In this document: positions 1-64,000 of the stretch, one piece after another
Layout: every line of letters begins with the position of its first letter
How positions within the stretch are numbered: position 1 is the stretch's first letter
Assembly: GCA_945957395.1 (NCBI GenBank)
Contig: CAMFKE010000003.1
Location: forward strand, 1 to 64,000
Length of the DNA: 64,000 bases
Reading direction: 5' to 3'
Source of the DNA: an uncultured Opitutia bacterium
GTDB taxonomy: Bacteria > Verrucomicrobiota > Verrucomicrobiia > Opitutales > UBA953
Position numbers and translations under genes: made by a program
Notes under the pieces: model-generated
Told to the model about the DNA's origin: nothing
The model's input: the letters and a program-made list of their open reading frames with translations, nothing else
The model's database searches: none

Positions 1-270
1 TCGAAGAACAACTCCCGGCTCGCTTCGGCGCTCTTTCGAACACCGCTCTCGTCGGAAGGAGGGCGCAAAGTGCATTTCCGCCCCCATCCGTCGAGAGGAA
101 TCGTAAAAAAATCCAAACCTTCCATCCAACCCCTGATGAACGCTAAGATTGATGCGTATTCATTTTCTGATTTTCAGCATCCCACCGCCCCCCTCTGTTG
201 CGGATTTATCGACCCGCGGCACGGCGCCGGAAATGCGTCCGCACCAAGGCACGCCCCCTCGCGCCTCCAT
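1..270. other. Left-edge non-coding stretch
   Basis: No recognisable gene on either strand. The only short open frames lack family resemblance. The stretch from about 100 to 180 is noticeably more AT-rich than its surroundings and could be a promoter region for a gene beyond the left edge, but I see no motif that I can defend. Confidence 0.5.
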
Positions 271-305
271 GAAAAAGGCGTCCTCTCCAGGGGAAGAAGA
301 CGCCT
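271..305 (-). terminator. Rho-independent terminator of ftsY
   Basis: On the minus strand the arms AGGCGTC and GACGCCT enclose a 16-nt loop and run into a short T tract. It lies about 40 bases past the ftsY stop codon, as expected for the end of this minus-strand unit. Confidence 0.6.
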
Positions 306-347
306 GCGCGCACGGCCGTTTCGGAGCTCTCGCCCACCCGGGCCAAA

Positions 348-1277
348 TCACTCCGGGGAGAAGATGGCCTCCGCGTAATCGTTCACGGAGAAGGGCTGCA
401 GATCTTCGGGCTTCTCGCCAAGCCCGACGAAGTAGATTGGAATTCGCAAGGCCCGCCAGATGCCGACGATGGCGCCGCCGCGCGAGGTGCCGTCGAGCTT
501 GGTGACAACGAGCCCGGTCAGCCCGAATGCCTCATGGAAGACGCGCGCCTGCTCGATGGAATTGGATCCGAGCGATCCGTCCACCACCAGCCAGCGGTGA
601 TGGGGCGCCGACGCATCATGCTTCTGCACGACCCTAGAAAGCTTCCGCAGCTCTTCCATAAGGTGAGCCTTGGTGTGAAGGCGGCCGGCGGTGTCCAATA
701 TGGCGATGTCGTGACCGCGAGCCTTCGCGGCAGCCAGAGTGTCAAAGGCCACGGCTGCGGAATCCGCGCCATGGCGGCCGGGAACAATCTCCACGCCGAG
801 CCGCTTGGCCCATGCGTCAATCTGCTCGCCGGCGGCCGCACGGAAGGTGTCGCAGGCCCCCAGAATGACCTTGCTGCCGTCGTTGCCGAAGCGCCAGGCG
901 AGCTTGGCCGCCGTGGTCGTCTTACCGGCACCGTTCACACCGACGAGCGCGATGACCTCCGGCCGGCGTGACGCCTCGGGAGCGAACCTGCCCTCGGAGC
1001 CCGAAAGCACACGGGCAAGAACGGCGGTCCCGATCGCCGCGGCCTCGCGACCGTGCAAGTCCTTGTTCTTGCGATAGGCGGACTTTATCTCGGCGAGAAT
1101 CTCCTCGGTGGTCTCCACGCCGAAATCGGCGCCGTACAACGCCTCCTCCAGCTCAACCAGCGCGGCGTCATCAAGCTTCTTGCCAAAAACGCCCCCGAGC
1201 TTGCCGAAAAACTTGTGGAAGGTGGGCGTGGTGCGGCGAAGGCCGTCTTTGAACTTCTGAAGGAGCGAGCCGAGCAT
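348..1277 (-). CDS. ftsY: Signal recognition particle receptor FtsY
   Basis: FtsY is the SRP-receptor GTPase that docks ribosome-nascent-chain complexes at the membrane for co-translational insertion. The 309-aa protein has the NG domain with little of the acidic A domain found in E. coli. An N-terminal four-helix region is followed by the P-loop GVNGAGKTTTAAKLAWRF, the CDTFRAAAGEQ motif, DTAGRLHTK and TKLDGTSRGG near the C terminus. The segment VVDGSLGSNSIEQA departs from the usual DATTGQN; I read this as lineage variation. I start at the ATG at 1277 (MLGSLLQKFKDGL), since the in-frame extension to 1352 has no conserved sequence. There is no Shine-Dalgarno; the leader is pyrimidine-rich. It is followed by a terminator and is preceded on the same strand by a lipoprotein gene. 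Confidence 0.95.
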   Translation of the reverse strand: MLGSLLQKFKDGLRRTTPTFHKFFGKLGGVFGKKLDDAALVELEEALYGADFGVETTEEILAEIKSAYRKNKDLHGREAAAIGTAVLARVLSGSEGRFAPEASRRPEVIALVGVNGAGKTTTAAKLAWRFGNDGSKVILGACDTFRAAAGEQIDAWAKRLGVEIVPGRHGADSAAVAFDTLAAAKARGHDIAILDTAGRLHTKAHLMEELRKLSRVVQKHDASAPHHRWLVVDGSLGSNSIEQARVFHEAFGLTGLVVTKLDGTSRGGAIVGIWRALRIPIYFVGLGEKPEDLQPFSVNDYAEAIFSPE

Positions 1278-1383
1278 GTCGCGGGAGGAAAGGAACCCTC
1301 CCGTCCAAGGGAAGGCGGATTCGAGGGTGAAGTGAAGCCTGGCGTGCGGCAAAGAAACGCCGCGCCAGGCGCCGACCGCCGGA

Positions 1384-2373
1384 TTAGCGATGGTATTCGG
1401 GCAGAAGCCGCTCGATGCGGAAGCACAGGTCGCTGGTGCGCTCGCCGCACAGAATCCGAACCAGTCTGTGTGCGCGATAAAGCCTGCGCGCCTCCTCGCC
1501 CTGAACCGGCGGCGACGAACGCTCGCCGGCCTTTACCTCCGCCTCCACCTGCGCGACGCGGTCGGAAACATAGGCGTGGGCGCGATCGCCACCGGCGGCC
1601 AGCTTCCATAGCGCGGCGTTCGCGAGAACCGGATCGCCCGAGGCGAGGTCGTTCCAAAGCCGGGCCAGGGTGGCGTCGTCCAATTCGGCGCAGGATTCGA
1701 CGGTGGAATACTCGAAGTCGGCCAGCCCCCACGATTGCTGGGAAAGGCGCGGATCGCCGTAATTGCCCATGAAATCGAGCGTCACGGAATCGCCCTCATG
1801 AGGGAACACAGCCTCCACCGCATACACGGCGTCATTCAGATTCTTTTCCGTGGAAAACCCCGAGGTGCGCGGAAAGCCCAGCGTGTCATGCGACTCGGCG
1901 CCCGACCAACAGGCGTTGCGCACCCATGGATAATCGTCCGGGAACGACTGCGGACCGTTGCCATTGTACGAACCCATGTTGCTGAAGGTGGAGCAAAACA
2001 ACCGCTGTCCGCCGCGCACCTGCAGCGACCAAAGGTCGGGCCCCCACACGGCGTGACTGCCGTCCCAGGAGCCGAGCACGAGAAGCTTGAAACGAACCTT
2101 CACCAGCTTGTGCGCCGGCAGGTTGCGCAGTGTGAGCGTGAGCGGCTCCGCAAGAAACGGCCCGCGGAACACACTGCCTCCGCGCGGAAAGACCGACTCG
2201 CGCGCATCCGACCACTCCACGGATGCGGCCTTTTTCAGAACGGGCGCGACGGCGGCGGGCGCGGCGGGCTTGCATGCCGTCAGCATCCCGGCGGACAGGA
2301 CCGCGAAGGCGCAACCGACGAACAGCGGGACAATAGGGGCGGACGGCAACAGGCGGCGCATGGGCATAATCAT
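1384..2373 (-). CDS. Predicted lipoprotein with HEAT-like C terminus
   Basis: This gene of about 329 aa is of unknown function. The N terminus is a lipoprotein signal: basic MRR, hydrophobic stretch, then the lipobox LTAC, so it is probably anchored to a membrane on the periplasmic side. The central part is rich in Trp, Gly and aromatic residues (GSWDGSHAVWGPDLWSL), typical of a beta-sandwich. The last 100 residues contain an alpha-helical LWNDLASGDPVLANAALWKL segment like the HEAT-type repeat seen in many Planctomycetes/Verrucomicrobia proteins. Several in-frame ATGs lie close together (2373, 2367, 2361) and the true start is uncertain. It lies 46 bases from hemA on the same strand and may share a transcript with hemA and ftsY. 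Confidence 0.75.
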   Translation of the reverse strand: MIMPMRRLLPSAPIVPLFVGCAFAVLSAGMLTACKPAAPAAVAPVLKKAASVEWSDARESVFPRGGSVFRGPFLAEPLTLTLRNLPAHKLVKVRFKLLVLGSWDGSHAVWGPDLWSLQVRGGQRLFCSTFSNMGSYNGNGPQSFPDDYPWVRNACWSGAESHDTLGFPRTSGFSTEKNLNDAVYAVEAVFPHEGDSVTLDFMGNYGDPRLSQQSWGLADFEYSTVESCAELDDATLARLWNDLASGDPVLANAALWKLAAGGDRAHAYVSDRVAQVEAEVKAGERSSPPVQGEEARRLYRAHRLVRILCGERTSDLCFRIERLLPEYHR

Positions 2374-2428
2374 GCGTAGCAAGAACCCGAAGCGACCAGT
2401 CCGCTCAAGCCGATTCAGGGCCGGCCGG

Positions 2429-3460
2429 CTAGGACACGCCCGTGGCCGACCAGACGCGACGAGCCCGCTCGGCCAGACCGTCGCGGGCCTTGTCGACCTC
2501 GGCCATGCGGGCGCGCAGGTTCTCGTTCGCGATGGCCGAGAGGTCGTCGAGGTTGTAAAGGAACGCGCCCTCCAGCTCGCTCAGGGCGGGCTCGAAATTG
2601 CGCGGCAGGCCGAGGTCGATCAGGAACAGCGGATCGCCCCGGCGCGCGGCGAGGGCGGCGCGCACGCCGGGCAGCGTGAGCAGCGGCTCCGGCGCGGAGG
2701 CCGAGCCCACGACGATGTCGTACTTGCCGGCAAACCGCAGCGCATCGGCCAGCTCGATGGCGGCGCCGCCGAAGCTCGCGGCCAGGCGGTGGGCGTTCGC
2801 AAAGGTGCGGCTCGCCACCGTTATGTCGGTGGCTCCGCGCGAAACAAACGCGCGCACGGTCTTCTCCCCCACCTCGCCCGTGCCGAGCACGAGAACGCGA
2901 CTCTCGGAAAGTTCCCCGAAGATTCGCCGCGCCAGCTCCACGGCCACATTGCCGATACTCACCTCTCCGCGCCCGATACTGGTATGCGTGCGCGCCCAGG
3001 CCGCCGCCTGAAATGCCTTCTGAAAAACGCGGTTGAGCACAGGGCCCGTGGCGCGCCGCTCAAGCGCCTCGGCGTACGAAGCCTTCACCTGGCCGAGGAT
3101 TTCGGCCTCGCCGACCATCTGGGAATCCAGCCCCGTCGCCACCTCGAACAGATGCTCGATGGCGGCGAGACCGTGCGACACCTCGGCGTGCCGCGCGACA
3201 AACTCCGGCTCCACCTGATGCAGCGCCGCCAGCACGCCGACCTCGCACCCCACGGGCGCGTCGCCGGTGCCCACGGTGTAGAGCTCGATGCGGTTGCAGG
3301 TCGAAAGCAGCGCGCACTCCTCGATGCCCGGCAACCGGCGAATCTCGTCATGCAGACGAGCCGCCATTCCGGCCGGAATCGCAAGCCGCTCACGCACCTC
3401 CAAGGGGGCGCTCCTGTGGGTCAGTGCCAGCAGGGAAAGCCGCCGAGTGGGCGTGCTCAC
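2429..3460 (-). CDS. hemA: Glutamyl-tRNA reductase
   Basis: HemA reduces glutamyl-tRNA to glutamate-1-semialdehyde with NADPH, the first committed step of C5 tetrapyrrole synthesis. The active-site motif STCNRIELY is present with the nucleophile at Cys55, followed by the NADPH-binding LGTGEVGEKTVRAF and the PRNFEPAL segment. I place the start at the GTG at 3460, which has a good GGAGGT site six bases upstream and overlaps the stop of the preceding gene by four bases (GTGA). The predicted protein is 343 aa, against roughly 420 in most bacteria. It ends inside the long spinal helix, so most of the C-terminal dimerisation domain is missing. The preceding gene is a HemX/CcsA-like membrane protein. 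Confidence 0.95.
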   Translation of the reverse strand: MSTPTRRLSLLALTHRSAPLEVRERLAIPAGMAARLHDEIRRLPGIEECALLSTCNRIELYTVGTGDAPVGCEVGVLAALHQVEPEFVARHAEVSHGLAAIEHLFEVATGLDSQMVGEAEILGQVKASYAEALERRATGPVLNRVFQKAFQAAAWARTHTSIGRGEVSIGNVAVELARRIFGELSESRVLVLGTGEVGEKTVRAFVSRGATDITVASRTFANAHRLAASFGGAAIELADALRFAGKYDIVVGSASAPEPLLTLPGVRAALAARRGDPLFLIDLGLPRNFEPALSELEGAFLYNLDDLSAIANENLRARMAEVDKARDGLAERARRVWSATGVS

Positions 3461-4299
3461 GGACGCACCTCCGCAGCGGCTCCGTTCGCGGGCGCAGGCG
3501 TCCGACGCACCTCGGTCGCCGGCCAAAGGGAAAACAGGGCCAGCAGGAAAAGCGCCAGGCACGCCCTGGCCATCCCGCGCGCGCCGAGCTTTTCGCGACG
3601 CCGCAGCGCGAAGACCGCGGCGTATCCGGCCCATACGGCCGCCGCCACGACGAGCTTGAGCGTGAACGGTTCGCCGCCCTTGTTCGAGAGACCGGCGAAA
3701 CCCACCGCCAGGGAAAGCGAAAGCAACCCCAACCCGGCGCCCAGCAGCTGACCGCCCACCTGGTCGAGCTGCCTCAAAGGCGGCAGCACGGCGGACATAA
3801 AACCGGGGCGCCGCCCCGTGAGCGCCGCATGCTGCACGATGTACGCCAGCGAATTAAGCGCCAATGCGGCGAAGAAGCTGAACGCCAGCACCACGCTCGT
3901 CACATGAAAGCCCACCCACGGATCTCCCGAAATCGCACCGGAGGGGGCGCCATCCCAGCCCGTGCGGAGGAACGCCGCGCAGGAAAGCACGGCGGCGAGA
4001 CCGCAAACCAAGGCTTCGGGCAGCCTCACGCGGGAGGAAAGCCGCAGCAGGATATCCACGGCCACGACGCCCCACGCCAGCACCTGCAGGATCTCAAAAG
4101 TGTTCGCCACGGGCAATTCCGCTCGCTCCAGCCCGCGCAGGTAAATCCCGGCCGACTGCACCACGAAGCCGGCGCGCAAAAGAACCGAGCCCGTCCTGCG
4201 CCAAACCGGCGACTCGCGCCGCGCGCCGAAAAGGCAGGCGCCGAGCCCCGCGCCATAGAGGGCGCCGCATACGGCGAGCAAAGTTCGGGCATCCATCAT
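3457..4299 (-). CDS. HemX/CcsA-like cytochrome c assembly family membrane protein
   Basis: This integral membrane protein of about 280 aa has roughly eight predicted helices of the Cytochrom_C_asm (CcsA/ResC/HemX) type. CcsA proteins carry heme to the cytochrome c maturation site; HemX homologues influence HemA levels. I see no clear Trp-rich WWD heme-binding motif, which argues for the HemX side of the family, while His residues in the FHVTSVV and YIVQHAAL helices are family-like. The start is the ATG pair at 4299/4296 (MMDARTLLAV). The stop overlaps the hemA GTG, so the two are translationally coupled, matching the hemA-hemX arrangement of other bacteria. Confidence 0.8.
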   Translation of the reverse strand: MMDARTLLAVCGALYGAGLGACLFGARRESPVWRRTGSVLLRAGFVVQSAGIYLRGLERAELPVANTFEILQVLAWGVVAVDILLRLSSRVRLPEALVCGLAAVLSCAAFLRTGWDGAPSGAISGDPWVGFHVTSVVLAFSFFAALALNSLAYIVQHAALTGRRPGFMSAVLPPLRQLDQVGGQLLGAGLGLLSLSLAVGFAGLSNKGGEPFTLKLVVAAAVWAGYAAVFALRRREKLGARGMARACLALFLLALFSLWPATEVRRTPAPANGAAAEVRP

Positions 4300-4431
4300 G
4301 CCCTGCCATTCACACGCCGCGCCGACCTTGGCAAGCCGCGTCCAACAGGGCCGGAACATCCGCGCCAATCCGCAGACGGCGGAAAAACACACTTCCCCAT
4401 TCGCCGCACACGCCTTTCATCCGCCGCCCCC

Positions 4432-5709
4432 GTGAGTTCCGAGCCACAAGCGTCCAAACCAGAATCTGCCGGCGGCGAAAGCCCCGTCCGTCGCACGCGC
4501 GTGGCCTACCTGTTCACCACCTTCCCGGCGGACTCGGAAACCTTCCTTCAGCGCGAGATCAGAGCGATGCGCCGTCGGGACGACATCGCCTTCGAACTTC
4601 ACTCCATGTGGGGCGGCTCGGACGAATGGGAGGGCCTGCGCATCCGCCGCTTCCCCTTCGCCTGCGTCGCGCGAGTCCTGCTCTGGCAGCTCCCCAAGTG
4701 GGCCTGGCGCAAGCCGGCCACCCTCTCGGAAGTTTGGTCCGAATTCCTGCGCGCCCCGGCGCGCAGCCCCATGAATGTCGGCGAAAACCTCCTCGGATTC
4801 GCCTTCGCACTCGACCGCGCCGACGACTTTCTGCGCGCCAAGCCCGACCTTTTCCACGGCGTGTGGACGACCATGCCCGGCGCGGCGGCGCTTCTGCTTT
4901 CCCGCATCACCGGCGTGCCCTACTCGCTCGGCGCGCACGCCTACGACATCTTCGCGCGTGGCGGCGACTGCATCGCTCGCACGAAACTGACCAACGCGCA
5001 GTTCGTCCACAACAGCACCGCCGCCGCCCGCGACCGCGCACGCACGCTCGGCTGCCCGCCGGACCGGACCGAGCTTATCCGGCGAGGGCTCGACACGCTT
5101 CCGGCCTACCGGCCGCACCGCAAAATCGAGGCCCCCGTGAAGATTCTCACGGTCGGCAGGCTCGTCCCGAAGAAGGGGTTCCGTCGTCAGCTCAGGATTC
5201 ATCGCGCCCTGCTCGACGCCGGCATCGACATCCGAGTCACGCTGGTCGGCGAAGGCGAACTGTACGGCGAACTCGCGCAATCCATCCGCACGCTCGGGCT
5301 GGAAGGCCATGTGCGGCTCGCCGGGAAGCTCACCTACAAGGAGGTGAGCGCCCTTCACGACGAGGCGGACATCTTCATCTTCACGGGTCTCATCGCCGAC
5401 GACGGCGACCGCGACGGCCTGCCCAATGTCATCGGCGAAGCCATGGCCCACGGCGCCTCGGTCATCACGACGCCCGTCTCCGGCACCACCGAGGCCATCG
5501 AGCACGGCGTGACAGGTCAGGTCGTTGAAATCAACGACACGCAGGGGTGGGTTCGGGCCGTGCGCCGGCTTGTCGACGATCCCGGATTCACCGAGCGCAC
5601 GCGCCGTGCCGCACGCGACTGGGTGGAGTCGAACTTCTGCGCCCACGGCAACGCCGCCAAGCTGGCGCGCAACTTCCACGCCGCCGTGGCCGGAAACGAG
5701 CGCCGCTGA
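4432..5709 (+). CDS. GT4-family glycosyltransferase (WcaL-like)
   Basis: This cytoplasmic GT-B glycosyltransferase of about 425 aa probably acts in exopolysaccharide or O-antigen assembly. The N terminus VAYLFTTFPADSETFLQREI matches the acceptor domain of colanic-acid-type enzymes. The donor domain has ILTVGRLVPKKGF, LVGEGELYGELAQSI and the nucleotide-sugar site EAMAHGASVITTPVSGTTEAI with its paired glutamates. No in-frame ATG precedes the conserved N terminus, so I take the GTG at 4432; a GTG at 4501 is the alternative. It is divergent from the HemX-like gene and convergent with the gene at 5720, with only 10 bases between them. Confidence 0.85.
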   Translation: MSSEPQASKPESAGGESPVRRTRVAYLFTTFPADSETFLQREIRAMRRRDDIAFELHSMWGGSDEWEGLRIRRFPFACVARVLLWQLPKWAWRKPATLSEVWSEFLRAPARSPMNVGENLLGFAFALDRADDFLRAKPDLFHGVWTTMPGAAALLLSRITGVPYSLGAHAYDIFARGGDCIARTKLTNAQFVHNSTAAARDRARTLGCPPDRTELIRRGLDTLPAYRPHRKIEAPVKILTVGRLVPKKGFRRQLRIHRALLDAGIDIRVTLVGEGELYGELAQSIRTLGLEGHVRLAGKLTYKEVSALHDEADIFIFTGLIADDGDRDGLPNVIGEAMAHGASVITTPVSGTTEAIEHGVTGQVVEINDTQGWVRAVRRLVDDPGFTERTRRAARDWVESNFCAHGNAAKLARNFHAAVAGNERR

Positions 5710-5719
5710 CCGATTCCGC

Positions 5720-6322
5720 TCAGGACTGAATGCCGGACCCGAGCGACCGGGACGACATCACCTCGACGCGCGTGGCGCGGCGCCCGGTGTAGACAAAGTG
5801 ACCGCCCGTCTTGGACCCCGGGGTGAAATCCACCGAGTCCGTGTGTTCGCCGTCGGCGTCCGTCCAACGGAATACCACGCGCTCGCCCGGCCCCGCCAGC
5901 GTTCCGTCCAACCAAAACCCTGTATCCACAATGCGAACACGCTGTATCGCCGCCGCCACCCGGGGCCGAGCCGCGCCCGCGGGGACCGCCCGCACAGGCG
6001 CGTCCGCAACCGGCTTTCGAACGGAGGCCGCAGCCTTCACCGGGATGGCCGGCGGCGAAACCTTGCGCACCGGAGCAGGCGCCGTCGCCTGACCCGGCGC
6101 CATGACACGGAAGCGCCTCGGCGTGCGCGGCGCCGACGAAAGCCCGCGACGGCTCAGAAACTCCACCATGACGATAAATGCGGTGAGCAGAGCGGCGATC
6201 ACCGCGAGAATCACAAGCCACCCCTGAGCCCCGGAGGCCTCTGCAACCGGTCCTGCCGCGGCCAATGCCGGCGGTGCAGAAAAAAGCGGAGGCAGGAAGA
6301 CGGCCGGAAGCAATCGGCGCAT
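5720..6322 (-). CDS. Conserved-looking membrane-anchored protein, unknown function
   Basis: This 200-aa protein has an N-terminal signal sequence (MRRLLPAVFLPPLFSAPPAL), then a transmembrane helix (WLVILAVIAALLTAFIVMVEF). A low-complexity Ala/Pro/Val linker follows, and then a compact C-terminal domain of about 70 residues with the pattern VDTGFWLDGTLAGPGERVVFRW. The architecture suggests a small extracytoplasmic beta domain on a flexible tether. I do not recognise the family. The ATG at 6322 begins the signal sequence, whereas an upstream GTG at 6364 adds residues with no role. It lies 72 bases from the heptosyltransferase start on the same strand. Confidence 0.6.
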   Translation of the reverse strand: MRRLLPAVFLPPLFSAPPALAAAGPVAEASGAQGWLVILAVIAALLTAFIVMVEFLSRRGLSSAPRTPRRFRVMAPGQATAPAPVRKVSPPAIPVKAAASVRKPVADAPVRAVPAGAARPRVAAAIQRVRIVDTGFWLDGTLAGPGERVVFRWTDADGEHTDSVDFTPGSKTGGHFVYTGRRATRVEVMSSRSLGSGIQS

Positions 6323-6394
6323 GATGCGCGCCAGCCTCGGACTCCCCGCCGCCGAGTCAATCACGGCGCGCCTACGCTTGGCCGGCGAAGCGGG

Positions 6395-7456
6395 TCAGCG
6401 AGACGCCGGCAACCCGAGAAGCCCTCTTGCGGCATCAAGGATTTCGGCGGCGGAAAAGGTCCCGCCGGCGCGTCGCCGGTAAAGAGCGGGGAACCACCGT
6501 TCGTACCACCGGGGCCGGGCGGGCGTGACCACGGCGCGCACGCTGGGCCCGCAGGGCATCCACCGGACGGGCCCGGCGCAGGGGCTCAGGTCGGGGAATA
6601 CGCAGACGGTCGGGGTGCCGAGGGCCGCGGCCAGGTGGGCGGGGCCGCTGTCTCTCGACAGGCACAGCTTGGCGGCACCCAGCAGCCGAGCGGTCGCCCC
6701 CAGCTCAAGCCTGCCCCGCAGATCGATGGCGGGAACGCTCGCGGGCCACGCGGGCTCGGTTGCCGAGGGTGTCTCGCCGACCAGCACCGCCGCATACCCG
6801 GTTTCCCGAGTCAGAGCGTACGCGACCTCCGCCCAAACCGCCACGGGCACGCGAGCCTTCGCGCCATGCGCCCCGGGGTGAACGACGAAAAACCCCTTGT
6901 CCGCAACGGCGTCGCCAAGCAGCCCGCGCCACAAGGCGTCATTGGCAACCGGGCGCACGCAGGGCTCAAACTCCGCGAGGTGCGCCGTGCGCACGCCCGG
7001 AAGAAGTCGCAGCAAATCGCGGGCGTACTCGGCCTCGTGCATGCGGCCGGACTCCTTGTCCAAACCGGAAACCGCGGTGAGCGCGCCCTTCAGGGTGCCC
7101 CGATAACCGATGCGCACCGGAGCGCCGCACATCATGGCCGCGGCATCGGTGAGGGGATGCGGGCAGAGCAGCACCACGGCGTCGGGTCCGAACGCCCGGA
7201 GTTGCGCCGCGAGCGCCGAAGGTCCGGCCGACTCGTCATAAGCGAGCAGCTTCGCCGGAAAATCCTTTCCCGAAAAGAGGGGCGCCATCGGCTTGCGCAC
7301 GACCCAAAGAATCTCGGCGCCGGGAAGCGCCCGGCGAATATCGTTCACCGCCACGGAACCGATCACGCAATCGCCGATGCGATCGGGACGGACAAGGGCG
7401 ACTCGCCGGCAGGAGGCTTCGGCGGCCGGGGGCCGGATGTCGGCAGGCGGCATCAT
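6395..7456 (-). CDS. ADP-heptose:LPS heptosyltransferase family protein (GT9)
   Basis: The protein is 353 aa with the two Rossmann-like domains of GT9. The N terminus VALVRPDRIGDCVIGS corresponds to the family's (R)TDRIGDVVL motif. The C-terminal donor domain has FFVVHPGAHGAKARVP, the RGRLELGATARLLGAAKLCL segment and SRDSGPAHLAAALGTPTVCVF, the family's D-(S/T)-GP-H signature. Such enzymes add heptose, or a related sugar, to lipid A core at the cytoplasmic face of the inner membrane. It sits among other envelope genes (glycosyltransferase, alpha-oxoamine synthase, LptF/G). The sugar donor cannot be deduced from sequence alone. Confidence 0.88.
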   Translation of the reverse strand: MMPPADIRPPAAEASCRRVALVRPDRIGDCVIGSVAVNDIRRALPGAEILWVVRKPMAPLFSGKDFPAKLLAYDESAGPSALAAQLRAFGPDAVVLLCPHPLTDAAAMMCGAPVRIGYRGTLKGALTAVSGLDKESGRMHEAEYARDLLRLLPGVRTAHLAEFEPCVRPVANDALWRGLLGDAVADKGFFVVHPGAHGAKARVPVAVWAEVAYALTRETGYAAVLVGETPSATEPAWPASVPAIDLRGRLELGATARLLGAAKLCLSRDSGPAHLAAALGTPTVCVFPDLSPCAGPVRWMPCGPSVRAVVTPARPRWYERWFPALYRRRAGGTFSAAEILDAARGLLGLPASR

Positions 7457-7491
7457 GAAATCCTTACGCCCCTCGGCTCGAACGCATGGCC

Positions 7492-8691
7492 TCAGATCCG
7501 CCTCGCCGCATAGGCGAAGGCCTCGGCGATGATTTCAAAGTCCTCGTCGGTATGCCCGGCGGAGGCGGCGGACCGGATGAGATCCTTGCCCGGAGGCACG
7601 GCGGGCGCGATGGACATGACGGTGAAGACGCCCTTCTCCATGAGGCGCTGCCAGAAGGAATACACGCGCTCCTTGGAACCAAGAACGACGGGCATGGCCG
7701 GTGTCTCGCTGCCCCAAGTGTCGAGCTTCAGGTCCTCCAGCAGCTTCTTGTAACGGCGGGTGTTGGCCCACAGGCGCTCGAGGTGCTCGGGCTCGTTGCG
7801 CAGCACATCCAACGCGGCGAGCGCGGCGGCCGCCTGCGCGGGCGGAAGGGCGGCGGAGAAAATGGTCTGCTTCGAATTTGTGCGCAGATACTCGATGCAG
7901 TCCTTCGAGCCCGCCACAAACCCGCCCACCGACGAAAGGCTCTTCGAGAAACTTCCGCACAGCAGGTCGATCTTGTCGGTCGCGTTGAAGTGCGCCGCCG
8001 TGCCGCGCCCGCCCGGCCCCATGACGCCGAAGCCGTGGGCGTCGTCCATGACGAGGAAACAGTTCCTGTCCTTGGTGACTTCGAGGATTTCCGGGATGGG
8101 AGAGATATGGCCCTCCATCGAATAGACGCCTTCAAACACCACCATCTTCGGCGTCTCCTGCTTCTCAAAGGAGAGGATCTCCTTCAGGTCGCGCGGATTG
8201 TTGTGCGCGAATCGCTCCACGCGCGCCTGGGTGAGCCCGATGCCGGCCCACAGCGAGGAGTGGCAGTTCTTGTCGGCCAGAATAAGGTCATCCTTTTGCG
8301 CGAAAGGCTGGATGGCCGACATGCACGAGAGGTAGCCGGCGGCGTGGATATGGCAGGCCTCCTTGCCCACGAAATCGGCCATGCTCTCCTCGAGCTCGGT
8401 GTGGTACGCGCGAGAGCCGTTCGAAAGACGCGCGCCGGTCGGGCTGGAGCCCCAAGTGTCCAGCGCCCGCTTGGCCGCCTCGATGACCTTCGGATGGCGC
8501 GACAGACCGAGGTAGTCGTTGCTGGCCAGCATGACCATCTCGCGTCCCTTCAGCCACACGCGCGTGCCACGCTGCTTCTCGAAAGTGTGGTAATACGGCG
8601 CGTACTTGTGACGCAGGCGCGTGGCCTCATCCTCCGCGCAGCGCTTCGCGATGGTGTTCGGGTAGGACTTTGAAAACAGGGAACTTAGCAC
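7492..8691 (-). CDS. Alpha-oxoamine synthase, serine-palmitoyltransferase-like
   Basis: This PLP-dependent enzyme condenses an amino acid with an acyl-CoA or acyl-ACP. Conserved parts include LASNDYLGLSRHPKV, TGARLSNGSRAYHTELE, the cofactor-binding DDAHGFGVMGPGGRGTAAHF and the Schiff-base lysine in GSFSKSLSSVGGF. The FSKSLSSVGGF form is closer to serine palmitoyltransferase than to BioF (GTFGKA) or Kbl (GTLGKA), so the product could be 3-ketosphinganine; this is inference. No ATG lies near the conserved N terminus. I use the GTG at 8691, while an open frame to 8862 would overlap the divergent gene. The neighbouring LptF/G and heptosyltransferase genes support a role in outer-membrane lipid. 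Confidence 0.8.
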   Translation of the reverse strand: MLSSLFSKSYPNTIAKRCAEDEATRLRHKYAPYYHTFEKQRGTRVWLKGREMVMLASNDYLGLSRHPKVIEAAKRALDTWGSSPTGARLSNGSRAYHTELEESMADFVGKEACHIHAAGYLSCMSAIQPFAQKDDLILADKNCHSSLWAGIGLTQARVERFAHNNPRDLKEILSFEKQETPKMVVFEGVYSMEGHISPIPEILEVTKDRNCFLVMDDAHGFGVMGPGGRGTAAHFNATDKIDLLCGSFSKSLSSVGGFVAGSKDCIEYLRTNSKQTIFSAALPPAQAAAALAALDVLRNEPEHLERLWANTRRYKKLLEDLKLDTWGSETPAMPVVLGSKERVYSFWQRLMEKGVFTVMSIAPAVPPGKDLIRSAASAGHTDEDFEIIAEAFAYAARRI

Positions 8692-8891
8692 GAGGCGGAA
8701 AAAAAGGCGCGCGAGGGCGCGGCGGGGCAACGCCAAAACTCGCCGCCGCCTAATCAAACACCCGTCCCCGCGCAAAACTCCGACGCTGAGAAGGGTGCCC
8801 GCCGATGCGTCGCGCGCCTCGCCTTGGTTTAGCCTTGGCGTCACCGGGCGCGCCGGCTTCATCGCCCGCCAACCCTGAAAGAAGACCCGTC

Positions 8892-10064
8892 GTGACCCTC
8901 CTGCACCGGCACATGCTCAAGGAAATCCTCCTGGCCGTCGCCATGGCCTCCGGAGGCTTCCTCTTTGTCACGGTCGCCGGCAACCTGCTCAAGGGCCCTC
9001 TGGCCAGCGTGCTCGACGGGCGGCTCCCCTGGGAGACCTTTTTCGAGCTGACCGTACTGCTCATTCCCGGCGTGGCGCCCTATGTCATGCCCATCGGCAT
9101 CCTCACGGGGGTACTCCTCGTGCTGGGCCGCATGTCCGCGCAGAACGAGATCACCGCGATGCGCGCCGCCGGCATGAGCCTGCGTCGCATCGCCGCCCCC
9201 ATCGTGACGATAGGCCTGGCCGGCACGGCCCTGGCGGTGTTCGTCAATTTCCAGTACGCCCCTTGGGCGAACGACCGCACCAAGGCCATCCTGGCCGGCA
9301 GCCTGCGCGAGAACCCCATCAGCTTCATCGCCGAAAAAACACCCGTCACCGACTTCCCTGGCTTCCTCATCTACGCCGAAAAACGCGAGGGCGACTCGCT
9401 CCGCGATGTGTGGATCTGGCGCGCGGAGAAAACAGGCAAAGACGACTACGGCGCCGACCGCGACCTCATCCGCGCCCGCAGCGCCAGCGTCTCGCTGAAT
9501 CAGGGCGCCCCGGACGACCCGTCCGACGACATCCTAGAACTCAAGCTTGTCGGCGGCGTGGTCGAGCGCAGGGACGCCGGCAGCCCCGGCAAGGCTGTGG
9601 AGCCCTTGGAAATCGGCGGCGCCGAGGCCGGCACCCTGCAGCTGCCGCTGGGCAAGCTGTTGAAGAACACCGGGGGCTACACCAAGAAGCTCCGCTGGTA
9701 CACGCTGCCGGAGCTGATGCGCCTGCGCGAAACAGGATATGAACTGAAGCCCGGCGCCACGGCCAAGGAGCGTTACGCGAACCGGATCAAGGTGCAGCTT
9801 CAGATTCAGACCCATCTGGCGGGGGCCTTCGGCATCCTGTCGCTCACCCTGCTGGCCATTCCGCTGGGCATTCGCGTCAGCCGCTCCGAAACCTTCGTGA
9901 ACTTCGGCTTGGCCCTGGCCCTCGCGCTCACCTACTACCTGCTCACGGTCGTCGTTTCTTGGATACAAAACCCGGCATTCCGGCCCGACCTGATCGTGTG
10001 GATTCCCAACATCATCATCCAGGCGGTCGCGATAAAGCTCTTCCTCAAGGCGGAGAAGCTCTGA
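8892..10064 (+). CDS. LptF/LptG family lipopolysaccharide export permease
   Basis: LptF and LptG form the transmembrane part of the ABC transporter LptB2FG, which extracts LPS from the inner membrane. This protein of about 390 aa has the family layout: one helix near the N terminus, two around residues 55-115 with the coupling segment RMSAQNEITAMRAAGMSLRR, a periplasmic beta-jellyroll of about 180 residues, then three C-terminal helices (AFGILSLTLLAIPLGI, LALALALTYYLLTVV, DLIVWIPNIIIQAV). I chose the GTG at 8892 because VTLLHRHMLKEIL aligns with the usual N terminus. An ATG at 8805 with AAGGGTG upstream is an alternative. It is divergent from the alpha-oxoamine synthase across about 200 bases. 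Confidence 0.88.
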   Translation: MTLLHRHMLKEILLAVAMASGGFLFVTVAGNLLKGPLASVLDGRLPWETFFELTVLLIPGVAPYVMPIGILTGVLLVLGRMSAQNEITAMRAAGMSLRRIAAPIVTIGLAGTALAVFVNFQYAPWANDRTKAILAGSLRENPISFIAEKTPVTDFPGFLIYAEKREGDSLRDVWIWRAEKTGKDDYGADRDLIRARSASVSLNQGAPDDPSDDILELKLVGGVVERRDAGSPGKAVEPLEIGGAEAGTLQLPLGKLLKNTGGYTKKLRWYTLPELMRLRETGYELKPGATAKERYANRIKVQLQIQTHLAGAFGILSLTLLAIPLGIRVSRSETFVNFGLALALALTYYLLTVVVSWIQNPAFRPDLIVWIPNIIIQAVAIKLFLKAEKL

Positions 10065-10124
10065 GAGCCCGCCCAGCGCGCCACAGGGGCGGAGTCGCCG
10101 CGGCGCGCGTACGACGGGAAAGAG

Positions 10125-10205
10125 TGCTCAAGGCGGGACTCGAACCCGCACGCCTTTCGGCACCAGAACCTAAATCTGGAGTGTCTGCCATTTCACCACC
10201 TGAGC
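10125..10205 (-). tRNA. tRNA-Leu (anticodon TAG)
   Basis: The minus strand folds as a class II tRNA. The acceptor pair GCTCAGG/CTTGAGC has one G-T wobble. The anticodon stem CCAGA/TCTGG holds the loop TTTAGGT, giving the anticodon TAG. A short variable arm (TGCCGAAAGGCG) follows, then the T arm GCGGG-TTCGAGT-CCCGC. The discriminator base is A, as expected for leucine. The 3' CCA is not encoded. Confidence 0.95.
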
Positions 10206-10255
10206 GTGAACCGGCGCGCACCGTGAGGACCCGGCGCGCCTTTTCAACAGGGAAA

Positions 10256-10294
10256 ACGCCGGACCCTCTCGCGGGCCCGGCGCCGGGTCGGCGT
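10256..10294 (-). terminator. Possible terminator of the phytoene-dehydrogenase-like gene
   Basis: On the minus strand, arms ACGCCGACCC and GGGTCCGGCGT (one bulge) enclose a GC-rich loop and lead into TTTTCC. The hairpin begins at the stop codon of the gene that ends at 10294. Confidence 0.4.
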
Positions 10295-11766
10295 CACACC
10301 GCGGAGGCGGGACGCGTCTCGCCGCGCAGGAACGCGTCGGTCTTGGCGGCGGTGATGATGCCGTAGTTGATGGTGCCGAGCCAGCCGGACATGATGATGC
10401 CCACCGAGCCGGCGTGGAAGAGGCCGGTGACATGGTCGGGCATCTCCATGGACACCTTGAGTCCCTCGAACTTGGTGCCGAAGGAGGTGCCGTTCCAGTG
10501 CTGCACATAGCGCTTCACCGTGCGCGGCGTGGCGGCCTCGGTGAAGTCGACCTTCTTGCGGATGTCCGGAATGTACTTTTCCAGCCCGACGAAGGACTCC
10601 TCGATGAGGCGCTCCTTCTCGCGCTTGTACTCCTCCTCCGAGAGGTTCGCCCAGGAATCCCACTTCTGGTTGATCGAGGTGACGATGGCGTAGTGCGGCA
10701 CCTTGGTGTGCGGGCGCGTGTCCGGGTAGTACACCGAGTAGGTGCGCGAGGAGGTGTGCAGGTCCACCAGCTCCTGCGAGGTGAACTTTTGGGCGCCGGA
10801 GGTGAACACGAGGTCGCCGATGTGCGGGATGCTCTCGCCCTCGCGAATGCCCATGTACACCTGGCACGACGAGGTGTTCACGCGCACCGCGCGCGTCTCG
10901 GCCGCGTACTCGGGGGCGAGGTTCTCCTCGCCCACCATGTTGAGCAGCGTGTTCTTGATGTTGGCGTTGGAGAACACCGCGGTGCACGCGACATCGCGCA
11001 GCGCTCCGTCGCGCGTGTGCTTCACGCGCACGCCCGTCACGCGCGGCTTCCCGTCGGCGCCCTTCTCCACGAGAATCTTTTCCACGAGGCAGTTGCGCCG
11101 GATGTCGACGCCGTTGCGCTTCATCTCGGCGGTCATCTTCGTGATGAGCGTGTCGGTGCCGCCCTGGAAGATGTACACGCCCTTGGACATGAAGTTGGAG
11201 AAGACGATGCCGTAGGTGATGGCCGGATCCTCCATGGTGGAGCCGTTGGCGTACGCGATGGGCTCCATGAGCAGCCGGTGGACATCCGAGCGGCCGGGGA
11301 AGAACTCCTCGAAGAGCTCGCCGGTCGTGCGGTTGTCGCGGTCGTAGTAGTTCATCGCGCGCAGGTGCGCGAAGAAGGCCTCCACGCGCTCGGCGGGCAC
11401 CTTGAACTTGTCGGTGAGGATGCGCGTGAAGTCCTCGCGGTCGAAGGTCGTGTGCACATCGAACTCGGGATTGAGGAAGCGCACATCCTTGAGCTGGTGG
11501 ATGCTGTCGGCGATCTCCTTGGTCCAGTACTTGCGGCAGCTCTTGATCATGCCGTGCGGGAAGCCGTGCAGGGAGATGTCGAAGATGTGGCCGCCCGGGC
11601 GCTTGAAGTAGGTGGCCAGGCCGCCCAGCTGATAATGATGTTCCAGCAGCAGGACCTTGTGGCCCAGCTTGGCGAGCTGGTTGGCGCCGGTCATGCCGCC
11701 GAGTCCGGCGCCGATGACGATGACATCATAGCGGGGAAGGGCGTCGTCGAGGGGATGCGTGGCCAT
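10294..11766 (-). CDS. Phytoene-dehydrogenase-like FAD-dependent oxidoreductase
   Basis: This 490-aa flavoprotein is of the CrtI/carotenoid isomerase/retinol saturase superfamily. The N terminus has the dinucleotide-binding [20 protein letters not shown] followed by [15 protein letters not shown]. The C terminus has the second FAD contact [22 protein letters not shown]. The substrate is not evident; relatives act on carotenoids, squalene-derived lipids or other polyprenoids, and no carotenoid genes lie nearby. The start has no Shine-Dalgarno but the pyrimidine tract CTTTTCCGC directly precedes the ATG. Functional specificity should be left open. Confidence 0.85.
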
Positions 11767-11983
11767 GCGGAAAAGTTTTCGCGGGTAGCGGTATGTCTAA
11801 TGACCCGTTTGGGAAGCGGGAAATGGGGAGATGCCTTCGGGCCGAGACGCGAGGCGGGGAACGGGGATCGGAGTCGGCGACCGCAAATCAGAACTTGAAT
11901 GCGGGGCCGGATGACGCCGGGCCCCACTTCCGCATTCCGAAATCTTCACGCCGCCTTCTCGCGCGGCGCTGGCCGCGCGTGTT

Positions 11984-12898
11984 TTACGCCAGGTCCACCC
12001 GGCACACGAAGCGGTCGGCGTGGCCCGGCTCGATCCAGCGGCACCCTTCGAACTTGTTGGCGGGCGCGTTGGGCAGGCAGACCCAAGGCTCGACGCAGTA
12101 GAAGGGCGAGTCGTCCTTGTCGGTCCAGGCCACGAGCGCGGTGGTCGCGGCGGGCGTCTCGGCGAAGGTGATCCGGATGTCCTCCTCGCCGCTCTTGGGG
12201 CCGAACAGCACCGTGTCGCCCTTGAGCTTGGTGAACAGCGTGTCGGAAAGACGCGGGTGGTCGAAGCTCGCCGGCAGCGCGACTTCCTTCTCGGGCACGA
12301 AGGTGCCGTCGGCGGCGTGCTTCACCGCCTTCTTGGCGTCGAACTTCAGCACATAGTCCTTGCGCGAGAGGCCCTTGTGCCACGGCAGCGTGAAGTAGAA
12401 ATGGTGCCCCGGGCCCCACGGCATGCGCTTCGCGTCACGGTTCTCCAGGCGGAACTCGACCTTAAACCCGAGCTCGCCGAACTCGTAGCGCACGAAGAAG
12501 TCATAAGCATACGGATACGCCGCGCGCGCGGCGTCGTCCGGGAGCAATCGCGCCTCAACGAAGGTATCGCCGCAGGCTGTGATCTCGCACTTGCCCTGGC
12601 GCACGAAGCCGTGCGCGGGCATCGGGCGCTTCACGCCCTCCGGATCCACCCAATGTCCGAGAGCGCCGTCCACATGGCAGCGCCCGGCGAACGGGAACAG
12701 CACCGGGTTGCCCCCGCGCACCGACCCGAACTTCGCCAGGTCGTGCGACTCGGGCCAGTAGACGACCGAACGATTGCCGGTGGGCAGGGCGATGTCCCAG
12801 GACATGAGACGCGCGCCCAGTTGCATGCACGCGACATAGGTGGAGGCGCCGACTTTCCAACGGCGGTACTCGACGCCGTCCTTCGTGAAGATTTCCAT
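11984..12898 (-). CDS. Aldose 1-epimerase family protein
   Basis: This 304-aa protein has the galactose-mutarotase-like beta-supersandwich fold. Recognisable parts are GGNPVLFPFAGRC (the NPVLFP core near the N-terminal third), PMPAHGFVRQGKCEI with the likely catalytic His, PWGPGHHFYFTLPW with the paired His, and a C-terminal VEPWVCLPNAPANKFEG segment carrying the catalytic-type Glu. The family interconverts sugar anomers or, for YeaD relatives, hexose-6-phosphates. I start at the ATG at 12898 (MEIFTKDGVEYRRW), since the upstream extension is not family-like. It follows the hypothetical gene at 12951 by 52 bases on the same strand. Confidence 0.85.
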   Translation of the reverse strand: MEIFTKDGVEYRRWKVGASTYVACMQLGARLMSWDIALPTGNRSVVYWPESHDLAKFGSVRGGNPVLFPFAGRCHVDGALGHWVDPEGVKRPMPAHGFVRQGKCEITACGDTFVEARLLPDDAARAAYPYAYDFFVRYEFGELGFKVEFRLENRDAKRMPWGPGHHFYFTLPWHKGLSRKDYVLKFDAKKAVKHAADGTFVPEKEVALPASFDHPRLSDTLFTKLKGDTVLFGPKSGEEDIRITFAETPAATTALVAWTDKDDSPFYCVEPWVCLPNAPANKFEGCRWIEPGHADRFVCRVDLA

Positions 12899-12950
12899 GC
12901 CCGCCGCTATGAAGCGATAACGCCCGGGTGTGAAGTGAGAAACGGCGCCG

Positions 12951-13568
12951 TCACTCCACGGACGCCCGCTGCACCAGCATGATTTCACAGGCGCCGCCCT
13001 CGGTGTCGGTGCGGCTCAGCGAGCTTCGCCAGGGCCGGCCCGCCGAGGGATGTTCACACTCCACCAGGTAGCCTTCCAGCTTCACGATGTCGCCGCGGAT
13101 GGCGCCCAGCACGACCTCGCGCACCGCGTCGTCGGCCGGGATGATGTGCGTGTTGGCGGAGCTCCGCCCGATCTCGGCGAGCGGGAGCACCTCCCTCTCA
13201 TAGGTGAAATTGAACCACCGGCCGCGCTGCGAGATGGAGAGCTCGTCGAGCACGGCGCTGTCCGACATGCGACCCCACCCCAGCGCCAGATCCACCGGCG
13301 CGAGGTCGGCGGTGTAGTCGTATTTGTACCGTTTGGCGGACAACACGCGCGCGGTCACCGAATAGGTGGCGAGCGGCCGCAGCGTCCAGGCGCCGAAATG
13401 CCAGACGGTCTCGGGCTTGGCGATAAACGGCCCCTGTCGTGGCTCCTGCGGGCAAAGCACCCCCGGCGGCCGCGAACGCTCCGGCTCATGGAACACGACC
13501 CACCCCACGCCGAACAGCCCGGCGAGCACCAGCGCCCAGAAGCGCAGCCGCGTCCATGAGGTTTCCAT
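12951..13568 (-). CDS. Membrane-anchored protein, unknown function
   Basis: This 205-aa protein has a single N-terminal transmembrane helix (RFWALVLAGLFGVGWVVF) and a soluble, probably periplasmic domain. The domain contains WHFGAWTLRPLATYSVTARVL and a late CEH-rich segment (VKLEGYLVECEHPSAGRPWR). The pattern resembles small conserved bacterial proteins that handle a bound ligand or surface, but I cannot name a family. The ATG at 13568 gives the shortest N-terminal tail ahead of the helix. It lies upstream of the aldose-epimerase gene on the same strand and is divergent from the AlkD-like gene. Confidence 0.65.
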   Translation of the reverse strand: METSWTRLRFWALVLAGLFGVGWVVFHEPERSRPPGVLCPQEPRQGPFIAKPETVWHFGAWTLRPLATYSVTARVLSAKRYKYDYTADLAPVDLALGWGRMSDSAVLDELSISQRGRWFNFTYEREVLPLAEIGRSSANTHIIPADDAVREVVLGAIRGDIVKLEGYLVECEHPSAGRPWRSSLSRTDTEGGACEIMLVQRASVE

Positions 13569-13664
13569 GCGCGGCAAAGGGAGCGGCTTACCCAAAGGCG
13601 CGCAACCCTTCGCCGCCGTCGTTCGGGTTTTGCCAAAAGCGCCCCGCCCGGTTTCTCATCGGGC

Positions 13665-14378
13665 ATGCCCACCGTCCCGACCGCCCGAAGCCTGAGCCAA
13701 GCCCTGCGCGAAGCCGCCTCCGCGGAAAAGGCCGCCGTGCTGGCCCGCTTCTTCAAGACCGGCCCCGGCCAGTACGGCGAGGGCGACAGGTTCCTCGGGC
13801 TCACCGTGCCGCAGACGCGCCGCATCGTGCGCGCCCACCGAGGACTCCCGCTCGCCGAGACCGCCGTCCTGCTGCGCTCGCCCTTCCACGAGGAGCGTCT
13901 CGCCGCCGTGCTCCTGCTCGTCGACCGATTCGAACGCGCCGACGAGACCGGGCAAAAGGAGGTCTTCGACTTCTACCTCGGCCACGCCCGGTTCGTGAAC
14001 AACTGGGACCTCGTGGATGTTTCCGCGCCCAACATCGTCGGCGCCCGGCTGCTCACGCGCGACCGCGCCGTGCTGCGCGAGCTCGCCCGTTCGCAAAGCC
14101 TGTGGGAGCGCCGCATCGCCATCGTCGCCACCTTCGCGTTCATCCGCGCCGGCGAGGCCCGCGACACCTTCGAAGTCGCCGGGCTCCTGCTCGACGACCG
14201 ACACGACCTCATCCACAAGGCCGTCGGCTGGATGCTGCGCGAGGTCGGCAAGCGCGTCGGCGAGGACACCCTGCGCGACTTCCTCCGCGAAAACATCCGA
14301 CGGCTCCCGCGCACCTCGCTGCGCTACGCCATCGAGCGCCTCCCCGCCGACGAGCGCCAACGCTGGCTCAAGGCCTGA
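13665..14378 (+). CDS. DNA alkylation repair protein (AlkD-type HEAT-like glycosylase)
   Basis: AlkD-type glycosylases remove bulky or positively charged alkylated bases such as 3- and 7-methylpurines without base flipping, using a solenoid of HEAT-like helix pairs. The 237-aa length is typical. Signature segments are RFFKTGPGQYGEGDRFLGL near the N terminus and NNWDLVDVSAPNIVG, where Trp114 and Asp118 match the lesion-recognition Trp and catalytic Asp of Bacillus AlkD. SLWERRIAIVATFAFI holds the helix with the third key Arg. No Shine-Dalgarno is visible. It stands alone between a divergent gene and tex. Confidence 0.92.
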   Translation: MPTVPTARSLSQALREAASAEKAAVLARFFKTGPGQYGEGDRFLGLTVPQTRRIVRAHRGLPLAETAVLLRSPFHEERLAAVLLLVDRFERADETGQKEVFDFYLGHARFVNNWDLVDVSAPNIVGARLLTRDRAVLRELARSQSLWERRIAIVATFAFIRAGEARDTFEVAGLLLDDRHDLIHKAVGWMLREVGKRVGEDTLRDFLRENIRRLPRTSLRYAIERLPADERQRWLKA

Positions 14379-14617
14379 CCGCGGCACAGCCTTGCCGCGC
14401 GCGCGATGACACCGCGCCGCCCCACGCCAACGGTCGGCGGAGGGGAGCTCGGCATCCGTCGCACTCCCGCTTCCGGCAAGGATACGCCGGCGTTCCAAAG
14501 GCAAACAAAACGCCACGCATCCCCTTGGCGCGCAACGCCTTCCACGCTGTGAGCATTCGGCCTTTGCCAAGCCCGGCCGCATCCCTACCCCATGCGCCTT
14601 TTTCCCAAAGCCTTTCC

Positions 14618-17023
<2,406 letters not shown>

Positions 17024-17060
17024 ACCGGGCGCGCGCGCTCGCGCGCACCTCCTAAAAACG

Positions 17061-17096
17061 AAAAGGCGTACCGTTTCTGCGGTACGCCTTTTGTTT
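17061..17096 (+). terminator. Terminator of tex
   Basis: A perfect 13-bp stem (AAAAGGCGTACCG with its complement) around a 6-nt loop is followed by TTTTG/TTTT. The A run on the 5' side would let it work in both directions. Confidence 0.9.
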
Positions 17097-17293
17097 TCCC
17101 CAAGCACCACCTCGGAGACGCCTCGAAGCCAAACCTATTTTCGCCCGGCGCCGCAGGACGGAACGCTCACCAAAAACCTTCGAGCGCAACGCCTTCGGAA
17201 TGACCGGAGATTCCGGCGGAGCTCCGGGCCGCAAGGGGTCATGAAGATTGACCTCGCGGCCCGGCCGTGGGCGCGCTTCTTGCCACGCATTCC

Positions 17294-20200
17294 ATGAATA
17301 AGCCGCCCCGCCTGCCCATTCCCCGCGCGCTCCTGTGCGCCGCGATTTCCCTGCTCGCCGCGCCCGGCGCCGCGCATGCCGTGACCTTCGACACCTCATC
17401 CGGCGACATCACCCAATCCGCCGCCATCACCAACGAGATCAATCTGGTGAAAACCGGCACCGGCACGCTCACGCTGACCGCCGCGAACTCCTTTGCGGGC
17501 GAAGTCGCCGTGAACAACGGCACCCTCGCCATAAACCACTCGGATGCGCTCGCGGGCGCCACACCTGTGATCGTAAGCGCCCGGGCGGCGATACCGGCCA
17601 CCACCTTTTCATCGACGATGATTGGCGGCGCCTTGTCGGTCAGCGGCGCCGGAACCACCCTTTCCGGGGTTTTCCTTCCCGCCGGACAATACACCATCAC
17701 GGGAACCTCGACGATCACCTCGGTCGCCAACCCGTCCCAGACCTACTCGCTCGCCGGGGCGCCGGCGACGAACGGCATCCTGTCGCTGAACACATCGGTG
17801 GCCGGACTCGATGCGGTGAAAGTTTTCGGCGGTACGATCAACGGGGCAGGCACTCTCGCGGCGAACACGCTAACCATGCGTAACGGCACGGTTTCCGCCG
17901 CCATTGTCGGCGCGTCCCGGGTGATTGTCGGCGAAGAGAGCGCGAGCACCATCGTCGTTCCGTCAACGGATGTCGGCGGTTCGGCCGTACTTTCGGGAAA
18001 CAACACCTACTCGGGTGGCACCACGGTATACTCCGGCACGCTCGAAGCGCGGTCCGCGAATGCCCTCGGCACCGGTGACATCACGGTGAAAGGCACGGGC
18101 GGCGCGCCCGCGTACAACACGCTGAGCATCCCGGTCTCTTTCACCACCCCGGCCTCGGGCGGGACCGGATCTTCCTCGACCCTAAGTTCCGGCACCTTGC
18201 AGCTCGGCGGATCAAACACCATCGTCTTTGCAACGACGACATTGTCTGCCGGAGTCGGGACGATGCTCGGCGCCGGCGCGCTTAATTTATCAAGCGCCTC
18301 GGTCGTCACGGCATCCGCCACGCTTCGTCTCACCCAAGGCTCGCTCACCCTCGCGCCCTCCAACGGAGTAGTCATCACCTCCGGAACACTCAACCTCTCC
18401 GGAAGCGACACGACCACCCGCACGATTCCGAACACCGGCACGCTGGCGGTAAACGCCGAGGTGGTCGCGCCCGGCAGCCTGGTGCTCGACGGCGGCACCA
18501 TCACCGGCACGGGCTCGCTGAACGCCGCGTCGTTCGAACTGCGAGCGGGCACGGTCGGTGCGAAGCTCACGGGCTCCGGCACGCTGACGAAATCGGGTGA
18601 AGGCACCGTGGTGCTGAGCGGCGCGAACGACCATTCCGGCGGTACCATCGTGCAGGCCGGAAGGCTCGCGGTGGATTCCGCCGGGGCGTTGAATGGCGGC
18701 TCGGTCCTGGTGTCCGGCGGTCTGCTCTATGTTTCCGCGGCGCAAAACCTCTCGCGGCTCGACACGACCTCGACCGGCCAGCTCGGCATCACCGCCGGCG
18801 AAACCCAAGTCCACGCGGGCACGCTCGCCGGCAACATCTCCATCGCCGCGGGCTCCACGCTCACAATCGACGGCACGGCGCGCATCGTGCAGCCCGAGAA
18901 CGGGCACCCGGGCAACCTTGTGTACGGCCCCAACGGCGCCGAAACGCTCGCCACCTCCGTCCTCCTCGTGAACGGCACGCTGAACCTGAACGCCGGCACG
19001 CACCGCCTCGGGCTGCTCGCCGGCGCGGGAAACATCCTCGTCGATTCTTCCGCTTCATACTCGTTCGTCGCGTCGCAGTTCACGGGGGCCATTTCCCTCG
19101 TCAACGGCACCACCTCCAACGACCGGCCCGCCGCCACCGGAGGCACGCGGTTCTCCGGCTCGGTGACGGCTGAAAGCAACCTGACCGGGTCGACCAATCG
19201 AACCTTGACCATGCGAGGCGACGGCGAGGCGATCGTCATTTCCGATTGGTCCGGATACGACACCATCAACATCCGCGACGGCATCACCTTCAACCTTGGC
19301 CAGGGTGAGCACCATTCGGTCGGGACCTCGATCCTCCGCATCGATGCCGGAGCGACGCTGAAGGGACTCGGCACGCTCACCGGCTCGCTCGTCAACAACG
19401 GCGTGCTTTCGCCCGGCAACTCTCCCGGCGTCATCGCGGTGCTTGGCGACTTCACCAACGGCTCCACGGGCGTGGTGAACATCGAAATCGCCGGCACCAC
19501 GCCGGGCTCGGAATTCGATGTCGTCCGCTATGCGGGCACCGCGACGCTCAACGGCGGCACGCTCAACCTCACCCTGATCAACGGATACAGGCCGACCGGC
19601 CCGGTCGCCCTTCGCATCCTGGAGGACACCGCACCCACCGCCGGAAGCACCTCTGTGTCGGGCGCCTTCGCCGCGGTCAACAGCCCCTCGGGAATCTACC
19701 TGAGCCTGGTGACCGACAGCGACGGCATCCTGGCCAAACTCTCCCCCACTCTCGCAGGCACCGGCGTGCGTCTCCACGACGGCTTGGCGAAGGCCGACGC
19801 GCAGGCCGCCCTGCAACCGACCCTCTTCTCGACGCTGGCCACCACCCTCTCCTCCGGCGGCGACGCCGCCGCGGCCCGGGCCTTGCAGGCGCTGTCCCCC
19901 ATCGGGCTCACCGCGCTGCCGGCGCTGTCCATCGACGCATCCCTCGCGGACACACGCACCGTGGCAAACCGCGCGGACGCGCATCGCCGACTAGTCACGG
20001 ACAAGTCCGCAACCTGGGAGGCCTTCGTCGGATACACCGGGCGTTTCGCCGACACCGAGGGCGGCGCGTCCGCGCCGGTCTTCGACAGCTCGGTACAGGG
20101 CGGCCATGCCGGCCTGGAAAAGGCCGTGACCGACAATCTCGTCGTGGGCGCGATGCCCGCGTACGCGCGGGGCAAGGCCGACCTTTCCGCGCAAGCGGGG

Positions 20201-20827
20201 TCCGTGACCCTGGAGCGCGCCGGCCTCTCGGCCTACACGGGGTATGTCGCCGGCTCCACCGAGGCGCTGCTGGGCGTGCGCGGCTCCTACCTCGACTACG
20301 AGACCCGCCGCACGCACGCGCTGGGCTCGGACAAGGGCGCCACGCACGGCTTCGATTACGGCGCCTTCGCGACCGTCTCCCACGCCGTCACTCTGGGCGA
20401 CTTCGCCATCACGCCTGAAGCCACACTCGGCTACACGCGCACCGAAATCTCCGCCTTCGACGAATCCGGCACCGCCGCCGCGCTGCATGTGAAAACCATC
20501 GGCCAGGACTCCCTGCGCGCCCGCATCGGCAGCGCGTTCGACTGGATTCCGCTGCGCTCGGCCGACTCGTCCTTCGCCATCGGCCTCGCCGTGGGCGCCG
20601 AGCACGAGCTGCTCGACCACGACGGCGAAATCGTCGCCGCCTACGCCGGCGGAACGAGCTTCACCACCGAATCGGCCCTCGGCGCGGAAAGCTCCGTGGA
20701 TGTCGGCCCGCAGCTCACCTGGGTGTTCTCCAAGAGCAACACGATCCGGGCCGGATACCGCTACGAGTACGGCTTCGACGACTCCACCGCGCACCGCCTG
20801 GACCTCTCGTACGCGAGGAGGTTCTAA
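17294..20827 (+). CDS. Large autotransporter with PATR passenger and C-terminal beta-barrel
   Basis: This type V secreted protein has 1177 aa. It begins with a signal peptide (MNKPPRLPIP, then a hydrophobic stretch ending APGAAHA). The passenger, to about residue 900, is a right-handed beta-helix built from degenerate repeats of the autotransporter-associated (PATR) type, such as GNNTYSGGTTVYSGTLEA and GANDHSGGTIVQAGRLAV. It closes with LSPGNSPGVIAVLGDF, common at the end of such passengers. The final 270 residues are an outer-membrane barrel domain starting near TWEAFVGYTGRF and ending in the terminal aromatic of SYARRF. Passenger function, perhaps adhesion or an enzyme scaffold, is unknown. 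No Shine-Dalgarno is seen. A strong terminator follows. Confidence 0.92.
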   Translation: MNKPPRLPIPRALLCAAISLLAAPGAAHAVTFDTSSGDITQSAAITNEINLVKTGTGTLTLTAANSFAGEVAVNNGTLAINHSDALAGATPVIVSARAAIPATTFSSTMIGGALSVSGAGTTLSGVFLPAGQYTITGTSTITSVANPSQTYSLAGAPATNGILSLNTSVAGLDAVKVFGGTINGAGTLAANTLTMRNGTVSAAIVGASRVIVGEESASTIVVPSTDVGGSAVLSGNNTYSGGTTVYSGTLEARSANALGTGDITVKGTGGAPAYNTLSIPVSFTTPASGGTGSSSTLSSGTLQLGGSNTIVFATTTLSAGVGTMLGAGALNLSSASVVTASATLRLTQGSLTLAPSNGVVITSGTLNLSGSDTTTRTIPNTGTLAVNAEVVAPGSLVLDGGTITGTGSLNAASFELRAGTVGAKLTGSGTLTKSGEGTVVLSGANDHSGGTIVQAGRLAVDSAGALNGGSVLVSGGLLYVSAAQNLSRLDTTSTGQLGITAGETQVHAGTLAGNISIAAGSTLTIDGTARIVQPENGHPGNLVYGPNGAETLATSVLLVNGTLNLNAGTHRLGLLAGAGNILVDSSASYSFVASQFTGAISLVNGTTSNDRPAATGGTRFSGSVTAESNLTGSTNRTLTMRGDGEAIVISDWSGYDTINIRDGITFNLGQGEHHSVGTSILRIDAGATLKGLGTLTGSLVNNGVLSPGNSPGVIAVLGDFTNGSTGVVNIEIAGTTPGSEFDVVRYAGTATLNGGTLNLTLINGYRPTGPVALRILEDTAPTAGSTSVSGAFAAVNSPSGIYLSLVTDSDGILAKLSPTLAGTGVRLHDGLAKADAQAALQPTLFSTLATTLSSGGDAAAARALQALSPIGLTALPALSIDASLADTRTVANRADAHRRLVTDKSATWEAFVGYTGRFADTEGGASAPVFDSSVQGGHAGLEKAVTDNLVVGAMPAYARGKADLSAQAGSVTLERAGLSAYTGYVAGSTEALLGVRGSYLDYETRRTHALGSDKGATHGFDYGAFATVSHAVTLGDFAITPEATLGYTRTEISAFDESGTAAALHVKTIGQDSLRARIGSAFDWIPLRSADSSFAIGLAVGAEHELLDHDGEIVAAYAGGTSFTTESALGAESSVDVGPQLTWVFSKSNTIRAGYRYEYGFDDSTAHRLDLSYARRF

Positions 20828-20848
20828 GGCGACCTCGCCGCAAAGACC

Positions 20849-20884
20849 AAGGCCGCACGGGACAAACCCGTGCGGCCTTTTCTT
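20849..20884. terminator. Bidirectional terminator between autotransporter and gmk
   Basis: The stem AAGGCCGCACGGG pairs with CCCGTGCGGCCTT around a 5-nt ACAAA loop and is followed by TTTCTTT. It lies between two convergent genes. Confidence 0.9.
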
Positions 20885-20921
20885 TGACCTCGTCCGGCGG
20901 GGAAGCCCGCCCCAGGCGGCT

Positions 20922-21539
20922 TCAGCGCACGCGCATCTTGGCGGCCAGGTAGACGGCGCGGATGCGGTCGAAATCGCTCTCGCGGTCGGCGCTGACGAGG
21001 CAGTGGTCGTACTCGCGCCAGCGGCGCATCTCGTCCTCCGCCACGCGCATGCGGCGCTCCACCTCGTCGGGCGCGTCGGTGCCGCGGCCCACGAGGCGAG
21101 CGCGCAGCTCGTCGCGACCGGGAGGCATGATGAACACGGAGACGAGGGCTCCTCGCAGCAGCGGGTCGGCTTGCGCCTCGCGTCGCACGAGCCCGGCGCC
21201 CTGCACATCGAGGTTGAGCAGCAGGTCGCGGCCGGCCGCGAGGTGCGCGTACACCTCGCTCTTGCGCGTGCCGTAGCGGTTGGAGTGCACGCGGGCATGC
21301 TCCAGGAAACGCCCGGCGGCCACCTGAGCGTCGAACTCGTCGTGGCTGAGGAAATGGTAGTCGACGCCGTCGCGCTCCGCTCCGCGAGGGGCGCGCGTCG
21401 TGCAGGTGACCACGCGGCGCAGCGCCTCCGGGTAGGCGGCGGTCATGCGGTCGCAAAGGGTGGTCTTGCCGCAGCCGGCGGGGCCGGAAACGAGCAGCAA
21501 CACGGCGCCGGTTTTGAACTCCTCGATGGGGTCGGACAT
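20922..21539 (-). CDS. gmk: Guanylate kinase
   Basis: Gmk phosphorylates GMP to GDP with ATP in purine nucleotide synthesis. The 205-aa protein has the P-loop VSGPAGCGKTTLCDRM, the GMP-binding TCTTRAPRGAERDGVDYHFL, the HSNRYGTRKSEV segment and the LNLDVQGAGLVRR strand. The start is the ATG at 21539 (MSDPIEEFKTGAVLL), preceded by a CTTTCCCC tract. It is convergent with the autotransporter across a terminator. Confidence 0.95.
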   Translation of the reverse strand: MSDPIEEFKTGAVLLLVSGPAGCGKTTLCDRMTAAYPEALRRVVTCTTRAPRGAERDGVDYHFLSHDEFDAQVAAGRFLEHARVHSNRYGTRKSEVYAHLAAGRDLLLNLDVQGAGLVRREAQADPLLRGALVSVFIMPPGRDELRARLVGRGTDAPDEVERRMRVAEDEMRRWREYDHCLVSADRESDFDRIRAVYLAAKMRVR

Positions 21540-21612
21540 GACGGGGAAAGTCTTTGGAAGGTCAGGGTTCAGTATTCGGTCGCCTCGGTTTCGGGAACCG
21601 GGCGAGGCCAAC

Positions 21613-22140
21613 TTAGGCCAGGCCGAAGCCCAGGCAGACGCCGGAGACAACCAGGAAGGCCGCGCCGGCGACGCGCGCCCGGCGCGGCGTGGCCGTGACG
21701 GCCGAGATCCAATCGCGCAGCAGGTAGGGGGCGGTGCCGAAGAAGAGAGCGGCGAAGATGAGCGCGTAGGTCACGCCGGCGAGCGCGAGGCTGTGGGGCA
21801 GTTTGCCGAAACCGGCGTCGAGCACGGGGCGAGCCGTGAGCAGCAGGAGACCGGCGAGGCCGCGCACCGCGAGCAGGTCGGGCAGCACCACGAACGCCGC
21901 CACGCCGGCGGCGCCGAAGGCGCCCAGCAGAGCGGAGCGGGGGATGCCGGCCAGGTCGGCCTCACCCATCTGCGAAAGCCCGTAAAGGAACCACAGGGTC
22001 GCCGCGCCGAACAGCAGGTACGAGGCGGCTTGCGAGCGCGGGAACGCCTTCAACACCTCGCGGCCGGCGCGGGTCAGCAGCAGGACGCCGGGCAGCGCGA
22101 GAAGGGCCGCGAGCAGGAAGTAGGCTTGGGCGAGCGTCAT
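21613..22140 (-). CDS. Integral membrane protein, unknown function
   Basis: This 175-aa, very hydrophobic protein has about five predicted helices (AQAYFLLAALLALPGVLLL, ASYLLFGAATLWFLYGL, LLGAFGAAGVAAFVVLPDLL, LALAGVTYALIFAALFFGTA, VAGAAFLVVSGVCLGFGLA). There are no charged motifs suggesting transport or catalysis beyond loop Arg/Asp residues. I do not recognise a named family. It lies between gmk and the AIM24 gene on the same strand, 73 bases upstream of gmk, and may be co-transcribed with them. Confidence 0.7.
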   Translation of the reverse strand: MTLAQAYFLLAALLALPGVLLLTRAGREVLKAFPRSQAASYLLFGAATLWFLYGLSQMGEADLAGIPRSALLGAFGAAGVAAFVVLPDLLAVRGLAGLLLLTARPVLDAGFGKLPHSLALAGVTYALIFAALFFGTAPYLLRDWISAVTATPRRARVAGAAFLVVSGVCLGFGLA

Positions 22141-22208
22141 GGGGCGCGCAGGAAGCCGGCCGCTCCCGCGAAGTCAAAAGGCAAAAGGCGTCGCGCGCGC
22201 GGAGGCGA

Positions 22209-22850
22209 TCAGACCTTCAGCCAGTCCTCGGCGGCGGCGCTCTGGATGAACACCTGGCCGGTTCCGGTGAACGACAGGCGGGTGTCGGCGAGCTTGGCGC
22301 CCTTGGCCTCCACGAGCATGCCGATGGTCCAGCCCACCACGAAGCCCGGACGCACGAACACCGGCGAATCGGGCGTCACGGCGATGGGGGTCACCGGTCC
22401 GGCCGAGGAATACGCCACGAAGGTGGGGCCGGTCACCATCACGGCGTGCCAGAGGCCGCCGGCGGGGATGCCCACCGAGATGTCGTCCACCGTGGCCTTG
22501 TCATCCACGGCCAGCACGGCGTTGGCGGCGAAGCCGAAGGACTCGTCGTTGCGCATGCGCATGACGGTGATGTCCTTGCCCTCGTCGGCGACGAGGATGC
22601 GCCCGTCGCCCTCGTAGCCGGCGAAGATGCCGCCGGAGGCGTCGAAGCCCTCGGTGGTGGCGAGTTTGGAGGGGGGCGTGTAGCCGATCTTGCCGGCACC
22701 GGCGACGATGCGCGAGGGGCGCACGCGCACGCGCTTTTGGAAACGGATGGCGAGCACGCCGGGCGTCTCCAAAGAAAACAGGTCCTCGGAAACCTCACGG
22801 TGCATCGCATCCACCAACATCGAGGAAAACTCTACCGGCTTTTGTGACAT
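22209..22850 (-). CDS. AIM24 family protein
   Basis: This 213-aa protein is of the AIM24/TIGR00266 family, a trimeric double-stranded beta-helix fold of uncertain function. Family features are the C-terminal FVRPGFVVGWTIGM, the LSFTGTGQVFIQSA segment in which an Ile-Gln-Ser strand recurs, and the earlier FAANAVLAVDD. Bacterial members are cytoplasmic; the eukaryotic relative affects mitochondrial membrane organisation. I start at MSQKPVEFSSML (22850). The longer open frame upstream runs through an intergenic region with a lower-GC segment and is not conserved-looking. Confidence 0.82.
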   Translation of the reverse strand: MSQKPVEFSSMLVDAMHREVSEDLFSLETPGVLAIRFQKRVRVRPSRIVAGAGKIGYTPPSKLATTEGFDASGGIFAGYEGDGRILVADEGKDITVMRMRNDESFGFAANAVLAVDDKATVDDISVGIPAGGLWHAVMVTGPTFVAYSSAGPVTPIAVTPDSPVFVRPGFVVGWTIGMLVEAKGAKLADTRLSFTGTGQVFIQSAAAEDWLKV

Positions 22851-23027
22851 GCCCCGTGTCTTGAGCCGGAACGGTTTCGAATGGCAAGCCCCGGTGCTCA
22901 CCGGACCCTTCACCCCGGAAAAAAAGGAACCCCGGCAAGAACCCCCCGGCAAGTGACCGGACTATATTAGACACGGCCCCAAGCCGACGCTTGTCAGCCC
23001 CGGCGAAACCTATCCCGTCGCACGCCC

Positions 23028-24518
23028 ATGCACTCGCGCCCCATCGTCTTCATCGACCTCGAAACCACGGGGATGTCGGCGGAGCGCGACCGTATCACGG
23101 ACATCGGCGCGGTGCGCGTGCATCCGGACGGGCGGCGGGAGACGGCGCAGTGGCTGGTGAACCCCGGCATGCGCATACCGCCCCACATCCGGGCGCTCAC
23201 CGGCATCTCCGACGACATGGTGGCGCACGCCCCGCCGTTCGACGCGCTGGCGGCCGAGGTGTGCGAGTGGCTGGGCGACGCCCTGCTCGTCGCGCACAAC
23301 GCCACCTTCGACATGGGCTTCCTGCGCGCCTCGTTCGCGCGGTGCGGCCGCCCCAGGGCGCTCCCGCATGTGTGTTCGGTGCGCGTGGCGCGCAAACTCA
23401 TCCCCGACCTGCGCTCGCGCTCGCTCGACGCGCTGGCCGACCACCACGGCCTGGCCTTCGCCGGGCGCCGCCACCGCGCGCTGCCGGACGCCGAGTTGCT
23501 CTCGCGACTGTGGTTCCTCTGGCGCGACACGCACGGCCCCGAGAAATTCGACCCGGTCGTCGCCGCGCTCGCCAAGCCCGAGCGCGCCGCCCCGACGGCG
23601 GCGACGATCGCGCCGAGTCGAAACCCTTTGCCTTGCCCCGAACCCGCACGCCGCGAAAACAGGGAGGTGCCCGCCATGCAGAGCCTCCTGGAAATCCTCA
23701 ACAAGACGCGCGACTTCTTCACGCAGAAGGGCCTTGAGAACCCGCGCCTGGAGGCCGAGCTGCTCATCTCAGGGACTCTCGGCATGAAGCGCCTCGAGCT
23801 CTACCTGAAGTTCGAGCGCCCCATGTCCGAACCGGAGCTGGCCTTGCTGCGCGAGCGCGTGAAGCGCCGCGCCGCGCGCGAACCGCTCCAGTATGTGCTG
23901 GGCGAAACCGATTTCCGCGAACTCACGCTCAAGTGCGACCGGCGCGCGCTCATCCCGCGCCCCGAGACCGAGGAGCTGGTGGAGCTCGTGCTCAAGCGCC
24001 TGCCCGCCGACGCCGCCCTGCGCGTGGCGGACCTCGGCACCGGCACCGGCGCCATCGCCCTGAGCCTCGCGCACGAGCGCCCGAACTGGCGCGTGACCGC
24101 CGCCGACTTTTCCGACGCCGCGCTCGCGCTGGCCCGCGAGAACGCCGCCAAGTGCAAGCTGACAGACCGCCTGGAGTTTTTGAAATCCGACTGGCTGACG
24201 GCCGTGCCCGGCACCTTCGACGCCATCGTGTCGAACCCGCCCTACCTCACCGACGACGAGGTGGCCGTCGCGCAGCCCGAGGTGAAGTCGCATGAGCCGC
24301 ACTCCGCGCTCATCGCGCCGGACGCCGGTCTGGCCGACCTCGAAAAGATCCTGCGCCAGGCGCGCACCCGGCTCGCCCCGGGCGGCCTGCTCGCGCTGGA
24401 GACCGGCATCGCGCACCACGATCGGTTGGCCCAACTCGCCCGGGAGCTCGGCTACTCCGCCTCGGAATCGCACAAGGACTCGTCCGACTTCGACCGGTTT
24501 TTCCTCGCCACGCTTTAG
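23028..24518 (+). CDS. prmC: DEDDh exonuclease fused to PrmC release-factor glutamine methyltransferase
   Basis: One uninterrupted 496-codon frame encodes two enzymes. Residues 1-165 are a DEDDh 3'-5' exonuclease like DNA polymerase III epsilon: FIDLETTG (Asp10, Glu12), HNATFDMGF (Asp95) and HRALPDAELL (His149, Asp154) complete the active site. After a Pro/Ala linker, residues 217-496 are a full PrmC, which methylates the GGQ glutamine of release factors RF1/RF2. It shows the N-terminal helical domain, the SAM-binding VADLGTGTGAIALSLA and catalytic SNPPYL. An internal ATG at 23676 (Met217) has a strong GGGAGG six to seven bases upstream, so free PrmC is probably also made. The first ATG has no such site. 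Confidence 0.9.
   Translation: MHSRPIVFIDLETTGMSAERDRITDIGAVRVHPDGRRETAQWLVNPGMRIPPHIRALTGISDDMVAHAPPFDALAAEVCEWLGDALLVAHNATFDMGFLRASFARCGRPRALPHVCSVRVARKLIPDLRSRSLDALADHHGLAFAGRRHRALPDAELLSRLWFLWRDTHGPEKFDPVVAALAKPERAAPTAATIAPSRNPLPCPEPARRENREVPAMQSLLEILNKTRDFFTQKGLENPRLEAELLISGTLGMKRLELYLKFERPMSEPELALLRERVKRRAAREPLQYVLGETDFRELTLKCDRRALIPRPETEELVELVLKRLPADAALRVADLGTGTGAIALSLAHERPNWRVTAADFSDAALALARENAAKCKLTDRLEFLKSDWLTAVPGTFDAIVSNPPYLTDDEVAVAQPEVKSHEPHSALIAPDAGLADLEKILRQARTRLAPGGLLALETGIAHHDRLAQLARELGYSASESHKDSSDFDRFFLATL
23662..23675 (+). promoter_or_regulatory. Internal ribosome-binding site for prmC
   Basis: GGGAGGTG at 23662-23669 stands at proper spacing from the in-frame ATG at 23676, exactly where the PrmC homology begins. 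In a window where most genes lack a Shine-Dalgarno, this suggests internal initiation within the fusion frame. Confidence 0.65.
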
Positions 24519-24523
24519 CGGGC

Positions 24524-26977
24524 TCAGAGGTCACCGGACTCGGCCGCCTCCAATTCCCGGGCGAGCGCACCATAATCATAGTCGGCGACAATCTTGCGCA
24601 ACCTCGCCGCCGCGTCGGCGTCGCGCCGGCCGAGCTCGTCGCAAAGTTCGAGAAGCCTGGAATAATCGGCCTCGCGGCAGGCGACGCCGAAGGCCGAGCG
24701 AAGCGTTTCCGGAAGCCTGAGGGGACGGGAGAGCTCGTCCGGCGAGAGCGTGGGCGCGGGAGCGGATTCAGGGCCACACACATATTCATAACGCAAATCG
24801 AGCCGCTCCCCCAGCAGCGCCAGGAGCGCATCGCGGTCGAAGGGCTTGCTCATGAAATGGTCGGCGCCCGAGGCCAGAAAATCCGCCTTCTCGGCGTCGA
24901 AGGCGGAGGCCGAAAGCGCAAGCACGAAGGCGGAGTCGCCGCCCGGGCGCGATTTGATGAGTCGACAGGCCTCGCGCCCGTCCATCACCGGCATGCGCAT
25001 GTCGAGAATGACGCCGCGATGCCTCGCGGGATCGAAGGCGGCCACGGCCTCGGCGCCGTTGCGCGCGAGCGTCAGCTCGAAGCCGGCGGACGAAAGCACA
25101 TCGGCGAGCAGCTTCAACGAGACCTCGTTGTCCTCGGCGACCAGGAGCCCGGCTCGCGAGGAGCCCTGCGCCAGGCGCAAGGGTGAGCAGGCCACACCGG
25201 CCGCTCCCTCCGCAGCGGACACCGCCTCCTCCGCCCGGATGACCAGGGTGAAGGTCGAGCCCTCGCCGGGCGCCGACTCCACCGAGATGTCGCCGCCGAG
25301 CAGCCGGGCGAAATTGAAGGCGATGGCCAGGCCTAGCCCGGTGCCGCCGGCGGTTTTGCCCCCGAGCTCGGTCTGACTGAACGGACGGAACAGCAGCTCG
25401 CGCTCGTGCGCCGCGATGCCCGGGCCGGAGTCGGTCACGGCGAAGCGCAGCGAGAGAGCACCGCCCTCGCCGGCCTCGCACGACACGCGCAGGACGACGC
25501 CGCCCGTCTGGGTGAATTTCACGGCGTTGCCCACCAGGTTCACCAAAATCTGCCTGAGCTTCCCTTCGTCGGTGCGCACAAAGCGGCGCAGTCCGACATC
25601 GCGCAGCAGCACGAGCGAAATGCCCTTCGCGCGCGCCCGTTCGCGGAACAGTTCGACGATGTCGTCGAGCAGCCGGTGCAGGTCGAATTCCGTCGGGCTC
25701 ACGCAGACCCTCCCGGCTTCGATTTTAGACATCTCCAAAATGTCGTTGATGATCGCGAGCAGGTGCTCGCCCGCGCGGTTCACGATCGCGAGGCGCTCGC
25801 GCTGCGCGGGAGGCAGGGAGGCGTCAAGGCGCAGCAGCTGCGCATAGCCGAGGATGGCGTTCATCGGCGTTCGAATCTCATGCGACATCCCGGCGAGAAA
25901 CACGGATTTCGCACGGTTGGCGCTCTCCGCGCGCCGCGTCGCCTCCGCCTTCTCCGCCAGCGCCCGCACGAGCTCCTCCTTGTTGCGCCGCAGATCCTCC
26001 GTCATGTCGTGCGCCAGCTCCACCGCCCGGCGCCGGACGCGCTGAAGCGACCACAGGATGCCGGCGAGCAATCCCGACGAGGTGACACCCAGCGCCAGGA
26101 TGATCAGGGCCGTCGGCGAATGCACAAAACCGGCGTGCGTGGCGCAGTCGAGGCGCCATCGCTCGTGATAAAGAGGGCGGCTCCAGTCGGCATCGAAGGG
26201 CTCGCGCGAGCGCTGAAGCAGCTCCCCGTCCGGCCTGTTTTCTCGCAGCGCGAAGGCCAGGTCGGGCGGCGCCAGGCCTTCCAGCAGCGCATCGATCTGA
26301 AGGGGCGTGTACACCCACCCGGTGAGCGCGGCCAGACGCTCGCGCTCGGTGGCCACCGGCTCGCCGTTGCGGTAAATCGGGCAAAGCAGAAGGAAACCCG
26401 ACACCGGCCTGTTGCTTTGAACAAGCCGGACAGGGCGAGTGAGCGTGGGCCGGCCGGTCGCGGCCGCCTCGTCGGCGGCCTCTCGTCTCCTCGGCTCGCG
26501 CGCCACATCGCGCCCCAAAGAAGTGTCGTCTTCAACCCGCGGCTCCAGGAATTCGGCGATGTAGAACGGGCCTTCGCCGCGGATGTCGCGAAGCATGAAC
26601 CCCGGCGCCTCGTCAGCCCTCGTGGCCGCCAGGAAGTCGGCGAGCCGATCCTTGGGGACCAGCCGGATGGCGCCGTAACCGAGCGACCCGGGATGCTCCT
26701 CCATCACGATATTTCGCATGTATGCGCTCCACTCGCCGCGCTCCACGCTCTTGCTGGCCTGGAAAAGGCCGAGGGCGCCGAGCAGGGTGCGCTCATGGTC
26801 CCTCATGCGCGCCTCGATTTTCAACCGCATCTCGCCGGCCCGTGACTCGATCCGCATCCGCGTATTCTCATGCTCCGCGTGCTCAAGGGCACCCCAGACG
26901 GAAAGCGAAGCGGCCACCCCGAGTACGAACGCCACGACGGGAAGTCGGGAAGTTTCCAGCAGTGAATGGGGGATCAT
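24524..26977 (-). CDS. CHASE-domain hybrid sensor histidine kinase
   Basis: This membrane sensor kinase has 817 aa. Helix 1 ([18 protein letters not shown]) and helix 2 near residues 290-312 flank a periplasmic CHASE domain of about 250 residues, which senses small ligands. There follow a short coiled coil, the HisKA motif [15 protein letters not shown] with phospho-acceptor His366, the HATPase_c boxes ([31 protein letters not shown]) and a receiver domain with phospho-acceptor Asp659 in [11 protein letters not shown]. No HPt domain or output domain follows the receiver, so a separate phosphotransfer partner is expected. I use the ATG at 26977, which has GAGG seven bases upstream; an ATG at 26992 is possible. 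No partner gene adjoins. Confidence 0.92.
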
Positions 26978-27094
26978 CGGGTTGCCTCGCATGCGCAAAG
27001 TAGGCGAGCGCCCCGGGCGGGCAAGAGCGCGTATGGCTCAAATACCCGGAAGGCGGAACTTGAAACCCGGCCGGGGCCCCCTTCCCTGCGCGGC

Positions 27095-28978
27095 GTGAGC
27101 AACAAGGAACTGCGTTTCGGGCCCGAGCGGCCTTATGATGTGATCGTGTGCGGCGCCGGCCATGCGGGCGTCGAGGCGGCGCTGGCGGCGGCGCGCATGG
27201 GCGCGAGCACGCTGCTGCTCACCGGCAACATCGACACGGTGGCGCAGATGAGCTGCAACCCGGCGATCGGCGGCGTGGCCAAGGGCAACATCGTGCGCGA
27301 GATCGACGCCATGGGCGGCGAGATGGGCATCTGCACCGACACCACCGCCATCCAGTTCCGCCTGCTGAACGCTTCGAAAGGCCCGGCCGTGCAGGGGCCG
27401 CGCGCGCAGGCGGACAAGAAGGCGTATCAGTTCCGAATGAAGCACGTGTGCGAGCGCGCGCCGAACCTGCTGCTGTTCCAGGCCATCGTCACCGGCCTCA
27501 TCTTCGACAAGGGACGCGTGGTCGGCGTGCGCACGAGCCTGGACATCGAGTTCCACGCCAAGACCGTGGTGGTCACGACCGGCACCTTCCTGCGCGGGCT
27601 GATGCACATCGGCAAAAACAAGAACGAGGGCGGTCGCCTCGGCGACTTCTCCGCGCGCACCCTCTCCGACAGTTTCCTGGAGGCCGGCATCGAGCTGGCC
27701 CGGCTCAAGACAGGCACGCCCGCGCGCATCCTCGGCTCCTCCATCGATTTCTCCGAACTGGAATGCCAGGGCGGCGACGACAAACCCACCTTCTTCGCCT
27801 TCCACGAGACGCGCGGCGACGCCGACCTGTTCGACGCCGGACTCCCGAATCAGAAGCTGCCGGGATGGGCGCCGGGCACGGACCAGGTGCCATGCTGGAT
27901 GACGCACGCCGGCGCGGACACCGCGCGCATCGTGCATGACAACCTGCACCTTTCGCCGCTTTACGCGGGCGACATCACGGGCACCGGCCCGCGATACTGC
28001 CCGAGCATCGAGGACAAGTTCGTGAAGTTCTCCGAGAAGGAGCAGCACCTGCTGTTCCTGGAGCCGGAGGGGCGCAACACCGACGAGTGGTACATCAACG
28101 GACTGTCCACCTCGCTGCCCATCGAGGTGCAGCTCAAGATGCTGCACAGCGTGAAGGGCCTCGAGAAGGCGGTCATGCTGCGCCCGGCCTACGCCGTGGA
28201 GTACGACTTCGCACCGCCCACCCAGATCTTTCCCACGCTGGAATCCAAGAAGGTCGAGTCGCTCTTCTTCGCCGGCCAGATCAACGGCACCTCCGGATAC
28301 GAGGAGGCCGCCGGGCAGGGCCTCGTCGCCGGCGTGAACGCCGCGGCCAAGGCGCTGGGGCTGCCGCCGCTCACGCTCGGACGGCACGAGAGCTACATCG
28401 GCGTGCTCATCGACGACCTGGTGACGAAGGGCACGAAGGAGCCCTACCGCATGTTCACCAGCCGCGCGGAGTACCGGCTCACGCTCAACCACGGCAGCGC
28501 CGAACACCGCCTCTCGCTCAAGGCCGCCGAGTACGGGCTGCTGCCCGCAGACCGCGTGGCGCGTATCCGGGAAAAAATTGCGGCCACCGACAAGTGGACG
28601 GAGTGGCTGGAGAAGGTGCGCATCAAGGGCGGCCTCGCCGGCGAGGTGCTGCGCAAGAACCCCGAATCCACCCCCGACGACCTTTCGCCGGAGTTCATGG
28701 CGCTGCACGAATCCATCCGCGACGAGGTGCTCTACCGCGTGCGCTACCGCGGCTACCACGAGCGCGAACAGCGCGCCATCGCCAAGATGGCCGACTGGAA
28801 CAGCCGCGCCATCCCCGCCGACATCGATTACGACACGGTGACCGGCCTGCGCATCGAGGCCCGCCAGAAGCTGAAGGACATCCGCCCCACCACCCTCGGC
28901 CAGGCCGGCCGCATCGCCGGCGTCAACCCCGCCGACATCGCAGTCATCCAGGTGCACCTGAAGGCGAAGGGGAAGTGA
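27095..28978 (+). CDS. mnmG: tRNA uridine-5-carboxymethylaminomethyl modification enzyme MnmG
   Basis: With MnmE, MnmG (GidA) makes the cmnm5/nm5 modification on U34 of several tRNAs, using FAD and methylene-tetrahydrofolate. The 627-aa protein has the FAD-binding [21 protein letters not shown], the catalytic-cysteine segment [41 protein letters not shown], the late [20 protein letters not shown] and a C-terminal helical domain. The start is the GTG at 27095 ([18 protein letters not shown]), since no in-frame ATG precedes the conserved start. The leader is pyrimidine-rich. It is divergent from the histidine kinase. Confidence 0.96.
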
Positions 28979-29075
28979 CCTGCGCGGGCGCGCAAAGCGC
29001 GATTCCGGGCGCGCTACGCAAGCCGGGCGTTTTTGCCCTTTGCCTTCCGCCGGAGCCGCGCCACCTTGCGCGGCT

Positions 29076-30317
29076 ATGAACGAACGGCCTTTCAGCCCTG
29101 ACAACAAACGCCCCGCCGAGCGCCCGGCGCCGCCCACGCCCGTGGCCGAATCGCAGCGGCGCAAGCCCTGGGTGGAGCTCAAGTACATGAGCTTCCACCC
29201 GCACATCTACCCGGCGATGGTGCGCAAGGTCTCCCTTGGCGCCAAGCCCGGCGACCTCGTCACCGTGTACGGCAAGGACGGCCAAATCTTCGGTTTCGGC
29301 CTGTTCAACCCGCACGCGCGCGTGCCCCTGCGTATCCACGCCCACACCACGGAGCAGGCCTCCGAGGAATGGTTCGACCAGCGCGTCGACGACGCCGCAT
29401 CGCTTCGCAAGGACTACCTGAAGCTCGACGAACAGACCGACGCCTACCGCGTCGTGCACGCCGACGGCGACTCGCTCGGCGGCCTCGTGGTGGACCGCTA
29501 CGCCGATGTGCTGTCCGTCGAGGTCACCTCGCTGGGCGTGCTGCAGCGCCTGCCGCGCTGGCTGCCTCGCCTGCACACCGCGCTCGGCACGAAGCGTGAG
29601 ATCGTGCGCGTGGACCCGAAGATCGCGCGCATCGAGGCGATCGACCCGCGCGACATCCCGACGCCCGCGGCCATGCGCCCGGTGAAGATCAAGGAGCACG
29701 GCGTCACCTTCGAGGTGGACTTCGCGGAAGGCCACAAGACCGGCTTCTTCTGCGACCAGCGCGACAACCGACTGAAGCTGGCGAACCTGGCGAAGGGCAA
29801 GCGCATGCTGGAGCTGTGCACCTACACCGGGGGCTTCTCCATCTACGCCAAGATGAAGGGCGCCGAGGAGGTCACGGCGGTGGACCTCGACGAAAAGGCC
29901 ATCGCGATGGCCAAGCGCAACGCCAACCTGAACAACGCCAAGGTGAACTTCGTCCACGCCGACGCGTTCACCTACGCGCGCCAGATGATCAAGAACGGCG
30001 AGAAGTGGGATGTCATCCTGCTCGACCCGCCGAAGTTCGTGGACGACCGCGAGTTCCAGGAGGAGGGCCTCAAGAAGTACAACGACCTGAATGTGCTCGG
30101 CCTTCAGCTCGCCAAGCCCGGCGCCCTCTTCGTCACCTGCTCCTGCTCGGGCCTCGTGTCGCCCGAACAGTTCGAGGAGCTCGTGGTGAAGGCCGCCCAC
30201 CGCTACAACAAGCGCCTGCAGATCATCGACCGCACGGGCGCCGGCGGCGACCACCCCGCGATGTCCAACTACCCGGAAAGCCGCTACCTCAAGGTGCTCT
30301 GGGCCCGCGTCTGGTGA
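29076..30317 (+). CDS. rlmI: RlmI-type 23S rRNA cytosine-C5 methyltransferase
   Basis: RlmI methylates C1962 of 23S rRNA with SAM. This 413-aa protein has a PUA domain near the N terminus (KVSLGAKPGDLVTVYGKDGQ), the central EEHRE-like domain (SLGGLVVDRYADVL) and the Rossmann methyltransferase. Signature parts are EGHKTGFFCDQRDNRLKLA, the SAM-binding LELCTYTGGFSIYAKM, ILLDPPKFV and the catalytic TCSCSG with its two cysteines. The N-terminal 35 residues are a basic Pro-rich tail that is longer than usual. The start is the ATG at 29076, 97 bases past mnmG, and a terminator follows. Confidence 0.9.
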   Translation: MNERPFSPDNKRPAERPAPPTPVAESQRRKPWVELKYMSFHPHIYPAMVRKVSLGAKPGDLVTVYGKDGQIFGFGLFNPHARVPLRIHAHTTEQASEEWFDQRVDDAASLRKDYLKLDEQTDAYRVVHADGDSLGGLVVDRYADVLSVEVTSLGVLQRLPRWLPRLHTALGTKREIVRVDPKIARIEAIDPRDIPTPAAMRPVKIKEHGVTFEVDFAEGHKTGFFCDQRDNRLKLANLAKGKRMLELCTYTGGFSIYAKMKGAEEVTAVDLDEKAIAMAKRNANLNNAKVNFVHADAFTYARQMIKNGEKWDVILLDPPKFVDDREFQEEGLKKYNDLNVLGLQLAKPGALFVTCSCSGLVSPEQFEELVVKAAHRYNKRLQIIDRTGAGGDHPAMSNYPESRYLKVLWARVW

Positions 30318-30341
30318 CACCGGCCTGAGCCGTGCAACGAG

Positions 30342-30380
30342 GAAGCCCCGCCGGTTTTATCCGGCGGGGCTTCGTTTTCC
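30342..30380. terminator. Bidirectional terminator between rlmI and pssA
   Basis: A perfect 13-bp stem (GAAGCCCCGCCGG and complement) with a TTTTAT loop is followed by GTTTTCC. It lies between convergent genes. Confidence 0.88.
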
Positions 30381-30411
30381 CCGAACCGGGGCGCCTCCCC
30401 GGAGGCCTTCC

Positions 30412-31317
30412 TCAGAAGTTGTCGTCGGGGATGTCTTCGTTGGCGAGGTCCTCCTTCTTCATGAAGAAGCGGCGGCGGATGTCGCGGCCGATGCCGTAGA
30501 AGATGTAGGCGAGGAAGAGCGCGGGCACGGCGTAGACGAACCACTTCGCGAGAAGCACGGCGCCCACGACGATGCCGATGAAGGCCTTGGCGCGCGCGCC
30601 GGTGTTCCAGTTGACGTGCTTGAAACTCGGATACGGGATGTTGCTCACCATGATGTACGAGATGAGCAGCATGAGCGGCAGCAGCAGCGGCGAGAGGCGG
30701 AACACCTCGTCGTTGCCGTTCGTGAGCAGCAGCACGAGCGAGGCGGTCATGCCGGCGGCGGCGGGCGAAGGCAGCCCCATGAACTCGCCGGTGCTCTTGC
30801 GCTTCTCGCTTCCGGGCACCAGGGGGTTCGTGATCACATTGAAGCGCGCCAGGCGCACGCCCACGCAAAGCAGGTAGATGAACGCCACGACCCAGCCGTA
30901 GTCGCGCATCAACTCGGCGATGGCCCCGGGCGCGTCGTCCTTCGGGCTCAGGATGAGGAACGACACGAGCAGCGACGGCGCGAGCCCGAAGGACACGGTG
31001 TCGGCGATGGAGTCGAACTCGGCGCCGAAGAGCGACTCGCGGCGCGACATGCGCGCGACGCGACCGTCGAAGGCGTCGCACACGCAGGCGCCCAGGATGA
31101 GGTAGACCGCCATGCGGTAGTCGGCGAAGGCGAGCTTCTCGGCGTCGGCTGCGCCGGCGTGGGTGAACTTGGCGTCGATGCACTTCTGCATGGCCAGGAA
31201 GCCGCACAGCATGTTGCCGGCCGTGAAGGCGTTCGGCAGCAGGTAGATCTTCGAGGCCTCCTCCACGCTCTTGTAGCGCGGCTCGCTCGGCGTCGTCGTT
31301 TCGGGAATGTCGGACAT
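30412..31317 (-). CDS. pssA: CDP-diacylglycerol-serine O-phosphatidyltransferase
   Basis: This CDP-alcohol phosphatidyltransferase of 301 aa transfers the phosphatidyl group to serine, the first step to phosphatidylethanolamine. The catalytic signature DG-x2-AR-x8-G-x3-D-x3-D is complete (CDAFDGRVARM, then LFGAEFDSIADTVSFG). About eight helices are predicted. The serine-specific type II form fits the GVRLARFNVI and EFMGLPSPAAAGM segments of PssA. The tail after FYGIGRDIRRR is acidic. The ATG is directly preceded by CCTTTTCCCC. It is convergent with rlmI. Confidence 0.93.
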   Translation of the reverse strand: MSDIPETTTPSEPRYKSVEEASKIYLLPNAFTAGNMLCGFLAMQKCIDAKFTHAGAADAEKLAFADYRMAVYLILGACVCDAFDGRVARMSRRESLFGAEFDSIADTVSFGLAPSLLVSFLILSPKDDAPGAIAELMRDYGWVVAFIYLLCVGVRLARFNVITNPLVPGSEKRKSTGEFMGLPSPAAAGMTASLVLLLTNGNDEVFRLSPLLLPLMLLISYIMVSNIPYPSFKHVNWNTGARAKAFIGIVVGAVLLAKWFVYAVPALFLAYIFYGIGRDIRRRFFMKKEDLANEDIPDDNF

Positions 31318-31423
31318 GGGGAAAAGGACGGAAGGTTTCAGGGGTCAGGCTTCGGCGTTCAGGCTTTCACGAGGGCGACTTTCGCGCATGAGGCGCGCGG
31401 ACGCCGAAACGGAACCCTCGGGC

Positions 31424-31774
31424 TCACTTCATGAGGCTGTCGAGGTATTCGCCGAACGACTTGTGCGTCTCGATCGCGGCGTCGTCGGAAACGGGCAGCT
31501 TGAAGCGCACCACGAAGTCGGCGATGGACTTCTTGTGCAGCAGGAAGTCGATGCGCACGCCGTCACCCTCGGGAGTGAAGTACACGCGCCATTCGCCGAC
31601 CCGCAGCCGGTACATGGGCCTGCCCGCGCGCTCGAATCGCCCGAGGTCGCCGGAGGGCTCCAGCAGACGCTGGGGCGTTACGGCGCCGATGGCTTCGACG
31701 ATCTCCATCTGATCGAGTTTGCCGAGCTTGTTGAGCTCGGCCATCGCGCGGTTGCTGAAACTGACTTGGAACAT
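31424..31774 (-). CDS. RelE/ParE-fold toxin-like protein
   Basis: This 116-aa protein matches the small RelE/ParE fold. It begins MFQVSFSNRAMAELNKLGK, contains SGDLGRFERAGRPMYRLRVG and the strand pair EWRVYFTPEGDGVRIDFLLHKK, and ends in a longer helical tail of about 30 residues. In RelE relatives this fold cleaves ribosome-bound mRNA or acts on gyrase. No antitoxin-like gene adjoins on either side, so it may be a domesticated chromosomal protein. The pyrimidine tract CCTTTTCCC immediately precedes the ATG. It lies about 100 bases upstream of pssA. Confidence 0.72.
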   Translation of the reverse strand: MFQVSFSNRAMAELNKLGKLDQMEIVEAIGAVTPQRLLEPSGDLGRFERAGRPMYRLRVGEWRVYFTPEGDGVRIDFLLHKKSIADFVVRFKLPVSDDAAIETHKSFGEYLDSLMK

Positions 31775-31941
31775 GGGAAAAGGTGGGCCGCATGCGCGAA
31801 ACGCACGCGTGCGGGTGGCAAGTTTCCGGTTTGAGGCGGATTGCCCACAAAAAAAGCCGGCCGGCCCCTCCGCGCCGGGGCCGGCGCAGCCGAAGCGCCG
31901 ACGGGTTGACGCGCGCCCCGCCCTCGGCTCTTTGTCCGACC

Positions 31942-32154
31942 ATGGAAACGAAACCGGAAAACGCGGCGCGGGCCAAGGCGCTCAGGCGCCGCCAAATCTG
32001 GCTCATCGCGAGCGCCCTGCTTTGCGCCGGGGTCCTTAAGAAGGCCATGAAGGGCGAGCCCACGCTCATCGTGGCCATCGGCGTGAGCTTCCTGGCCCAC
32101 GCCGTGGGCATCGTGGCGATTGAGGTTTTCAGGCGCCGCCTGCTCTCCCGCTAG
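31942..32154 (+). CDS. Small two-helix membrane protein
   Basis: This 70-aa protein has a basic N terminus (RAKALRRRQ), two hydrophobic segments (IWLIASALLCAGVL and LIVAIGVSFLAHAVGIVAI) and a basic tail (FRRRLLSR). Function is unknown. It is divergent from the RelE-like gene and convergent with the Asp-box protein, 12 bases from its stop. The composition fits a small inner-membrane protein, but the length alone leaves some doubt. Confidence 0.5.
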   Translation: METKPENAARAKALRRRQIWLIASALLCAGVLKKAMKGEPTLIVAIGVSFLAHAVGIVAIEVFRRRLLSR

Positions 32155-32166
32155 GCGCCCGCCGGC

Positions 32167-34905
32167 TCACTCCACGACCGGTTCCGGGCGCTCGAAGCGC
32201 ATGTCGTCGTCGGTGGCGGCGCTGAAGAGATCGTGGCGATGACGGTGCTTGAGCGCCTTGCGCTCGGCCTCGGCGCGGGCGAAGGACTCCTCGTCCTGGT
32301 CGTCCAACTTGCGCGCCAGATAGAGCGAGTGCTCGACGCCGTAGCGCGCCTTCGGGTCGTCCAGCGCGAGCAGGACATCCTTGAGCTTGCCCAAGTCGGC
32401 GTCGGCGCCGCCGACCTTCACGAAGTCCGCGAGCCTGGCGGAGGAGCTGCGCCCCTGCGCGTCGCTCACGCGCAACTCGACGGAGTACGCGCCGGGCTTG
32501 GCGCCCGCGTAGCTGACGACAGGGTTCTCGTCCGTCGAGGAGTCCGGCGTGCCTCCGGGGAAGGACCAAGTCCACTTCGCGCCCTTGGCCGGGAGCGCCG
32601 AATGGCAGAAGAACTTCACGCTGGTGGCGGCCGGCGTGACCCTGTTGTGCGAGGCCGCGATGAGGGCGCGCGGTGAGAAATCCTGGGCCAGCGGCGCGGT
32701 CCACACGCCCTGCGAGGTGCCGGCGCGCAGAATGCCGGCGGCGTAGTCGGCCTGAAGGAAGGGAATGTCCGCATACGGCAGGCCCTTCGCGTAGGGCACC
32801 CAGGCGTCCATGTCGTCGTTGCGATAGTAGAGGCCGGGGTGGCAGCCCAGATAAACGCCGCCCTTGGTGCCGCGCTGCAGCAACATGGTGCGCACCTCGG
32901 TTTCACCGATGCCCGTGGAGAAGTCGGCCCAGGTCTTGCCGCCGTCCTTGGAGCGCAGCACCCGCGCGCCCTTGCCGCGCCCGGCGACGCTCAGCCAGAG
33001 GTCGTTCGGGTCGCTCTCGCTGATGGCGATGTCGGAGTAGCCGCGGCGCTCGTCCTTGGGCGTGATGTCCACCCAGGTCTTGCCGCCGTCGAGGGAGCGC
33101 TCCACGACCCTGTCGGGCCCGGATATGACGACCATGACCTCGGCGTTGCCCGGCTGCAGGCGAAGGCGCCGCGCGTAGCCGCCCTCCTTGCGCCACAGGG
33201 TGGTGATGGTGTGGAAGTTGTCGTCGGTGCGGGCGACCTGCTGGGCGACGGTCTTGTGCGGGTTGTCGGGGGCGGTCTCCTTGTGCAGGGCGAAGAAGGT
33301 GTATGCGAGATTCGGATGCGGCTCCGGAGTGCGATACGGGATGTAACCGAAGTCCACGGCGGACCGGCGCCAGGGCGCCTTGTCGGCCGGCGAGAGGGGG
33401 CGGCGGATCACCTCGTTCCACCAGGGCGTACCGTAGACCCAGCGGTCGTCGAAGAGGTTCACAAAGGCGGTCTGCGCGTCGGCGCCCCCGGCGCTGTACC
33501 AGCCGTTCTCGTAGTTTTTCTCGTCGTAGACGGCGATGGTCGAGTGGTTGATGCCGGAGGCGAGGATGCCGGTCTTGAACGACCCGCCGAAGCCCCACAG
33601 CTGCTGGCCGCAGTAACCTTCGCAGTGGCGGCTCACCGCCTTGGGCGTGGCGGCCAGGTCCACCTCGTTGAGCCCGCCGTCGTGGACGACCCACAGGCGC
33701 GAGCCGCGCACCACGGCGTCCTGAATGTCCGGATGAATCTCCTGTCCGTCGTACTTGTTCGTCCAAGTCCTCCCGCCGTCGCGACTGGCGGTCATGCCGG
33801 TGCCCCCGGCCACCACGAGATTCGCGTCGGTGTCGGACACGGCCAGCGCGTGGTCCCAGCCGATCTGCACGAGCCCCATGGGCACATAGCTGTCGTCCTT
33901 CTTGCGGTCGTAAGTCTTCTTGTCCGCCTCGTCCGGCCAGTACTGGTGGAAGCCGAAAAGGCCGTCGGGCTGCGGCATGAACTCATAGTTCTGCCGAACC
34001 GGGGCGTAGGTGCGACCGCGGTTGTCCGAGCGGAAAAGACCGGTAAGAAACGCCTTCTTGGTCTCGCCCGTGCCGACCTTCACATCGCGGTCGCCGAAAG
34101 CCATGAACCAGACCGAGTCGGGCTTGGCGCGCGAGACGGCCAGGCTGGCGCGGTGAATGGTGCGAAACTCCAGAGCAGGCCCGTACGGACGGAAGGTCTT
34201 GCCGGAATCTTCCGACACCAAAAGCGAGAGCGCGGGCGACTTGCCGGGGCGCGAAACCAGCGCGTAGGCGACCGATCCGTTGAGCGGGTGAAACTCCATG
34301 TCATGCACGATCACACCCGACTCCGCGGTCGTCCAAGTCTTGCCGGCGTCCTCCGTGCGTTGGATTTTGCGGTCGGCGTAGGCGATGGCGGTGGCCGGGT
34401 GCAGCGGGGACACCGCGACCAGGCAGTGCATGCGCGCGTTGGGCGCGGCATCGGGCCGCGAAAGCGCCGTGAACGACCAAGTGTCGCCGGAGTCCGGGGA
34501 GATGGCCAGCCCCTTGTCCGTGGCGGCCCAGACGCCGCGTGGGTTGGATCGCGAAAAGCGCACGCGATACACCTGCTCCACCGGCATGCCGTGCGTGACG
34601 AACTTCCAGGTCTTGCCGGCGTCGACGCTCTTCCAGATACCGGTGGTGTCGCCGCCGATGAGCACCATGTCGGGCTTGGCGGGGTTCACATCCACGCTGC
34701 GAAACACGCCGTAGCCGGGCCCCCGGTGCCCCATCCTCCGGTCGATGCCGAACGCCCCCAACTGCTTCCATATCGCCGCCGCGGGCGCGGCGACCTTCAC
34801 CTCCGGCGCCGGCGAACCGGCGGGCGGCGTCGCCGATTGCGCGAATGCCAGGACGGGGGCGAGGGCGGAAATGGCAAGGGATACGGAAAGCGGTCGGGCG
34901 TTCAT
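32167..34905 (-). CDS. Secreted Asp-box (BNR) beta-propeller protein with PKD domain
   Basis: This 912-aa exported protein begins with a signal peptide (MNARPLSVSLAISALAPVLAFAQ). The body carries about eight Asp-box motifs of the form S-x-D-x-G-x-T-W (SVDAGKTWKF, SPDSGDTWSF, TEDAGKTWTT, SRDGGRTWTN, SLDGGKTWVD, SKDGGKTWAD), typical of sialidase-like and xyloglucanase/VPS10-type propellers. Around residue 735 a PKD-type Ig-like domain follows (KWTWSFPGGTPD and VVSYAGAKPGAYSVELRV), then a charged C-terminal tail of about 80 residues. Two seven-bladed halves as in GH74 are plausible, but I cannot identify catalytic acids. The substrate is unknown; glycan binding or hydrolysis is the likeliest role. 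Confidence 0.82.
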   Translation of the reverse strand: MNARPLSVSLAISALAPVLAFAQSATPPAGSPAPEVKVAAPAAAIWKQLGAFGIDRRMGHRGPGYGVFRSVDVNPAKPDMVLIGGDTTGIWKSVDAGKTWKFVTHGMPVEQVYRVRFSRSNPRGVWAATDKGLAISPDSGDTWSFTALSRPDAAPNARMHCLVAVSPLHPATAIAYADRKIQRTEDAGKTWTTAESGVIVHDMEFHPLNGSVAYALVSRPGKSPALSLLVSEDSGKTFRPYGPALEFRTIHRASLAVSRAKPDSVWFMAFGDRDVKVGTGETKKAFLTGLFRSDNRGRTYAPVRQNYEFMPQPDGLFGFHQYWPDEADKKTYDRKKDDSYVPMGLVQIGWDHALAVSDTDANLVVAGGTGMTASRDGGRTWTNKYDGQEIHPDIQDAVVRGSRLWVVHDGGLNEVDLAATPKAVSRHCEGYCGQQLWGFGGSFKTGILASGINHSTIAVYDEKNYENGWYSAGGADAQTAFVNLFDDRWVYGTPWWNEVIRRPLSPADKAPWRRSAVDFGYIPYRTPEPHPNLAYTFFALHKETAPDNPHKTVAQQVARTDDNFHTITTLWRKEGGYARRLRLQPGNAEVMVVISGPDRVVERSLDGGKTWVDITPKDERRGYSDIAISESDPNDLWLSVAGRGKGARVLRSKDGGKTWADFSTGIGETEVRTMLLQRGTKGGVYLGCHPGLYYRNDDMDAWVPYAKGLPYADIPFLQADYAAGILRAGTSQGVWTAPLAQDFSPRALIAASHNRVTPAATSVKFFCHSALPAKGAKWTWSFPGGTPDSSTDENPVVSYAGAKPGAYSVELRVSDAQGRSSSARLADFVKVGGADADLGKLKDVLLALDDPKARYGVEHSLYLARKLDDQDEESFARAEAERKALKHRHRHDLFSAATDDDMRFERPEPVVE

Positions 34906-35147
34906 GATGCAGGAAGTTTTTCGGACATTCTCCGGCCGCGCAAGTTCCACTCCGATTTGAAAACCCGGCAAAGACCCCCGGGACTACGCGAACAGACGCC
35001 GAACACACCCTCGCCCACCCAGTCCCGCCCCATCGACTCAACACCCCGGTACCGCCCGTGCTCCTCATTTCCCGGTTGCCAACGCGAACGCGCGCCCGTG
35101 AATCCGCGCGTTCACCCGAACCTCTTTCCCGAACCCCTTTTCAACCC

Positions 35148-36356
<1,209 letters not shown>

Positions 36357-36375
36357 GCGGCCCGGGCCTCTTCAA

Positions 36376-36419
36376 GAAAAATCCCCGCGACGCCACTCCG
36401 GCGCGCGGGGATTTTTTTC
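36376..36419. terminator. Bidirectional terminator
   Basis: AAAAATCCCCGCG pairs with CGCGGGGATTTTT around an inner loop that itself can pair, followed by seven T. It lies between the convergent dehydrogenase and DUF481 genes. Confidence 0.9.
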
Positions 36420-36459
36420 GCCCGGGCCGAGCGTCGCCGGGCGGGGCGGCTGAAACGCC

Positions 36460-37479
36460 TCAGAAGCGGATGCCCACGCCGGCGGACACGAAGGTCTGGA
36501 AGCGATCGATGCCGGCGTTCGGGTCCACATCCCAGTTGAGCGCGGCGCGCACGCTGAACGCCAGCCAGCGCCGCACGAGGAACTCCACCTCCACGCCGCC
36601 CTCGAGGGTCAGGCGCCGTTCGCGCTGCACCGCGCGCTGAAGGCTGAACTCATGGCGCAGCACGATGCCCTCGTCGATCACCCAGGCGAGCTCCTCGGAG
36701 ATGAAGAAGAAGGGTTTTGAGCGGCTGTTCGTGTAATCGTTGTCCAGATACCTGTCCGTTCGCATCATGGGCCCTGCGATGAGCGCCCCGCGGAATGTCT
36801 CGGTCTCCAGGTAACGGTACCCCAGTCCGATGAACTGCTGCACGCGCCAGTCGATGCCCTGCGCGCGGTCGTGCAGATACCGGGCGGTGATGTCGCCGAA
36901 ATAGGTCGGGTCGAAGTCGTGGCGGAAGCGCGTCTCCCCGGAAAGGCGGTCCCCGGTGATGATCCTTCGCCCGTCGGGCTCGATTTGAGAAGCCCTGGAA
37001 ATGTCCATGCGCAGCCGCAGTTCGTCCTCATGGCCGCGCCAGCGCCCCTCGTACTCGGCGCGCAGCGAGGAGCTCGTGATCTGCGCGGACTGGCTCATGA
37101 AACCGAAGACGAGCTTGTGGTTCCAATGGTCCAGCAGCGAAACCTCCTCGCCCGCCGCGGGCCTCGGCTCGATCTCGTTGATGGTCGAAAGCCCCGGGTG
37201 GCTCGCCGAGCCGCGCCAGCCCTCGCGGAAGATGGGCACCTCCACGGGGTCCTCCACCTCGACCTTCGGCACGCTCTCGTCCACGAGTTCGCGTATCTCG
37301 GCCGAGTCGATGACCTGTCGCCCGTAGCGCTGGCTGTCGAAGACCACGCGGCGCCCGTCGTTCTCGATAATCTTGCCCTTCAGACGGTCGCCGTTGCGCA
37401 GCATCACCGTATCCGCCATCGCCGGCGCGCCCGCCAGCAGGCAGGTCGCCAGCGCCAGGAATGCACCGGATTTCCTCAT
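36460..37479 (-). CDS. DUF481 family outer-membrane protein
   Basis: This 339-aa exported protein has a signal peptide cleaved after AGAPAMA. Residues 23-70 form the small SH3-like module usual in this family (DTVMLRNGDRLKGKIIENDG). The remainder is a beta-rich DUF481 (YdiY-like) domain with alternating strands and a terminal aromatic (SAGVGIRF), as expected for an outer-membrane barrel. E. coli YdiY is salt- and acid-responsive, but its function is unknown. The next gene upstream is the divergent arsR, 131 bases away. Confidence 0.82.
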   Translation of the reverse strand: MRKSGAFLALATCLLAGAPAMADTVMLRNGDRLKGKIIENDGRRVVFDSQRYGRQVIDSAEIRELVDESVPKVEVEDPVEVPIFREGWRGSASHPGLSTINEIEPRPAAGEEVSLLDHWNHKLVFGFMSQSAQITSSSLRAEYEGRWRGHEDELRLRMDISRASQIEPDGRRIITGDRLSGETRFRHDFDPTYFGDITARYLHDRAQGIDWRVQQFIGLGYRYLETETFRGALIAGPMMRTDRYLDNDYTNSRSKPFFFISEELAWVIDEGIVLRHEFSLQRAVQRERRLTLEGGVEVEFLVRRWLAFSVRAALNWDVDPNAGIDRFQTFVSAGVGIRF

Positions 37480-37575
37480 CGCCCACAGGGTTGCAGACCC
37501 CTCGCCCCGGCGAAAGCCAATTCTGTTTCCGACGCCCTCGCCGGGGCGTCATTTGGCGAAAAAGCCATGCGTGCC

Positions 37576-37605
37576 TTGACTCATGGCCTTTTGGCCAAAT
37601 ATAAA
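37576..37605 (+). promoter_or_regulatory. Sigma-70-type promoter with embedded ArsR operator
   Basis: TTGACT (37576) and TATAAA (37600) are separated by 18 bases. The spacer contains the inverted repeat TGGCC-TTTT-GGCCA (37584-37597), a good candidate operator for the ArsR encoded directly downstream. The predicted transcription start falls at or next to the arsR ATG at 37611, so this mRNA may be leaderless. Confidence 0.7.
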
Positions 37606-37610
37606 GCCGC

Positions 37611-37970
37611 ATGACCACCGCGAAGAAAACGACGGACACCCTGCGCCACGGACTCGACGAGGGCGCGGGAGTGTTCAAGGCGCTGGGGCACCCGGAGCGG
37701 CTGCGCGTCGTGAGGCTGCTCGCCCGGGGACCGCTCTGCGTGTGCGACCTGCACGAGGCCTGCCCCTCCGACATGTCCACCCTCTCCAAACACCTGGCCG
37801 TGCTTCTGCGCGCCGGGGTCGTGAGCCGCGAACGCCGCGGTCGCGAACTGCACTACTCGCTCAAACTCACCTGCGCGGCCGACTTCCTCGAATGCCTGCT
37901 GCGCGAACGCCCGGGATGCGCGTGCGCCGTCACGCCGACCGCCAACACCAGCAAAAAGCCCTGCCGATGA
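37611..37970 (+). CDS. arsR: ArsR/SmtB family metalloregulator (first copy)
   Basis: This 119-aa winged-helix repressor is released from DNA by trivalent arsenic or antimony. The arsenite site is the classical CVC in GPLCVCDLHEA (Cys43, Cys45) in the alpha3 region, and the recognition helix is DMSTLSKHLAVLLRAGVV. The C-terminal tail adds three more Cys (GCACAVT and the final KKPCR). It leads the island, with its promoter and operator directly upstream, and its TGA overlaps the next gene's ATG by four bases (ATGA), indicating coupling. Confidence 0.93.
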   Translation: MTTAKKTTDTLRHGLDEGAGVFKALGHPERLRVVRLLARGPLCVCDLHEACPSDMSTLSKHLAVLLRAGVVSRERRGRELHYSLKLTCAADFLECLLRERPGCACAVTPTANTSKKPCR

Positions 37971-39088
37971 ACAACTCCTCCTGCTGCGGGCGCGCCGAGA
38001 ACCGCCCGTCCTCCGGCGACTCCTCCTGCGCCTGCTCCTCTCCCGCCTCCTCGCCGGCCGCCTCACCGCGGGCGCTGCGCCTGCGCTTCCTTCGCCTCGC
38101 GCTGGTCGTCGCCGCCGCCGCCTTCCTTTATCCGAACCTGGATACGCTGGCCAACGCGCTCACCTACGATGTGCTGGGCGTCGCCCGCGGATCGCTCCTA
38201 GGCGAGGCGCTGGCGTTCTTCTTTTATGACACGCCCAAGGTGCTGCTCCTGCTCATGGGTGTCGTGTACACCATGGGCCTCGTGCAGAGCGCCTTCACCC
38301 CGGAGCGCACCCGACGCTTCCTCGCCGGCCGCAACGCGGCGACCTCGCACGGGCTGGCCGTTCTGCTCGGCGTGGTCACACCGTTCTGCTCCTGCTCGTC
38401 GGTCCCGCTGTTCATCGGTTTCGTGACTTCCGGCGTGCCGCTGGGCGTGACCTTCACCTTCCTGCTGGCATCGCCGCTGGTGAGCGAGATCATGGTCGTG
38501 CTCCTTTTCGCCCTGTTCGGCTGGAAGGTCGCCGGGCTCTACCTCGTGACCGGCGCGACCATCGCGATGCTCGCGGGCCTGATCATCGACCGGCTCAAAA
38601 TGGAGCGCCATGTGGAAGGCTGGGTGCGCGAAATCGTCGCCTCGCAGGAGGACGATTCGCCCGCCGAGAGCGGCTGGTCCGCCCGTCTCGACTATGCGGC
38701 CAAAGCGCTGCGCGAGGTGCTCGGGCGCGTGTGGCCCTTCCTGGTGGGCGGCATCGCCATCGGTGCAGGCATCCACGGATACATGCCCGCCGACGCCCTG
38801 GCGAGCGTCATGGGGCGCGACGCCTGGTGGTCCGTGCCCGCCGCGGTGCTCATCGGCATCCCCCTGTACTCCGATCCCGCCGGGGTCGTCCCGGTGATGC
38901 AGGCGCTGCTGGGCAAAGGTGCGGCGCTGGGCACCACCATGGCCTTCATGATGGCCACCATCGCGCTCTCGCTGCCGGAGCTGCTCATGCTGCGCAAAGT
39001 GCTCAAGCCCCGGCTCATCGCCACCTTCGTGGGCATCGTCGCGACCGGCATCCTGCTGGTCGGCTACCTCTTCAACGCCGTGCTCTGA
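37967..39088 (+). CDS. ArsP/DUF318-type permease (first copy)
   Basis: This eight-helix permease of the PF03773 family has 373 aa; characterised members (ArsP) export trivalent organoarsenicals. The hallmark TPFCSCSSVPLFIGFV lies in the fourth membrane region, and the second half repeats the fold (VWPFLVGGIAIGAGIHGYM, PLYSDPAGVVPVMQALLGKG). The cytoplasmic N terminus is unusual: MNNSSCCGRAENRPSS with further CAC, about five Cys in the first 25 residues. The ATG overlaps the arsR stop. It is followed after 39 bases by a small thioredoxin-like gene. Confidence 0.88.
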   Translation: MNNSSCCGRAENRPSSGDSSCACSSPASSPAASPRALRLRFLRLALVVAAAAFLYPNLDTLANALTYDVLGVARGSLLGEALAFFFYDTPKVLLLLMGVVYTMGLVQSAFTPERTRRFLAGRNAATSHGLAVLLGVVTPFCSCSSVPLFIGFVTSGVPLGVTFTFLLASPLVSEIMVVLLFALFGWKVAGLYLVTGATIAMLAGLIIDRLKMERHVEGWVREIVASQEDDSPAESGWSARLDYAAKALREVLGRVWPFLVGGIAIGAGIHGYMPADALASVMGRDAWWSVPAAVLIGIPLYSDPAGVVPVMQALLGKGAALGTTMAFMMATIALSLPELLMLRKVLKPRLIATFVGIVATGILLVGYLFNAVL

Positions 39089-39127
39089 AAACTTCCCCCC
39101 CCAAAAAACCAACCCCACGCACATCCC

Positions 39128-39370
39128 ATGAAAACCATCCAGATTCTCGGCCCCGGTTGCGCCAAGTGCACCGAACTCGCCCGCCTCGCGGAGGCCGCCG
39201 CCAAGGAACTCGGGTTCGAGTACCGCATCGAGAAGATCAGCGACCTCGCCTTGATCGCGAAGATGGGCGTGTTCGTCACCCCCGGCCTGGCCGTGGACGG
39301 CAAGGTGCTCGTGAAGGGCAAGCTGCCTTCATCCGACGAGGTGAAGCGCCTGCTCGCGTCCGCCCAATAA
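39128..39370 (+). CDS. Small thioredoxin-like CxxC protein
   Basis: This 80-aa glutaredoxin-fold protein has the active site GPGCAKC after the first strand (MKTIQILGPGCAKCTEL), the cis-Pro loop VFVTPGLAVDGKVLVKG and the final helix DEVKRLLASAQ. It belongs to the redox-active disulfide protein 2 type (TM0996-like), often encoded beside PF03773 permeases. It may reduce or carry the permease substrate; this is inference from context. No Shine-Dalgarno is visible; the leader has a long C/A run. Confidence 0.88.
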   Translation: MKTIQILGPGCAKCTELARLAEAAAKELGFEYRIEKISDLALIAKMGVFVTPGLAVDGKVLVKGKLPSSDEVKRLLASAQ

Positions 39371-39552
39371 GCCCGGAGCCGCATAGCCCGAGCGCCGACG
39401 GGGCTCGGGCCGGAGCAAAGGCGTCGCACCCCCGGGTTGCCATGACTTGGCGAAAGTGGGCATCATAAGAGGGACGAGCGCCCGTCTGCACGGCATACGC
39501 CGAGACCTCCCCGTTCATTTTGATCCGTCCCATATCCGAAATCACTCCCACC

Positions 39553-41001
39553 ATGGAAATTCTCTCCTTCATCGGCCACCTGATTCAGGGCGGGCTGGGC
39601 AACCTCGGCGCGTATCTGGCGGCGCATGTGCTGCTGTGCCTCATCCCGGCGTTTTTCATCGCCGGCGCGATGGGCTCGCTGATCCCGAAGGAGACCATCG
39701 CGCGCTTCCTCGGGCGCGACACGCCCAAGTGGATCTCTTACCCGGCGGCCGCGCTCGCCGGCTCGGTGCTCGCGGTGTGCTCGTGCACCATCCTGCCGCT
39801 GTTCGCCGGCATCCACCGCAAGGGCGCCGGGCTCGGACCCGCCGTCACCTTCCTCTTCTTCGCGCCCGCCGCAAACATCCTCGCGCTGCTCTACACCGGC
39901 AGCGTGCTCGGCCCGCAGCTCGCGTTCGCGCGCCTCGCGCTGTCGCTGGCGTTCGGCATCGGCATCGGCCTCATCATGGCGCTCATTTTCCGCCGCGATG
40001 ACTCCGAGCATGACCGCGAGACGGACGAACTGTTCTCCACCCGGGCGCGCATGAAGCCCGCCGCGCTCGCCTTCCTCATCGCGCTCTTCGTGCTCCTCCT
40101 GGTCGGCACGCTCAAGGTGCCGCCGCTTTCAGGCACCCTCGCCGCCTTCACGCTGCCCGTGCCCGCAGCCGGCGATTTCCAGGCGCTGCTCACGCGGCTC
40201 GTCCCCTTCGACCCGGCCAAGGGCGAAGAGGGCGTGAGCGTGCACGGCGCGCTGCTCATCGGCCTGCTCGGACTCCTCGGCGTCGCCGCGTGGAAAGGCC
40301 TCGAGCGCATCCTGGACGGCGCGAACCGCTGGACCGGCGCGGCGCTCGGGCTGGTCGCCGCCGCCCTGCTGTTCGCCACGCTGCGCGTGATGCCGCTCGC
40401 CGGCGGCGTGGAGGTGGCGGTGACCGGTCGCTTCGTCGCCGAGGCGCTCATGCTCGTCGTGTGCGGGTGGATACTGAAGCGAAAGCTGGAGCCCGGCGAG
40501 GTGGCGGAATTCGTGTGGGAGTCCTGGCGGTTCATCAAGCAGGTGTTCCCGCTGCTTGTCGGCGGCGTGTTCGCGGTGGGGGTGATCCGCGGGCTCATCA
40601 ACCCGGAATGGGTGAAGGCCGTGGCGGGCGAAAACTCCGTGACCGGCAACCTGGCCGGCGTGACCTTCGGCGTGTTCATGTATTTCCCGACGCTCGTGGA
40701 GGTGCCCGTCGCCAAACTGTTCCTGTCGCTGGGAATGCACCCGGGCCCGTTGCTCGCCTACCTGATGGCCGACCCCGAGCTCAGCCTGCAAAGCATCCTC
40801 GTGCTCACCGCCATCCTCGGCCGGGCCAAGACCTGGACCTATGTCGGATTCGTCGCGCTCTTCAGCGCCGTCTCCGGCCTCACCTACGGCGCCTGGGTGG
40901 ACGGCGCCGGCGTCGGCTATGTCGCCATCGGCCTCGCCGTCTTCCTCGCGGCCCTGGCGTTCGCCCTGTGGCGCGTGAGCCGGCGCACGGCCGCCGCCTG
41001 A
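39553..41001 (+). CDS. ArsP/DUF318-type permease (second, longer type)
   Basis: This 482-aa permease of the same superfamily as the first has a different subtype, with about ten to eleven helices. It has AVCSCTILPLFAGIHRKGAG (the CSC motif with a different flank), FFAPAANILALLYTGSV and, in the second half, YFPTLVEVPVAKLFLSLG. An insertion with extra helices separates the halves. Such long forms occur in ars clusters next to small thioredoxin-like proteins. The ATG at 39553 begins the first helix (MEILSFIGHLIQGG). It is 182 bases from the thioredoxin-like gene; the gap holds a GC-rich hairpin (39386-39410) without a T tract. Confidence 0.86.
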   Translation: MEILSFIGHLIQGGLGNLGAYLAAHVLLCLIPAFFIAGAMGSLIPKETIARFLGRDTPKWISYPAAALAGSVLAVCSCTILPLFAGIHRKGAGLGPAVTFLFFAPAANILALLYTGSVLGPQLAFARLALSLAFGIGIGLIMALIFRRDDSEHDRETDELFSTRARMKPAALAFLIALFVLLLVGTLKVPPLSGTLAAFTLPVPAAGDFQALLTRLVPFDPAKGEEGVSVHGALLIGLLGLLGVAAWKGLERILDGANRWTGAALGLVAAALLFATLRVMPLAGGVEVAVTGRFVAEALMLVVCGWILKRKLEPGEVAEFVWESWRFIKQVFPLLVGGVFAVGVIRGLINPEWVKAVAGENSVTGNLAGVTFGVFMYFPTLVEVPVAKLFLSLGMHPGPLLAYLMADPELSLQSILVLTAILGRAKTWTYVGFVALFSAVSGLTYGAWVDGAGVGYVAIGLAVFLAALAFALWRVSRRTAAA

Positions 41002-41039
41002 GCCGCGCAAGCGCCGGGGCGGTGCATAAAAAACAACAC

Positions 41040-41055
41040 ATGCGCCTTGACGCAT
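41040..41055 (+). promoter_or_regulatory. Candidate ArsR operator/promoter for the second ars unit
   Basis: The inverted repeat ATGCG-CCTTGA-CGCAT overlaps the -35-like TTGACG (41047-41052). The -10 region is poor (ATGTCT around 41070). Its position directly before the second arsR fits autoregulation. Confidence 0.45.
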
Positions 41056-41083
41056 ATGCCGACGAGGGCATGTCTGCGCCGCC

Positions 41084-41443
41084 ATGGAGTTCACCGCGCT
41101 GTACGAATGCCTGTGCGACCCGACGCGACTGCGCATCCTGCGCGCGCTGGCGGAAGGGCCGCTGTGCGTGTGCCACCTGCAGGAGGCGCTCGCCGAGCCG
41201 CAGGTGAAAATCTCCAAGCACCTCGCCTACCTGAAGTCGCACGGCGCGGTCACGGCCGAGCGCCGCGGCAGCTGGATGATCTACGCCCTGCCCGCCGCCG
41301 CCCCGCGCGCCCTGCGCGTGAACCTGGATTGCCTGACCGAAGCCGCGCACGACCCGCTCTTCCGCGACGACGCCCGCCGGCTGGCCAAGGTGCGCAAAAA
41401 TTTCGCCGCCGGCGAACCCACCTGCGCGCCCCGCGCCCGATAA
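41084..41443 (+). CDS. arsR: ArsR/SmtB family metalloregulator (second copy)
   Basis: This 119-aa winged-helix repressor is only distantly similar to the first copy. It has [13 protein letters not shown]-like Cys9/Cys11 at the start of helix 1, the arsenite-binding CVC in [12 protein letters not shown] (Cys28, Cys30), and a recognition helix in [15 protein letters not shown]. The C-terminal tail ends in TCAPRAR with one more Cys. It leads a second transcription unit with acr3, DUF6428 and arsC, and has its own candidate operator upstream. Confidence 0.93.
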
Positions 41444-41465
41444 GCCCGCCGCCACGACCTTTTCC

Positions 41466-42575
41466 ATGTCCTCCGACTCCCTGACCTCCAAGCTGTCGTT
41501 CCTCGACCGCTACCTGACCTTCTGGATTTTCGCCGCCATGGCGGCCGGCCTGCTGCTGGGCAAGTTCGCCCCCGGCGTCGGCCAGGCCATCGACAGCCTG
41601 CGCATCGGCAGCACCTCCGTGCCCATCGCGCTGGGCCTCATCATCATGATGTATCCGCCGCTGGCCAAGGTGCGCCATGAGGAACTCCCGCGCGTGTTCC
41701 GCGACAAGAAGGTGCTCGCACTGTCGCTCGTGCAGAACTGGCTCGTGGGCCCGGTGCTCATGTTCGCGCTCGCGCTGTTGTGCCTGAGCGACCGCCCCGA
41801 GCTCATGCAGGGCCTCATCCTCGTGGGCCTCGCGCGCTGCATCGCCATGGTCATCGTGTGGAACGACCTCGCCAAGGGCGACGGCGCCTACTGCGCCGGA
41901 CTCGTGGCGTTCAACGCCATCTTCCAGGTGATCTTCTTCGCGCCCTTCGCGTGGTTCTTCCTGCTCGTCGCCCCGCAGTGGTTCGGCGCCGCCGGCGTGG
42001 CCGTGCAGGTGACGCCCGTCGAGATCGCGCAGGCGGTGGCGCTTTACCTGGGCGTGCCTTTCGCCGCCGGCGTGATCAGCCGCTACGCGCTGGTGCGCGC
42101 CAAGGGCCGCGAGTGGTACGAGGGCAAGTTCGTGCCGCGCATCTCGCCGCTCACGCTCATCTCGCTGCTCTTCACCATCGTCGTGATGTTCTCGCTGCAG
42201 GGTAAGGAAATCCTGGCGCGCCCCGGCGACGCCTTCCGCGTGGCGCTGCCGCTCGCGCTCTACTTCGTCATCATGTTCCTGGGCTCCTTCTGGATGTCCA
42301 AGAAGGCCGGCGCCGACTACGAGCGCTCCGCCACCCTCGCGTTCACCGCGGCCTCCAACAACTTCGAATTGGCCATCGCCGTGGCGCTCGCGACCTTCGG
42401 CATCAGCCACGGCGCGGCGTTCTCCGCCGTCATGGGCCCGCTCGTCGAGGTGCCCGCGCTCATCGGCCTCGTGACCGTCGCGCTCGTGCTGCGCAAGAAA
42501 TGGTGGCCCGCGTCCGCCGCCGCGCCAGTCGGCGTGCAGACCTGCTGCGGCTCCACGGACAACTCCGGCCGCTGA
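41466..42575 (+). CDS. acr3: Arsenite efflux transporter Acr3
   Basis: Acr3 exports arsenite through the inner membrane, driven by the proton gradient. The 369-aa protein has ten helices and the family motifs [19 protein letters not shown] with essential Cys125, the [17 protein letters not shown] discontinuous helix and [13 protein letters not shown]. It ends in an unusual hydrophilic tail [15 protein letters not shown] with a Cys pair. The ATG is abutted by CCTTTTCC. It follows arsR by 22 bases. Confidence 0.96.
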
Positions 42576-42596
42576 CGCGCCTGCGTCACGCCGCCC

Positions 42597-43046
42597 ATGA
42601 ACCTGAAAACCCTGCGCGATACGCTCGCCGCTCACCCGGACGCCGCCCTGCGCATCCTGCGCGCCGACGGCGTCGCCATCCCGCCGGAGTTCCATGTGAC
42701 CGAGGTGGGCCGGGTGACCAAGCACTTCATCGACTGCGGCGGCGCGGTGCGAAAAACCGACGCCTGCGTGCTCCAGCTCTGGGTCGCCCCGGGCGACGAG
42801 GCGCACCGCCTGCGCGCCGGCAAACTGCTGAAAATCCTGCGCCTGGCGGAAAAGATCGCCGGCGACGGACGCCTCGCGGTGGAAGCCGAATACCAGGGCG
42901 ATTCCATCACCCTGTGGTCCCTCGAGGCGCACGCCGCCGACGCCGCCCAAATCACCTTCCGCCTCGTGGCGAAAACCACCGACTGCCTGGCGCCCGACAA
43001 GTGCGGCGTGCCCGGCGCCACCGGCTGCTGCCCGCCCCGCCGCTGA
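42597..43046 (+). CDS. DUF6428 family protein of the ars operon
   Basis: This 149-aa cytoplasmic protein is of a small family found in arsenic operons (DUF6428). Family pattern: [21 protein letters not shown], then [23 protein letters not shown]. It carries Cys in FIDCGG and DACVLQLW, and a Cys-rich C-terminal tail ([21 protein letters not shown]). Function is unknown; metal(loid) binding is an inference from the cysteines and context. It is 21 bases from acr3 and 49 from arsC. Confidence 0.85.
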
Positions 43047-43095
43047 TCGCAGCGTCGGCACCTTTCCCCAACACCATCCTCACTTCCTCATACCC

Positions 43096-43536
43096 ATGAA
43101 ACCCTCCGTCCTCATCCTCTGCACCGGAAACTCCTGCCGCAGCCACATGGCCGAAGGCATCCTGCGCGCCGTCGCCGGCGACATGATCGATGTCTTCAGC
43201 GCCGGCTCCAAGCCCGCCGGCTATGTGCACCCGCTGTCCATCAAGGTGCTCGCCGAGATCGGCATCGATATCTCGAAGCACACCTCGAAGCACATGAACG
43301 AGTTCCTCACCCGCGACATCACCACCGTCGTGACCGTGTGCGGCAACGCCGACCAGCTCTGCCCCACCTACCCGGGCCAGCTGAACCGCCACCACTGGGG
43401 CTTCGAAGACCCCGCCCACGCCAAGGGCACCGAGGAGGAAGTGCTCAACGAGTTCCGCCGCGTGCGCGACCAGATCCGCCTCGTGTTCGGCGCCTACGCC
43501 GCCGGCCTGCGCGAAGGCCGCGTGATGGCGAAGTGA
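43096..43536 (+). CDS. arsC: Thioredoxin-coupled arsenate reductase ArsC
   Basis: This 146-aa enzyme of the low-molecular-weight phosphatase fold reduces arsenate to arsenite. It has the P-loop CTGNSCRS with nucleophile Cys9, and the resolving pair Cys82 and Cys89 in [16 protein letters not shown], the same spacing as in the Staphylococcus plasmid enzyme that uses thioredoxin. The [16 protein letters not shown] helix is family-typical. It is the last gene of the island before a strong terminator. Confidence 0.96.
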
Positions 43537-43560
43537 TTGTCGGGCAAAAGCCGATACGAC

Positions 43561-43598
43561 GAGGGGCGGACGCATGGCGTCCGCCCCTCTTGCTTTGC
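43561..43598 (+). terminator. Terminator of the ars island
   Basis: A perfect 13-bp stem (GAGGGGCGGACGC and complement) with a 3-nt ATG loop is followed by TTGCTTTG. It lies 24 bases past arsC. Confidence 0.88.
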
Positions 43599-43636
43599 CA
43601 ACCGTGATGGCCGGGCACGGTCAGGGTTCATGTGTC

Positions 43637-43716
43637 CCGGCCGTAGGGCGCGCGCTTGCGCGTGCCGCGAATCTTCCGGCATCACCGGCACGCGCAAGCG
43701 CGCGCCCTACGGCCGG
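43637..43716. repeat. 31-bp perfect inverted repeat with 18-nt loop
   Basis: The left arm is 43637-43667 and the right arm 43686-43716, all 31 positions complementary. The arms are rich in alternating GCGC and begin CCGGCCGTAGGGCGC. The loop contains CTTCCGGCATCAC. There is no T tract. The form suggests a REP-like or MITE-like dispersed element, but no second copy is visible in this window. Confidence 0.85.
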
Positions 43717-43756
43717 CATTTTCCCGAGTGCCTGAAGGTTCCATCTTCGCCGCCGC

Positions 43757-43906
43757 TCACTTCGGCTGCTGCGTCAGCCAGGGCGGATTGCCGAGTTCCA
43801 GCACGAGGTCGTCCGGCGCCTTGCCTCCGTCGTCGCGTGACGGGGCCTCGGGCGCGGAGCGGCGGCGGGCGATTTGGGGAGTGCAAACGCGGAGGGCGGG
43901 CGGCAT
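43757..43906 (-). CDS. Possible small or remnant gene
   Basis: A 49-codon frame on the minus strand starts at an ATG and ends DDLVLELGNPPWLTQQPK. Its second half has the strong G/C third-position bias of real genes here, and the sequence looks protein-like rather than like a shadow. It lies in the gap between the inverted repeat and the ThrE-type gene. It could be a short protein or the tail of a decayed gene. Confidence 0.3.
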   Translation of the reverse strand: MPPALRVCTPQIARRRSAPEAPSRDDGGKAPDDLVLELGNPPWLTQQPK

Positions 43907-43944
43907 TGCTTCGGCTCCAACACTCGCCCGCGAGTCCCCGCACC

Positions 43945-45201
43945 ATGGCCTCCGCCCGCAACACCGACCCTTTCCTGCGCGAAATCGCGCTGGCGCTGCA
44001 CATCAGCGGCGCCCCGGCCCCGGACATGGAGCGGCACATCTCCCGCCTGGGCGCCAAGCTCGGGTTGCGCGTGCGCGCCTTCGCCCTGCCCACCATGTTC
44101 GCCTTCACGGTGGACGAGCCAGACGGCCGCCAGCGTTCGCGCCTGCTTCGCCTGCCGCCCTCGGATTACAACATGACCCGCCTCATCGCGCTGGAGGCGC
44201 TGGTGGAGGAATTTGAGAGCGTCGATTCGCTGCCCGGCGCGCGCCGGCGCATGCGGGAGATCATGGATACGCCGCCCCCGTGGCGGGGCGCGGCCATGAT
44301 CGGATCGGGCTTCATCCTGTCGGCCTCCGTGGCGCCCCTCTTCCAGGGCGGCGCGACCGAGATGCTCTGCGGCGGCGTGGTGGGCGCGGCCTTCGTGGTC
44401 GGACTGCTCACGCTCTCGCGCTGGCCTCGGCTGGGGCCGGCGAAGCCCGTCCTGCTGTGCGCCGGGGCGGCGTTTTTGACTCAGGCGATGGGCGTGGCGT
44501 TTCCGCAGCAGTCGGCGTTCATCACCGTGCTCTCGGGCGTGGTGATCCTGCTGCCCGGCTTCACCATCACCCTGGCGCTGAGCGAACTGGCCACGCAAAA
44601 CCTGCTCGCCGGCTCGGGCCGTCTGGCCGGGGCGTTCATCCTCATGCTCATGATGGGCGCCGGCGTCGCCCTCGGCACGAGCCTCGGCGGCGCGGTGCTG
44701 CCCGTGCCCGCCGCCGCCCTCGCCGCGCCGGTACCCGTGGCCGGATGGATATTCTGGAGCGCCATCGCCTTCTTCGGCGTCTCGCTGCTGGGCGTGCTGC
44801 AGGCTCCGCTGAGGTATGCGCCGGTCATCGTGGGGGCCTGCCTGGCCTCGTGCGCCCTGATGTACACGGCCAACGCGGCGATGGGGCCGATAGCGGGCGC
44901 CATGCTCTGCGCCTTCGCCGTCTCCTTCGCCGGGCGCGCCTACCGACGCGTGAGCGGCAAGCCGGCCATGCTCATCCAGGTGCCCGGGCTGCTCACGCTC
45001 GTGCCGGGCAGCGTGGGGTTCCGCGGGCTGCACGCGATGATCGACCAGAACTTCATCGAGGGCATCCGCATCACCACCGGCATGATCCTCACCGCCACGG
45101 CGCTGGCCGTGGGCATCCTGCTGGCCAACGGCATCGCCCCGCTCGTCCTCAACCCGGCCAAGGAGAAAATAGACGCCGCCGACGAGCCCGGCATCCTGTG
45201 A
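43945..45201 (+). CDS. ThrE/DUF1212-type threonine/serine exporter family protein
   Basis: This 418-aa protein has two fused domains. The N-terminal DUF1212 (ThrE-like) domain begins FLREIALALHISGAPAPDMERHI and includes a small soluble part and about five helices. The C-terminal ThrE_2 domain repeats the helix bundle and has the family segment QVPGLLTLVPGSVGFRGL. LLPGFTITLALSELATQNL is the counterpart in the first half. Corynebacterial ThrE exports threonine and serine; the substrate here is not known. The ATG at 43945 begins the recognisable part; the 400-base gap upstream holds no other gene of confidence. Confidence 0.88.
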   Translation: MASARNTDPFLREIALALHISGAPAPDMERHISRLGAKLGLRVRAFALPTMFAFTVDEPDGRQRSRLLRLPPSDYNMTRLIALEALVEEFESVDSLPGARRRMREIMDTPPPWRGAAMIGSGFILSASVAPLFQGGATEMLCGGVVGAAFVVGLLTLSRWPRLGPAKPVLLCAGAAFLTQAMGVAFPQQSAFITVLSGVVILLPGFTITLALSELATQNLLAGSGRLAGAFILMLMMGAGVALGTSLGGAVLPVPAAALAAPVPVAGWIFWSAIAFFGVSLLGVLQAPLRYAPVIVGACLASCALMYTANAAMGPIAGAMLCAFAVSFAGRAYRRVSGKPAMLIQVPGLLTLVPGSVGFRGLHAMIDQNFIEGIRITTGMILTATALAVGILLANGIAPLVLNPAKEKIDAADEPGIL

Positions 45202-45463
45202 ACGCCCGGGCCAAAAACCTCACGGCGGCCTGTAAACCCTCCTTAAGGCCGACCGAATCCCCGCATCGCGAGCGGCGGTCGCGCCCTGAGCCGTTGACTC
45301 CGCCCCGCGTTTCACCGGCATGCATCCAACGCACTTGGTTCGCATCCGATTTGCCTCCGCAAAATTCCGGTGCAGCGTCCCCCGGGTCTTCATGCCCGCC
45401 TAACGCGCGCGTGTTTCGCCCCTTACTCACTCCAACCTAGAAAGCTCCAGCCCTTTTACCGTC

Positions 45464-47101
45464 ATGGCCGAAATCATCGATATGCCCAAGCTGTCCGACA
45501 CCATGTCCGTCGGCACCGTCGTCAAGTGGCACGCCAAGGAAGGCGACAAGCTCGTGTTCGACACCCTCGTGTGCGAAATCGAGACCGACAAGGCCACCAT
45601 GGAGCTCAAGCACACCGCCAACGACGGCGTGCTGCTCAAGATCTACGCGCCCGCCGGAGCCCAGCTCCCGGTCGGCACCCCCATCTACGCCTGCGGCAAG
45701 GCCGGTGAGGCCGCCCCCGCCGTCGGCGGCGCCGCCCCCGCTCCCGCCGCCGCCCCGGCCGCCGTCGAGGCCGCGCCGGCCCCGGCCGCGATCCCGTCCG
45801 ACTTCAAGGGCGAGATCATCGACATGCCCAAGCTGTCCGACACCATGAGCGTCGGCACCGTGGTGAAGTGGCACGCCAAGGAAGGCGACAAGCTCGTGTT
45901 CGACACCCTCGTGTGCGAAATCGAGACCGACAAGGCCACCATGGAGCTCAAGCACACCGCCAACGACGGCGTGCTGCTCAAGATCTACGCCGCCGCCGGC
46001 AGCCAGCTCCCCGTCGGCTCGCCCATCTACGCCTGCGGCAAGGCCGGAGAGACCGCGCCCGCCCTCGGCGGCGCCGCCCCCGCGCCCTCCGCCAAGGCCG
46101 CCGCCGCCATCCCCGCCCAGGTGCCCGCCACCTGCGCGCCCAACGCCGCCCCGGCCCCCGCTCCCGCCCCCGTCTCCGGTGACGGCCGCGTGAAGGCCTC
46201 GCCGCTGGCCAAGAAGGTCGCCGCCGAGCTCGGCGTGGATGTGGCCGGCGTCGCCGGCACCGGCCCCGCCGGCCGCGTGGTGCGCGCCGATGTGGAATCC
46301 GCCGCCAAGGCGCCCAAGGCAGCCGCCCCGGCCGCCGCCGCCCCCGCGAAGTCCGCCGCGCCCGCCGCTCCGGTCTACACCGGCCCCGGCATCCAGGAAG
46401 AGAAGGACGAGCCGCTCTCCACCATGCGCTCGGTCATCGCGCGCCGCCTCACCGAATCGAAGACCACCGTGCCGCACTTCTACCTCGAGATCGAGGTGGA
46501 CGCCGCCCCGCTGGAAGCCCTGCGCGAAACGCTCAACGCCAAGCTCGGCGAGCTGCCCCCGGAACAGGGCGGCATCAAGCTCACCGTCAACGACTTCATC
46601 CTCAAGGCCTCCGCCGAGGCGCTGCGCCGCGTGCCCGCGGTGAACGCCCAGTGGGCCGGCACGGCCATCAAGAAGTTCGCCTCCGCCAATGTCTCCTTCG
46701 GCGTGGCCATCGACGACGGCCTCGTCACCCCGGTCGTGCGTGACGCGCACGCCAAGAGCCTGCGCCAGATCTCGATCGAGGCCAAGGAGCTCATCGGCAA
46801 GGCGCGCAAGAAGAAGCTCACCCCCGCGGAAATGTCCGGCGGCACCTTCACCGTGTCCAACCTGGGCATGTTCGGCATCGCCGGCTTCTACGCCATCATC
46901 AACACCCCCCACGCCGCCATCCTCTCCGTGGGCGCGACGGTCTCCAAGCCCGTCGTCAACGCGAAGAACGAGATCGTCGTCGGCCGCCGCATGACCCTCG
47001 GCCTGGCCGTCGACCACCGCGTGGTGGACGGCGCCGACGGCGCGAAGTTCCTGCAGGCCCTCAAGGACCTGCTGGAAGCGCCCGCGCTGATGCTGGTGTA
47101 A
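45464..47101 (+). CDS. pdhC: Dihydrolipoamide acetyltransferase (E2 of pyruvate dehydrogenase type)
   Basis: E2 transfers acetyl groups from lipoyl-lysine to CoA. The 545-aa protein has two lipoyl domains with ETDKATMEL at Lys43 and Lys157, joined by Ala/Pro linkers. A peripheral-subunit-binding domain follows (VKASPLAKKVAAELGVDVAGV), then the catalytic domain with SNLGMFGIAGFYAIINTP and the active-site DHRVVDGADG. The two lipoyl domains are nearly identical. No E1 or E3 gene adjoins. The leader has CCCTTTTACC just before the ATG. The acyl substrate is taken as pyruvate because of overall resemblance; other 2-oxoacids are possible. Confidence 0.93.
   Translation: MAEIIDMPKLSDTMSVGTVVKWHAKEGDKLVFDTLVCEIETDKATMELKHTANDGVLLKIYAPAGAQLPVGTPIYACGKAGEAAPAVGGAAPAPAAAPAAVEAAPAPAAIPSDFKGEIIDMPKLSDTMSVGTVVKWHAKEGDKLVFDTLVCEIETDKATMELKHTANDGVLLKIYAAAGSQLPVGSPIYACGKAGETAPALGGAAPAPSAKAAAAIPAQVPATCAPNAAPAPAPAPVSGDGRVKASPLAKKVAAELGVDVAGVAGTGPAGRVVRADVESAAKAPKAAAPAAAAPAKSAAPAAPVYTGPGIQEEKDEPLSTMRSVIARRLTESKTTVPHFYLEIEVDAAPLEALRETLNAKLGELPPEQGGIKLTVNDFILKASAEALRRVPAVNAQWAGTAIKKFASANVSFGVAIDDGLVTPVVRDAHAKSLRQISIEAKELIGKARKKKLTPAEMSGGTFTVSNLGMFGIAGFYAIINTPHAAILSVGATVSKPVVNAKNEIVVGRRMTLGLAVDHRVVDGADGAKFLQALKDLLEAPALMLV
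45524..45990 (+). repeat. Identical 125-bp tandem copies within the E2 lipoyl domains
   Basis: Bases 45524-45648 and 45866-45990 are identical over 125 positions, offset by 342 bases. They code for the core of lipoyl domains 1 and 2. Flanking lipoyl sequence diverges at synonymous positions. Confidence 0.95.
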
Positions 47102-47122
47102 TCGGATTGCCGATACGCAAAG

Positions 47123-47158
47123 AAAGCCGCCCCGCGAAAGCCGGGCGGCTTTTGTTTT
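47123..47158 (+). terminator. Terminator of the E2 gene
   Basis: AAAGCCGCCC pairs with GGGCGGCTTT around a short loop and is followed by TTTGTTTTTC, 22 bases past the stop. Confidence 0.85.
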
Positions 47159-47222
47159 TCCGAGGGGAGAGCAGGCCGGGCGCCTGCCGCGCAATTCGCT
47201 CGCGGGAAGGGCGCGGCGTCCT

Positions 47223-47636
47223 ATGTCCCGCGCCATGCCCCCGCACGAATCGCCCCGCTCGCCGAATCCCGCCGGAATCATCCCCTGGATGCTCTGGTTC
47301 GCCGTCACCATGGGATTCACGATGATCTATGCGATCCTGGGGCAAAAGACCGCGACCGACCCGAACGGGCCGGGCCTGCTGGGCATCCTCCCGCTGGCGG
47401 TCAGCCTGGCCCTGCGCCTGTTCGCGCTGCCGCGCATAGGCACGCGCGCCCGGGCGATCCCGCTCTACATCGTCTGTCTGGCGTGCGCCGAAGCCGGCGG
47501 CATGATGGGCCTCTTCCTCGGAGGCCCCCACCGCACCCTGGTCATCGGCGCGGCCTTCGCGCTGCTGCTACTGCACAACCCGCTTTTCGCGCTGAGCGCG
47601 AACAACGGGGACGAGCGGCTTCGCGGGCGCGAGTGA
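47223..47636 (+). CDS. Small integral membrane protein, unknown function
   Basis: This 137-aa protein has four predicted helices (IIPWMLWFAVTMGFTMIYAIL, LLGILPLAVSLALRLFAL, AIPLYIVCLACAEAGGMMGLFL, LVIGAAFALLLLHNPLFAL). No residues suggest a particular activity, and I do not recognise a family. Compact four-helix proteins of this kind are common in Verrucomicrobiota. It is convergent with the lipoprotein gene, three bases between the stops. Confidence 0.65.
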   Translation: MSRAMPPHESPRSPNPAGIIPWMLWFAVTMGFTMIYAILGQKTATDPNGPGLLGILPLAVSLALRLFALPRIGTRARAIPLYIVCLACAEAGGMMGLFLGGPHRTLVIGAAFALLLLHNPLFALSANNGDERLRGRE

Positions 47637-47639
47637 CGC

Positions 47640-48140
47640 TTACTTCGACTCGGGCTTGAGCGTGGTGACGGGGCGCTCGGGGAACGAGGAGCCGCCGCGC
47701 GTCACATATTCGTGGCGCCAGTCCAGCCGCACCTTGTCGCCGGCCTTGAGCGCCTCGATGTCGCGCAGCAGCGCGGCGTCGGCCACGGGGTTGCCGCGCG
47801 CGTCGCGCACGCGGACGAAGAACTTCGTGGCGCGCGGGTCGCCGTACTCGCCGGTCTTCTCGTAGCTGCGGTAGGCGAGGATCTTGAACTCGGCGACGGA
47901 GCCGCCATGGTCGCAGCGGTCCGGGCACAGCGCGGTGCGGTGCATGCAGGGGCGCTTCACGACCCCGAGGAACTCGGCGTCGGTGGCGTGCACCGAGAGC
48001 ACCTTGCGGCTCTCGCCGGGCTTCGGCGCGGGCGCCTCGGCGGCCGGCGCGGCGGGAGCGGCGACGGCGGAGGATTCGGGAGCGGAGGAGCAGCCGGCGG
48101 CGACGGCGGCGATGAGGCAAAGCAGGGGAAGGGTTTTCAT
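47640..48140 (-). CDS. Predicted lipoprotein with Cys/His-rich motif
   Basis: This 166-aa lipoprotein has an N-terminal signal with lipobox VAAGC, an Ala/Pro linker, then a compact domain. The domain opens with VKRPCMHRTALCPDRCDHGG, four-way Cys/His spacing (C-x-H-x4-C-x3-C-x-H) that could bind a metal or form a disulfide network. It continues as a beta-rich region with FFVRVRDARGNPVADAALL and KAGDKVRLDWRHEYV. The start is the ATG at 48140. Function is unknown; periplasmic metal handling is one possibility. Confidence 0.72.
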   Translation of the reverse strand: MKTLPLLCLIAAVAAGCSSAPESSAVAAPAAPAAEAPAPKPGESRKVLSVHATDAEFLGVVKRPCMHRTALCPDRCDHGGSVAEFKILAYRSYEKTGEYGDPRATKFFVRVRDARGNPVADAALLRDIEALKAGDKVRLDWRHEYVTRGGSSFPERPVTTLKPESK

Positions 48141-48215
48141 AAGCGTTGGGTTTACGGGATTTATGACGTGGCGCACTCCCAACCCTTAGGTTTTTTTTCA
48201 AAAAAAACGACGCCC

Positions 48216-49094
48216 ATGTACGCCGACACCGTGTTGCCCCCCGAGGCCTGGCTCGCCCGCCGCGCCGCGCACGAGGCGCGCGTGCGCCCGTGGACGCAGC
48301 CGTGCCTGGCCCGCCACAACCGCGGCGAGAAACATCCGGTCTACGATTTCCTCTTCACCTACTACGGGCAGCGCCCGGGACGCCTCGCGCGATGGGAACC
48401 CGGATACGGCGCGACCCTCGCCGGCGACGCGGCGCGGGATTTCCTCGGATACGCCGGCTATGTCCTCACGGACGACGGCGTGCGCGTCGACCCCGCCGCG
48501 CTCACGCCCAAGCGGCTGGCGTTCATCGGGTGGCTGAAACGCTTCCTCACCACGGTGCGCGACCGGCCGGCGGCGTTCGGCTGCTTCGGTCTGCACGAGT
48601 GGGCGATGGTGTATCGCACCGACGACATACGCCACGCGCTGCCGCTGCGCATGCCGCCCGACGAACTGGCCCGCTTCGTGGAATCGCAGGTCATCCGCTG
48701 CTCGCACCACGACGCCTTCCGGTTCTTCACGCCCGCCGCGCGCCCGCTCAACCGGCTGCGGCCGGAGACGCGCGAATCCGTGATGGAGTACGAGCAGTGC
48801 GGCTGCCTGCACGCCAACATGGATTTGTACAAGTGGGCGTACAAGCTGCACCCCTTCTGCCCTTCCGAACTCACCGCCGACGCCTTCGAACTGGCCGTCG
48901 CCGCGCGCGAGCTCGACATGCGCGCCTCCGCCTACGACTGCACCTCGCTGGGCTTCGAGCCCGTGCGTATCGAGACCCCCGAAGGCCGCCTCCTCTACGA
49001 ATCGGAGCAGCGCGCCATCAGCGAGCGCTCGCGCCCGTTGCGCGACCGGCTCATCGCCCTGTGCGAGCGGCTTGAGAGCGCCGGTTTAGGCTGA
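48216..49094 (+). CDS. Conserved protein of the family annotated as 3-methyladenine DNA glycosylase
   Basis: This 292-aa protein is of a family best known from Actinobacteria, often labelled 3-methyladenine DNA glycosylase without published proof that I know of. Typical segments are LARHNRGEKHPVYDFLFTYY, GRLARWEPGYGATLAG, FGLHEWAMVYR and VIRCSHHDAFRFFTPAARP, with many His/Asp that look catalytic or metal-binding. The label should be treated as weak. The ATG at 48216 follows a TTTTTTTTC/AAAAAAAA stretch. It stands alone between a divergent lipoprotein gene and the HAD-GH fusion. Confidence 0.7.
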   Translation: MYADTVLPPEAWLARRAAHEARVRPWTQPCLARHNRGEKHPVYDFLFTYYGQRPGRLARWEPGYGATLAGDAARDFLGYAGYVLTDDGVRVDPAALTPKRLAFIGWLKRFLTTVRDRPAAFGCFGLHEWAMVYRTDDIRHALPLRMPPDELARFVESQVIRCSHHDAFRFFTPAARPLNRLRPETRESVMEYEQCGCLHANMDLYKWAYKLHPFCPSELTADAFELAVAARELDMRASAYDCTSLGFEPVRIETPEGRLLYESEQRAISERSRPLRDRLIALCERLESAGLG

Positions 49095-49323
49095 GCAACA
49101 CAAGGGGCCCTTGAATCAAGCCCCCGCCTCCGGGCGGTCTCCGGTGATTTTTGAACGAGGGGTTCGGGGCGGCGACGCTTGGGTCGCGACGCCCGCTTCC
49201 GGCTTTGCCCGGAGGCGCAGATGCGGCGCATCCCCAGGGACGCGCCGCCGTGCACGCCAAGCGGCGCCCGGGTCAGCCGGTTCGCCGCACCTCCATCCTC
49301 ACACGAAGCACCCACAGCACCCG

Positions 49324-51423
49324 ATGAACCGCACCACTCCCGATATCCGCCTTTTCTGCTCCGACCTTGACGGCACCCTGCTGGGCAACCCCGAAGCCTC
49401 CCTTCGTTTCAAGGCGGCCTGGGAATCCCTGCCGCCGGAGACGCGCCCGCTGCTCGTCTACAACAGCGGCCGCACCGTCGGCGATGTGCGCCGCTTCGTC
49501 TCCTCCGGCCTGCTGCCCTCGCCCGACTTCATCATCGGCACCATGGGCACGCGCATCCTCGACTGCCGCGCCCAGCGCGAGATCACCGAGTTTCGCGACA
49601 CGCTGGCGGCCGGATGGGACGGCGACAAGGTGCGCGCGGTGCTCGCGGGCCAGGCCGGCGCTCAGCCGCAGACCGAGTCGCACCAGGACCCCTTCATGCT
49701 GAGCTGGTCGCTCGCCACGCCCACGCCCGAGCGCGTGCGCGAAATCGGCGCGGCGCTGCAGGCGCAGGGCCTGAGCGTGCAGGTCTTCCACTCCGAGGCT
49801 CGCGACCTGGATGTCGTGCCCACCGGCGCGGGCAAAGGCCCCTCGCTGGCCTGGCTTTGCCGGCGCCTCGGCATCGAGGGCAACCGCGTGCTCGTCTGCG
49901 GCGACTCCGGCAACGACGCCCCGATGTTCCGCATCCCCGGCGCTCGCGGCGTGATCGTGGAGAACGCGCGCCCCGAGCTGTTCGAGGCCACCGTGGACAT
50001 CCCCGTCTTCACCGCCCACCGCATCCTCGCCGACGGCGTCATCGACGGTCTGCGCGAGTTCGGCGTAATCACCGGCGAGGTGCGCGCCGAGCGCGCCGGA
50101 GGCACCGAAGCGGTGCTCACCCCGGGCGACCGCATGCTGTTCACCGGCACGCGCATGGCGTCGCTCACCGGCGACGAGAAGCAGCTGCTGTGCACCGCCT
50201 ACGAGCGCGCGCTCGACGCCGTGCGGCGCAACATCACGCCCATGGGCTTCTCCGCCTGCTCGCTCAAGGACAACGCCTTCAAGGGCACCGATGTGAACTA
50301 CCGCAGCGTCTGGGCGCGCGACGGCTCCATCACCGTCATCTCGACGCTGGACATCGACGACGCCGACATCCGCCGGGCCTGCCGCGCCACGCTGGACACG
50401 CTGCTGAAGGCGATTTCGCCCACGGGGCAGATACCGGCGAATGTGCGCATCGACGACGGCGTGCCCGACTACTCCGGCGTGGGCAACATCTGCTCCATCG
50501 ACAGCGGCCTGTGGGTGGTCATCGCCTTCTACAACTACATCGTGCGCACGCGCGACATGGCCTTCCTCGAGGAGCACGCCGACCGCCTGCAGGCGGCCAT
50601 GCTCTGGCTCTCGGCGATCGACAGCAACAACGACGGCCTGCTCGAGATTCCCGAGGCGGGCGACTGGACGGACCTGTTCGGGCGCAGCTACAATGTGCTC
50701 TATGACGAGGTGCTCTGGTACCGCGCCAATGTCTGCTTCGGGCGCCTGCTGGAGTTCCGCGGCAAGTTCGACCGCGCGGGCGATTACCTGCGCACCTCGC
50801 GGCACATCCGCTCGCGCGTGCTGGAGGTGTTCTGGCCCACCACGGGCGGCTCCGCCTCCGGCGACGCCGAGCTGCGGTTCGCGTCGCGCCAGTTCGAGCT
50901 GGGCGACGCGCGCTACCTGCTCGCCGAGATCACGCCGTTCTCCTTCAACTGGCGCTGCGACGTGTTCGGCAACGTGCTGGCCTACCTGATGAACCTGCTC
51001 GATGTGGACCGCGCGCGCACCGCCTTCCGCTTCATGTGGGGCGTGGGCGTGAACTCGCCCTTCCCGGTGGCCAACCTCTACCCGGTCGTGCAGGCCGGCG
51101 ACCCCGACTGGAAGTCGTACTACACGGTGAACCTGCTCAACCTTCCCCAGCACTACCACAACGGCGGCGTGTGGCCGTTCATCGGCGGCATGTGGGTGCG
51201 CTTCATCCACCGCCTCGGCTACCACGATGTGGCCTGCCGCGAACTGCTTCGCCTCGCGGAGCTCAACCGGCAGGGCCGCGACCAGGAGTGGGAGTTCAAC
51301 GAATGGTGCCACGGCGGCACCGGTCGCCCGATGGGCAAGGCCTTCCAGGCCTGGTCCGCCGCCTCCTTCCTCAAGGCCTGCCACGAACTCGAAACCGCTC
51401 CGGACAACTTCGGCGACGAGTGA
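49324..51423 (+). CDS. HAD phosphatase fused to a GH100-like/amylo-1,6-glucosidase-type glycosidase
   Basis: This 699-aa two-domain protein starts with a HAD-superfamily phosphatase of the sucrose-phosphate-phosphatase type (residues 1-245): catalytic Asp14/Asp16 in CSDLDGTLLGN, NSGRTVGD, and VLVCGDSGNDAPMF. Residues 275-699 form a six-hairpin glycosidase resembling GH100 neutral invertase and archaeal-type amylo-1,6-glucosidase (NYRSVWARDGSITVIST, GVGNICSIDSGLWVVIA, EFNEWCHGGTGRPMGKAF). The combination suggests dephosphorylation and cleavage of one sugar pathway's products, for example sucrose-phosphate then sucrose, or a glycosylglycerate. The actual substrate is unproven. The catalytic acids in the glycosidase half appear kept in GDWTDLFGR. 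Confidence 0.85.
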   Translation: MNRTTPDIRLFCSDLDGTLLGNPEASLRFKAAWESLPPETRPLLVYNSGRTVGDVRRFVSSGLLPSPDFIIGTMGTRILDCRAQREITEFRDTLAAGWDGDKVRAVLAGQAGAQPQTESHQDPFMLSWSLATPTPERVREIGAALQAQGLSVQVFHSEARDLDVVPTGAGKGPSLAWLCRRLGIEGNRVLVCGDSGNDAPMFRIPGARGVIVENARPELFEATVDIPVFTAHRILADGVIDGLREFGVITGEVRAERAGGTEAVLTPGDRMLFTGTRMASLTGDEKQLLCTAYERALDAVRRNITPMGFSACSLKDNAFKGTDVNYRSVWARDGSITVISTLDIDDADIRRACRATLDTLLKAISPTGQIPANVRIDDGVPDYSGVGNICSIDSGLWVVIAFYNYIVRTRDMAFLEEHADRLQAAMLWLSAIDSNNDGLLEIPEAGDWTDLFGRSYNVLYDEVLWYRANVCFGRLLEFRGKFDRAGDYLRTSRHIRSRVLEVFWPTTGGSASGDAELRFASRQFELGDARYLLAEITPFSFNWRCDVFGNVLAYLMNLLDVDRARTAFRFMWGVGVNSPFPVANLYPVVQAGDPDWKSYYTVNLLNLPQHYHNGGVWPFIGGMWVRFIHRLGYHDVACRELLRLAELNRQGRDQEWEFNEWCHGGTGRPMGKAFQAWSAASFLKACHELETAPDNFGDE

Positions 51424-51553
51424 TGCGAACCGCGGGCCGCGCCGCGAGCGCCCGGCCTTGCCATTCCCGGGAGTCCGCCGTCTTTGACCGGACTCCCGTT
51501 TCGCATCCCGAACGCACGACGCAAGCCACGCCCACCCGCCCCCGATTCCCCCG

Positions 51554-52573
51554 ATGGACCCGATAACCCATGCCGCACTCGCGACCGCCGCGGGCGTCGC
51601 GGTCGCCCGCTCGGGCGCCAGCCTGCGCGCCGCCGCCCTCGCCGGGTGCGTCGCCGGGTTGCTGCCCGACCTGGACATCCTGCTGCGCGCGCCGGGCGAC
51701 CCGCTGGCGGGCTTTCGCTGGCACCGGCACTTCACGCACAGCTTCGCGTTCCTGCCCGTCATCGCGGCCTCGGGGGCGCTGCTGGTGCGCGCGGCGTTCC
51801 CGAGCCGGGTGAAGGGCGTGCGCGCCCTGATGCTCCCCGCGCTGGCGGGAGGGCTCTCGCACATCCTGCTGGATGCCGCCACCGAGTACGGCACGCTGCT
51901 GATGTGGCCGTTCTCCGCCGAACGCACCTCGTGGGGATTCGTGCCCATCATCGACCCGCTGTTCGTCACGCTGCCCCTGCTCGCTCTCGCCGGCACGGCG
52001 GCCTTCCGACGCTCGCGCACCCCGGCCTTGGTCGCGCTGGCCTGGATGACCCTCTACGGCGCCTTCGCCTACACGCGCAAGACGGCGGCCACCGAGGCGC
52101 TCTTCGCGCAGGCACAGACGCTCGGACACACGCCCGAGCGCGTGCTCGTGCACCCGGCTCCGCTTTCCCCGATCCTCTGGCGCGGGATGTACGAGACCGG
52201 CGGGCGCCTCCACACCGTCGGCCTGCGCACCGGCGCCGGCCCCGTGCGGATTTTCCCCGGGGATTCCGTCGAACTGCTGCGCGAGGACGACCCGCTTTGC
52301 CCGCGCCCCGGCACCGTCGCCGGCGACACGGTCGCCACGCTGCGCGCCTTCTCCCGCGGATGGCTTTCCAAAACCACCCTGCCCGACGGGCGTGTCGCGG
52401 TCGGCGACGCCCGCTTCTGCGCCCTGCCCAACGGCGCCGAGGCGATTTGGGGCGTCACGCTGGACCCGACCCGGCCCGACGAGACCCCGGCGCCGCTGGT
52501 CAGGCTTCGCGAAGGAGCCCGTCCGTACGAAACCTTCTTCGCCATGCTCACCGACGCCGCGCCCTCGCGGTGA
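51554..52573 (+). CDS. Membrane-bound metal-dependent hydrolase family (DUF457/YdjM-like)
   Basis: This 339-aa protein is of the LexA-induced YdjM/DUF457 type. The N-terminal half is membranous with the likely metal ligands H6 in MDPITHAALA, LLPDLDILL and HRHFTHSFAFLPV, then GGLSHILLDAATEYG. The C-terminal 150 residues form a soluble beta-rich part (VHPAPLSPILWRGMYE), longer than in YdjM. The family is thought to be zinc-dependent and to act on phospholipid-like substrates; this is family-level knowledge only. A terminator follows. Confidence 0.82.
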   Translation: MDPITHAALATAAGVAVARSGASLRAAALAGCVAGLLPDLDILLRAPGDPLAGFRWHRHFTHSFAFLPVIAASGALLVRAAFPSRVKGVRALMLPALAGGLSHILLDAATEYGTLLMWPFSAERTSWGFVPIIDPLFVTLPLLALAGTAAFRRSRTPALVALAWMTLYGAFAYTRKTAATEALFAQAQTLGHTPERVLVHPAPLSPILWRGMYETGGRLHTVGLRTGAGPVRIFPGDSVELLREDDPLCPRPGTVAGDTVATLRAFSRGWLSKTTLPDGRVAVGDARFCALPNGAEAIWGVTLDPTRPDETPAPLVRLREGARPYETFFAMLTDAAPSR

Positions 52574-52615
52574 AGGAACGCCGCTTCGGCATCGGCCGGC
52601 GCGGGAAAAGAGAAA

Positions 52616-52645
52616 CCCGCCGGTTTTTGGCCGGCGGGCTTCTTA
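52616..52645. terminator. Terminator after the DUF457 gene
   Basis: CCCGCCGG and CCGGCGGG enclose a TTTTTGG loop, preceded by AAA and followed by CTTCTTA. It sits between the convergent DUF457 gene and tRNA-Asp. Confidence 0.7.
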
Positions 52646-52651
52646 TCAAGG

Positions 52652-52728
52652 TGGCGGGATGGACGGGGCTCGAACCCGCGACCTCCTGCGTGACAGGCAG
52701 GCGCTCTAACCAACTGAGCTACCACCCC
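52652..52728 (-). tRNA. tRNA-Asp (anticodon GTC)
   Basis: The minus strand folds as a class I tRNA: acceptor GGGGTGG/CCATCCC, D arm from TAGCTCAGTTGG, anticodon stem CCTGC/GCAGG with loop CTGTCAC (anticodon GTC), T arm CGGG-TTCGAGC-CCCG. Discriminator G and an encoded CCA are present. Confidence 0.97.
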
Positions 52729-52859
52729 CTGACTGAAAGCGAGGCAACCAAATCGCCTCCGAAGGTCAAGAGGTTTTTGAAATATTTTTCGCCGTCCCGA
52801 CGGCCCTGCGACGGCCCTCTTTCGACGGCGTCACAAGCGGGAAAAACAGGGGCCGGCGT

Positions 52860-54461
52860 TCAGGTGCGCCGGTCGATGGGGGAGATACAGTAAAGGCCGT
52901 CGACCAGCCTCGGGATGCCCGTCGGGTTGGCGTCGCGAAGCTCGGCCGGAAGCATGTCGTCGGGATGGTTCTGATAACACACGCGGCGTGTGAAGCGCTG
53001 CAGGGAGACGCTGCCCATGGAGGTGCTGCGCCCGTCGGAGGTCGCCGGATACGGGCCGCCGTGCACGACGGCCCGGCTCACCTCGACGCCCGAGGTCGCC
53101 CCGTTGAACACCACGCGGCCCGCCTTGTCGGACAGCACGCGCATCAGTCGCGACGCCATGCCCGACTCCAGCGTCTCGGCGTACACCGCGGCCGCAAGGG
53201 CGCCCGGCAGCATCCGCGCCGTCTGCATCATGTCGGTCTTGTCCACGCACTGCACGACCAGCGCCAGCGGCCCGCGCACCTCGTCGCCCAGGTCGGCGCG
53301 CCCGCGGAAGGCGGCGGCGTCGGTGAAGAACAGCGCCGGCGCGGCCGCCCAGGCGCCGCAGCCCTCGCGGGGCCCGGCGGCCAGCACGCGCAGGTCGGCG
53401 TCGTGGGCGCGGGCGGACAGGACCGCCTGGTAGGCGGCGTGGGCGCCGGGGCTGAGCATCGGCAAGGCCGGCGTGGCGCGCACCGCGCGGGCGAGACGAT
53501 CCAGGAACGCGTCGGAGTCCTCGCCGGCGACAAGGAACACGAGCCCGGGGCGAGAGGCGGTCTGGCCGGCGTTGTGCGTGAAGGACTCGTGCAGTTCGGC
53601 CGCGATGGCGTCGGGACGGAAGCGCAGCGCGCCTGGCAGCAGAAACACGGGGTTGGCGGCGCCCATCTCGGCGTACACGGGGATGGGACGCTCGCGGGCG
53701 GCGGCCAGGGCCGTCAGGGCTCGACCGCCCTTGCGCGTGCCCGAGTAGGCCACGGCGCACACCTCCGGATGCGTCACCAACTCGCGCCCCGTGTCGTCGC
53801 CGTCGTCGAAAAGCACGGAGAAAGCGCCGGCGGGCAGGCGGGCGGCCGCCAGTTCGCCGGCCACGATGGAGGCGATCAGGGCGGAGGTGCCCGGATGCGC
53901 CGGGTGCGCCTTCACGACCACCGGGCAGCCCGCGGCGAGGGCCCCGGCGGCGTCGCAACCGATCACCGAGTGCGCGAAGGGGTAAAGGGACGAGGCGAAC
54001 ACGGCGACCGGACCGACCGGCCGGCAAATCGAGCGATGGTCGGGCTTCGGGGTCGGCAGCCGCTGCGGGTCCGCGGTCTCCACGCGCGCGTCCAGCCAGG
54101 AGCCGTCCTCAAGCTCCTCGGCGAACAGGTTCAGCTGGGCGGCCGTGCGCGCCAGCTCGCACTTGAGCCGCGTCGAGCCCAGGGCGGTCTCGTTGTCAGC
54201 GCGCTCCACGAGCTCGGATTCGGCGTCCAGGAGCCGTCCGGCGAGGCTGCGTAAAAACTCGGCGCGGCGCAGCGGCGGGGTGTCCGCGAAGGCCTCGGCT
54301 GCGCGCGCGGCGAGCTCGCAGGCCTGCCGGGCCTGCTCGGGCGTGGCGGCATGGAATTCGGGCGGCAGGTAGGCGTCGGCGGCGGGATCGATGGCCCTGA
54401 AGGCCCGGCCGGAAGGTTCGGCCGGCTCGCCGGCGATGCGGGAAAGTCCGAGTATGGGCAT
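52860..54461 (-). CDS. Aldehyde-dehydrogenase-fold protein lacking catalytic Cys and Asn (probable pseudoenzyme)
   Basis: The closest class is alpha-ketoglutarate semialdehyde dehydrogenase/ALDH. The 533-aa frame is intact and the fold motifs are well kept: GALAAGCPVVVKAHPAHPGTS (NADP pocket), AYSGTRKGGRAL, and AEMGAANPV with the general-base Glu265. Two key residues are replaced: GQFCTNPG of the family reads GQTASRPG here, so the nucleophile Cys is Ala302; and SNFPLAFS reads SLYPFAHS, so the oxyanion-hole Asn is Leu159. Oxidation of an aldehyde by the known mechanism would not be possible. The gene may be a binding or regulatory paralogue, or a recently decayed gene, though no frameshift is seen. 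It stands alone, upstream of tRNA-Asp. Confidence 0.85.
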   Translation of the reverse strand: MPILGLSRIAGEPAEPSGRAFRAIDPAADAYLPPEFHAATPEQARQACELAARAAEAFADTPPLRRAEFLRSLAGRLLDAESELVERADNETALGSTRLKCELARTAAQLNLFAEELEDGSWLDARVETADPQRLPTPKPDHRSICRPVGPVAVFASSLYPFAHSVIGCDAAGALAAGCPVVVKAHPAHPGTSALIASIVAGELAAARLPAGAFSVLFDDGDDTGRELVTHPEVCAVAYSGTRKGGRALTALAAARERPIPVYAEMGAANPVFLLPGALRFRPDAIAAELHESFTHNAGQTASRPGLVFLVAGEDSDAFLDRLARAVRATPALPMLSPGAHAAYQAVLSARAHDADLRVLAAGPREGCGAWAAAPALFFTDAAAFRGRADLGDEVRGPLALVVQCVDKTDMMQTARMLPGALAAAVYAETLESGMASRLMRVLSDKAGRVVFNGATSGVEVSRAVVHGGPYPATSDGRSTSMGSVSLQRFTRRVCYQNHPDDMLPAELRDANPTGIPRLVDGLYCISPIDRRT

Positions 54462-54578
54462 GGTTCGCGAATCGGGATGGCCCGTCAGCGTACCGGCGCG
54501 CGCCGGCGGCGAAACCGCAAACCCGGCCGCGCGAACGCCCGCGCCGGATTTTACCGCCGGCTGACCGAACCGAGCGCC

Positions 54579-55157
54579 TCAGCGCAGCGAAAACGGGTCG
54601 TGCGGCGCCCGATGGCCCGGGATGCGCACGGGGAAATCGGTCACCACGCAGCGCCCGTCGCGCAGCGAGGCCGGCACGGCGATGACGCGCTGGTTGCTCG
54701 AACCGCGGAAGCGCAGCAGCAGCGAACGCTTCTCCTGCACGAAGCGCCCGTCCACCAGCAGGTCGAGCTCGGCGAGCAGCTCGCGCGCGCCGGCGGGCGC
54801 GGCGGCGGGGTCGCTCAGCTCCTCCCAAGTGTATCCGGTATAACACAACACATGCAGGCCCAGCGCGCGGCAGGCGCGCGCCAGCGGCGCGAGCGCCGGC
54901 GCCTGACGGAAGGGTTCGCCGCCGGAGAGCGTGACGCCGTCGAGCCATTCACGCCGGGCGCGGATGCGGGAAACCACCTCGTCCGCCGCCATCTCGCGGC
55001 CGCCCTCGGCGTTCCAAGTGGCGGGATTGTGGCAGCCCTCGCAGCGGTGCGGGCACCCCTGCACGAACACGGCGTAGCGCATCCCGGGCCCGTCCACGAT
55101 GGAGTCGGGCACCAGGCCGGCCAGGCGAAGGATGTTCGATGAAGTTGCGGCGTTCAT
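54579..55157 (-). CDS. nrdG: Anaerobic ribonucleotide reductase activating protein
   Basis: NrdG is the radical-SAM enzyme that generates the glycyl radical on NrdD. The 192-aa protein has the cluster motif CPHRCEGC after DSIVDGPGMRYAVFVQG, then VTLSGGEPFRQAPAL and the C-terminal domain with VDGRFVQEKRSLLLRFRGSSNQR. The start is the ATG at 55157 (MNAATSSNILRLAG). It is downstream of nrdD on the same strand, 115 bases apart, and probably co-transcribed. Confidence 0.95.
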   Translation of the reverse strand: MNAATSSNILRLAGLVPDSIVDGPGMRYAVFVQGCPHRCEGCHNPATWNAEGGREMAADEVVSRIRARREWLDGVTLSGGEPFRQAPALAPLARACRALGLHVLCYTGYTWEELSDPAAAPAGARELLAELDLLVDGRFVQEKRSLLLRFRGSSNQRVIAVPASLRDGRCVVTDFPVRIPGHRAPHDPFSLR

Positions 55158-55272
55158 GGCAGTCTCAATAGGGAGGGAATCTTGGCGGACGGATTTCGAA
55201 AAGGGCGGCGACGGGGCGTCCGCCCAAAAGGCCGGAACCGCCCCGCCCCTATCCGCCCCCGACGGCGCGCGA

Positions 55273-57681
55273 TCAGCCTTCGGAGCAGGAGCAGTCGTCG
55301 CCGGAGGTGATGGCGCCGTGCTTGATGCGTTCGCGTTCCTCGGCGCGCTTGGCGTCGTTGAAGCGGTCGACGGTGCCGACGAGGTAGCCGGTGATGCGGC
55401 GGATGCGTTCGAACTTGGGACCGCCGTCGGCTTCGGTGCGGCCGCAGTTGGGGCACTTGTCGTGGATGACGCCGGAGTGGCCGCAAACGGGGTCGCGGTC
55501 GACCGGGTGGTTGACGGAGCCGTAGCCGATGCCGGCGGCGTGCATGGCGCGCACGATCTTCTCGAAGGCCTCGGGGTTCTGCGCGGTGTCGCCGTCGAGC
55601 TCCACATAGGTGATGTGGCCGGCGTTGGTGAGGGCGTGGTAGGGGGCCTCGATGCGGATCTTCTCGAAGGAGGAGATCTTGTGGCGGACGGGGACGTGGA
55701 AGCTGTTGGTGTAGTAGTCCTTGTCGGTGACGCCGGGGAGCTTGCCGAACTTCTTGCGGTCGATGCGCACGAAGCGGCCGGAGAGGCCTTCGGCGGGCGT
55801 GGCGATGAGCGAGAAATTCAGGGTGTGCTTGGCGGCGAGGGCGTCGGTGAAGGCGCGCATGCGGCTGACGATTTCCAGGCCGAGTTTCTGCGACTGCTCG
55901 CACTCGCCGTGGTGGCGGCCGGTGAGCACGGTGAGGCACTCGGCGAGGCCGATGAAGCCGATGGTGAGCGTGCCGTGCTTGATGACCTCGCGGATCTCCT
56001 CGTCCCAACGGAGCTTTTCGGAGTCGAGCCAGACGCCCTGCCCCATGAGGAACGGGAAGTTGTAGACGCGCTTGCGGGACTGCACCTCGAAGCGCTCGAA
56101 GAGCTGGTCGGTGACGAGCTCCATCATGCGGTCGAGCGACCGGTAGAACTTTTCGAGGTCGCCCTTGGCCTGGATGGCGAGGCGGGGCAGGTTGATGGAG
56201 GTGAAGCTGAGGTTGCCGCGGCTGAGTGTCTGCTCGCGCTCGGGGTCGTGGATGTTGGAGACGACGCGGGTGCGGCAGCCCATGTAGGCGATCTCGGTCT
56301 CGGGGCGGCCTTCCTTGTAGTACTTCAGGTTGAAGGGCGCGTCCTGGAAGGCGAAGTTGGGGAACAGGCGCTTGGCGGAGACGCGGCAGGCGAGCTGGAA
56401 GAGGTCGTGGTTGGGGTCGCCGGGGTTGAAGCTGACGCCCTCCTTCACGCGGAAGACCTGGATGGGGAAGATGGGGGTCTCGCCCTGGCCGAGGCCGGAT
56501 TCGGTGGCCAGAAGGAGGTTTTTGACGACGAGGCGGCCCTCGGGGGAGGTGTCCATGCCGTAGTTGATGGAGCTGAACGGGGTCTGGGCGCCCGCGCGGC
56601 TGTGCATGGAGTTCAGGTTGTGGATGAAGGCCTCCATCGCCTGGTAGGTGGCGATGTCGGTCTCGCGCGCGGCCTGGGCGGCGGCGTATTCGCGGGCGGC
56701 GGCCACCTTGTCGGCGGGGATGCCGGCGGCGAGCAGGGCGTCGGTCTCGGCCTTGTCGAAGGCGGCGCAGCCGCCGAGCAGGGCGGTGAGTCCGGATTCG
56801 GCGGCGAACCGCTTGTGCAGGGCGGCGATACGCGACTCGGAATCGGCGTCGGCGGCGAGCAGGCGCAGGGCGCCGGCGAGTTCGCGGGCGTACTGTTTGC
56901 GGTAGGTGTTGGCGACGCCGCGGGCCATGGCGTACTCGAAGTTGCCCACGGACTGGCCGCCGTGCTGGTCGTTCTGGTTCGACTGGATGGCGATGCAGGC
57001 GAGCGCGGCGTAGCTGCGGATGTCGCGCGGCTCGCGCAGGTGGCCGTGACCGGTGGAAAAGCCGCCCCGGAAGAGCTTGATGAGGTCGATCTGGCAGCAG
57101 GTCGTGGTGAGCGAGTAGAAGTCCAGGTCGTGGATGTGGATGTCGCCGGAGCGGTGGGCCTCGGCGTGCTCGGGCTTGAGCATGAAGGACTCGTAGTAGT
57201 GCTTGGCGCCCTCCGAGCCGAACTTGAGCATCGCGCCCATGGCGGTGTCGCCGTCGATGTTGGCGTTCTCGCGCTTGATGTCGCTCTGCCCGGCGTCGGT
57301 GGAGACGATGTCGTGGAAGGCGCCCATCAGGCGGTTTTCGCGCTCACGCACGCGGGTGCGCTCGGCGCGGTACAGGATGTAGCGCTTGGCGGTGTCCGGG
57401 TAGCCGGCTTCGGCGAGCACGACTTCGACGAGGTCCTGGATCTGCTCGATGGAGGGCAGCGTGGTGCGGCGCTCGGCGAGACGGTTGGCCACGAGTTCGG
57501 CCAGGTCCAGGGAGATGGTTTCCGCGTCCATGGCGGGCACTTCGCCGGAGACATGGAGGGCCTTGCGGATGGCGGTGGCGATCTTCTCGAGATTAAAGGG
57601 GGCCTCGCGACCGTCGCGCTTGCGGACCTTGAGAACCAAGGTGCGGGTTTCGGCCTGGAATGGGAAAGTGTATTGGCTCAT
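55273..57681 (-). CDS. nrdD: Anaerobic (class III) ribonucleoside-triphosphate reductase
   Basis: NrdD makes dNTPs from NTPs without oxygen, using a glycyl radical. The 802-aa protein has an N-terminal ATP-cone (VLKVRKRDGREAPFNLEKIA), the barrel with HIHDLDFYSLTTTCCQIDL, and the C-terminal zinc site (DPVCGHSGVIHDKCPNCGR). The radical segment is RRITGYLVGTVDRFNDAK with Gly765, followed by a terminal CSCSEG. Two NrdR boxes precede it. The ATG is preceded by CTTTTTCC. Confidence 0.97.
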   Translation of the reverse strand: MSQYTFPFQAETRTLVLKVRKRDGREAPFNLEKIATAIRKALHVSGEVPAMDAETISLDLAELVANRLAERRTTLPSIEQIQDLVEVVLAEAGYPDTAKRYILYRAERTRVRERENRLMGAFHDIVSTDAGQSDIKRENANIDGDTAMGAMLKFGSEGAKHYYESFMLKPEHAEAHRSGDIHIHDLDFYSLTTTCCQIDLIKLFRGGFSTGHGHLREPRDIRSYAALACIAIQSNQNDQHGGQSVGNFEYAMARGVANTYRKQYARELAGALRLLAADADSESRIAALHKRFAAESGLTALLGGCAAFDKAETDALLAAGIPADKVAAAREYAAAQAARETDIATYQAMEAFIHNLNSMHSRAGAQTPFSSINYGMDTSPEGRLVVKNLLLATESGLGQGETPIFPIQVFRVKEGVSFNPGDPNHDLFQLACRVSAKRLFPNFAFQDAPFNLKYYKEGRPETEIAYMGCRTRVVSNIHDPEREQTLSRGNLSFTSINLPRLAIQAKGDLEKFYRSLDRMMELVTDQLFERFEVQSRKRVYNFPFLMGQGVWLDSEKLRWDEEIREVIKHGTLTIGFIGLAECLTVLTGRHHGECEQSQKLGLEIVSRMRAFTDALAAKHTLNFSLIATPAEGLSGRFVRIDRKKFGKLPGVTDKDYYTNSFHVPVRHKISSFEKIRIEAPYHALTNAGHITYVELDGDTAQNPEAFEKIVRAMHAAGIGYGSVNHPVDRDPVCGHSGVIHDKCPNCGRTEADGGPKFERIRRITGYLVGTVDRFNDAKRAEERERIKHGAITSGDDCSCSEG

Positions 57682-57699
57682 GGCGGAAAAAGCTGTTGG

Positions 57700-57747
57700 A
57701 CGCTACCTGTAGTGGTTGCACCAAATCAGCAACACTACCGATAGTGT
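57700..57747 (-). promoter_or_regulatory. Tandem NrdR boxes upstream of nrdD
   Basis: ACGCTACCTGTAGTGG (57700-57715) and ACACTACCGATAGTGT (57732-57747) both match the NrdR box pattern (ACACWATATATWGTGT) in the outer CTA...TAG parts. Their starts are 32 bases apart, three helical turns, which is a known NrdR spacing. They lie 19-66 bases before the nrdD start. NrdR would repress nrdDG when dATP is plentiful. Confidence 0.85.
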
Positions 57748-58211
57748 TTTACGGCTTCAGAATAAGCGGAGGCGAACGGCGGCATGAGCGGGACGAATGG
57801 CCCTTTCCAGCCGGACTGACCCGGCGGGCGCCCCGAAACAATTTGGAACAATTCCAAAAAGGTGAAGCCGGGGAAAAATCGGCGTGGTCACACGAGCGGC
57901 CGGCGGGGGATGGGCCGGGGGCGAATTCCGGCAATAAAAAATCACCCACAATTTCGTGAATGTGGTAGTTTCTTGGATACATGCGGACCGCCGGATACTG
58001 ATGCGCACAGATATGGCGGAAGGCTTTCGGAAAACTCATCCGCGAAAATTCAATGTGCCTCCGTGGAGAAATGACCGCCGGCCGCGGAATCCAGGATGCC
58101 CGGCACCACCGCATTTATCAGCCCAACGGCGGTGGCCGGTTCGCGGGAAAAGGCCGGCGCGCCGGTTCCGGCTTAACCTTTCCCCGGAAGCGCCCACCAA
58201 GGGCCTCCGAC
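57748..58211. other. Non-coding stretch with palindrome, AT-rich
   Basis: I see no convincing gene in these 460 bases. The part from about 57840 to 58060 is unusually AT-rich. It contains the perfect 17-bp palindrome TTTGGAACAATTCCAAA (57842-57858) and a hairpin built from CCACA (57946) and TGTGG (57961). It may hold promoters for nrdD and for the YkgJ-like gene or a small RNA. Confidence 0.5.
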
Positions 58212-58544
58212 ATGAACGACGCCCAACGCCCCGTGCCCGCCGACTGCCTGTACTGCGGCGTGTGCTGCCATTCGCAGCTCGACGCCTATGTGCGCGTGAC
58301 CGGCGAGGACTGGGAGCGCCTGGGCGACCTGGCCGATTCCGCCGCGCACTTCATCGGGCACCGCGCGTACCTGCGCATGCGCGACGGCCGGTGCGCCTCG
58401 CTGCGCGTGGAATCCGACACGGGCCGATTCTTCTGCACCATCTACGAGCGCCGCCCGCAGATCTGCCGCAACCTCGGACGCGGCTCGCCCGAATGCCTCG
58501 GCGAGCTGGCCGAGAAGGGCGCCCGCGTCAGCGGCCCTCGATGA
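58212..58544 (+). CDS. YkgJ family cysteine-cluster protein
   Basis: This 110-aa protein has the CxxCxxCC cluster (CLYCGVCCHSQ) near the N terminus and the downstream FFCTIYERRPQICRNLG with two more Cys, as in the YkgJ/UPF0153 family, which is presumed to bind zinc or an iron-sulfur cluster. The start is the ATG at 58212 (MNDAQRPVPADCLYC). Its last 17 bases overlap, tail to tail, the end of the hydrolase gene. Function is unknown. Confidence 0.85.
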   Translation: MNDAQRPVPADCLYCGVCCHSQLDAYVRVTGEDWERLGDLADSAAHFIGHRAYLRMRDGRCASLRVESDTGRFFCTIYERRPQICRNLGRGSPECLGELAEKGARVSGPR

Positions 58545-59397
58545 TCGCGAGAATGTCCGCGCGCCAGTCGACGGCGGCGCGGCGCAGCAGGTCGTTGTGC
58601 CCGGCGCCGGGCACGGGCAGGAACCGCCGCACGGGAGCGTTCACCGCCGCGTCCGCGAGTTCGCGTCCGTGCGAAAACGGCACGACCTCGTCGCGCTCGC
58701 CATGCAGCACGAGCAGCGGGCTCTGCACGCGGTCGATCTTGGCGAGGTTGTCGAACCGGTCGAACGGCAGCAGCTTCACGCGCGTGATGGTGCGGAAGGT
58801 CGAGGTGAACGGCGCCACGAGGATGACGCCGCGCACATGCCGTCGCGCCGCCAGGTCCACGGCGGGGCCGCTGCCGAGCGAGGCGCCCCACAGCACGATG
58901 TCCTCCTGCGAATACCCGCGCACCGACACCAGATGGTCGAACGCCGCGTCGGCCGCGCGCAGCGTGCCGGTCTCGGAAGGTTTTCCGGAGCTGAGGCCGT
59001 AGCCGGGATAATCCACGGCGAGCACGGAGCACCCGGTGAGCACGCGCAGCGATTCCAGGTGCGAGCGGATGCCGCCGAGGTCCTCGCCGTTGCCGTGCAG
59101 GTAAAGGATCGCGCTCTTGGCGCCGGAGCTGGGCAACCACAGCGCGGCGGCCTCGCCGCCTCCTGGCATGGGCAACCTCACCAAATCCGGCAGGGTGACC
59201 GCGTATTTCGAGCGCGGCGCGGGAAACACCAGTTCGTCCGCCCACACCCACCCGAACACAAACAGCCCGGCATACGCCACCGCCGCGCACGCCAGCAGCG
59301 CGCCGACGAGGCGCCGAAGGAGGGCGACGGGGCCGCGCGAGGACTTCGACGCGGGCTTTTTCGCCTTGGCGGTTTTGGACTTGGGTTTCGCGGCCAT
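58528..59397 (-). CDS. Membrane-anchored alpha/beta hydrolase (ABHD13/17-like)
   Basis: This 289-aa protein has a basic Lys/Ala/Ser N-terminal tail, one transmembrane helix (ALLACAAVAYAGLFVFGWVW) and an alpha/beta-hydrolase domain. It has the oxyanion segment LYLHGNGEDLGG, the VDYPGYGLSSGKPSE loop, nucleophile Ser in WGASLGSGPAV, Asp in HGERDEVVPF and His in PGAGHNDLL. It resembles Bem46/ABHD13-17 proteins, several of which are thioesterases or depalmitoylases; the substrate here is unknown. The start is the ATG at 59397. Confidence 0.85.
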   Translation of the reverse strand: MAAKPKSKTAKAKKPASKSSRGPVALLRRLVGALLACAAVAYAGLFVFGWVWADELVFPAPRSKYAVTLPDLVRLPMPGGGEAAALWLPSSGAKSAILYLHGNGEDLGGIRSHLESLRVLTGCSVLAVDYPGYGLSSGKPSETGTLRAADAAFDHLVSVRGYSQEDIVLWGASLGSGPAVDLAARRHVRGVILVAPFTSTFRTITRVKLLPFDRFDNLAKIDRVQSPLLVLHGERDEVVPFSHGRELADAAVNAPVRRFLPVPGAGHNDLLRRAAVDWRADILAIIEGR

Positions 59398-59568
59398 GGG
59401 CAAATGCGGGGATATCGGCGGAAAGGGACGCGCATTGCATGCCGCATTGCGCGCGACGGGAAACCTTTTTCCACGCCGACCCGGGGCATGCCCCCGAGCG
59501 CTTTGGGATTCCGTTTTGCGCGCCGCCCCTATCGTGACGCGCCGACTCACACAGCCCGCCCTGCCTTC

Positions 59569-60222
59569 ATGGACACCGACACCGCCATACGCGTCGCCTG
59601 GGATTACCTCGGCGCGTGCCCTCCCCCGGAGAAGTCCGACATCCTCTTCCTGCTGGGCAACGAGGACCTGCGCTGCGGCGACTGCGCCGCACGCCTGTGG
59701 CGCGAAGGGTATGCGCCGCTGCTCGTCACCTCCGGCGCCACCGGCCGCTCCACCGCGGGCGTGTTCACCAAGAGCGAGGCGGAACTCTTCGCCGACCGGG
59801 CCGCCGCCGGCGGCGTGCCGCGCGACGCCATCGTGATGGAATCGCGCGCCTCGAACACGGGAGAGAATGTGCGCCTGACGCGCGCCCTGCTCGCCGATCG
59901 CGGTGTAAACGCCAGACGCGTGCTGATCGTGCAAAAGCCCTACGCCGCCCGGCGCGTGCTCGCGACCCTCGCCCTCCACTGGCCCGAGCCCGCCTTCTCG
60001 TTCGCCGCGCACACGCGCGATTTCGACGAATACTGCGCCGACGGCCGCTCGCGCGACGAGGTCGTGGCGATGCTCGCGGGCGAGCTTCACCGCGTCGCCG
60101 TGTATCCGTCGCGCGGATGGCAGGCGCCGGTCCACATGCCGCCGGAAGCGCGCAGGGCGCTGCATCGTCTCGCCGACGCCGGATACACGCGCCACCTGCT
60201 GCGCGACGCGCCCCTTCCCTGA
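59569..60222 (+). CDS. YdcF/DUF218-like protein
   Basis: This 217-aa cytoplasmic protein of the YdcF/SanA (DUF218) family has DILFLLGNEDLRCGDCAARLW, LLVTSGATGRSTAG, ASNTGENVRLTRALLADRG and RVLIVQKPYAARRVLATL, all matching the family core. E. coli YdcF binds SAM; no enzyme activity is firmly assigned. No membrane helix is present, unlike SanA. It is divergent from the hydrolase and convergent with pflA. Confidence 0.85.
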   Translation: MDTDTAIRVAWDYLGACPPPEKSDILFLLGNEDLRCGDCAARLWREGYAPLLVTSGATGRSTAGVFTKSEAELFADRAAAGGVPRDAIVMESRASNTGENVRLTRALLADRGVNARRVLIVQKPYAARRVLATLALHWPEPAFSFAAHTRDFDEYCADGRSRDEVVAMLAGELHRVAVYPSRGWQAPVHMPPEARRALHRLADAGYTRHLLRDAPLP

Positions 60223-60268
60223 CGCGGAAACGGCGCCGCTCCATGCGGAGCAATCGGGAAAAACGAAG

Positions 60269-60303
60269 CCGGCCGCGAGCGTTACGCTCGCGGCCGGTTT
60301 TTC
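60269..60303. terminator. Bidirectional terminator between ydcF-like gene and pflA
   Basis: A perfect 13-bp stem (CCGGCCGCGAGCG and complement) with a TTA loop is followed by TTTTTC; the opposite side has GAAAAACGAAG. Confidence 0.9.
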
Positions 60304-60324
60304 GCCAGGGGACTTGCGGGGGAA

Positions 60325-61056
60325 TCAGAACGCCTGGATGCCGCGGGAGCGGTAGGTTTCCAGGACGCGCTTGATGGTGTCGAAGTCGGGCGGCGAGGTG
60401 TTGGTGAGGTCGTAGCGCTGGTTGAGCTTCTGCCACTTGTCCTCACCGAGCTTGTGGAACGGCAGCACCTCGACGCGCTCGACGCAGGAGCCGAGGGAGG
60501 CGACGAAGTCGGCGTGGGCCTCGACATCGGCGGGGGCGTCGGTCCAACCGGGCACGAGCACATAGCGCACCCACATCTTCTTGCCCATGCCGGCGAGCCG
60601 GCGCGCGCATTCGAGAGTGGGCGACAGGTCCACGCCGGTGAGCTCGCGATGGGCGTCGGCGCGGATGTGCTTGATGTCGAGCAGGGTGAGATCGACCTCG
60701 TTCCACCACTCGTCGGAGACGTTGCGGTGGAGGAAGCCCTGGGTGTCCAGCGCGGTGTGCACGCCGAACTCGGCGCGCACGCGGCGGAAGAGCTCGCCGA
60801 CGAAGTGCGCCTGGTAGAGCGGTTCGCCGCCGCTGACCGTAAGGCCGCCGCCGGAGCGCTTCAGGAGGCCGACATAGGGTCGGATTTCCTGAAGCACCTC
60901 GGAGACGGTGACCTCGCGGCCGCCTTTGACATCCCAAGTGTCGGGATTGTGGCAGTACTTGCAGCGCAGGAGGCAACCCTGCGTGAACAAAACGAAACGG
61001 ACGCCGGGTCCATCGACCGCGGCGCCTGTTTCGATACTGTGGATACGACCGCGCAT
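60325..61056 (-). CDS. pflA: Pyruvate formate-lyase activating enzyme
   Basis: This radical-SAM activase of 243 aa installs the glycyl radical on PflB. It has MRGRIHSIETGAAVDGPGVR, cluster motif CLLRCKYCHNP, LTVSGGEPLYQ, DTQGFLHRN and the C-terminal LPFHKLGEDKWQKLN, all typical of PflA. It lies 30 bases after pflB on the same strand and is probably co-transcribed. Confidence 0.96.
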   Translation of the reverse strand: MRGRIHSIETGAAVDGPGVRFVLFTQGCLLRCKYCHNPDTWDVKGGREVTVSEVLQEIRPYVGLLKRSGGGLTVSGGEPLYQAHFVGELFRRVRAEFGVHTALDTQGFLHRNVSDEWWNEVDLTLLDIKHIRADAHRELTGVDLSPTLECARRLAGMGKKMWVRYVLVPGWTDAPADVEAHADFVASLGSCVERVEVLPFHKLGEDKWQKLNQRYDLTNTSPPDFDTIKRVLETYRSRGIQAF

Positions 61057-61086
61057 GTGCGTGGGGGTCGGTGATCCGCAGCCGGA

Positions 61087-63357
61087 TTACATGGAGGTGT
61101 GGAACGTGCGGCTGATCACGTCGAGCTGCTGCTCGCGGGTCAGCTTCACGAAGTTCACCGCGTAGCCGGAGACGCGCACGGTGAGCTGCGGGTAGTTCTC
61201 GGGGTGCTCCATGGCGTCCTGCAGCGTGGCGCGGTCGAACACGTTCACGTTCACGTGGAAGCCGTTGGCGGCCGCGAAGGTGTCGAGGCAGGCGCCGAGG
61301 TTGTTCACGCGGTCGGTGAGGGTGCGGCCGAGGGTGCCGGGCGTGGCGGCGGCGGTCCAGGAGATGCCGTCGAGAGCGGCGGTGTAGGGGATCTTGGCCA
61401 CCGAGGCGCCGGCGGCGACGAAGCCCTTCTTGTCACGACCGTGCATCGGGTTGGCTCCGGGAGCGAAGGGCTCGCCGGCGCGGCGGCCGTCGGGGGTGTT
61501 GCCCGTCTTCTTGCCGTACACGACGTTGGAGGTGATGGTGAGCACGCTCTGCGTGGGCAGGCTGTTGCGGTAGGTCTTGCGGTTGCGGATCTTGTCCATG
61601 AACCGCTCGGTGAGCCACACGGCGATGCTGTCGACGCGGTCGTCGTTGTTGCCGTAGCAGGGGAACTCGCCCTCGGTCTTGAAGTCCACGATCAGGCCGC
61701 GGTCGTCGCGGACGACCTTGACCTTGGCGTACTTGATGGCGGAGAGGGAGTCGGCGGCGACGGACAGACCGGCGATGCCGCAGGCCATGGTGCGAAGGAT
61801 GTCGCGGTCATGCAGGGCCATTTCGATGCGTTCGTAATGGTACTTGTCGTGCATGTAGTGGATGCTGTTGAGAGCGTCCACATAGGTCTTGGACAGCCAG
61901 TCCATCATCTTGTCGAAGGACGCCACGACGGTGTCGTAGTCGAGCGTGTCGCCTTCGTAGGGCTTGAAGCCCTTGGCGACGACGTCGCCGGAGAGCTCGT
62001 CGCGGCCGCCGTTAAGGGCGTAAAGGAGGGCCTTGGCGAGGTTGGCGCGGGCGCCGAAGAACTGCATCTGCTTGCCGATGCGCATGGCGGACACGCAGCA
62101 AGCGATGCCGTAGTCGTCGCCCCAGTGAGGACGCATCAGGTCGTCGTTCTCGTACTGGATGGAGCTGGTCTCGATGGAGACGCGCGAGCAGAAGTCCTTG
62201 AAGCCCTTCGGGAGCGAGGTGCTCCAGAGGACGGTGAGGTTGGGCTCGGGCGCGGGGCCGAGGTTGAAGAGGGTGCTCAGGGTGCGGAAGCTGGTCTTGG
62301 TGACCAGGGTGCGGCCGTCGAGGCCCATGCCGCCGATGGACTCGGTGACCCAGACGGGGTCGCCGGAGAAGAGCTGGTCGTACTCGGGCGTGCGCAGGAA
62401 GCGCACGATGCGCAGCTTCATCACGAGGTCGTCGATGATTTCCTGGGCCTGCGACTCGTTGAGGGTGCCTTCGCGGAAGTCGCGCTCGAAGTAGATGTCG
62501 AGGAAGGTGCTGATACGGCCGATGGACATGGCCGCGCCGTTCTGCTCCTTGATGGCGGCGAGGTAGCCGAAGTAGAGGGCCTGGGTGGCTTCGCGGCCGT
62601 TCTTGGCGGGCGCGGAGATGTCGATGCCGTAGCTCAGGGCCATGGCGGCGAGTTCGCCCAGGGAGCGGATCTGCTCGGAGAGCTCTTCGCGAAGACGGAT
62701 GCTGTCCTCGTTGAACTCGCGGGCGTCCATTTCCTTGAGCTCGCGCTTCTTGTCGGCGACGAGCTTGTCGATGCCGTAGAGGGCCACGCGGCGGTAGTCG
62801 CCGATGATGCGGCCGCGGCCGTAGGCGTCGGGAAGACCGGTGAGCACGCCGGACTTACGGGCGGCGCGGATGTCGGCGTTGTAGGCGTCGAACACGCCCT
62901 GGTTGTGGTCCTTGCGGTACTTGTAGATTTCCTCGACCTTGGGATCGAGCTTGTAGCCGAAGGCCTCGAGGCCGTTCTGCACCATGCGCAGACCGCCGTT
63001 GGGCATGATGGCGCGCTTCAGGGGGGCGTCCGTCTGCAGGCCGACGATGACTTCCTTGTCCTTGTCGATGTAGCCGGGGCCGTAGGCGGTGATGGACGAC
63101 ACCACGTCGGTGCTGGCGTCGAGGATGCCCTTCTTGCGCTCCTCCTTGATGAGGACGCAGAGCTTTTCCCAGAGCGCCTTGGTGCGCTCGGTCGCGGGGG
63201 CGAGGAAGCTGTCGTCGCCGGTGTACGGCGTGTAGTTGGCGACGATGAATTCGCGGACGGCGACGGCGTTCTGCCAGCCGGTTCCGGTGAAGCCGCGCCA
63301 GCCCTCGGGCGTGGCGGCGGCGGGTTTGGTGGCGGCGGTGTCCTTGGCGGTGCTCAT
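61087..63357 (-). CDS. pflB: Formate C-acetyltransferase (pyruvate formate-lyase)
   Basis: PflB splits pyruvate and CoA into acetyl-CoA and formate in anaerobic growth. The 756-aa protein has the active-site Cys pair in [30 protein letters not shown], and the glycyl-radical segment [18 protein letters not shown] with Gly731. The N terminus, after a Thr/Ala tail of about 16 residues, is [19 protein letters not shown]. The ATG at 63357 is followed on the plus side by a long control region. The CTTTTACC tract lies just before the start. Confidence 0.97.
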
Positions 63358-63661
63358 GACTTTATGGTAAAAGCGTGAAGGGTTTGCATGTCGCCTGCTT
63401 CGACGACGCACCCGACCGTGCGCCATTTCCCGGGAATGGCGAATTTTTTCCTAAAGTATTCTAATTTGCCCACCGGCGGTCGTTAAGAAAAACTTATCCT
63501 GTGAAGCAAAATCATACCAAACGGTCCGATTTAAGGAATTCCCTCCGAGGCCGCATGAAACCCCCTAAACATCGGAGGAATCGCGGTTTTCGAAGGCTTT
63601 AAAACAACCGTTTGACTCGCACTCAAACGGGCGTTTCATACGGCGCCACATCCCCTCTCCC
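63358..63661. promoter_or_regulatory. Divergent pflB/TetR control region
   Basis: These 304 bases are the most AT-rich part of the window. For pflB the minus strand shows a -35-like TTAACG (63481-63486) and a -10-like TAGAAT (63458-63463) 17 bases apart, giving a leader of about 90 bases. I found no clear FNR (TTGAT-N4-ATCAA) or full Rex site; a TGTGAA half-site lies near 63500. The right end holds the TetR operator. Confidence 0.6.
63608..63630 (+). promoter_or_regulatory. Candidate TetR operator overlapping -35 of the regulator gene
   Basis: Perfect 8-bp arms CCGTTTGA and TCAAACGG are separated by 7 bases. A TTGACT element (63612-63617) lies inside, so a bound regulator would block its own promoter. 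The -10 (around 63635-63640) is weak. Confidence 0.65.
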
Positions 63662-64000
63662 ATGACCGGCCGAACCGCGACAAAAACCTCCGGCGAAGAA
63701 AGCGACACGCGCGAACGCATCCTCGCGGCGGCGGCACCCCTGTTCGCCGAAAAAGGCTTCGAATCGACCGGGGTGCGCGCCATCGCCGCGGCCGCGGCCG
63801 TGAACATCGCCGCCGTCAATTACCACTTCGGCTCCAAGGACGCCCTCATCGACGCGGTGAGCGACCGTCATGTGAACACGGTGAACGCCTGTCGACACGC
63901 CGCCCTCGACGCCGTCTTGGGCGCCGCGGCCGCCGCAGGCTCGCCTCCCGCGCTCGAAGCAGTGGTCGAGGCCTTTGTCGGCCCCTCCGTGCGCTTCGTC
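63662..64000 (+). CDS. TetR/AcrR family regulator (partial, runs off the right edge)
   Basis: The first 113 codons are visible. The DNA-binding domain is clear: RERILAAAAPLFAEKGFESTG, IAAAAAVNIAAVNYHFGSKDAL, a standard TetR helix-turn-helix. The start of the ligand domain (AVVEAFVGPSVRFV) resembles the CecR/DUF1956-type regulators. It is divergent from pflB and probably self-regulated through the operator at 63608. Whether it controls pflB is open. The ATG is preceded by CCCCTCTCCC. Confidence 0.9.
   Translation, partial: MTGRTATKTSGEESDTRERILAAAAPLFAEKGFESTGVRAIAAAAAVNIAAVNYHFGSKDALIDAVSDRHVNTVNACRHAALDAVLGAAAAAGSPPALEAVVEAFVGPSVRFV

Follow-up and report, generated by a model that had tools for sequence, protein, structure and literature searches.

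An open reading frame of an uncultured Opitutia bacterium, found in a window of 64,000 nucleotides (the whole stretch of DNA analyzed here), encodes a HAD phosphatase of the sucrose-phosphatase (SPP) type joined in one chain to an invertase-like six-hairpin glycosidase, and the family to which it belongs is probably a bifunctional enzyme of sucrose turnover. The fusion is real and not a chance joining, as it recurs in 39 of 54 related loci and in 26 of 387 genomes of the phylum. In the window, the frame is free of internal stops and has the following features:

49324..51423, forward strand: fused gene for a HAD phosphatase and a six-hairpin glycosidase, 699 amino acids with an ATG start, recognized by Pfam and a structure model
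49348..50064, forward strand: HAD-IIB domain of the sucrose-phosphatase type, residues 9-247, with catalytic D14, D16, K171, D194 and D198 present
49696..49698, forward strand: codon of M125, a position occupied by lysine elsewhere in the alignment
50131..51393, forward strand: invertase-like (alpha/alpha)6 glycosidase domain, about residues 270-690, recognized by Pfam, profile alignment and structure
50671..50673, forward strand: codon of D450, which aligns with InvA Asp188, the proposed general acid (profile alignment)
51301..51303, forward strand: codon of E660, which aligns with InvA Glu414, the proposed base (profile alignment)

Pfam assigned residues 9-247 to S6PP (E 4e-54) and gave a best Glyco_hydro_100 stretch at residues 529-687 (E 7e-15), while partial stretches of the C-terminal part also matched GDE_C (E 2.5e-8) and an MGH1-like glycoside hydrolase model (E 3e-6). 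An AlphaFold2 model of the whole chain, built from 26 fusions, had a mean pLDDT of 80 and a pTM of 0.85, with pLDDT below 50 at residues 445-454, 507-540 and 581-618, active-site loops included. In this model, residues 7-250 resemble Synechocystis SPP (1s2o) and residues 280-693 resemble (alpha/alpha)6 glycosidases. Pfam and structure matches thus agree with the initial annotation, which had recognized a HAD sugar-phosphatase and a six-hairpin glycosidase in one chain. Residues D14, D16, K171, D194, D198, D393, D447, D450 and E660 are invariant among the 26 full-length fusions.

The HAD domain scored 184 bits against Pfam S6PP, well above the cut-off (20.3), and 136 bits against the NCBIfam equivalog model TIGR01485, which is below its cut-off of 183.65. 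It superimposed on Synechocystis SPP with a Z of 29.5 and an rmsd of 2.9 over 239 aligned residues, and the motif residues D14, D16, S48, K171, D194 and D198 are all intact in the window's copy. The HAD-IIB fold, the catalytic aspartates and the lysine are thus common to the fused domain and to Synechocystis SPP and the S6PP family; however, SPP is a single-domain protein, and the conserved lysine is absent from position 125 of the window's HAD domain. Based on the fold, the motifs and the partner gene, we infer that the HAD domain frees sucrose from sucrose-6F-phosphate.

The glycosidase scored 55 bits against Glyco_hydro_100 (cut-off 23.6), although its best stretch spans only profile positions 274-430 of 435. 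The domain was also modelled alone from 37 sequences. In a Foldseek search with this model, rows 1-27 were all chains of three GH100 invertases (InvA, InvB and one from Arabidopsis), and glucosylglycerate hydrolase came next. In VIA-align, 5z3a, which PMC12446779 gives as the GH15 isomaltose glucohydrolase of Kribbella, tied with the GH100 invertases at a Z of about 30, with 321 aligned residues versus 369 for the latter. Residue numbers of InvA were taken from PMC6995568, and the index of the aligned chain differs from them by an inferred offset of one. The proposed catalytic residues D393, D447, D450 and E660 occur in all 37 glycosidase rows, separate genes included; the loss of catalytic acids that the initial annotation had considered was therefore not seen, and a non-catalytic glycosidase is thought unlikely. 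The fused glycosidase has the fold, the proposed catalytic Asp and Glu, and the HNGG and GRxxGK motifs in common with the GH100 alkaline/neutral invertases (Anabaena InvA and InvB, Arabidopsis CINV). It differs from them in being only about 18-21% identical in structure searches, in its fusion to an SPP domain and in lacking the InvB Arg430 stretch, as in the profile alignment this arginine falls in a three-residue InvB insert. The lysine of GRxxGK, common to InvA and InvB, is present in 32 of 32 rows of the fusion or split-operon type and in none of five distant separate relatives.

These data also bear on an alternative in which the substrate of the glycosidase is a different alpha-glucoside (glucosylglycerate, trehalose, maltooligosaccharide or a glycogen branch) and the enzyme is only co-regulated with sucrose synthesis. 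The GDE_C and MGH1-like matches, the place of glucosylglycerate hydrolase directly after GH100, the GH15 tie and the missing Arg430 are all in its favor, but the invertase chains heading the Foldseek search, the distribution of the GRxxGK lysine and a fructokinase-like neighbor (see below) make it improbable. As to glucosylglycerate itself, a solute considered in the initial annotation, its pathway gained no positive support from the hydrolase model and the genes beside the fusion and was rejected on that basis, although a synthase for it may lie elsewhere in the genome: the hydrolase model NF047898 gave 24 bits against a cut-off of 550, the partner transferase is nearest to sucrose-phosphate synthase (SPS) and the neighboring kinase is fructokinase-like. 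Glucosylglycerate and mannosylglycerate hydrolases (5ohc, 4wva) have the same fold as the fused glycosidase, although they match it more weakly and act on another acceptor, and no gene of such a pathway was among the annotated neighbor clusters. We therefore favor sucrose as the substrate and infer that the glycosidase cleaves it to glucose and fructose as an inverting (alpha/alpha)6 enzyme, a relative of the GH100 invertases but not one of them.

Separate glycosidases were also seen in Paenibacillus and Chloroflexi (L046, L048, L050 and L054, also L047 and L056), most of them near frames that cluster with permeases. Among the five distant separate glycosidases, four lie near frames clustering with ABC permeases; for L046 and L054, Pfam confirmed this assignment. 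Relatives on Deinococcus plasmids are annotated as GH100 family proteins. Neither these nor the distant separate relatives (L046-L048, L050, L054 and L056) indicate a substrate.

A synthase gene accompanies the fusion in most loci. Either a GT4 transferase of about 450 amino acids, referred to here as the common transferase, or an SPS is present in 35 of the 39 fusion loci; of the other four, L003 and L034 begin at the edge of a contig, and L008 and L021 do not, having about 8 and 4.9 kb, respectively, of sequence upstream. In the phylum sample, the common transferase (E up to 1e-80) was found in 24 of 387 genomes, all of which also carry the glycosidase. The corresponding P value of 1e-33, calculated with 29 glycosidase genomes (the fragment in G357 counted in), treats genomes as independent, though they are not. 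In 21 of the 24, transferase and glycosidase lie at most 2 kb apart on one contig, the exceptions being the source genome, G119 and G293. Four fusion genomes without the common transferase (G066, G243, G254 and G319) have an SPS directly adjoining the fusion, so that one or the other synthase is present in all 26 fusion genomes of the sample. Genome G143 has three transferase copies, one of them paired with a separate HAD gene whose product shares about 45% identity with the fused domain (L108, 4287-6504).

The closest solved chain to the common transferase is the SPS of T. elongatus (TeSPS, 6kih; E 8e-71), followed by MshA and then by H. orenii SPS. Nonetheless, all seven transferases tested scored below the cut-offs of both the SPS model TIGR02472 (183-217 versus 576) and the MshA model (202-234 versus 462.5). 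Substrate contacts of TeSPS are described in PMC7264703, where mutation of H158 or E331 abolished its activity. These two residues correspond to H171 and E358 of the common transferase, invariant in 14 rows; the TeSPS numbering relies on an offset of 3 worked out in this analysis. Contacts R178, R249, Q51, P332 and E339 are likewise retained, whereas R105 is replaced by Lys, and R253, A48 and L335 by Asn, Thr and Met, respectively. On the acceptor side, a glutamine is common to SPS and the transferase, while MshA has a methionine there.

In five loci (L031 and L102-L105), the partner of the fusion is an SPS that scores above the TIGR02472 cut-off in every case (597-636 versus 576). This SPS has an SPP-like C-terminal domain in which D14 is retained, whereas the D16 position holds P or L and that of D194 holds R, T, N or G. 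Therefore, no SPP-type domain other than the fused HAD domain has intact motifs at these five loci. The bifunctional bacterial SPS with a C-terminal SPP (TIGR02472/TIGR02471) is thus a partner of the fusion here, yet its own phosphatase domain lacks catalytic residues. Sucrose-6-phosphate as the shared product is best supported by this swap, in which one and the same fusion occurs with either of two synthase types, including a curated SPS.

Alternatively, the common transferase could be a mannosylfructose-phosphate synthase or a similar enzyme, with the HAD and glycosidase domains acting on a disaccharide other than sucrose. MfpsA and MfpsB resemble SPS and SPP, and a mannosylfructose-type sugar would likewise give fructose for a kinase. 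The sub-threshold SPS scores of all seven transferases and the changed TeSPS contacts fit this reading as well, and one GT4 is labelled mfpsA in a figure legend of a Pontiella study. Yet the five loci whose SPS exceeds the curated cut-off, the rank of SPS as the nearest solved structure and the action of the nearest glycosidase folds on glucosides all speak against it, and we regard it as quite improbable compared with a sucrose pathway.

Further neighbors of the fusion are consistent with sucrose turnover. In a scan that covered five kinds of genes, a fructokinase-like PfkB kinase gene was found directly downstream in 17 of the 39 fusion loci; it was not seen in the other 22, some of which are cut by contig ends. 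Among solved chains, 2qhp, which carries the name 'Fructokinase', comes closest to this kinase (E 2e-43), and although the kinase scores below every NCBIfam cut-off, fructokinase was the top model for three of five sequences. A gene for an MscS-type channel lies near 11 of the 39 loci. The pathway would then run as follows: the neighboring SPS-like transferase would convert nucleotide glucose and fructose-6-phosphate to sucrose-6F-phosphate, from which the HAD domain would release sucrose; the glycosidase domain would split sucrose into glucose and fructose; and, where present, the fructokinase would return fructose to fructose-6-phosphate, closing the cycle. The frequent MscS gene suggests that sucrose may serve as an osmolyte, and we speculate that some control, perhaps salt, might set which activity dominates. 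The data themselves comprise gene content, gene order, conservation and predicted fold, from which the reactions, the osmotic role and any switch are deduced. More tentatively, one might envisage a chain with opposed sucrose-releasing and sucrose-destroying halves, the latter representing a sucrase family apart from GH100, GH32, GH13 and GH68; an osmotic or ionic switch would decide which half is active, and the chain, in combination with synthase, fructokinase and MscS channel, would form a self-contained osmolyte valve.

The 39 loci in which a single frame holds both HAD and glycosidase sequence include L034, in which the HAD part is cut by a contig end, and L043, which is broken by a frameshift; they came from a search that returned 54 loci. 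They belong mostly to Verrucomicrobiota, with representatives in Chloroflexota (L028, L032) and Bacteroidota (L030, L033) and single metagenome-assembled genomes (MAGs) labelled Planctomyces (L023), Acidobacteria (L024) and Blastochloris (L034), although MAG labels may be wrong. In the sample of 387 genomes, 26 have a full-length fusion, two a separate glycosidase (G178, G251) and one a fragment (G357), and none of the six other genomes of the source genome's own family in this sample gave a match. The searches of the phylum scored few candidates per genome (up to two in one search and up to four in another) and may have overlooked additional or more distant copies, and the named loci (L) and genomes (G) may share organisms. 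Genome G277 has a separate HAD gene (41%) and no glycosidase seen among the few candidates scored per genome.

The two domains also occur apart. Three Planctomycete MAGs (L038, L040 and L042) and L037, whose MAG bears a Nealsonbacteria label, encode glycosidase, SPP and transferase in separate genes that neighbor one another. At the L040 locus, a fructokinase-like gene stands between the separate pathway genes. In L039, glycosidase and transferase are accompanied by a HAD match that is weak and extends past the contig end. In L107, SPP, transferase and glycosidase follow one another as three consecutive genes on one strand, and the order in L106 is identical; separate genes of this type are found in two genomes of the source genome's class. 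Separate genes in relatives had been named as a possible objection if their functions were unrelated, but those found adjoin the same pathway genes. The separate Planctomycete SPP of L042 (9974-10762, reverse strand) has Asn at the position of D194 and is possibly impaired. Within a single pathway, the family documents fusion, splitting and the exchange of partners.

The copy in the window differs from this general picture. No synthase is adjacent to the fusion in the 64-kb window; the transferase ortholog of the source genome, which has seven GT4 places, lies on another contig (L057, 8230-9597, reverse strand), far inside it, and overlaps a separate SPP gene (7445-8260, reverse strand). This transferase has the longest end branch of a 40-row tree (1.1 versus a median of 0.28). 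No close relative of the fructokinase-like protein was found in the genome (best E 5e-4), and its weak PfkB-like places L098 and L099 match no NCBIfam family at E 1e-10. Moreover, at 12 sites the fusion has a residue unlike that of at least 23 of the 25 others; 11 of these sites are in the HAD domain and include K125M, G73T, V74M and Y156H. Position 125 is Met in the window but Lys in all 25 other fusions; in an alignment of 22 rows, the remaining 21, including the source genome's own separate SPP, likewise have Lys.

For this copy alone, and compatibly with the other readings, the HAD domain might be inactive on sucrose-6-phosphate and only the glycosidase used. K125M with ten further changes at conserved sites and the separate SPP beside the relocated synthase point in this direction; on the other hand, the frame is intact, all five HAD catalytic residues are present and overall HAD divergence is barely raised, and we consider such inactivity rather unlikely. 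The ratio of HAD to glycosidase non-identity is 1.84 for the window's fusion versus 1.58-1.80 for eight fusions of the Opitutaceae type, so the domain is not simply decaying; general decay is unsupported, although the site changes are real. Since the HAD tree has many weak forks and long branches, we claim no origin for either the window's HAD domain or the separate SPP. In the source genome, the fused chain may serve mainly to cleave sucrose, or its phosphatase may have come to act on another substrate. The initial annotation had predicted a coupled two-step disaccharide pathway, with a synthase to be sought in the genome. The pathway is borne out in relatives, where the fusion adjoins an SPS-like transferase gene and, in many cases, a fructokinase-like one, and a transferase ortholog does exist in the source genome; coupling within the window's own chain, in turn, is uncertain, because the synthase lies elsewhere with its own SPP and HAD sites are altered.

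Elsewhere in the window, a gene for an ArsP-type permease (39520-41001, forward strand) is followed by one for an SBF-family, ACR3-like transporter (41466-42575, forward strand), possibly an arsenic resistance cluster. A frame of 761 amino acids (3424-5709, forward strand) has a GT4 domain in its C-terminal half only, its first approximately 440 residues giving no Pfam match at E 0.001. The same holds for the frame just upstream of the fusion (47712-49094, forward strand), whose start is uncertain.

We found no description of such an SPP-glycosidase fusion in the literature searched, a scope outside which most subscription papers lie. A comparable arrangement is the spsA-sppA-frkA-amsA operon of Synechococcus PCC7002, reported in PMC11046441, which likewise brings together a synthase, a phosphatase, a fructokinase and a sucrose-consuming enzyme. 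That operon, however, consists of separate genes, and amylosucrase consumes the sucrose, whereas here an invertase-like domain is fused to the phosphatase. The fusion glycosidase is a candidate for a sucrase that lies beyond the invertase families defined so far. If the proposed function is true, Verrucomicrobiota and some other phyla would possess a complete unit for making and recycling sucrose, in which one fused enzyme would hold opposed activities under testable control.

Follow-up and report, generated by a model that had tools for sequence, protein, structure and literature searches.

A stretch of 64,000 nucleotides from an uncultured Opitutia bacterium (contig CAMFKE010000003.1; hereafter, the window) encodes a member of the aldehyde dehydrogenase (ALDH) family that is probably a true pseudoenzyme: a folded protein that has probably kept NADP(H) binding and acts as a binding or regulatory protein. 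We give this reading a probability of about 0.68, because the losses lie in the catalytic blocks, the framework is kept, omega = 1 is rejected, and because of the gene's GC pattern, its predicted fold, and its orphan context. The ligand, the partner, and the role that we discuss below are what we infer.

The protein (the window ALDH) matches the Pfam family Aldedh (PF00171) with 133.9 bits (the cut-off is 23) across profile positions 6-432 of 461, and it does not reach any ALDH equivalog in NCBIfam (the best score is 83 bits and the cut-off is 750). Its top match in the PDB is the NADP+-dependent ALDH of Vibrio harveyi (1EYY, 355 bits, E = 5e-105), and it also matches a semialdehyde dehydrogenase from S. 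meliloti (3V4C, 343 bits, E = 3e-101). Its relatives align with it end to end. The window ALDH belongs to the lineage of α-ketoglutaric semialdehyde dehydrogenase (KGSADH, class III) and V. harveyi ALDH. Over 533 codons, direct reading of the frame found 0 internal stops and 0 frameshifts. The preliminary description of this DNA gave the correct coordinates, the correct residue numbers (Leu159, Glu265, and Ala302), and an unbroken frame, to which we add the strand and the length of the product (Table 1).

Table 1. Features of the window ALDH and its surroundings, in nucleotide positions of the window.
Feature	Position	Strand	Details
Window ALDH, coding sequence	52860..54461	-	533 aa, ATG start; KGSADH class III / 1EYY lineage
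Codon 159: Leu replaces oxyanion-hole Asn (SNFPFA to SLYPFA; F160Y adjoining)	53985..53987	-	direct reading; Asn in 101/101 relatives
Codons 239-246: cofactor-turn motif FTGSxxGG to YSGTRKGG	53724..53747	-	alignment; conservative, both motif glycines kept
Codon 265: general-base Glu, kept	53667..53669	-	alignment with relatives
Codon 302: Ala replaces nucleophilic Cys (GQFCT to GQTAS)	53556..53558	-	direct reading; Cys in 101/101 relatives
Codon 396: Arg replaces Phe of ExFGP motif (nicotinamide side of cofactor site)	53274..53276	-	Phe invariant in relatives
Codons 453-460: substrate-side loop NGFPTGVE to NGATSGVE	53082..53105	-	alignment
tRNA-Asp (gtc), directly downstream of window ALDH	52652..52728	-	
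Terminator-like hairpin over the window ALDH stop codon, then T run	52853..52872	-	consensus scan; 6 in region vs. 3.9 expected
nrdG, anaerobic RNR activase	54579..55157	-	TIGR02491, 143 bits, cut-off 126; 117 nt upstream of window ALDH, same strand
nrdD, anaerobic ribonucleoside-triphosphate reductase	55273..57681	-	NF005497, 1126 bits

In the ALDH mechanism, a cysteine forms the thiohemiacetal and then the acyl-enzyme, and an asparagine stabilizes the oxyanion. The window ALDH lacks the nucleophilic Cys of GQxCxxPG (it has Ala302) and the oxyanion-hole Asn (it has Leu159). These two replacements, which the preliminary description had reported, are borne out by comparison with 1EYY and 3V4C, in which SNFP and GQFCT stand at the places of SLYP and GQTAS in the window ALDH, and by relatives from the same order, 101 of 101 of which have the equivalents of Asn159 and Cys302 (55 that we extracted first and then 46 more). 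Given the lack of both residues, the sequence makes aldehyde dehydrogenase activity very unlikely. The description of two independent losses was right about both of them, but the count was too low, as 12 invariant positions within the catalytic blocks are altered (N159L, F160Y, F239Y, T240S, S242T, S268A, F301T, C302A, T303S, F396R, P456T, and T457S). The residues that are kept include the general base Glu265, the ribose-binding Glu394 of the ExFGP motif (whose Phe is Arg396), Gly241 and Gly246, Lys184 and His186 of the NADP site, N270-P271, and HGGPYP.

Might the protein still be an active ALDH, with its nucleophile displaced or its register different? T301 and S303 flank Ala302, and pseudoenzymes with migrated catalytic residues exist (PMC10211241). 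But the catalytic block (THNAGQTASRPG) contains no Cys at all, and the oxyanion Asn and the Phe of ExFGP are lost too, so we consider this highly improbable.

The altered positions are concentrated around the active site. We considered the 96 alignment columns that are identical in 29 non-redundant relatives, and six catalytic blocks: the Asn motif (155-165), the cofactor turn (239-246), the Glu motif (263-271), the Cys motif (296-307), ExFGP (392-400), and the substrate loop (453-460). Of the 96 columns, the window ALDH alters 13: 12 of the 34 that lie within the blocks and just 1 of the 62 outside them (P = 8.7e-6, Fisher exact test; we drew the blocks from ALDH motifs after seeing the losses, rather than from measured distances, so the P value is indicative). 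In other words, 61 of the 62 framework invariants are kept. A divergent but active-looking relative with as many changes (L027) has the opposite pattern, with 0 of 34 in the blocks and 13 of 75 elsewhere. The blocks are also unchanged (0/34) in L017-L020 and L080, and the two most distant relatives (L022 and L028) have no enrichment of changes in the blocks. The contrast with L027, for the same blocks and in the opposite direction, indicates that the losses in the window ALDH do not reflect random decay. With a looser set of conserved columns, the window ALDH does not stand out: 38 of 191 columns (20%) are altered, vs. 13-26% in outgroup lineages. The sole mark that distinguishes it from those lineages is the location of its strictly invariant losses, and not the overall amount of change.

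The codon evidence also bears on whether the gene is simply decaying, that is, whether the pathway and the function were lost and a not-yet-broken pseudogene is drifting without selection. In pairwise codon models of the window ALDH and its relatives, fixing omega = 1 costs 93-150 log-likelihood units. (With dN at about 0.46 and dS saturated, no value can be put on omega itself. The tests also give an average for the branch from its start, with the time before the losses included; a short and recent relaxation of constraint may have occurred.) The GC content at the three codon positions (GC1/GC2/GC3) is 0.75/0.56/0.91, which is similar to the neighboring genes. Decay would fit with the gene's orphan position, with no feeding pathway found, and with its long terminal branch (see below). 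Also, the lack of a stop codon says little: we calculated that about 170 random substitutions would have to accumulate in such a GC-rich gene before a stop codon became 95% likely, so the open frame is weak as proof of selection. However, random hits would strike the framework as often as the catalytic blocks, which is not what we see (1/62 vs. 12/34), and the strong GC pattern by codon position, the rejection of omega = 1, and the lack of a frameshift argue against decay as well. Overall, we view early decay as unlikely. We did not see a clear Shine-Dalgarno sequence upstream of the window ALDH, but most of the neighboring genes lack one too, so we do not view this as a sign of decay.

The catalytic residues are lost while the framework has been under long-term constraint (12/34 vs. 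1/62; omega = 1 rejected), which is the combination that the sequence of an ALDH pseudoenzyme would be expected to have. The preliminary description had proposed selection for a non-catalytic role or for a new chemistry. The loss of catalytic invariants, the kept framework, and the rejection of omega = 1 agree with this proposal.

Structure prediction gave an ALDH fold that is as confident as for an intact relative: the AlphaFold2 model of the window ALDH has a pLDDT of 86 and a pTM of 0.86, and the model of L065, from the same sequences, has a pLDDT of 81 and a pTM of 0.81. According to Foldseek, the nearest fold is 1EYY (TM = 0.89 when normalized by the query, or 0.94; rmsd = 2.3). As judged from these models, the window ALDH retains the ALDH fold. 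At 458-480, low pLDDT might suggest that the substrate loop has collapsed; the model of intact L065 is of low confidence in the same place (440-472), so we draw no conclusion from this stretch.

The genome with the window is the sole representative of its genus among the genomes we compared. Judged by gene content, the organism may be of a gut type. We found matches in 40 of 79 genomes from its family and in 129 of 373 genomes from its order, and the nearest of these relatives are 45-51% identical to the window ALDH. Searches of the order, the family, the phylum, GTDB, and IMG/VR did not find any orthologue with losses like C302A or N159L; a single sequence has them. A peptide-pattern scan found no close relatives in GTDB genomes or IMG/VR, and we also looked for another genome from the same genus by way of the neighboring NrdD and found none among its 80 best matches (mainly Firmicutes, up to 66% identity). 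In a maximum-likelihood tree, the window ALDH groups with a clade from another family in the same order (f14; ultrafast bootstrap of 86) and falls outside its own family's clade of copies (support of 100). Its terminal branch is 1.04 substitutions per site; among the other tips, just one exceeds 0.57. A long terminal branch would also be expected under relaxed constraint. From this tree, we take the window ALDH to be either a copy that separated long ago or one acquired by transfer, and not the product of a recent duplication of the enzyme in its own family. Among the other copies, a relative from the same family (L006) has an in-frame TGA within the matched span, and another (L021/L029) is in two pieces around undetermined residues, which is probably an assembly gap.

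The window ALDH also has no pathway neighbors (KdgD or hydroxyproline genes) and is flanked by nrdDG and the tRNA-Asp. In contrast, intact relatives can be clustered with genes of a pathway: L051 is in a Pro_racemase-DAO-DHDPS-ALDH cluster, which we take to be a hydroxyproline-type arrangement, and L055 is in a DHDPS-ALDH-MFS cluster, which is presumably of the sugar-acid type. The genome that contains the window has no match to Pro_racemase (the family of hydroxyproline epimerase) and no KdgD-type dehydratase, so the routes to α-ketoglutaric semialdehyde via the DHDPS and racemase families are missing. It does encode two DHDPS-family proteins: DapA, which is over the cut-off, and a NanA-like lyase, which scores best against the model for N-acetylneuraminate lyase without reaching its cut-off and which adjoins a sialidase-like ORF. 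Nor does it encode an intact KGSADH; its remaining ALDH-family genes are PutA-size, acylating (AdhE/EutE-like), or ProA. The NanA-like lyase (L163, at about 126527-127381 of G000:C7) lies between what are, from our reading of the sequences, presumably an MFS transporter and a protein with sialidase-type repeats (SDDDGKTWS). This setting suggests the use of host sialic acid.

On the minus strand, the gene order is nrdD, nrdG, and the window ALDH, and the only Rfam match nearby is the tRNA. The position after nrdD-nrdG suggests that the window ALDH is expressed in anoxia, and it is a purely positional hint at a functional tie to ribonucleotide reduction. The genes for pyruvate formate-lyase activase and formate C-acetyltransferase (pflA and pfl, 60325-63426, minus strand) are near nrdDG, so two glycyl-radical enzymes and their activases are clustered, which implies that this region is geared to anoxic growth. 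The best matches of NrdD in the GTDB scan are mostly from Firmicutes (up to 66% identity), and transfer is a possible origin of nrdDG. Elsewhere in the window, the E2 component of pyruvate dehydrogenase (45464-47101, plus strand) has two near-identical tandem lipoyl domains, and IDMPKLSDTMSVGTVVKWHAKEGDKLVFDTLVCEIETDKATMELKHTANDGVLLKIYA occurs twice.

What might a pseudoenzyme of this kind do? It would form a stable oligomer with the ALDH fold that is unable to oxidize aldehydes via the Cys mechanism. Given the residues that are kept in the cofactor site, it would have been retained as a binding protein, probably for NADP(H) or a related ligand. The ligand would be held in a remodeled and more polar pocket (Y160, H164, H296, N297, and R396), and the protein would regulate or scaffold a partner. 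The preliminary description suggested sensing of NADP(H) or an aldehyde; what speaks for this is that the cofactor-site residues K184, H186, G241, G246, and E394 are kept. A more specific idea is that a KGSADH-lineage protein came to bind NADP(H) in a regulatory role (or became an enzyme with the ALDH fold and without the Cys) and is tied to the nrdDG operon, but this is speculative and we think it rather improbable. Alternatively, Glu265 and the new polar residues (H164, H296, N297, R396, T301, and S303) might catalyze a new, Cys-independent reaction. Some of the new residues in the pocket are polar or charged, which does not look random, and the protein retains Glu265 along with much of its cofactor site. 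But there are no orthologues that would show the new residues to be conserved, there are no partner enzymes of a pathway in the operon, and we know of no citable precedent for a Cys-independent enzyme with the ALDH fold. We consider a new chemistry quite unlikely.

How does the window ALDH compare to proteins that have been studied? Class III KGSADH (2,5-dioxovalerate dehydrogenase, with 3V4C as a solved relative) is similar to it end to end and in length, at about 40-51% identity, and shares the C-terminal motifs HGGPYP and GVEV, Glu265, and the Lys and His of the NADP site. Unlike class III KGSADH, the window ALDH has alterations in the Cys, the oxyanion Asn, the Phe of ExFGP, and nine other invariants in the catalytic blocks; and unlike those relatives, it has no pathway neighbors and adjoins nrdDG. 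1EYY, its top PDB match in both sequence and fold, keeps GASNFP and GQFCT where the window ALDH has ASSLYP and GQTAS. ALDH-derived crystallins are from animal classes of ALDHs, outside the KGSADH lineage. The ω-crystallins of the lens are ALDHs that were recruited as structural proteins (PMC10650815); by description, they resemble the window ALDH in being repurposed. In human ALDH16A1, the catalytic residues are absent, and a role in binding has been proposed for it (PMC8160307, PMC10650815). It is also like the window ALDH by description, as both have the ALDH fold without the catalytic triad, but ALDH16A1 is from another branch of ALDHs and is longer, with an extra C-terminal domain, whereas the window ALDH is bacterial and single-domain and keeps the general-base Glu.

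ALDH pseudoenzymes are already known, and a bacterial one from the KGSADH lineage would be new: among the papers that our literature search covered, we found no report of a pseudoenzyme from this lineage. Bacterial ALDHs are usually called enzymes because of their family name; for the window ALDH, this would give the incorrect label of semialdehyde dehydrogenase. Here, the pattern of losses at invariant sites allows repurposing to be told apart from decay with just one sequence, with L027 as a built-in control. If a role is found for it, the window ALDH would be a bacterial and single-domain addition to the few known ALDH pseudoenzymes.
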